From: a virus
DNA length: 20,860 bases
Strand: one strand, 5' to 3'
Virus record (IMG/VR): IMGVR_UViG_3300020204_003634
Coordinates: 1-20,860 of that record
Part shown: piece after piece, positions 1 through 20,860 of the stretch
How positions within the stretch are numbered: position 1 is the first letter of the stretch
How the letters are laid out: each line of letters opens with the position of its first letter
Notes under the pieces: generated by a model
Told to the model about the DNA's origin: nothing
Seen by the model: only the letters and a program-made list of their open reading frames with translations
Databases searched by the model: none
Program-made: the position numbers and the translations under genes

Positions 1-47
1 TCTTCATCATCGCCATTAGAATATTCTGATAACCAATAATTACTCAT
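1..47 (-). CDS. Start of an unknown gene, cut by the window edge
   Basis: Only the first 15 codons are visible, reading MSNYWLSEYSNGDDE. The ATG lies 8 nt after a strong GGAGG ribosome binding site at 56-60, and the gene overlaps the end of the upstream gene by 8 bp, as is usual for coupled phage genes. The first residues (MSNYWLSE) resemble those of the upstream protein (MSIYWLAE), so the two may be related or share a short N-terminal motif. Nothing more can be said about function. Confidence 0.6.
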   Translation of the reverse strand, partial: MSNYWLSEYSNGDDE

Positions 48-363
48 TTTTTGAACCTCCGCTTACTGCACCCTGCCAAATAGCAGCCAGTCTGCAGTAG
101 CCATTTTCTTCAACGGTCTGAGCAACAATTTTACAGACCCCATTGCCCTCATAAAAGGCGCAGTTTCCACACTTAACTCCTATTGGAAGATTATCATTTT
201 CAATGCCAGGAACATATCCCACCCAAATACCATTGCCATCATCATTGGCTAACTTTCCATATTTACCAACAATACCAATCATGGCATTGACATACTCGGC
301 TTCTGCGGGAGCAAGTTTTTTATCCATTTGCTCTAATAGTTCTGCTAACCAATAAATAGACAT
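40..363 (-). CDS. Small four-cysteine protein, HiPIP-like spacing
   Basis: A protein of 107 residues if it starts at the ATG at 363, which has GGAG seven bases upstream; the reading frame stays open 13 codons further upstream but without a comparable site. Cysteines 65, 68, 77 and 90 are spaced C-X2-C-X8-C-X12-C. The stretch from C77 to GYC at 88-90 resembles the high-potential iron-sulfur protein signature as I remember it, except that the final aromatic residue is alanine. Small Cys-rich proteins of this look are found in many tailed phages near structural genes; their role is not known. It could equally bind zinc. A TTACTATAT motif lies 27 nt before the start, so it probably heads its own transcript, followed by the gene at 47. 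Confidence 0.7.
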   Translation of the reverse strand: MSIYWLAELLEQMDKKLAPAEAEYVNAMIGIVGKYGKLANDDGNGIWVGYVPGIENDNLPIGVKCGNCAFYEGNGVCKIVAQTVEENGYCRLAAIWQGAVSGGSKNE

Positions 364-390
364 TGTTATTCTCCAATCTTTTGCATAAAA

Positions 391-399
391 ATATAGTAA
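391..399 (-). promoter_or_regulatory. Candidate late promoter motif TTACTATAT
   Basis: TTACTATAT on the minus strand, with exactly 27 nt between it and the ATG at 363 and a GGAG site between. No good -35 box lies 17 bp upstream. The same core occurs before genes starting at 2364, 10316 and 11559. I infer a promoter read by a phage-specific sigma factor. Confidence 0.45.
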
Positions 400-409
400 C
401 AATATATTA

Positions 410-736
410 CTACATTGTTCCCCTTCGTTGCATCTCTAATCTTCTTCTAGCTTCTTCGTCATCTTGAGCTAAACCTCTAGCACGAGACATTCCAAAGCCA
501 GCTAAACCAAGAGCCCCAGCTATACCTAACATCTTAAGATTTCTAGCGCCGTTTGGACCTTGTGTGACGGCAGCCGATAAATCATCTGCTGCGGCTCTAA
601 GTCTTCCTGGAACTTTTGCTGGAGCACCACTAGATGGTCTTGGTGGTGTTGGGGCATTGGAATGTATTGTTGCTTGTGGCGGTGGTGTTGCGTTACCAGA
701 TTTAGTAACCTTTTCTGCTGTTTCTCTTGCTTGAGC
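410..736 (-). pseudogene. Displaced C-terminal part of the repeat protein
   Basis: Reading from the second duplicate copy in its own frame gives a coherent 108-residue tail that ends in TAG at 410. It begins with the same AQARETAEKVTKS seen in the first copy. A Pro-rich stretch follows, then a small hydrophobic segment (MLGIAGALGLAGFGM) and a charged end (DDEEARRRLEMQRRGTM). The region 410-525 would otherwise be non-coding. The arithmetic fits: 1736 bp minus 41 is 1695, exactly 565 codons. It is either the lost end of the protein, the end reached by ribosomal frameshifting, or the correct end if the duplication is an assembly error. Confidence 0.7.
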
Positions 737-2145
737 TCAGATTTAGTAACCTTTTCTGCTGTTTCTCTTGCCTGAGCTGCTGTAGGTGGTGGCGATGGCG
801 TATTGGCATCGATAACCGGTCTGCCAATTGGTTTCCTGCCTGGAGTTTCACCGGTAGTCACCGTAGGCTGAGAAGGAACCGAGCCTGGAGTTGGGCCGGT
901 AGTAACCGTAGGCTGAGAAGGAACCGAGCCTGGAGTTGGGCCGGTAGTAACCGTAGGCTGAGAAGGAACGGAGCCTGGAGTTGGGCCGGTAGTAACCGTA
1001 GGCTGAGAAGGAACCGAGCCTGGAGTTGGGCCGGTAGTAACCGTAGGCTGAGAAGGAACGGAGCCTGGAGTTGGGCCGGTAGTAACCGTAGGCTGATCGA
1101 AATATGGACGCCCAGCAGCTCTGGCAGCGTCTCTGGCAGCGGTTTTAGCTACCCCATCCATAGTTCTGTCATATTTCCCCAATACTCCATTTGCTTGGCG
1201 CCATGCTATTTGATCTTCAATTGTTGAATATGGGGTAGTGTAACCAGGTTTACCACTTAAAAGTTCATCCATTTCTGGAAAATTGTTTTTCACCTGCTCA
1301 ATTGCCTCTATATCCGTTGCGTCAAGAGTGCCGGCTATTATCATCCTTTTATTTTGTTCCACTTGTGCTGCAGTGGCGGGAGTTTTTCCTGGTCGATCTT
1401 TTACCTCCCCACTATGTGGATCATGCTGTAAATCTAAATATGGACGCCCATTATCATCAACGTAATATGGATTAAGATAATCTGTGGTAAATCTACCAGA
1501 TGTTTTCTGAGAAATGGGGGCATTCTTTTGCTCAACATTATAATCTACTGTTTTGCGATAATTAGGATCGTATTGATCTTCGAGACGATCAAAAAGATCG
1601 CTTCCTTCTACAATGCCAATAATCCTATCTCTTTCTTCTATAGTTTGAGCATAGAAGGTAAATTGTCTTCCTGGTCTATACGCAGAGCTAGTTTTAAATC
1701 CTATATCATTTTCTCCTAGTAGTTCAACTAATCTCAAAGTATCATTAGGATCAACAAATTTTTCTGCACCGCGCTCACCAGCTCTTAGCATGAATTTATA
1801 GAACCATTTTAAGCGCTCTCTTGAATCCATACCCGCAAGGTTAACTCCAAGAGCACTTGTTCTTTTCTGAAAATTTGAGAAAAGTTCTTGATCAATAACA
1901 TCAGCGCCTCCCATTATCCCTTTTGAGGGATCCTTGAGTTTTAATCCCATCTTTGCAAAAGCGTCTTCTTGCGTGAGCTCTGCCTTAAGATCTGCGTGTA
2001 ACTTCCATCCATGGTTAGTATTGACTCCATGTGCTTGATTTTTTAAATTAACCAAATCATTAGATTCAAATGCATTATTGTCAGCGCGGGGGGGTGAATA
2101 GCCCTTTGGAAAACGCGCCTTTACTTCATTTAAGTCTGCTGTCAT
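526..2145 (-). CDS. Large protein with Pro/Thr repeats, 3' end frameshifted
   Basis: The open frame gives 539 residues from an ATG at 2145 preceded by GGAGA. The first 345 residues or so are a charged, mixed-structure domain I do not recognise. Then come five 15-residue repeats (unit QPTVTTGPTPGSVPS) and a sixth diverged copy, a flexible Pro/Thr/Ser linker. After the repeats the frame reads through a 41-bp tandem duplication (697-778). The last 60 or so residues then become Gln/His-rich nonsense ending at 526, because 41 is not a multiple of three. Removing one copy restores a 564-residue protein ending at 410. I therefore think the called C-terminus is not the ancestral one. The linker architecture suits a virion or virion-associated protein, but that is inference. 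The upstream neighbour is a small zinc-finger protein (2161-2364), likely co-transcribed. Confidence 0.75.
   Translation of the reverse strand: MTADLNEVKARFPKGYSPPRADNNAFESNDLVNLKNQAHGVNTNHGWKLHADLKAELTQEDAFAKMGLKLKDPSKGIMGGADVIDQELFSNFQKRTSALGVNLAGMDSRERLKWFYKFMLRAGERGAEKFVDPNDTLRLVELLGENDIGFKTSSAYRPGRQFTFYAQTIEERDRIIGIVEGSDLFDRLEDQYDPNYRKTVDYNVEQKNAPISQKTSGRFTTDYLNPYYVDDNGRPYLDLQHDPHSGEVKDRPGKTPATAAQVEQNKRMIIAGTLDATDIEAIEQVKNNFPEMDELLSGKPGYTTPYSTIEDQIAWRQANGVLGKYDRTMDGVAKTAARDAARAAGRPYFDQPTVTTGPTPGSVPSQPTVTTGPTPGSVPSQPTVTTGPTPGSVPSQPTVTTGPTPGSVPSQPTVTTGPTPGSVPSQPTVTTGETPGRKPIGRPVIDANTPSPPPTAAQARETAEKVTKSELKQEKQQKRLLNLVTQHHRHKQQYIPMPQHHQDHLVVLQQKFQEDLEPQQMIYRLPSHKVQTALEILRC
697..778 (-). repeat. 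41-bp tandem duplication causing a frameshift
   Basis: Two adjacent 41-bp copies, 697-737 and 738-778, differ at a single base (t731 against c772). The length is 2 mod 3, so the second copy is read out of frame. The single difference fits either an older duplication or two strain variants joined by an assembler. Confidence 0.9.
839..1095 (-). repeat. 45-bp coding tandem repeats, five full units plus edges
   Basis: Units begin at 866, 911, 956, 1001, 1046 and 1091 with an exact 45-bp period, and a diverged partial unit lies at 839-865. They encode QPTVTTGPTPGSVPS. Units differ mainly at one synonymous base (aaccg or aacgg), in the order C, C, G, C, G. This suggests duplication of two-unit blocks by slippage or unequal exchange. 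Confidence 0.95.
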
Positions 2146-2160
2146 TACATTCTCCGATTA

Positions 2161-2364
2161 TTATTTAATACATTTTCTAGAGCAGAATCTCTGATTATTA
2201 TGCTCATAAACCATACCTCTAATAAATTCTCTGCTACAAGATGCACAATGAAATTTAACACCGGATATACCATAAAATAAGACTGGTTTACCCTTCTGCT
2301 CGACTTTTTGAACAGCGGTTGAGGTATTTGCATAATTCTTTTTTGCTGGTTTTTTACCTGCCAT
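2161..2364 (-). CDS. Small zinc-finger-like basic protein
   Basis: A protein of 67 residues from an ATG with AGGAG upstream. The N-terminus is lysine-rich (MAGKKPAKKN). The C-terminal half has two cysteine pairs, C40-X2-C43 and C61-X3-C65, in the setting FHCASC...RFCSRKC, which looks like a single treble-clef or TRASH-type zinc-binding fold. It could bind nucleic acid or protein, but no family is certain. The gene ends 15 bp before the start of the large repeat protein, so the two probably share a transcript, with the TTACTATAT motif at 2395-2403 as candidate promoter. Confidence 0.7.
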   Translation of the reverse strand: MAGKKPAKKNYANTSTAVQKVEQKGKPVLFYGISGVKFHCASCSREFIRGMVYEHNNQRFCSRKCIK

Positions 2365-2394
2365 TACCTACTCCTTATCATAGTAAACACAAGG

Positions 2395-2403
2395 ATATAG
2401 TAA
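2395..2403 (-). promoter_or_regulatory. Candidate late promoter motif TTACTATAT
   Basis: TTACTATAT on the minus strand lies in the 44-bp gap between the sugar cassette and the zinc-finger gene, 30 nt before the ATG at 2364, with AAGGAG between. No -35 box is visible. It matches the motifs at 391, 11587 and (one base different) 10349. Confidence 0.45.
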
Positions 2404-2408
2404 TTGTT

Positions 2409-3182
2409 TTATCGAAGAATAGTCCAATCTTCAGGTATTAGATCCTTTGTATCGGCACCTATTTTCGGGCCAAACCAAACTGGTGGGACTATAACGGAGT
2501 TATTATTATTCTTATTAAGCCACGCTCCCCACCAGCTAAAAGAGCTATTAGCTATAATATTAGAATGACACTGGGTCATTAAATACAAATCAATAAAATG
2601 ATGGTTATGAGAAAAAACAAACCTATCTGAATCCAATAATGACAAAGATTTACACCAATTAATATCATCAGAAAAAACAATACCAAAATCATAGTCATTA
2701 AAAAGACTGATAGCAGATTCATAATATTCTTGGCTTGGCGTAGGATGTGCATCTGGATTATTTAAATAATCAGTTCTTCTAAAGTGAATAGAAAAAACTT
2801 TGTGATCACTAAATATTTCAGAATACCTATCTGCTGCCTCAACTATTTCTGCCTTAAAAGCAAACTCATTCCTAATAATATTTTCTATGTTTTTAAAATA
2901 TTTTTCAGTTTGAAAGTATCCAAATAAATCTATATTATCAGGAAATCCTTTCATAAAATTTTCATCAAAATGAAAATGTGGTTCATTAAAAGTTTGACTA
3001 GGAAAATTATTACCTAACCTATTAGAGGCCTCATTCATTTCAAAAAGATCAAAAAGTTGATGACGATTTGCGGGAATAATAAAATCATAATTGTTAGAAT
3101 GCGCAATCCCTCTAAGGGATGCGTATTGGAACATCTGATTTCCAAGACGACCGTTTAGCCCAAGTCTACTATAGGACAGCAT
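2409..3182 (-). CDS. GT11 fucosyltransferase-like glycosyltransferase
   Basis: A 257-residue protein with the landmarks of glycosyltransferase family 11 (alpha-1,2-fucosyltransferase type, GDP-fucose donor, GT-B fold). These are GRLGNQMFQYA at 11-21, GYFQTEKYF at 88-96, HFRRTDY at 133-139 and NSSFSWWGAWLN at 212-223. The usual HxRRGDY reads HFRRTDY here, with Thr replacing Gly. Family members transfer L-fucose, or sometimes a related sugar, to a terminal galactose. The neighbouring epimerase resembles GDP-mannose 3,5-epimerase, which makes GDP-L-galactose, so an L-galactose donor is worth considering; this is inference. It is the last gene of the sugar cassette, and its ATG follows GGGAAAG. 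Confidence 0.9.
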   Translation of the reverse strand: MLSYSRLGLNGRLGNQMFQYASLRGIAHSNNYDFIIPANRHQLFDLFEMNEASNRLGNNFPSQTFNEPHFHFDENFMKGFPDNIDLFGYFQTEKYFKNIENIIRNEFAFKAEIVEAADRYSEIFSDHKVFSIHFRRTDYLNNPDAHPTPSQEYYESAISLFNDYDFGIVFSDDINWCKSLSLLDSDRFVFSHNHHFIDLYLMTQCHSNIIANSSFSWWGAWLNKNNNNSVIVPPVWFGPKIGADTKDLIPEDWTILR

Positions 3183-3267
3183 TTCTTTCCCAGTTTTCCC
3201 ATATAAACGGATATCGCCAAGTTAAATGATGAGTTTGGGAAAGCTTATCTGCTGGTCTTATTTTCAT
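3169..3267 (-). CDS. Possible 32-residue peptide in the sugar cassette
   Basis: A short frame begins with an ATG that overlaps the stop of the epimerase gene as ATGA (3267-3264) and ends with TAG 14 bp inside the fucosyltransferase gene. It would give a peptide starting MKIRPADKLSQTHH and rich in Trp/Tyr (WRYPFIWENW). The overlaps at both ends are typical of coupled phage genes, and the frame fills an 81-bp gap in an otherwise gapless operon. It could also be a remnant of a longer protein or chance; I see no family match. Confidence 0.35.
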   Translation of the reverse strand: MKIRPADKLSQTHHLTWRYPFIWENWERNAVL

Positions 3268-4247
3268 TTCTTCTTCCAGCCCATTGGGTCATCTGTCATA
3301 CGATTGTAAATCCACTCGTATGTTTTTTCCATGCCATCTGTCAATGTAATACTAGGCTCCCACCCAAACGTGCTACGGAATAAAGTATTATCACTATTTC
3401 TACCACGCACACCCTGAGGTGCATCAAGATTGTAATTTCTTTTAACTTTAATTCCAGCAATATCTTCAGCGATAGATACTAGCTGATTGATTGTTACTAA
3501 CTCTGCGCTACCTATGTTAACCGGCGTATGCAATGTTGAGTTAGAAAGCTCCCAGGTTCCACGAACACAATCATCAATATACATAAAAGATCTAGTCTGC
3601 TCACCGTCTCCCCAAACCTCAATTTCATGATTACCAGAAAGTTTAGCTTCAATGACCTTTCTTATAATAGCTGCTGGAGCTTTTTCTCTTCCACCTTTAT
3701 AAGTTCCATATGGTCCATAAACATTATGGTATCTAGCGACATGGGTTTTAATTCCATAATCCTCCATAAAATGTCTGCACATTCTTTCTGAAAACAATTT
3801 TTCCCAACCATAACCATCTTCTGACTGAGCAGGATAAGCATCCTCTTCCTTTAAGGCTGTAACATCAGCGGACGATTGTTTTCCAGCGTTGTATACGCAT
3901 GCCGAAGATGTATATAAATAACTTTCTACACCATTTTTTCTAGCGGCATCTATCAGATTTGTGTTGATTAATACGGTCATCATACAGTCTGCCTTATTGT
4001 TTTCAATAAATCCCATACCACCCATATTGGCTGAAAGATTATAAACACGATCCATTGTCTTAGTCAGAGCATCGCAATTATTTGCTATAGAAACATCACT
4101 AGTTATATTATGGGCATCGTTGTGAAGTTGATACCATTCTATTGAATTCTTCTTATCTACAGCCGTTACAGTGTGCCCCTCTTGCAAAAGCTTTTTCGTT
4201 AGGTGTCCACCAATAAATCCACCTGCTCCAGTAATTAAAATTTTCAT
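3264..4247 (-). CDS. GDP-mannose 3,5-epimerase-like SDR enzyme
   Basis: A 327-residue extended short-chain dehydrogenase/reductase. The NAD-binding motif GAGGFIGG lies at 7-14. The catalytic Tyr146 and Lys150 are in YGWEK. The strongest likeness is to GDP-mannose 3,5-epimerase: NMGGMGFIENN at 74-84, SSACVY with C116 at 114-119, the HNVYGPYGTYKGGREKAPAA stretch with K189, WGDGEQTRSF at 212-221, and GVRGRNSDNT at 279-288. In the plant enzyme the equivalent Cys and Lys do the C3/C5 acid-base chemistry, converting GDP-D-mannose to GDP-L-galactose or GDP-L-gulose. It starts as TAATG at the end of the GT2 gene, with GGAGAT upstream, so it is co-translated with the glycosyltransferases it presumably supplies. 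A related GDP- or dTDP-sugar epimerase/dehydratase is the alternative. Confidence 0.9.
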   Translation of the reverse strand: MKILITGAGGFIGGHLTKKLLQEGHTVTAVDKKNSIEWYQLHNDAHNITSDVSIANNCDALTKTMDRVYNLSANMGGMGFIENNKADCMMTVLINTNLIDAARKNGVESYLYTSSACVYNAGKQSSADVTALKEEDAYPAQSEDGYGWEKLFSERMCRHFMEDYGIKTHVARYHNVYGPYGTYKGGREKAPAAIIRKVIEAKLSGNHEIEVWGDGEQTRSFMYIDDCVRGTWELSNSTLHTPVNIGSAELVTINQLVSIAEDIAGIKVKRNYNLDAPQGVRGRNSDNTLFRSTFGWEPSITLTDGMEKTYEWIYNRMTDDPMGWKKK

Positions 4248-5083
4248 TATGATAATCTCCTATTCTCATTATGATCTTCAGTTAAGATTAATTCTTTATG
4301 TCTATTATATAATAATTTCATATTTTTATGATTAGCCTCATATAGCCAGCTGCCAACGGAACCAGTTTTTCTCGTGCCTCCCCAAGAATAGTCTGAAATA
4401 TAATCAATCCAGTAAAACCCAGCAACTTTTCCAAAATATTTAAAAGCTCTGTAACAAAGATCGTGATCATCTAGTTCTTGAGGAGAATAATCCTCATCAA
4501 GATAATCTAGTTTACATAAAATATCATGGTCTATCATTAGTGGTCCACGATTAACGGAACTTCTAATAGCAAATGTTTCTCTGTTAATACTATTTTTATC
4601 AGCGTGGTTAGTATGAACTAATATGTCGCACCAACAATTATCTAAATTTTCTGTAACATATATGTGCTTTGAATTAGGGTTATATCTCCAGTCGTGAGCA
4701 GTTCTAGCAGTCACTGCAAAGACATCAGAAAAACCAAAAGGCTTTTCCATTCTAAGATTCCAGTCTTGCTCATTTATAACCATGTCATCTTGGATGATGA
4801 CAACCTTATCGCCCCGAGCGTGCTTTAATCCAATGTTGTTTGCTTTTGTCTCAAAAACATTATCCGCATATAGTATGCTGATATTTTTATTAAACTTTTT
4901 AGAAAAAGATACAGCTATTTCTTCAGACTTATCATCACATCCATCAAGAACAATAATCAATTCATAATTTCCTGATGTAAATTTTTTGATGTTATTTAAT
5001 ACGGTTTTTAAAAGAAAATCTTTATTGTGTACTGTTAATATAAGACTATGCATTTGGGAATGTGTACTTTCTAATTTTTCCAT
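4247..5083 (-). CDS. Family 2 glycosyltransferase (GT-A)
   Basis: A 278-residue GT2-type protein. The Rossmann-like start SLILTVHNKDFLLKTVLNNI is followed by the donor-binding strand IIVLDGCDD (43-51). ARGDKVVIIQDDMV (89-102) carries the metal-binding Asp pair D99-D100. ELDDHDLCYRA (203-213) matches the catalytic ED motif region. It should transfer a nucleotide sugar with inversion; the acceptor is unknown. The frame starts at 5083, overlapping the previous gene by 38 bp. A second ATG at 5053, which would overlap by only 8 bp, is just upstream of the conserved fold, so that start is also plausible; neither has a strong binding site. No membrane segment is visible, so it is probably cytoplasmic. 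Confidence 0.88.
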   Translation of the reverse strand: MEKLESTHSQMHSLILTVHNKDFLLKTVLNNIKKFTSGNYELIIVLDGCDDKSEEIAVSFSKKFNKNISILYADNVFETKANNIGLKHARGDKVVIIQDDMVINEQDWNLRMEKPFGFSDVFAVTARTAHDWRYNPNSKHIYVTENLDNCWCDILVHTNHADKNSINRETFAIRSSVNRGPLMIDHDILCKLDYLDEDYSPQELDDHDLCYRAFKYFGKVAGFYWIDYISDYSWGGTRKTGSVGSWLYEANHKNMKLLYNRHKELILTEDHNENRRLS

Positions 5084-5726
5084 TATCGACTTTAAGATTA
5101 TATTTTACCACAAGATTGGTAAGTATGCTTTGATCATGTCTATGATCCTGAAATGAAGGAAGGTTATCTTTGCCAGATACATTTTGTATATCTGTTAATA
5201 TTCTTTCGTCCAAACAATAATGTAGCCATTCATTTAATAAACTAATAGATGACTTTTTATTTTTCCAAAAAGATACTCCAGCCTCCAACTGACTAGCTGA
5301 CCAGTATTTTTCTGAATCACAATCCATATAAACAAAACAATCTCGTTTAGTCCACTTTGCGTTGTTGTTTCCATAAGTGATAAATAATTGATCTACATTA
5401 TTCATCTGACTTATCAATTCTGATTCAAAAGAAATATCATCTAGCTGCGAATGAAATACGTCTCCAGAATCAATATAGAAAACAGTATCGTCATCATCAG
5501 CAAATGTTTCTAGGGCATGCTTTATAATATAAGGTTTCCACAACCAATATCCAGCACCACGTGTTTGATCTAAAATTTTTTTATTTGATTTATAAAAATC
5601 TGTTCTCTGAAACCAATGCTCTGTATAGGGTGCTATTTTAAAATTATTTAAAACAGCTTTTTGACATAGGGCAAGCTGCTTGTCAGAAAACTTATCATTT
5701 GCGTAAGTTACAAATAGTATAGCCAT
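5046..5726 (-). CDS. Putative glycosyltransferase with YWLWKP motif
   Basis: A 226-residue protein with the motif RGAGYWLWKPYII at 56-68 and a DxD-like element VFYIDSGDV at 82-90, the pattern of a GT-A-like family often found in polysaccharide loci. A late HDQSIL (198-203) fits the third conserved block of such enzymes. The donor and acceptor are not known. The gene sits between a DUF616-like gene and the GT2 gene. Its ATG has only a weak ribosome binding site (AAAG), and a 7-bp hairpin at 5742-5760 lies 15 nt upstream in the only real gap of the cassette. Confidence 0.7.
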   Translation of the reverse strand: MAILFVTYANDKFSDKQLALCQKAVLNNFKIAPYTEHWFQRTDFYKSNKKILDQTRGAGYWLWKPYIIKHALETFADDDDTVFYIDSGDVFHSQLDDISFESELISQMNNVDQLFITYGNNNAKWTKRDCFVYMDCDSEKYWSASQLEAGVSFWKNKKSSISLLNEWLHYCLDERILTDIQNVSGKDNLPSFQDHRHDQSILTNLVVKYNLKVDNGKIRKYTFPNA

Positions 5727-5741
5727 CTTTAAATCTCATGT

Positions 5742-5760
5742 AAGAATCTCTTTGATTCTT
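5742..5760. repeat. Intergenic inverted repeat, AAGAATC arms
   Basis: Perfect 7-bp arms (AAGAATC/GATTCTT) around a 5-nt loop in the 43-bp gap between two sugar-cassette genes. No T-run follows on either strand, so it is not a standard terminator. It may be an RNA processing or stability element, or chance. Confidence 0.4.
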
Positions 5761-5769
5761 CCAATTACA

Positions 5770-6450
5770 TCAATCTGCGTTCTTATGTGCCGATAAATAT
5801 AGCCAACCCATATCTCTCCAGCTTTTTGGTAGTACATCTGGCTGAAATTGAGTTTTCCATAAACAGTAAGGGAAACTTACCTGATCCTGATATGACCATG
5901 TTAGATTTTGTTGATGCCAAAGCTCTCCAAGTTCTTTAACTTTTGGATTAGTTAAATCTCTAGCGGACACACCGCATTCATATAAGCCATATTCTGTTGG
6001 AAAACCTTCAGCAACATAAGATGCCACCTGTTCATCAAGTGGCTCTTTTGCGTATTTTGGCGGCCTAATGGTAGCTTCTCCGTAGGCGCAATGTCTACCA
6101 TCAAAATGAGGTGAAGCAACAAAACCATTTTTCATATACGACATTATTTCAGAAACAAAATTCATATTGATAACAGCCATTGAGCCATCTATCCATATCA
6201 TATATTTATAGTTATTCAAGATTGGTATTGAATGCGGATTCAGCTTTGGTCTCTTGGATCTACGTCTACTATCCAAATGCTCATCGCCCAAAAGCTCCAC
6301 CTTCCATGGTTTTGGGGCATCAAAAGAATTTTTTCCATCAGTAAAATAAACATAATCTACGCCATGTATATGATTCTGAGTAAGACAATGATCATACTCT
6401 CCAGTAACAGCAGTAACAATTACCGTCTGCCCATACCAATCTTCTACCAT
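5770..6450 (-). CDS. DUF616 (TOD1/MUCI70-type) glycosyltransferase-like
   Basis: A 226-residue protein from the ATG at 6450, which has GAGGAG four bases upstream; an in-frame TTG at 6462 is less likely because it puts that site inside the gene. The core resembles the DUF616 family: RRSKRPKLNPHSIPIL, then YMIWIDGSM, then PHFDGRHCAYGEA, then a late GLYECGVSARD block and a DQVSFPYCLW block. Plant members include MUCI70 and TOD1-like proteins, and the fold is GT-A-like with IDGS acting in the DxD position. The specific sugar is unknown. The gene overlaps no neighbour but begins 8 nt after the GT25-like gene ends, so it belongs to the same transcript. Confidence 0.78.
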   Translation of the reverse strand: MVEDWYGQTVIVTAVTGEYDHCLTQNHIHGVDYVYFTDGKNSFDAPKPWKVELLGDEHLDSRRRSKRPKLNPHSIPILNNYKYMIWIDGSMAVINMNFVSEIMSYMKNGFVASPHFDGRHCAYGEATIRPPKYAKEPLDEQVASYVAEGFPTEYGLYECGVSARDLTNPKVKELGELWHQQNLTWSYQDQVSFPYCLWKTQFQPDVLPKSWRDMGWLYLSAHKNAD

Positions 6451-6458
6451 GACACTCC

Positions 6459-7130
6459 TCAAAAAGCTGTTGTAAACATCTCTATAGCTTCAGGTTGTTC
6501 TTCCGCTATTTTTGGATGTATAGTTTCTATACTAACAATTGGTTCACGGATAAACCTATCAGATGCAAACCAACCATTTATTTTTGTTTCATTTATTAAC
6601 TTTTTTGCACCGTTTGGATTTATCGCATAAGCATAGGTGCAATTCATGGAATGCACACCAGAAGCTTCACCAGGAGAGAAACCCATTCTAAAAACAGAAT
6701 TTTCTTGAACAGTGCAGTATTGATCAAAACCATTTCGCATTTTTCTACGGCGGATTGATCCCTCCCAATCAAGATGAAGAACGTCACTCCATTCTGGGCT
6801 TGACCATTCTCTCAACAATATAGCATCGTGTTCCAAAATGATGATAGGCTCATTAAATTCTACGCAAATATTCCACAACGCATAATGTGAAGCAAAACAT
6901 CCCCTAGTACCAGGAACGGAAGTCCATTTATTGTATAGATCAAAATAAGGAATATTATAGTCCCAAACAGGTTTTATATTATGATCCTCAAACAATGATA
7001 GAGAATCGTCTTTGGTATACGCTGCAAAATAAAAAGCCTCATAACCGAATTGTTTAGCTGACTCAAAAGCTTTAGCCGCTAAACGCTCTGATGAATCCAT
7101 CCCTTCAATTGTTATAATAAATACTTTCAC
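6459..7130 (-). CDS. GT25-like (LPS glycosyltransferase type) protein
   Basis: A 223-residue protein starting with GTG at 7130, five bases after AAAGGA. It begins with MKVFIITIEGMDSSERL, the typical GT25 start in which a short strand is followed by a residue-rich Ser/Arg turn. GTRGCFASHYALW (74-86) and the DxD-like ILEHDAIL (98-105) follow, then AYAINPNGAKKLIN (167-180) and SDRFI (190-194). All are conserved landmarks of family 25, whose bacterial members (LgtB/LpsA type) add galactose or glucose to lipooligosaccharide. It is the first gene of the sugar cassette, 20 bp after the tRNA gene. Confidence 0.85.
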   Translation of the reverse strand: MKVFIITIEGMDSSERLAAKAFESAKQFGYEAFYFAAYTKDDSLSLFEDHNIKPVWDYNIPYFDLYNKWTSVPGTRGCFASHYALWNICVEFNEPIIILEHDAILLREWSSPEWSDVLHLDWEGSIRRRKMRNGFDQYCTVQENSVFRMGFSPGEASGVHSMNCTYAYAINPNGAKKLINETKINGWFASDRFIREPIVSIETIHPKIAEEQPEAIEMFTTAF

Positions 7131-7149
7131 AATTATCCTTTAATGCAAC

Positions 7150-7243
7150 TGGCGGAGAAGGTGGGATTTGAACCCACGGACACCTTTTGAGATGTCGACA
7201 TCTTAGCAGGATGTTCCATTCAACCGAACTCTGGCACCTCTCC
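7150..7243 (-). tRNA. tRNA-Ser, anticodon GCU, CCA encoded
   Basis: A full class II cloverleaf on the minus strand. The acceptor stem GGAGAGG pairs with CTTCTCC, and the D-stem is CCA/TGG. The anticodon arm is ACATC-CTGCTAA-GATGT, with anticodon GCT reading AGC/AGU. A long variable arm (GACATCT/AGGTGTC) and the T-arm GTGGG-TTCAAAT-CCCAC follow. The discriminator is G, as in serine tRNAs, and CCA is encoded. It lies 7 bp after the exonuclease gene and is probably cut from the same transcript. Confidence 0.97.
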
Positions 7244-7250
7244 AGTACTA

Positions 7251-8009
7251 TTACGGTACAAGCCCTGGACGCTCTACGTCCTCCATTAAACGAGTTCTAC
7301 TCCATGCCCCGCATGAATTACAATACCATTGCTGATATGTTCCAGTTTGAGTATATCGTTGACCTCTCTTTTGCAAATCATCAGACCCACAAGTTGGGCA
7401 ATTACACTCGCCTTCGTACACATTTAAATTAGGATGGTTATTCATCCAGGGGCGCAACTTCATGTATACATTTCTTAGAAGGTCTACGTCCTGCTTAGCG
7501 TACTTCGTCATCAGTTTCCATGATTTTAAATCGCCACGCATGCATCCAGCCCACGTCTCAAAGCCACCAGTATCAACTTTTCTACCAACACCCAAATGCT
7601 GCCCCAAATGATCTAATCTGTTGCTATTAAACATAAAATATTTTCTAGCAACTTTTAATGTATCAACCTGTCTAACTGGTGAAGTTGGACCCATATTATG
7701 AGATATAAATCTTGCGTTAGCTTTTCGCATATCAAACTTATCGCCATTGTGCGCAATTGCTATATCGGCTTCATCCAATAAATCCCAAAGCTTTTTAACT
7801 ACATAAAGATCATCTTCTGGATTCTTTTTATATTGATCAGGAAAATCTATCAAGGAACAAACATGCGTAGTTTTTTCGTGCTCCCATCTATATGATACAC
7901 ACAACATGTACCATTCGCGCTCATGTTCAATAACATTCTGCTCATAGTGGCCCCAAACATAACTAAGGTTTGGGGCGGTTTCTATATCATAATATAAAAT
8001 TTTTGCCAT
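7251..8009 (-). CDS. DEDDy 3'-5' exonuclease with C-terminal zinc ribbon
   Basis: A 252-residue protein with an RNase H-like exonuclease domain (residues 1-190). Exo I is YYDIETAPN with D8 and E10, Exo II AHNGDKFDM with D93, and Exo III YAKQDVDLL with Y170 and D174, which makes it the DEDDy class (DnaQ/YprB type). A short C-terminal zinc ribbon follows, CPTCGSDDLQKRG then WYCNSC, with ligands C204, C207, C230 and C233, like those of transposase or recombinase accessory domains. Nearby replication genes suggest proofreading or DNA/RNA end trimming. Because the polymerase here is a C-family enzyme, which usually takes a separate proofreading partner, this is a candidate partner (inference). The ATG has only a weak ACGGTG site. 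Confidence 0.85.
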   Translation of the reverse strand: MAKILYYDIETAPNLSYVWGHYEQNVIEHEREWYMLCVSYRWEHEKTTHVCSLIDFPDQYKKNPEDDLYVVKKLWDLLDEADIAIAHNGDKFDMRKANARFISHNMGPTSPVRQVDTLKVARKYFMFNSNRLDHLGQHLGVGRKVDTGGFETWAGCMRGDLKSWKLMTKYAKQDVDLLRNVYMKLRPWMNNHPNLNVYEGECNCPTCGSDDLQKRGQRYTQTGTYQQWYCNSCGAWSRTRLMEDVERPGLVP

Positions 8010-8066
8010 GATAGCACCGTCTTTTCAATCGGGTAGAATCATTTTGACACTACATAATAATCATAC

Positions 8067-8075
8067 AGTATAACA
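8067..8075 (-). promoter_or_regulatory. Extended -10 promoter candidate
   Basis: TGTTATACT on the minus strand (8075-8067) fits the extended -10 pattern TGnTATAAT with one mismatch. The -35 region is weak (TGAGCA at 18 bp). It would start a transcript about 50 nt before the exonuclease ATG at 8009, ahead of the tRNA and sugar cassette. The imperfect palindrome at 8078-8119 overlaps its upstream side. Confidence 0.35.
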
Positions 8076-8077
8076 CA

Positions 8078-8119
8078 AATGGTGACGCAATGCTCACAAT
8101 GTTACATCACGCCACCATT
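8078..8119. repeat. Imperfect 10-bp palindrome near a promoter
   Basis: AATGGTGACG at 8078-8087 faces CGCCACCATT at 8110-8119, with 9 of 10 pairs matching. No T-run follows, so it is not a terminator. Its place just upstream of a candidate -10 box suggests an operator, but this is not proven. Confidence 0.35.
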
Positions 8120-8129
8120 ATATAGGTAA

Positions 8130-8336
8130 TTAATTATTTAATATTTTTAATATTAGAAAAAATAATTTCTGAAGCTGATCCTCTATGACTGATAATATTA
8201 TCTCCTGCCCATCGCCTAGTATTATTTTAATAATATGACCATTTACTAAAGAGCCATCTGTAGCTATCATAGAGGTTTGATTTGTTATTTCTATATTTTT
8301 TATAGCTGGCATAAAGCCAGAAAACTCTTCATCCAT
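8130..8336 (-). CDS. Small protein of unknown function
   Basis: A 68-residue protein whose ATG overlaps the stop codon of the upstream gene as TAATG. The first half is mixed polar, then a beta-rich stretch follows (GHIIKIILGDGQEIILSVIEDQ). The end is hydrophobic (LFFLILKILNN), possibly a membrane-associated helix. I do not recognise a family. It is the last gene of the small-protein and lysis transcript before a 120-bp intergenic region. Confidence 0.55.
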   Translation of the reverse strand: MDEEFSGFMPAIKNIEITNQTSMIATDGSLVNGHIIKIILGDGQEIILSVIEDQLQKLFFLILKILNN

Positions 8337-8614
8337 TATTTTTTCTTTTTCTTTTTAAAGGTAGCAACATTTTTTGGAGCTTGCCCCTTAACACCTTTTG
8401 ATGGAGTGCCTTGAGCTCTTTTTCTTTGAACTGCGCTTCTCCGTTGAGAAGATGATAAGGAATTAGCCTTGGCAATAGGTAGGCATTTTGCGTACCCACC
8501 GCCCTTACCAGATGTTCCGCAGGGCTGCCACTTGCCATTCTTTTTAGGGGCACCAATGTTTACCCATTTCTGATTAAACCATTTAGTTAAGCCAACGCCC
8601 TTTGGACCAGCCAT
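8336..8614 (-). CDS. Basic phage protein with lysine tail
   Basis: A 92-residue, strongly basic protein. The order is KWFNQKWVNIG, then KWQPCGTSGKGGGYAKCLPIAKA, then SSSQRRSAVQRKRAQG, and a run of six lysines at the C-terminus. The block pairing two Cys with SxSQRRSAVxRKR is a recurrent arrangement in small uncharacterised proteins of environmental phages; I cannot name the family. Six nt separate it from the preceding 58-residue gene. A nucleic-acid or virion-packing role is a guess from charge alone. Confidence 0.7.
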   Translation of the reverse strand: MAGPKGVGLTKWFNQKWVNIGAPKKNGKWQPCGTSGKGGGYAKCLPIAKANSLSSSQRRSAVQRKRAQGTPSKGVKGQAPKNVATFKKKKKK

Positions 8615-8620
8615 ATTATA

Positions 8621-8797
8621 TCACTTTTTCTTTTTGGGTGCAGAGGTTGTTCTCCATGTTCCGCCTTTAGATTTATACCACTTAGCCGCCCATGCGTTAG
8701 CATATGCGGAAGGATATACGTCAAATTTTGATCTAGCCATAGATTTAGCTTGGCTCCAAAGCTTTGGATTTTTTGCTACGTTTCTTTTTTGTGCCAT
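8621..8797 (-). CDS. 58-residue basic phage protein, KNPKLW type
   Basis: The frame starts as TAATG at the end of the membrane protein gene and encodes MAQKRNVAKNPKLWSQAKSM followed by ARSKFDVYPSAYANAWAAKW and a short K-rich end (TSAPKKKK). The FDVYPSAYANAWAxKxYK pattern is very common in small proteins of large DNA viruses and phages, which gives good support that this is a real gene. Its function is unknown. Two Trp-rich helices and a basic tail suggest binding to DNA or to another virion protein. Confidence 0.82.
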   Translation of the reverse strand: MAQKRNVAKNPKLWSQAKSMARSKFDVYPSAYANAWAAKWYKSKGGTWRTTSAPKKKK

Positions 8798-9105
8798 TAT
8801 TCTTGATCCTGATCGTAAATGGTATTGCCAGTGGTAGAAGTTTTTTCTTTATCTTTTAATCCATTTGCTGCCAGAACTCCCGATAGACAACCAGACAAAA
8901 ATAATACTATAGGAACTAGCAGTGAGTCAATAAACGCTTTGTCATTGGGCGACTGCTGATCAATTGGTTGCGTTACAAACACCAGGGCATACATAACGCC
9001 AGTTACAATTACGGCGAAAGTGAACGCTAAGGTTGCTCCGACTATTAAAACCATTCTGGCTTTTATTTCACTATTTGTATATCTTTTCTTTTGATAATTA
9101 TTCAT
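8797..9105 (-). CDS. Two-helix membrane protein, possible holin
   Basis: A 102-residue protein from the ATG at 9105, which overlaps the stop of the lipoprotein gene (ATGA). The N-terminal 17 residues are basic. Membrane helices are likely at about 18-45 (MVLIVGATLAFTFAVIVTGV) and 60-82 (IDSLLVPIVLFLSGCLSGVL), and the tail is short and charged. The position, directly after an endolysin and a lipoprotein, and the two-helix form suit a holin or another lysis membrane protein, but proteins of this kind can also be virion or host-membrane factors. Translation is probably coupled to the lipoprotein. Confidence 0.72.
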   Translation of the reverse strand: MNNYQKKRYTNSEIKARMVLIVGATLAFTFAVIVTGVMYALVFVTQPIDQQSPNDKAFIDSLLVPIVLFLSGCLSGVLAANGLKDKEKTSTTGNTIYDQDQE

Positions 9106-9293
9106 TCTGGAACACTCCCATAAATATCTTCTGGACATGTTCCAGAAGCGCTACAAATTGGTGGTTTACAATCCGCAGTTTCCCAATTGTTTGGATCCTG
9201 ACACGGATAACGATATGAATCATTGCATCCGCTTAAAAGACCCATACAAAAGGCTCCCAATATTGATGCTAGTATTAAAATATATTTACGCAT
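9102..9293 (-). CDS. Small Cys-rich lipoprotein, spanin-like position
   Basis: A 63-residue protein with a signal peptide (MRKYILILASILGAFCMGLL) and a lipobox LSGC with the modified cysteine at 23. Mature residues carry four more cysteines (31, 42, 47 and 53) in a Pro-rich 40-residue domain (YRYPCQDPNNWETADCKPP). The ATG overlaps the endolysin stop as TGATG, so the two are coupled. An outer-membrane spanin is one reading, which would imply a Gram-negative host. It lacks the usual nested inner-membrane partner, and its four cysteines suggest a disulfide-bonded or structural role instead. Confidence 0.75.
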   Translation of the reverse strand: MRKYILILASILGAFCMGLLSGCNDSYRYPCQDPNNWETADCKPPICSASGTCPEDIYGSVPE

Positions 9294-10105
9294 CAGAACA
9301 TCTTATCCCATGTGACAGGACCGATAATGCCGTCATCCTTCAGGCCGTTTGCCTTCTGCCATGCCTTGACTTTTGCTTCAGTGCCAGGACCGAAGTCGCC
9401 ATCAGCCTTAGCACCAACAATTGCCTGAACCAGCATGACTGCGGGTCCCTTTGAGCCCTTCTTGACCGGGCTTCCCGGGTACTTAAACTCCATCGGACCG
9501 GCTTCGACTGCACCGCCAGAAGGAGTTATTACTTCTGTAATAGCGGCAACTGAACCGTTTGGAGCGACATCCCCTAAACAGTATTGCCAGTGCCATGCTT
9601 CAAACTCTTTAGAATTTTTATCACCCGTCTGCAAATAAAATCCAAATTTAGGAGCATTTGCGCACATCCATTCAAAACATGCTCCACCCATTGACTGAAG
9701 CTTTCCGCCAGCCTCGTAGCCGAGGTCGATGGCGAGCCCCCAGCCGTGATTAGAACCCTTTAGGCCGGTCGGGTCCGGTGCAGCCGAAGGGGCCTTGCCC
9801 GGCTTGAGATACCAGGTCTTGCCCTCATATTGGCGCGTCACCTGTGGCTTGCGCCCCTGGTCGGTCGTGGTATAGCGGTCCATGAACATAGACAGCTGAC
9901 CCTCAAAGGAGCGATAATCGCCAACATTCTTTAATTTATGACCGGCAGCAAGTGCCGCATCATACATCCTATTAAACTGCTCAGCTGCGGGAGCATACAT
10001 CTGCCCACCAGTTTTTACCTTAGCCAACAAATTGGCTGGAAGTTGTCCATTTTTATGAGCTTTTAATGCTGTAGGAACAACGAGTTTAATATAAGGGTAT
10101 ATCAC
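9293..10105 (-). CDS. Endolysin: M15 peptidase plus PG-binding domain
   Basis: A 270-residue protein starting with GTG at 10105, five bases after AGGAGA. Residues from about 45 to 180 form a zinc D-Ala-D-Ala or L-Ala-D-Glu peptidase of the M15 (VanY/DacY) type. In GSNHGWGLAIDL, H120 and D127 are metal ligands, and E169 and H172 in EAWHW complete the site. Residues 213-270 match the PG_binding_1 peptidoglycan domain (GPAVMLVQAIVGAKADGDFG, then WQKANGLKDDGIIGPVTW). It has no signal peptide, so it needs a holin or similar to reach the wall. Base composition is patchy: 9721-9840 is about 65% GC while 9601-9660 is 30%, unlike the rest of the window. Confidence 0.95.
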   Translation of the reverse strand: MIYPYIKLVVPTALKAHKNGQLPANLLAKVKTGGQMYAPAAEQFNRMYDAALAAGHKLKNVGDYRSFEGQLSMFMDRYTTTDQGRKPQVTRQYEGKTWYLKPGKAPSAAPDPTGLKGSNHGWGLAIDLGYEAGGKLQSMGGACFEWMCANAPKFGFYLQTGDKNSKEFEAWHWQYCLGDVAPNGSVAAITEVITPSGGAVEAGPMEFKYPGSPVKKGSKGPAVMLVQAIVGAKADGDFGPGTEAKVKAWQKANGLKDDGIIGPVTWDKMF

Positions 10106-10118
10106 AATAATCTCCTAT

Positions 10119-10316
10119 TCACTTCTTTTTTTTAGAAATTTTTCTTAACGTTGTAGCCAAATTAGCTTGACGTACTGTTCTTGTATCATATTTTTGTGGG
10201 TTCTTTTTTACGGCAGCTGCGAAACCGGCTACTGTCATTTTCCGCTTTTTAGCTTTGGCAGTAAATGCGCCAGGCCTTTTGATTGCCTTTTGGATCCATT
10301 TTTTATCACTTGCCAT
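10119..10316 (-). CDS. Small basic protein, WIQKAIKRPGA type
   Basis: A 65-residue protein from the ATG at 10316, six bases after AGGTG; an upstream in-frame GTG is less likely. The sequence starts MASDKKWIQKAIKRPGAFTA and continues through KKRKMTVAGFAAAVKKNPQK to a lysine-rich end (RKISKKKK). The opening WIQKAIK-PGA is a frequent signature of short phage proteins of unknown role. It is the first gene after a terminator and promoter, 13 bp before the endolysin, so it leads the lysis transcript. Confidence 0.8.
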   Translation of the reverse strand: MASDKKWIQKAIKRPGAFTAKAKKRKMTVAGFAAAVKKNPQKYDTRTVRQANLATTLRKISKKKK

Positions 10317-10350
10317 GGATTTCACCTCTTATATTTATTTGTATATATAA

Positions 10351-10379
10351 ATAGTAATAACATATTTGACCTTTGTCAA
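10351..10379 (-). promoter_or_regulatory. Promoter of the lysis unit
   Basis: TTGACA (10379-10374), 17 bp, then TACTAT (10356-10351) on the minus strand. A perfect -35 with ideal spacing lies about 35 nt before the ATG at 10316. The -10 lies inside TTACTATTT, one base off the TTACTATAT motif seen at three other genes. The -35 overlaps the small palindrome TTGAC-CTTT-GTCAA, a possible operator. Confidence 0.6.
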
Positions 10380-10404
10380 TTGTTAAGTAATATCTTAACT
10401 ATGA

Positions 10405-10445
10405 TGGAAAAAATAGGGGCGCAGGTTTAATACCTGGCCCCTATT
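10405..10445 (-). terminator. Rho-independent terminator of the small-protein unit
   Basis: On the minus strand, a stem of AATAGGGGC pairing with GCCCCTATT (10445-10437 with 10420-10412), an inner AGGT/ACCT pairing, and a T-run (TATTTTTTCC) after the stem. It ends transcription of the genes from 11559 down to 10465, just before the lysis-unit promoter. Confidence 0.85.
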
Positions 10446-10464
10446 AAAATAATGTATAAATATA

Positions 10465-10584
10465 TTATTTTTTCTTATTCTTATTCATAATAGCTTTTTG
10501 AATAAATGGAGGTAGTTTTTTCTGAGCTGCGGTTAAACCATTTGTAGTCTTTTTTGCTACTGCTTTTTTCTTCTTTGTTGCCAT
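10465..10584 (-). CDS. 39-residue lysine-rich protein, LPPFIQKAIM type
   Basis: The frame begins with ATG after AGAGGAA and encodes MATKKKKAVAKKTTNGLTAA then QKKLPPFIQKAIMNKNKKK. The core LPPFIQKAIM with a poly-lysine end is a pattern I associate with very small phage proteins; no function is known. It is too short for many gene callers but has a good ribosome binding site and is followed directly by a terminator. It is the last gene of the transcript that starts at 11559. Confidence 0.75.
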   Translation of the reverse strand: MATKKKKAVAKKTTNGLTAAQKKLPPFIQKAIMNKNKKK

Positions 10585-10625
10585 AATTATTCCTCTAATC
10601 TTAAACTAAGACTAAGGCTCTAGCC

Positions 10626-10736
10626 TCAGTACATCTTCTTTCCGCCCATCTTCTTGGACCCACCCATTTTCTTGTAGCTGCCCATCTTCTTGGATCCATT
10701 CATTTTCTTGGATCCACTCATTTTCTTTTTCATCAT
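10626..10736 (-). CDS. 36-residue KKMGGS-repeat microprotein
   Basis: The start ATG overlaps the stop of the preceding gene (ATGA at 10736-10733), and an unusually complete Shine-Dalgarno (AAGGAGG) lies four bases before it; a second ATG three bases on would give seven. The product is built of short imperfect repeats of KKMxGS: MKKKMSGSKKMNGSKKMGSY then KKMGGSKKMGGKKMY. It has Lys, Met, Gly and Ser almost exclusively, with a terminal Tyr, so it is probably disordered and very basic. It is coupled to the membrane-anchored coiled-coil protein before it. Role unknown; virion packing or DNA binding are only guesses. Confidence 0.7.
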   Translation of the reverse strand: MMKKKMSGSKKMNGSKKMGSYKKMGGSKKMGGKKMY

Positions 10737-10996
10737 AGCACCTCCTTCTTTTTTCTCGAATCACTTGACTTACGATAATGCCACATCATATGATCGGTCA
10801 TTTGATCGTCAACTTTATCAACTTGCTCGTCTACATGATCTATTTTATGATGCAGATTAAGTATTTCGTCCTTAACATCAACTATCATTGCAGAAACTAT
10901 ATTATGATCATTCTTGTTTTCTTTACGCCCTTTTTGAACCAGCGCTACCAGTAGACCGCCAATAGCGGTAATAGTCGCAACAATAGCAGCTTCCAT
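10733..10996 (-). CDS. Membrane-anchored coiled-coil protein, holin-like
   Basis: An 87-residue protein with one N-terminal membrane helix (AAIVATITAIGGLLVALVQK) and then a basic stretch. A long polar helix with heptad-like spacing (IVDVKDEILNLHHKIDHVDE, then QVDKVDDQMTDHMMWHYRK) suggests a coiled coil. This plan, a short helix then a coiled coil ending in an H-x2-W-H-x3 motif, is shared by small membrane proteins of many actinophages and other phages, some annotated as holins. A holin or a membrane anchor is plausible. It starts 1 nt after the end of the preceding gene. Confidence 0.78.
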   Translation of the reverse strand: MEAAIVATITAIGGLLVALVQKGRKENKNDHNIVSAMIVDVKDEILNLHHKIDHVDEQVDKVDDQMTDHMMWHYRKSSDSRKKKEVL

Positions 10997-10997
10997 T

Positions 10998-11312
10998 TCA
11001 GGATCCTTTGACCCATTTTTGCGAAGAAGATTTTGTTTTACTGGGGCTCCACTTTACCCTATTGGCCCAATAGGCTGCAGACATTTTACCCTTAGATATA
11101 TTTTTGGCATGACGTGATGCAAATGCTTTCCTTTGGCCAACTGTTTGGTTAGTCTTCACACCTTGTTGACCAAAGCGGATAGTTTTCACTTGATCCCCCT
11201 GCTTTGCTACGACTATATGGGACTTGGTTGGATGGCTAGGTGTTCTTTTTGGTTTATTATAGCCACTGACTCCAGCCCTTGCTAAGCGCGAATCTTTTTT
11301 AGCTGCCATCAT
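10998..11312 (-). CDS. Basic conserved phage protein, RFGQQG/AYWANRVKW type
   Basis: A 104-residue protein with two recognisable blocks. The first is SRLARAGVSGYNKPKRTPSH, followed by KKSHIVVAK-like TKSHIVVAKQGDQ; the second is KTIRFGQQGVKTNQ then FASRHAKNISKGKMSAAYWA with NRVKW. The latter pattern (RFGxxGV, ARHAKNI, KMSAAYWAxxVKW) is very widespread in phages of marine and freshwater bacteria, with no known function. It begins with tandem ATG codons that overlap the upstream stop (ATGATG). The product is strongly basic throughout, which fits binding to nucleic acid. Confidence 0.8.
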   Translation of the reverse strand: MMAAKKDSRLARAGVSGYNKPKRTPSHPTKSHIVVAKQGDQVKTIRFGQQGVKTNQTVGQRKAFASRHAKNISKGKMSAAYWANRVKWSPSKTKSSSQKWVKGS

Positions 11313-11416
11313 TTTTTCCTTTTACGCTTTTTATTCTTGATAACTAGGGCGTTAAACTTTTGGTTATTTGTACCCATTCTAGGTCCACTAATATATATTG
11401 ATTTTTTAAAAGCCAT
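11309..11416 (-). CDS. 35-residue basic protein
   Basis: The start ATG overlaps the stop of the upstream gene (TAATG at 11418-11414) and the stop overlaps the next start (ATGA), so the frame is locked between two coupled genes. It encodes MAFKKSIYISGPRMGTNNQK then FNALVIKNKKRKRKK, with a strongly basic C-terminus of eight Lys/Arg in ten residues. No family is recognised. Tight coupling on both sides is the best evidence that it is translated. Confidence 0.7.
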   Translation of the reverse strand: MAFKKSIYISGPRMGTNNQKFNALVIKNKKRKRKK

Positions 11417-11559
11417 TATTTGTTTTTGTTTTTCATCCAATGGCTAGAGTAGTGACCACCAGTTCTCTTGGTGTCAATGATGTTGATGACAGAATCTTTA
11501 AGTAACTTATAGTAATTTTTTTCCGAGGATGCTTTACTACCCCAACTTTTATCAGCCAT
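11416..11559 (-). CDS. 47-residue small protein leading the micro-gene unit
   Basis: The protein starts at the ATG at 11559, five bases after AAGGTGG; an upstream start in the same frame would read through the hairpin and is unlikely. It begins MADKSWGSKASSEKNYYKLL and ends TKRTGGHYSSHWMKNKNK. The C-terminus has an aromatic/His patch and a basic tail. No family is recognised. It is the first gene after the hairpin at 11580-11618 and after a TTACTATAT motif placed 27 nt from the start. Confidence 0.7.
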   Translation of the reverse strand: MADKSWGSKASSEKNYYKLLKDSVINIIDTKRTGGHYSSHWMKNKNK

Positions 11560-11579
11560 TTTTACCACCTTAAAATAAG

Positions 11580-11618
11580 ACTGGTTATATAGTAACATTT
11601 TCGTACTATATAACCAGT
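11580..11618. terminator. 15-bp perfect hairpin, possible terminator
   Basis: ACTGGTTATATAGTA (11580-11594) and TACTATATAACCAGT (11604-11618) are perfect inverted arms with a 9-nt loop. On the minus strand it is followed by CTTATTTT, a modest T-rich tail; the plus side has TTTTAAATTTT. It lies between the AT-hook-like gene and the next unit, so it may end the first and begin the second. Each arm contains TACTATAT on one strand, so promoter and hairpin coincide. Confidence 0.55.
11587..11595 (-). promoter_or_regulatory. Candidate late promoter motif TTACTATAT in hairpin
   Basis: TTACTATAT on the minus strand sits exactly 27 nt before the ATG at 11559, the same distance as at 391-399. It forms most of one hairpin arm, so transcription started here would lack the full hairpin, while read-through RNA would have it. 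No -35 box is seen. Confidence 0.45.
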
Positions 11619-11641
11619 TTTAAATTTTAAATTATTATTAA

Positions 11642-11929
11642 TTAACTAGTCTTTTTTGTTACTTTTGGAGCACTAGCTGCCTTTTTACTGGGGGTCTTTT
11701 TGACGTTTGCATTACCAGTTGCCTTTGGTCTACCCGGCTTTTTCTTTTCTGGTTCAGAAACCTTTTTGTCATCCAAATCAATGCCACCCAACTTTGGCTT
11801 TTCAAAGCTAACCACTGGTTCTACGACAGAATTTACTGAAGTAGTGGAATGAGTTTGGAATTCTATAGATGATACTTCTTTTTTCTTTGTAAATAATATT
11901 TTTCTTGCAAGCTTTTTGATAAGTTTCAT
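11642..11929 (-). CDS. AT-hook-like lysine-rich protein
   Basis: A 95-residue protein from an ATG six bases after AGGAGA. The N-terminus is basic (MKLIKKLARKILFTKKKEV), the middle polar and acidic (GGIDLDDKKVSEPE). The C-terminal third is Lys/Ala/Pro-rich and carries KKPGRPKA, an AT-hook-like GRP core, followed by KKTPSKKAASAPKVTKKTS, like histone H1 tails. An AT hook binds the minor groove of AT-rich DNA, which suits this genome; whether it coats phage DNA or targets host chromatin is unknown. It is the last gene before the 11580-11618 hairpin, 11 bp after the previous gene. Confidence 0.7.
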   Translation of the reverse strand: MKLIKKLARKILFTKKKEVSSIEFQTHSTTSVNSVVEPVVSFEKPKLGGIDLDDKKVSEPEKKKPGRPKATGNANVKKTPSKKAASAPKVTKKTS

Positions 11930-11940
11930 TTTTTCTCCTG

Positions 11941-12264
11941 TTACTTTGTACCTTGCTGTGATTCTTTAATAAGCATATAACGCTCACCAGTCTCTTTTGA
12001 AGCCAGAGAAAACCCGTAAGCAACAGCTTCTTCGACTGCTGCCGTAAGAGCTTCTCTGTCAACAAAAGAAACACCATGCAAAGGTATAGTAACCCCTGCA
12101 TAAACATCAATATTTTCAAAGTTTCCAATATTGATTTTTCTATTTACTCCACATATTACTATGGGAGAACTTGTTAAAGAAATTTCATTACTCAAAAGAT
12201 TCACCACCTGATCTAAAGGAGAATCAATAGATTGCTCCATTGCTGTTTTAGTTATTTTAGGCAT
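11941..12264 (-). CDS. Unknown protein with KINIGNFEN motif
   Basis: A 107-residue protein. Its start overlaps the end of the kinase gene by 8 bp. After a polar N-terminus comes a beta-rich core (SPIVICGVNRKINIGNFENI, then DVYAGVTIPL) and a helical end (REALTAAVEEAVAYGFSLAS, then KETGERYMLIK). The motif I-N-x-G-N-[FY]-E followed by a short strand is one I associate with small proteins beside replication genes in several phages, but no function is known to me. Context with kinase and RNase H suggests DNA metabolism. Confidence 0.7.
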   Translation of the reverse strand: MPKITKTAMEQSIDSPLDQVVNLLSNEISLTSSPIVICGVNRKINIGNFENIDVYAGVTIPLHGVSFVDREALTAAVEEAVAYGFSLASKETGERYMLIKESQQGTK

Positions 12265-13045
12265 TTACGTTTATAAGTCCATTAATTGTTTCTAAGGTTT
12301 TAGCAGACTGTTGCTCCAGGGACATATTGTCTGTATCAATTATAGCAGAAGCTAATTCTTTTACCAAGTCACATTCTTTTTCTGATCTATGTGACGCCTG
12401 AGCCTCTGTCATCAATAACCCGTCTCGCTCAATCATTCTTTGATTTCTAGTATAATCTGAGGCATCGAAGTAAATAATCAGTCCATTTGGCTGCTTGAGA
12501 ATCTTATTAGCCTCATTTTCAAAACGAACATCAGAAATTATTATTCCAACAGGAAGTTGGTTGTCTTCATATGTTTCAGTGGATACTATCGATCTGTGCA
12601 TCCGAGATGCCTTGTAAATAGCCCATTTAGCAAAGCAGTCGGGATCGTATAACCGACACAGATCTCCAGCTTTTTGAAGAAAACTTCTCGGCTTCTTCTC
12701 CTGTTCTATTGGCAAAGAATACATTTGCTCAACTAAGTCGGTAAAATGCTTGTAATCAGGTATATTACCTAGAGCATTACCACCAAATAAATCAAATAAA
12801 ACCTGGTGGATAGAGAATAGTTGGCGGTCTTTTTGACGAAGACCTAATGTTGTTCTTTTGATTGAAGCTATCTCATATAATGGCAAAGTAAAAAATATAT
12901 GGTCCCATATAATGGAGTTATTAACAGGATTAATAGAAACTTTAGGAACTATGCTCTCTGCCACCGAAGTTTTGCCACTAGCAGCTTTGCCTGCTAGGCC
13001 AATAATTAACGGATATTCTTTGTAATATTTGTTTTCTAACATCAT
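12257..13045 (-). CDS. Deoxynucleoside monophosphate kinase-like P-loop enzyme
   Basis: A 262-residue P-loop kinase. Walker A is GKAASGKT (19-26), and further landmarks are LQKAGDLCRLYDPDCFAKWA (123-142), ISDVRFENEA and a basic TRNQRMIERDG lid-like segment. This layout matches phage dNMP kinases, which phosphorylate dNMPs, often including modified ones, to dNDPs. The start is one of two tandem ATGs at 13045 and 13042. No Shine-Dalgarno is visible; instead TGCTATAAT sits seven bases before the ATG, so the message may be leaderless. It follows the RNase H gene by 17 bp, within the same gene run. Confidence 0.88.
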   Translation of the reverse strand: MMLENKYYKEYPLIIGLAGKAASGKTSVAESIVPKVSINPVNNSIIWDHIFFTLPLYEIASIKRTTLGLRQKDRQLFSIHQVLFDLFGGNALGNIPDYKHFTDLVEQMYSLPIEQEKKPRSFLQKAGDLCRLYDPDCFAKWAIYKASRMHRSIVSTETYEDNQLPVGIIISDVRFENEANKILKQPNGLIIYFDASDYTRNQRMIERDGLLMTEAQASHRSEKECDLVKELASAIIDTDNMSLEQQSAKTLETINGLINVNA

Positions 13046-13052
13046 GCGTTAC

Positions 13053-13061
13053 ATTATAGCA
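13053..13061 (-). promoter_or_regulatory. Extended -10 promoter, leaderless kinase message
   Basis: TGCTATAAT on the minus strand (13061-13053) is a perfect extended -10. Seven bases separate it from the ATG at 13045, so a start site at the usual distance falls on or next to the ATG. No ribosome binding site precedes that ATG. The plus-strand gene at 15920 has the same 7-nt spacing. Confidence 0.5.
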
Positions 13062-13062
13062 G

Positions 13063-13497
13063 TTATATTTTGGAAATGTGTTCTTTTCTTAATTCTAATT
13101 CATCTAAAAATGCATTAGCTAAAGCGTCTGGTTCCCAAACAAAATCCCTCTTTACTTGCACGACTCTAAAATTAAATTCATCTTTAATTTCCTCTATTGT
13201 CATTAGTAGCGGAATAAGAGTTGGACTTTTACATTTAAAGTTTCCATTAACCTGATTAGCCACAACAGATGAATCTGTGTAAATTATTGGGTCAGTCAAA
13301 TCAGCCATAGAACAGATTAGCAAACCGGCTATAACAGCCTCGTATTCAGCTTCATTATTAGTTCTGCGACCAAGACCCCTGGCAAATTGGGCTATCTTTT
13401 TTCTATTCCGATAAACCACAACTGAACACGCTGCTTCGCCATACTTTTTTTGGCCCTGCCCTCGTGATGCACCATCGCAAAAAACTTCTATATTCAT
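13063..13497 (-). CDS. rnhA: RNase HI-type ribonuclease H
   Basis: A 144-residue RNase H fold protein with the four acidic catalytic positions visible: D8 (EVFCDGASRGQG), E49 (RRTNNEAEYEAVIAGL), D75 (IIYTDSSVVANQVNG) and D124 (WEPDALANAF). The CDGASRG-QG start with TNNEAEY is the short type seen in archaea, actinobacteria and phages rather than the E. coli type. It would remove RNA primers or RNA-DNA hybrids during phage replication. It precedes the kinase gene and follows a 51-residue gene by 12 bp; its own binding site is weak. Confidence 0.93.
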   Translation of the reverse strand: MNIEVFCDGASRGQGQKKYGEAACSVVVYRNRKKIAQFARGLGRRTNNEAEYEAVIAGLLICSMADLTDPIIYTDSSVVANQVNGNFKCKSPTLIPLLMTIEEIKDEFNFRVVQVKRDFVWEPDALANAFLDELELRKEHISKI

Positions 13498-13509
13498 TTA
13501 ACACCATTT

Positions 13510-13665
13510 TCATTTTGTTTTAAGCAAAGAATAGATATCTAGGAGCATGTTTTCTATTTCGTGCCTACTGTATAGCTCTCTTTCTTGAGAGTGTATTTGA
13601 AACAAAAAATTTTCAATTTCTGATTTTAAATCAGCTATTTGCTCCGGAATCAATTCTAATGTCAT
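13510..13665 (-). CDS. 51-residue helical protein
   Basis: An uninterrupted frame starting at ATG 13665, 35 bp inside the preceding gene, and ending with TGA 12 bp before RNase H; without it this would be a 133-bp gap. It encodes MTLELIPEQIADLKSEIENF followed by LFQIHSQERELYSRHEIENM and LLDIYSLLKTK, evidently two amphipathic helices with even spacing of Leu/Ile. GGAA lies close upstream. The function is unknown; a small adaptor or regulator is possible. Confidence 0.65.
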   Translation of the reverse strand: MTLELIPEQIADLKSEIENFLFQIHSQERELYSRHEIENMLLDIYSLLKTK

Positions 13666-13855
13666 ATTTTATTCCATATTTTTTGGCGGTGTTAATAACA
13701 TTTTTTTCTTGAGATTTAGAAGATACCTGTATAGTTTTATTTAGCAAATATCTATCACCCTCATATTCAACTTGTATTGGAAAATTTAGATCAACTCTTT
13801 TACAAGAATAAAATTCCTTAGATGATCCAACACTTTTATAGTAACCTATGAACAT
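13631..13855 (-). CDS. 74-residue protein of unknown function
   Basis: A protein starting with MFIGYYKSVGSSKEFYSCKR, with AAAGGAT seven bases before the ATG. Alternating hydrophobic residues (VDLNFPIQVEYEGDRYLLNK) suggest a small beta-sheet, followed by a helix (SQEKNVINTAKKYGIKY) and a short final strand. No family is recognised. The gene lies 11 bp after the helical 172-residue protein in the replication unit and overlaps the 51-residue gene. Confidence 0.65.
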   Translation of the reverse strand: MFIGYYKSVGSSKEFYSCKRVDLNFPIQVEYEGDRYLLNKTIQVSSKSQEKNVINTAKKYGIKYDIRIDSGANS

Positions 13856-13866
13856 ATATTATCCTT

Positions 13867-14385
13867 TTAGTATGTATTAAAAAAATCCGAGTCCATAAAA
13901 GAGCCTTTATCTTCCCTAAACGAAGCAACCTGCATAGACTGTATCTTATCCATAAGCTTTCTTGCAGACTCCGACGCAATTCTTGCTGCTGACTCCATGG
14001 CCTCCGCTAAATGTACGATGGCCTCACAAGTTATCAAAGCAAAATACTCATCCTCCGCAGCGTCCATTGCTGCTGCTTCTCTCTCAGCTTCGTTTTTACC
14101 TATGCGATTAGACTTATATACTTTTTTATATTTTCCTTCTAATATTTTATATTGAGCTCTAGCTATTCCAGTAAATCTAGCTGCTCTACCATAGACATTA
14201 GAAGTTCTAGCTACAAGAGAGGCTATTTTTTCTATACCCAAATCTACAACATCTGTTTCTGGAATTTCAATAAAATACTTATACGAGTTGTTGTTGTCGC
14301 TGTAGGCATCAATGACTTCTTTTAGTTGAGGCCCAAGAAACTGCTGCAACATTTCCTGAAGTTTTTCAAGAGTTGAACTGTTCAT
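13867..14385 (-). CDS. Helical 172-residue phage protein
   Basis: A protein rich in Ala, Glu and Lys, starting at an ATG four bases after GGAGA and overlapping the sigma-factor stop as ATGA. The central block (RTSNVYGRAARFTGIARAQY) is followed by YKKVYKSNRIGKNEAEREAA, then long predicted helices (LAEAMESAARIASESARKLM) and a short tail. The arrangement of a YGRAARFxGIARA block, a GKNxxEREA block and an ARxxSESARKLMDK block recurs in phage proteins encoded beside replication genes, function unknown. Translational coupling to the sigma gene hints at a shared role, for example as a regulator, but nothing in the sequence shows it. Confidence 0.75.
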   Translation of the reverse strand: MNSSTLEKLQEMLQQFLGPQLKEVIDAYSDNNNSYKYFIEIPETDVVDLGIEKIASLVARTSNVYGRAARFTGIARAQYKILEGKYKKVYKSNRIGKNEAEREAAAMDAAEDEYFALITCEAIVHLAEAMESAARIASESARKLMDKIQSMQVASFREDKGSFMDSDFFNTY

Positions 14386-15248
14386 TTGTTCTCCATTTTT
14401 AATAAATAGTAAAGTTCTTCATACGAGAACTCGTCTTCTAGAAGTATTTGTTTTATTTTTTCTCTAACTTTAGAGAGATGTTCCCTCACCGTATTGGGGT
14501 GCTCATTAACAATTTGGGAAATTTGACTTGACCTTTTGTTGTCAATATATCTCCATTTTAGCAGCTGCCTCTCTTGTATCGAAAGCTTATCGAATGGTCC
14601 TTCAACATTTTCTCCTAAGACCCAGAATTCGTCTATTCTATCAGTTGCCATTAGTCTTTCCATGCTATATTCGATTGGATCCGCCTTAAACCCAACAACG
14701 TAGTCCTCGTCACCTTCATCACTTGTAGCCTCGTCATCTAACAATAGGAACGTTTTTCTACCTAACTGATCAATCAAAAAGGTGTCTACATTTTTCTTTA
14801 AAAGATAAAAAAAGTAGCTATATAAAAATCCACTAAATGGTATTGGCCCTTTTGCCGAGTCTCTTCTTTCATACCTTCCAACACACTGAAAGAATGTCAT
14901 GTACACTGTTTGACGAATATCTTCTTCATCACCATATCTTTTTGTCATATAATGAATGCCACGCATTGTTTCATTGATCACGCTTAAGGTATAAGTGTTT
15001 ACTTTATTTTTCATAAGTGCAAATCTTATAGGCGACTCTTTAATAAACAGAGAAACAAATCTCCTAATATCATAATCACTTAAATTATATTTACCATGAT
15101 ATAATAACGAAATATATTTAGTTAAAAAGTTATTAAAAACCTTTAACAATTGCTCTTGAGATTTTTGGCAGCCCTTTTTGCTATCGGCAATTAATTTTTG
15201 CATCTCCTCTTCAGCTAAAGAGTAATATTGCTCCTTGTAACTTATCAT
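14382..15248 (-). CDS. Phage sigma-70 family sigma factor
   Basis: A 288-residue protein with two sigma-like parts. Residues 104-160 match region 2: RYGDEEDIRQTVYMTFFQCV then GRYERRD and FSGFLYSYFFYLLKKNV, with the acidic-aromatic pattern that binds RNA polymerase and melts the -10. Residues 220-268 match region 4, a helix-turn-helix (LSIQERQLLKWRYIDNKRSS, then QISQIVNEHPNTVREHLSKV). An acidic linker separates them. It would redirect host RNA polymerase to phage promoters. It starts as ATGA at the end of the endonuclease gene and lies in the unit with a TTGATT-N17-TATAAT promoter. Its likely targets are the TTACTATWT motifs (inference). Confidence 0.9.
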   Translation of the reverse strand: MISYKEQYYSLAEEEMQKLIADSKKGCQKSQEQLLKVFNNFLTKYISLLYHGKYNLSDYDIRRFVSLFIKESPIRFALMKNKVNTYTLSVINETMRGIHYMTKRYGDEEDIRQTVYMTFFQCVGRYERRDSAKGPIPFSGFLYSYFFYLLKKNVDTFLIDQLGRKTFLLLDDEATSDEGDEDYVVGFKADPIEYSMERLMATDRIDEFWVLGENVEGPFDKLSIQERQLLKWRYIDNKRSSQISQIVNEHPNTVREHLSKVREKIKQILLEDEFSYEELYYLLKMENK

Positions 15249-15811
15249 TTCTTTCCTTCCCAGTGAACTATATACTCACTGTAATAATCTCTAAAGTCTT
15301 CATAAAAGATAATATTAGGCACTTCTAGTTGTTCCATCGTGCTCTTTGCGTCATTCGAATATTTGCTTATTACGCAAATCAGACTTTTAAATTCATCTGG
15401 ATAATATCTTTTAAACCTTTTTAATTTAATTTTACTTTTATCATCTAAATAACCTTTTATCTCTATCCAGTCATTATTTCTACTCAAGAGAAAATCTGGT
15501 GTATACCCCCTGGTTCCCCTTTTGATTGGGAAGGAAAACACAGTGGGTTCAAATTGAAAATTAATTTTGTAAATCTTTAATACTCTGACAAAATTTGCCT
15601 CCCAACTAGAACGAACATTCATATCTATATCTTTTCTATAACCAGTCTTAGTATACTGATATGCATTTCCCTTTTTCCTGGAAATAACTGCATCGTTCTC
15701 AATTACTTCAGAGTCAACAGATCTGTTTCTAATATTTTTTAAATTTGGATGTTTTTTAAACGAAGATTTTTCCAAAAAAAAGTCTTCTGGGTTGACAATC
15801 TCTGTGCTCAT
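15245..15811 (-). CDS. PD-(D/E)XK endonuclease
   Basis: A 188-residue protein from the ATG at 15811, six bases after AAAGGA; an upstream in-frame start lacks such a site. The nuclease core is clear: SSWEANFVRVLKIYKINFQFEP (E71), GYTPDFLL (D106) and DWIEIKGY (E117, K119). This E...PD...ExK order is found in TnsA-like, Holliday-junction-resolvase-like and T7 endonuclease I-like phage enzymes. It probably cuts branched or recombination DNA, though a host-degrading role is possible. It is the first gene behind the promoter at 15849-15877 and is coupled to the sigma factor by an ATGA overlap. Confidence 0.87.
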   Translation of the reverse strand: MSTEIVNPEDFFLEKSSFKKHPNLKNIRNRSVDSEVIENDAVISRKKGNAYQYTKTGYRKDIDMNVRSSWEANFVRVLKIYKINFQFEPTVFSFPIKRGTRGYTPDFLLSRNNDWIEIKGYLDDKSKIKLKRFKRYYPDEFKSLICVISKYSNDAKSTMEQLEVPNIIFYEDFRDYYSEYIVHWEGKK

Positions 15812-15848
15812 TGTGTATCCTTTACGCATCAAGATATTTTGTAGATAA

Positions 15849-15877
15849 ATTATACACTATCTTGATAAAAAAATCAA
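15849..15877 (-). promoter_or_regulatory. Sigma-70-like promoter for the endonuclease-sigma unit
   Basis: On the minus strand, TTGATT (15877-15872), 17 bp, TATAAT (15854-15849). The start site would fall near 15842, giving a 30-nt leader with an AAAGGA site before the ATG at 15811. It lies back to back with the plus-strand promoter; their -35 boxes are only 6 bp apart. Confidence 0.75.
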
Positions 15878-15883
15878 AATAGG

Positions 15884-15912
15884 TTGCAAATTCCAAAGAA
15901 AGAGAGTATACT
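15884..15912 (+). promoter_or_regulatory. Near-consensus promoter for a leaderless plus-strand gene
   Basis: TTGCAA (15884-15889), 17 bp, TATACT (15907-15912) on the plus strand. The ATG at 15920 comes seven bases after the -10, so initiation at the normal distance would leave no leader. It is the only strong plus-strand promoter seen. Confidence 0.75.
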
Positions 15913-15919
15913 GTTCATC

Positions 15920-16096
15920 ATGAACACACTAAAAACAATCATCAGCAGCATCAATCAAACAATCAACGAGGAAACCATTGACGACATAACCAAGGTTCTA
16001 GATATGGACCATGAATCAGCTGTCAAAATGGTGACCGAGTTTGAGGATTTCGACCTTTGGCTCTCCGCTGAGGAAAATCCCGTAACCGATTTCTGA
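15920..16096 (+). CDS. Lone plus-strand 58-residue acidic protein
   Basis: The only gene on the plus strand. The product is small and acidic, starting MNTLKTIISSINQTINEETI and ending WLSAEENPVTDF, with two probable helices; no family is recognised. Codons end in C or G far more than in the neighbours (ATC, GAC, ACC, GAG, CTC), unlike the A/T-ending codons around it. A near-consensus promoter sits directly before it, there is no room for a Shine-Dalgarno, and a very strong terminator follows 16 nt after the stop. It is therefore a self-contained, probably highly expressed unit. Its small acidic form is compatible with an early host-takeover protein or an anti-factor, but that is speculation. 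Confidence 0.78.
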   Translation: MNTLKTIISSINQTINEETIDDITKVLDMDHESAVKMVTEFEDFDLWLSAEENPVTDF

Positions 16097-16112
16097 TTGG
16101 TGTTTTCCTAAC

Positions 16113-16144
16113 AAAAAAGACCGGGGGAAACCCCGGTCTTTTTT
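16113..16144. terminator. Strong bidirectional terminator
   Basis: AAAAAAGACCGGGG, loop GAAA, CCCCGGTCTTTTTT: a perfect 14-bp stem with a GNRA-type tetraloop and T-runs on both strands. It ends the plus-strand gene and, on the other strand, the polymerase-nuclease unit, whose last stop codon overlaps it by two bases. Confidence 0.97.
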
Positions 16145-16943
16145 ATTGTCCATTATTCTTTTTATTTCTAAAAACACCCGTTGGACATGCACCGCTTTTA
16201 GCATGATCGCAATATGAGCACACACGGGCATTAGAGGTTGGTGTAAAATTAGTATCGTTAATTATTTCAGTTATAGAACTAATTAAATTTATCTTTACAT
16301 TTTCAATATCTTCGTTAGTAAATAGGTGGCCCTTTTTCTTGCCAGATCTTAGATAATGTAATTCTGCGTAAATTTCTTTTTCAGGAAAGATATTGTGCAT
16401 AGCCAATGCATAGATGCCCAGCTGCAGATTGTTTGGCACATCTTTTAGGGCAACCTCCCATTTTCCTGTTTTGTAGTCAACGATATTAACCCTGTCACCA
16501 ATCACATCAACTCTATCTATGAAGCCAAGAATTTTATAGCAACCAATGATAAAATTAAAAGGTAACTCTTTTTCATAAATATTAAACTTCTTATCGTAAT
16601 ATTGGTCATAAAATTCTTGCAGGATTACAGATCCAACAGATATTAAATCCTTTGGTATATTATTATCTGGATCCCAAACAGAAATATTCTTATTATATTC
16701 TTGCTCTAACTCATTAATATCTAGTGTCTTTTCATTATCTAAAACACTCTCCAGTACAGAATGCACTATATTGCCTAATGCAGCGGGAGAGTTAAACAGC
16801 CGTGGCTCTTTGCAAATATATGAATAAAAATATTTAGCAGGGCACTGCTGGTATGTATCTATTCTGGAATATGAAAAATCTACTAAAGCTAGAAACTGCA
16901 AATCTGTTAAATCATTATAACTTTTAATTTTAATTAAACTCAA
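16143..16943 (-). CDS. Cas4/RecB-like Fe-S nuclease
   Basis: A 266-residue PD-(D/E)XK nuclease of the Cas4/AddB family. Conserved elements are C34 (YQQCPAKYFY), H61 (GNIVHSVLES), D143 (GFIDRVDV), D156-x-K158 (VDYKTGK) and Q174 (QLGIYAL). A C-terminal cysteine cluster, C242, C245 and C253 (VCSYCDHAKSGACP), with C34 supplies four ligands for a 4Fe-4S cluster. Such enzymes resect DNA ends, and phage copies are linked to recombination and replication. There is no CRISPR array in the window. The start is TTG at 16943, six bases after AGGAG; no ATG is available near it. It is the last gene before the bidirectional terminator. Confidence 0.92.
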   Translation of the reverse strand: MSLIKIKSYNDLTDLQFLALVDFSYSRIDTYQQCPAKYFYSYICKEPRLFNSPAALGNIVHSVLESVLDNEKTLDINELEQEYNKNISVWDPDNNIPKDLISVGSVILQEFYDQYYDKKFNIYEKELPFNFIIGCYKILGFIDRVDVIGDRVNIVDYKTGKWEVALKDVPNNLQLGIYALAMHNIFPEKEIYAELHYLRSGKKKGHLFTNEDIENVKINLISSITEIINDTNFTPTSNARVCSYCDHAKSGACPTGVFRNKKNNGQ

Positions 16944-16956
16944 AAATAACTCCTAA

Positions 16957-17121
16957 TTATTCTTCATCTGGGTCAAATACCAACAATCCGTTTTCGTCGT
17001 ATTCTTTTCCGTTTTCATCTATTGTATGTCCATTATAAATATTTTTATAACCACCATTTTTTGATGGCATCCATCCAGATTCGCCTATTTCCATTTGGTC
17101 ATTTTCCTCATATGGCCACAT
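16957..17121 (-). CDS. 54-residue acidic protein
   Basis: The frame starts with ATG five bases after GGAGG, overlapping the end of the upstream gene by 14 bp, and ends 13 bp before the nuclease start. It encodes MWPYEENDQMEIGESGWMPS and then a tail with the near-repeat DENGKEYDENG and the end VFDPDEE. The strong acidic charge contrasts with the basic small proteins elsewhere in the window. No family is recognised; it could be a nucleic-acid mimic or a binding partner of the nuclease, but neither is shown. Confidence 0.7.
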   Translation of the reverse strand: MWPYEENDQMEIGESGWMPSKNGGYKNIYNGHTIDENGKEYDENGLLVFDPDEE

Positions 17122-17329
17122 CTTGGCCTCCTATAGAAACAGATATTTCACTAATTTCATCCACATTTAAATAGTAGTGGACTACGGTTAGTAAATCTTT
17201 CAGGTCTTTTTTTGTCAGATAAAATCCAACGCAAGAACATTGAATGAAAAATTTATCATCATAACCATAGACCGAATCAACGTATTCTGTTAATTTTATA
17301 TTTCCTTTTTTAACAACTCCAGGTAGCAT
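17108..17329 (-). CDS. 73-residue protein of unknown function
   Basis: The protein starts at the ATG at 17329, five bases after GAGGAG and 2 nt beyond the stop of the preceding gene; the longer in-frame reading would overlap that gene without a binding site. It begins MLPGVVKKGNIKLTEYVDSV and contains two close cysteines (CSC) in a beta-rich stretch, then a helix (TKKDLKDLLTVVHYYLN) and a final strand. The pattern looks like a small compact domain rather than a fragment. It is co-transcribed with the polymerase and nuclease. Confidence 0.7.
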   Translation of the reverse strand: MLPGVVKKGNIKLTEYVDSVYGYDDKFFIQCSCVGFYLTKKDLKDLLTVVHYYLNVDEISEISVSIGGQDVAI

Positions 17330-17331
17330 TT

Positions 17332-17697
17332 TTACTCCTCGTAAATAGTTATTGGATTCCAACTAGGATCATCCAATTTTTCTCTCATATCTTTAACGTA
17401 AGAATCCCAATCTCTTTCATCTTCCGTTTTCTTTTCATACTTAACTTGACCCTTAAAAGGGTTAGATTTAAATTTAGTAACGATTAATTTGCCTTGTTGC
17501 GTCTTCCAACGAAGAACGCCATTTTTGCAATCACAGAAATCCTGGTTATCAACAGGTATTGTTAAATTTGGGTCATATCTACCGCTACAGCTGTTGCAAC
17601 GAGTATATGTACCCTTATCTTGACACCTATTGCAAGAGGGACAAAAGGACCAGCACCATTTTTGGACTGGATTGACTGTTGGTCCAAGACTAGACAT
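17332..17697 (-). CDS. Cysteine-rich zinc-binding protein beside the polymerase
   Basis: A 121-residue protein from the ATG at 17697, after GGAG and overlapping the polymerase stop by 8 bp. It contains nine cysteines in pairs, CWSFCPSCNRC then CNSC and CDC, a pattern like a DnaJ-type or rubredoxin-like zinc ribbon, followed by a charged stretch (KYEKKTEDERDWD). Zinc binding is a firm expectation, the partner unknown. Coupling to the polymerase gene suggests a role in replication, for example as a small accessory factor. Confidence 0.72.
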   Translation of the reverse strand: MSSLGPTVNPVQKWCWSFCPSCNRCQDKGTYTRCNSCSGRYDPNLTIPVDNQDFCDCKNGVLRWKTQQGKLIVTKFKSNPFKGQVKYEKKTEDERDWDSYVKDMREKLDDPSWNPITIYEE

Positions 17698-20600
17698 TTT
17701 CTTTCTCCATTCTGATAATATCTTCAATAACTGACTGAACTTTAGACGATGTATTATTTTTAAACTTAAATATATATTTGTGATTACCATTTATCATTTG
17801 GATAAAAACTGGTTTATCACCTTTTGTTGATTCAATTATATCATATATTTTTTGAATTAATAACGGTGAAAAGTTGTCAGCTATTTCTAATATTATTGCT
17901 TTGCCACTAGAAAATATTTTTGAATCAATTTTTTCAAAAGAGTTGTAGTACAGTTTGACTATTGAGCTTTCTTCGTCTCCCTCTTTACTGACTGCACCAT
18001 TTATTACCACAATGTCACCCTTAGCAAAGGGTGAATCACCTAGATTTTTGAGAGACTTTGGAAAGACTACAATTTCAATATCGGAAGATATATCTTCTAA
18101 TATTAGCTTGTACATTTTCATTCCCTTTTTTGTGACTATTGACTTTACATCGCTTAAGATACCACCAATTCTTACTTGAGTATTATTTGGTAATTCTGAC
18201 AAATCAAATATTTCATAATCAATTTTCTTAGATAAGATATCCCATATACCATTTACTGGGTGATCAGTAACATAGATACCTAATTCCTCTTTTTCTATTT
18301 CAAGTAACTTGATTTCTTCAATTCTATTTAACTCACTAACTTGTGTATTGAATAACTCATCTAGAGCGCCAGCTTTGGCTAAGTGCTCCAATGTGCTTTT
18401 CTTTAAAAGAGTTGCACCACATCTCCTAAAAAAGTCGTGCATGTTGTTATACGGATTTTGCTGGTCTCTAACTGAAACTATATTTTCTGCTATAGAGTTA
18501 CCAATTCCATTAATCGCAGATAATCCAAAAATTATAGAATTACGATCTAATACCTCAAAATCTATACCAGAATAATTAATCGAGGGCGGCATCACGCCGA
18601 TGCCTAGTTTCCTACAGTCTGCCAAGTATAAAGATTGCTTATCTTTATTTCCCACAACAGAGGACATTAGCGAAGCCATATATTCAACGGTATAGTTTGT
18701 TTTAAGATAAGATGTAATATAGCTAATCATTGCGTAGCTTGCTGCGTGAGCTCTGTTGAAACCATAGCCACCGAAATATTCAATATCAGAAAATATCTTA
18801 TTCGCTAGAATTTTAGTTAGGCCAGAATTTTCAATACAGCCGTCGACAAACTTTGATCTCATATTAGCAATTTTATCCATTAACTTTTTGCCAATAACTT
18901 TTCTAAGATCATCGGCTTCAGCAGAAGTAAAGCCTGCTAGTTCTCTCGCAACACCTAGTACATCTTCCTGATATAACATGATTCCCAGGGACGAAGCTAA
19001 AACTTTTTCTAATTTTGGATGATCATATTTAATTACGCTGCGACCATGCTTTCTATTAATATACTCTTTATCCATTCCAGACCCCATCGGACCAGGCCTA
19101 TGAAGGGAAATAAGAGCCATTATATCTTCAATGCTTCTTGGCTGAAGTCCAATCATCATTTCTCTCATAGAAGAAGATTCAAGCTGAAATACACCAGTAC
19201 AATTTCCCTTGCACAATTCATCATAAGTTTTTTCATTATCTAGTGGGATTAAATCAATATCTACAATTTTCCCTTGGTGCTTCTCAATTAATTTAACACA
19301 AGAATCAATCACACCCAAATTTCTTAATCCAAGGAAATCAATTTTTAATAATCCACACTGTTCGACTCTACCCATATCCCATTGGGTAACTATTGGATTA
19401 TCTATACCCTTTTGCATAATTGGTAAATAATCTGTTAGTGGACCTTTGGAAATAACTACGCCCGCAGCGTGTATTCCAGTTTGTCTTATTAAACCTTCTA
19501 GGCCAAACGCAGTGTCTACTATTTCTTTAGCTGTGTTTTCTTTTTTATATAATTGTGAAAATTCTACAACTTCCATGCACTCACTAAGGTTTTTTGATAT
19601 TCCCAATACTGGTGGTGGAACTAATTTAGCTACAGAGTCACCAGTCGCAAAGTCATATCCGAGAGCTCTTGCTGCATCTCTTATGGACTGTCTTGCGCCA
19701 GTTTTATTAAATGTACATATATGAGCGACACGATCATGCCCATATTTATTTTTAGCATAATTGATAACTTCATCTCTATGTCTATCGTCAAAGTCAAGAT
19801 CAATATCTGGCATTGACTTTCTTCCTTCTACAAGAAATCTCTCAAACATCAAACCAAACTTAATTGGATCTAGATTAGTAATTCCAAATGCATAGGATAG
19901 TATACTGCCAGCCGCGGATCCTCTACCCCAACCAACTCGTATTCCATTATCTTTAGCCCAATTGACTAGATCGGAAACAACCAAGAAATATTCGGGGAAA
20001 CCCATCTCCTTAACAACTTTTATCTCATAATCAGCTCTGTCAATGATGTGTTTAGGTAATGAATCTCCGTATCTTTCTCTTAGACCATTCCAGGCTAATC
20101 TTTCGAAGTATTGGGTTGATGTTTCGCTTGTAGGTATGGGGAAATTTGGAAAGTATATATTACCAAAATTTAAATTTACATCAACCATATCATAAATGTC
20201 CATGGTATTTTTTAGCCAATTAGAATTAAATTTATTTTCCATATCATTATAAGATTGCAAATAGAATTCATCTCCGCTAAAAGAAAATCTATTTGGAGTA
20301 TGTATATTGCAGTTAGTTGCCACGCATAACATAATGTCGTGAGCTCTAGCGTCATGCTGATGCACGTAGTGGCAGTCCCCCGTTGGAACTATTTTAGCGC
20401 CTATAGTATTTGCTATTTGTATTAGTCCATTAGTAATTTTCTTCTGCTCATACAAACCATGATCTTGAATTTCTATGAAATAGTTTTCTTTACCTACTAT
20501 ATCTTGCATTTTTTGCGCTGTTTTCAAGGCAAAATCGTAATCATTTCTGAGTAATGCTTGAGAAACTTCTCCATTTAAACATCCAGATAAGATTATTATT

Positions 20601-20860
20601 CCATCTGAATGTTCGGAAATCAATTGATGATCTATTCTTGGCTTAACATAATATCCCTCAAGAAAAGATCTTGAAGACATTTTTATAATATTATTATATC
20701 CAATATTATTTTTAGCTAAAATTGTTATATGATATGGACCTCTTTGTTCCCATTCATTTTTTGCTGGGCCAGATCTTTCTTCTTCATCTTTATCAAATCT
20801 AGTTTTTCTAGCTTGATAAAATTCAGAACCAAGGATTGGCTTGATACCCGTAGCTTGACC
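17690..20860 (-). CDS. dnaE: DNA polymerase III alpha subunit (C family), 5' partial
   Basis: The visible 1056 residues continue past the window edge; the frame is open upstream of the first ATG and its sequence (GIKPILGSEFYQA, YHITILAKNNIGYNNI) is the normal PHP domain, so roughly 100 residues are missing. Landmarks are the PHP metal motif PTGDCHYVHQHDARAHD, GWGRGSAAGS, the catalytic PDIDLDFD about 350 residues in, the LLKIDFLGLRNLGVID region, a helix-hairpin-helix GIGNSIAENIV and a C-terminal OB-like region. It replicates phage DNA and presumably uses the host clamp. All polymerase motifs look intact and there is no intein. Phage-encoded C-family polymerases are known but uncommon; most phages use family A or B. 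Confidence 0.95.
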   Translation of the reverse strand, partial: GQATGIKPILGSEFYQARKTRFDKDEEERSGPAKNEWEQRGPYHITILAKNNIGYNNIIKMSSRSFLEGYYVKPRIDHQLISEHSDGIIILSGCLNGEVSQALLRNDYDFALKTAQKMQDIVGKENYFIEIQDHGLYEQKKITNGLIQIANTIGAKIVPTGDCHYVHQHDARAHDIMLCVATNCNIHTPNRFSFSGDEFYLQSYNDMENKFNSNWLKNTMDIYDMVDVNLNFGNIYFPNFPIPTSETSTQYFERLAWNGLRERYGDSLPKHIIDRADYEIKVVKEMGFPEYFLVVSDLVNWAKDNGIRVGWGRGSAAGSILSYAFGITNLDPIKFGLMFERFLVEGRKSMPDIDLDFDDRHRDEVINYAKNKYGHDRVAHICTFNKTGARQSIRDAARALGYDFATGDSVAKLVPPPVLGISKNLSECMEVVEFSQLYKKENTAKEIVDTAFGLEGLIRQTGIHAAGVVISKGPLTDYLPIMQKGIDNPIVTQWDMGRVEQCGLLKIDFLGLRNLGVIDSCVKLIEKHQGKIVDIDLIPLDNEKTYDELCKGNCTGVFQLESSSMREMMIGLQPRSIEDIMALISLHRPGPMGSGMDKEYINRKHGRSVIKYDHPKLEKVLASSLGIMLYQEDVLGVARELAGFTSAEADDLRKVIGKKLMDKIANMRSKFVDGCIENSGLTKILANKIFSDIEYFGGYGFNRAHAASYAMISYITSYLKTNYTVEYMASLMSSVVGNKDKQSLYLADCRKLGIGVMPPSINYSGIDFEVLDRNSIIFGLSAINGIGNSIAENIVSVRDQQNPYNNMHDFFRRCGATLLKKSTLEHLAKAGALDELFNTQVSELNRIEEIKLLEIEKEELGIYVTDHPVNGIWDILSKKIDYEIFDLSELPNNTQVRIGGILSDVKSIVTKKGMKMYKLILEDISSDIEIVVFPKSLKNLGDSPFAKGDIVVINGAVSKEGDEESSIVKLYYNSFEKIDSKIFSSGKAIILEIADNFSPLLIQKIYDIIESTKGDKPVFIQMINGNHKYIFKFKNNTSSKVQSVIEDIIRMEKENV

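Follow-up and report, generated by a model that had tools for sequence, protein, structure and literature searches.

Leaderless genes and small orphan proteins of phages are both kinds of gene that are already known. In bacteria, TA-led genes are defined by a TANNNT motif situated about 12 bp upstream of the start (Zheng et al., 2011; PMC3160421) and, in the accessible part of that account, they lack a Shine-Dalgarno (SD) sequence and have orthologues that can differ in their mode of initiation. For mycobacteria, the accessible text of PMC4633059 describes leaderless transcripts with the promoter directly before the start and no SD sequence, for which an ATG or GTG at the 5' end is necessary, and small proteins are found among the genes concerned. 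For its start, bacterial RNA polymerase favours a site 7 bp, and seldom takes one more than 9 bp, below the -10 box, with a purine at +1 and a pyrimidine before it on the coding strand, according to the part of PMC5730371 that is available.

The window, that is the whole stretch of DNA analysed here, is a 20,860-base virus record that contains a gene for an acidic protein of 58 amino acids, here labelled LEAD58. As in TA-led genes, a TANNNT motif is found about 12 bp upstream (the first T of TATACT lies 13 bp before the ATG), an SD sequence at normal spacing is absent, and the lineages of the gene differ in their mode of initiation. As in mycobacterial leaderless transcripts, the promoter stands directly before the start and there is no SD sequence. 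LEAD58 is unlike the TA-led set in that it belongs to a phage and to one locus, at which the -35 triplet, the spacings and the pyrimidine at -1 have been kept over many lineages, and it is unlike the mycobacterial transcripts in that it is known from sequence alone. The features of the locus are as follows:

14382..15248, minus strand: gene for a phage sigma-factor-like protein (phrog_1740, E 1.2e-8), next downstream of the resolvase gene
15245..15811, minus strand: gene for a Holliday-junction resolvase, T7 endonuclease I-like (phrog_9019, E 7.3e-16), the first gene after the divergent promoter
15849..15877, minus strand: divergent promoter of the resolvase-sigma genes, TTGATT-N17-TATAAT, with its -35 box at 15872-15877
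15884..15889, plus strand: -35 box TTGCAA of LEAD58; TTG at 17 bp (18 bp in L118) from TANNNT in 24 of 36 upstream types
15907..15912, plus strand: -10 box TATACT of LEAD58; TANNNT at 7 bp (6 bp in L071) before the ATG in the same 24 types
15919..15920, plus strand: predicted initiator, C at -1 and the A of the ATG as +1, 8 bp downstream of the -10 box
15920..16096, plus strand, stop included: LEAD58 gene, ATG at 15920 and stop codon TGA at 16094-16096, supported by relatives, pN/pS and third-position changes
16113..16144, both strands: bidirectional intrinsic terminator, 14-bp perfect stem with a GAAA loop
16143..16943, minus strand: gene for a RecB-like PD-(D/E)XK nuclease (PDDEXK_1, E 1.5e-28), convergent with LEAD58, its stop overlapping the terminator

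The explanation that we favour, and consider likely as a whole, is that of a leaderless, insulated core gene for a docking protein. A host-type RNA polymerase would read LEAD58 from its own sigma70-like promoter, the transcript would very probably start at the A of the AUG, and it would end at a hairpin that is also able to end the convergent dnaE-recB unit. A message starting at the AUG carries neither a leader nor an SD sequence and must initiate by the leaderless route, and its own promoter together with the shared hairpin would make LEAD58 an insulated one-gene unit between two minus-strand transcription units. We hold this leaderless, insulated core-gene part to be highly probable; its architecture and conservation are observed directly, and the RNA ends and the polymerase are deduced from them.

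The claim of an acidic plus-strand protein was borne out, since the frame at 15920-16096 encodes 58 residues with a net charge of -11. When the window protein was used as query, 36 viral loci encoding LEAD58 relatives were obtained, and an 11-member alignment as query raised this number to 44. In ten comparisons of the window LEAD58 with its relatives pN/pS ranged from 0.10 to 0.29, and the changes in relatives fall mostly at third codon positions, as in the comparison with L008, where 3, 3 and 18 substitutions were counted at the first, second and third codon position. The reading frame, whose conservation in relatives had been named beforehand as a decisive check, is kept across lineages, and with the relatives, the constraint and a promoter of its own LEAD58 can be retained as the self-contained plus-strand gene of the original prediction. 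It lies in a genome of nearly uniform orientation: open reading frames (ORFs) of at least 60 residues, collected greedily from the window, amount to 157 amino acids on the plus strand and 6059 on the minus strand. The stretches read from two related 193-kb records are also mostly one-stranded and become more mixed near the record starts.

Upstream of the gene, TTGCAA, a 17-bp spacer, TATACT and 7 bp leading to the ATG at 15920 form a promoter that resembles a sigma70 promoter, and it stands back to back with the promoter of the sigma unit just as had been described, with 6 bp between the -35 boxes (15872-15877 and 15884-15889). In the window alone this -35/-10/ATG arrangement was found once against 0.24 expected, and 23 of 100 shuffles contained at least one, so that the spacing between promoter and ATG is not beyond chance in a single window and its weight comes from the relatives. 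When the 2513 ATGs of five loci were screened, 9 showed the arrangement, and the five known LEAD58 genes should be among these. In six records of 21-194 kb, the promoter-ATG site of LEAD58 was present in all and was the only site common to them; among the other promoter-ATG sites in G001 and G002 none was common to both. Around the divergent -10 box, an imperfect inverted repeat with 16-nt arms (81%; window 15828-15866) was noticed. Its candidacy as an operator was dropped because, judged by eye, the repeat is not conserved in other lineages.

For a comparison across lineages, 82 loci including the window were sorted by 45 upstream bases and the protein into 36 distinct types. These counts left out L004, L012 and L026, which have a complete LEAD58 gene with the promoter arrangement as in the window, and L023 and L038, which are cut. 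The arrangement TTG-N17(18)-TANNNT-N7(6)-ATG was found in 24 of the 36 types, the spacer being 18 bp in L118 and the distance from TANNNT to ATG 6 bp in L071. An SD core (AAGG, AGGA, GGAG, GAGG or AGGT, with its end 4-10 nt upstream of the ATG) was detected in none of the 24 promoter types and in 8 of the 12 types without the promoter; three others of these 12 (L123, L150 and L165) have an SD-like core that lies, by eye, 11-13 nt away, and the remaining type is the L140 group. Similarly, a pyrimidine precedes the ATG in all 24 promoter types (23 times C and once T, in the L146 type) and, with L140 set aside, in 3 of 11 types without the promoter, where it is always T; before any ATG in six loci, a pyrimidine was counted in 587 of 1081 cases. 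As the 36 types are not independent, Fisher significance for the SD core and for the -1 base is overstated. A pyrimidine at -1 in the promoter types agrees with transcription from the A of the AUG, and this A fits as +1 under the start-site rules as given in the available part of PMC5730371. In 12 lineages with N17/N7 spacing, the only invariant positions among the 45 upstream bases are TTG, TA...T and the C at -1; because these lineages were chosen for that promoter, the invariance of TTG and TA...T follows from the choice, whereas that of C at -1 does not. The set of 12 includes L225 and L254 and does not cover the L146 type, with its T at -1, nor L071 and L118, whose spacings differ. A leaderless gene, as originally proposed, is thus very probable from the upstream sequences, and both the leaderless start and the conservation stand on firmer ground than the first reading could know.

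In a midpoint-rooted tree built from the resolvase, RecB and sigma proteins, upstream regions of the two kinds stand nearly cleanly apart with at least two changes, L123 being an SD type placed among leaderless ones. As few as two changes would suffice, which argues that the leaderless form is one old state that has been well kept, and since SD-led LEAD58 occurs at the same place in sister lineages, leaderlessness is a trait of lineages and no requirement of the protein. At this locus one gene has switched naturally between leaderless and SD-led forms, with the -35 box, the -10 box, the -1 base and the SD sequence changing together, which makes the rules for leaderless starts, and the reason why a phage keeps them, directly testable. 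In the L140 group (L140:3731-3883, with L142, L143, L144, L147 and L148) the promoter TTGTAG, 17 bp, TATAAT is kept, and in all six loci an ATT occupies the place of the leaderless start and an ATG overlaps the -10 box; in L254, a relative of L140, an ATG is at the expected place. As mycobacteria need an ATG or GTG at the 5' end, at least in the accessible text of PMC4633059, a leaderless start of the same kind is not to be expected in the L140 group, which offers a natural test of start-codon rules.

In all 23 loci found through LEAD58 itself, the gene lies on the strand opposite to the flanking resolvase and recB genes; its presence there is by construction, and the finding is its place. With the resolvase as query, the best 80 of at least 394 confirmed related stretches were taken, and 44 of these were examined further, the other 36 being contigs already in the LEAD58-query sets. 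The window protein as query finds LEAD58 in 41 of the 44 loci, and of the 43 that have flanks (L121, without a flank, is excluded), 42 carry a family frame bordered by the resolvase and RecB-like nuclease genes; L145 has a family frame that the window-protein query missed. Among 16 further resolvase-found loci, on contigs new to the analysis and kept out of the 36 upstream types, LEAD58 is present in 15, and the sixteenth, L266, is cut by the contig end. Only L103, a close relative, lacks the frame among the 43 flanked loci: at L103:1925-1945 the AT of the start codon runs straight into the 3' part of recB, so that LEAD58, the terminator and the recB 3' end are removed in this one contig, at a junction without shared bases. 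Either a natural loss or an assembly fault could account for this gap, and the absence from this contig means that LEAD58 is perhaps dispensable. Being strongly constrained and found in nearly every locus examined, LEAD58 is, as judged from sequence conservation, a real core gene in a group of tailed phages that are large and uncultivated.

Some individual loci deserve mention. In the SD-led copy of L224 an ACG (L224:2909-2911) stands where the ATG start is expected, and in the group of L265, L267 and L268 recB and sigma are split over reading frames and the resolvase match lacks the first 46 residues. In Pfam comparisons the window resolvase scored 23.5 bits against Phage_endo_I, under the cut-off of 29.1, and the sigma-like protein 26.2 bits against Sigma70_r4_2, over the cut-off of 25.7. 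As to affinities of the genome, the resolvase matches are mostly from Bacillus phages, the window DnaE is less than 40% identical to Streptomyces and other phage enzymes among the matches listed, the portal protein of a related record reaches 34% with Moorella and Bacillus phages, and for the window epimerase the best 80 matches include relatives at 60-66% from many phyla.

At the 3' side, the 14-bp perfect stem with a GAAA loop is present as had been described. The assignment of this terminator to LEAD58 alone was not retained, as it is placed for the convergent recB gene too. The plus-strand hairpin has a folding energy of -24 kcal/mol (shuffles: mean -9.65, sd 2.63; z -5.46), the minus-strand hairpin is as good with -25.8, and the recB stop codon (16143-16145) overlaps the hairpin end; the equal minus-strand fold and this overlap indicate that the hairpin can serve both convergent genes. 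In an alignment of 20 hairpin sequences including the window, 6 of the 8 consensus pairs show changes on both sides, and breaks or gaps affect 14 of 160 cells.

Codon usage of LEAD58 is indeed unlike that of its neighbours, 14 of 22 NNY codons ending in C as compared to fractions of 0.13-0.44 in 19 other window genes. This bias is also found in SD-led copies. A ranking by codon bias of 167 ORFs, taken from the window and from seven stretches of the two related 193-kb records, put two LEAD58 copies 4th and 8th and the predicted major head protein of a related phage 11th, with 0.52 of its NNY codons ending in C. The ranking covered ORFs of at least 60 residues that lie whole within their stretch and have 10 or more NNY codons; the LEAD58 ORFs were taken from an upstream TTG and so include a few promoter codons, and some other high ranks are perhaps spurious frames. 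The codon bias is a hint of high expression and has no bearing on its timing, the early expression of the original claim being a conjecture, and of the earlier claim of a strongly expressed gene there stands a bias above that of the predicted major head protein, codon usage being the one line of sequence evidence that bears on it. At the starts of two 193-kb relatives (L170:716-1732 and L172:220-2087), genes with the same C-ending bias were noticed, mostly without a PHROGs match, which are possible early or host-takeover genes.

The 34 distinct proteins of the LEAD58 family have 54-68 residues and net charges of -7 to -13. An AlphaFold2 model from 15 sequences (mean pLDDT 76.8, pTM 0.53) places helices at residues 2-27 and 31-52, so that LEAD58 is predicted to be a small acidic helical hairpin. 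Residues 15-35 form a helix-Gly-aromatic-helix motif like that of the UBA/TS-N domain (PF00627). In a Pfam search of a 25-member alignment, 8 of 25 members matched UBA at E <= 1 (best E 0.00014), and as the best score among 8 proteins scored was 22.1 bits, against a curated cut-off of 22.4, the family cannot be counted as UBA. The likeness extends over about 20 residues; the UBA domain is a three-helix bundle, the LEAD58 model has two helices, and a UBA chain (2dzl) compares with the model at Z 3.1. Other Pfam, PHROGs and NCBIfam results were weak. The window protein had a best E of 0.035 in PHROGs and of 0.031 in Pfam (DUF1706, 14.6 bits with a cut-off of 24.2), and none at E <= 1 in NCBIfam. 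For the 25-member alignment, Pfam gave, besides UBA, mTERF for one member (E 0.0021), PHROGs a best E of 0.011 among 25 of 32 families listed, and NCBIfam an adenine phosphoribosyltransferase model for one member (best E 0.0033) and RuvA for 4 of 25 members (best E 0.022). These matches below threshold, UBA, mTERF and RuvA among them, were taken as chance or as an effect of the shared helix-Gly-aromatic-helix motif. The protein family was found in none of Pfam, PHROGs and NCBIfam, and within the libraries searched the view that LEAD58 has no known family can stand, the members checked reaching no curated Pfam cut-off. Of 39 stretches of bacterial genomes that matched LEAD58, none was confirmed as a relative, and three family queries found no convincing relative in INPHARED phage records, where the window protein gave three matches at E 2-7 only and two divergent members none. 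No account of LEAD58 was found in the literature, in a search that was not aimed at proving absence from print.

Acidic C-terminal tails with a terminal Phe are carried by T7 gp2.5 and by bacterial SSB. LEAD58 has such a tail as well: the terminal Phe is present in 25 of 25 members of alignment A4 and is usually preceded by Asp, Glu or Asn, tails such as STF, DLF and EAF (L257) being exceptions. Its codon is TTC in 41 of 41 frames, which were preselected to end in Phe, a selection that does not apply to the 25 members of A4. At 54-68 residues, and predicted to be helical, LEAD58 has no room for an OB-fold domain. A title on T7 gp2.5 is among the references of PMC9917605. The tail suggests that LEAD58 docks at a basic pocket of some protein of replication or recombination. 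The tail and the helix-Gly-aromatic-helix core would bind a basic pocket on a host or phage nucleic-acid enzyme, and LEAD58 might then be an abundant docking adaptor or inhibitor that recruits or blocks this enzyme, a wholly inferred role that we put forward tentatively. Binding to RNA polymerase or to a nuclease, raised in the first reading, is likewise a conjecture. Against docking, the L265 group (L265, L267 and L268) ends in NSFPVNS without a terminal Phe, and an SSB-like protein of related phages ends in SIPSSF. As this tail, read in a survey of ORFs of at least 60 residues, is not acidic, mimicry of an SSB tail was kept only as a lead; the SSB-like gene was over the cut-off in 2 of 7 related records. 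A beta-clamp partner was judged unsupported because family PF02768 is absent from all seven related records, which are maybe fragments.

The main rival for the function is that LEAD58 is a DNA mimic inhibiting a host nuclease, in the way that T7 gp5.9 acts on RecBCD. The two are alike as small, acidic, helical phage proteins, gp5.9 being described as highly acidic and coiled-coil in the accessible text of PMC9836394, and size, charge and predicted helicity of the family would suit such a role, as would a place among recombination and replication genes. However, no sequence or fold match to gp5.9 was found: PDB sequence profile searches gave no useful match, and Foldseek searches of PDB and viral libraries none at E <= 0.001. 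We also know of no counterpart in gp5.9 of the terminal Phe and the conserved core, and a conserved VTEF-DF segment together with the terminal Phe suggests a specific docking surface in preference to spread-out charge. We think that DNA mimicry is an unlikely role.

With respect to the start site, LEAD58 might instead be leadered, with an RNA that starts further upstream, for instance where the divergent promoter has its pseudo-symmetric TTATACA region, and with the purine tract GAAAGAGAG acting as an SD sequence at a 13-nt spacing. Bidirectional promoters are known in bacteria (PMC12825309 and PMC10268837, in their accessible parts), sister lineages have an SD sequence at the matching place, three of them at 11-13 nt by eye, and a purine-rich tract about 12-16 nt before the ATG is retained within the promoter spacer of many leaderless types. 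Such a tract could be a relic or a poor SD sequence, and it means that distance from the ATG alone does not cleanly separate SD-led from leaderless genes; in L071, a GGAG stands 2 nt upstream of the first ATG, with 11 nt between it and a second in-frame ATG. What does separate the two kinds is the promoter pair and the -1 base. The complete promoter-ATG arrangement with a -1 pyrimidine in two thirds of the types (24/36) speaks against a leader, and types with an SD sequence at normal spacing lack the TTG-TANNNT pair and mostly the -1 pyrimidine, which makes a leadered LEAD58 improbable. At other genes of the window, an AGGA or GGAG core was seen by eye at 15 of 25 starts.

A stronger version of the leaderless explanation, and one that we regard as a long shot, is that LEAD58 is a phage core effector locked to leaderless translation and the founder of a new docking-protein family. 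Selection would then act on the promoter and on the bases at -1 and +1 for a start exactly at the AUG. If this were true, LEAD58 could be translated while SD-dependent initiation is impaired during infection, and its acidic tail with the terminal Phe would take over a pocket of a replication or recombination protein.

Doubtful, too, is a role as a transcription co-factor acting with the phage sigma-like protein or with host RNA polymerase, comparable to T4 gp33 or the acidic repeats of NusA. LEAD58 is back to back with the unit that holds the sigma-like gene, one of 25 members matched Pfam Trans_coact (E 0.12), and NusA appeared among the Foldseek rows (8y5l_NA, E 2.1, 33% identity) and in a second structure comparison (6flq_F, Z 4.8, rmsd 1.9 over the 40 residues 340-379). 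However, all these scores are at chance level: the T4 gp33-type late co-activator family PF16805 gave no significant match (E 0.12 in 1 of 25 members), and the PDB sequence profile search contained no NusA at E <= 10. The top rows of the second comparison were mixed, with an oxidoreductase at Z 6.5, HU/IHF at 5.2-5.5 and NusA at 4.8, all of which the comparison rates as a common arrangement; NusA was weighed and set aside.

That the frame is a chance one, or belongs to a small RNA ended by the terminator, might be suspected from its mere 58 codons and the strong terminator 3' of it, but the excess of third-position changes, the low pN/pS, the frame kept across lineages and a tRNA as sole Rfam match in the window make this reading highly implausible. 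The window carries a tRNA-Ser (gct) at 7150-7243 on the minus strand, and six tRNA genes were counted in the first 40 kb of the related record G002. At 526-2145 of the window, tandem PTVTTGPTPGSVPSQ repeats lie in a minus-strand ORF for what is perhaps a structural protein, and their repeat count may vary.
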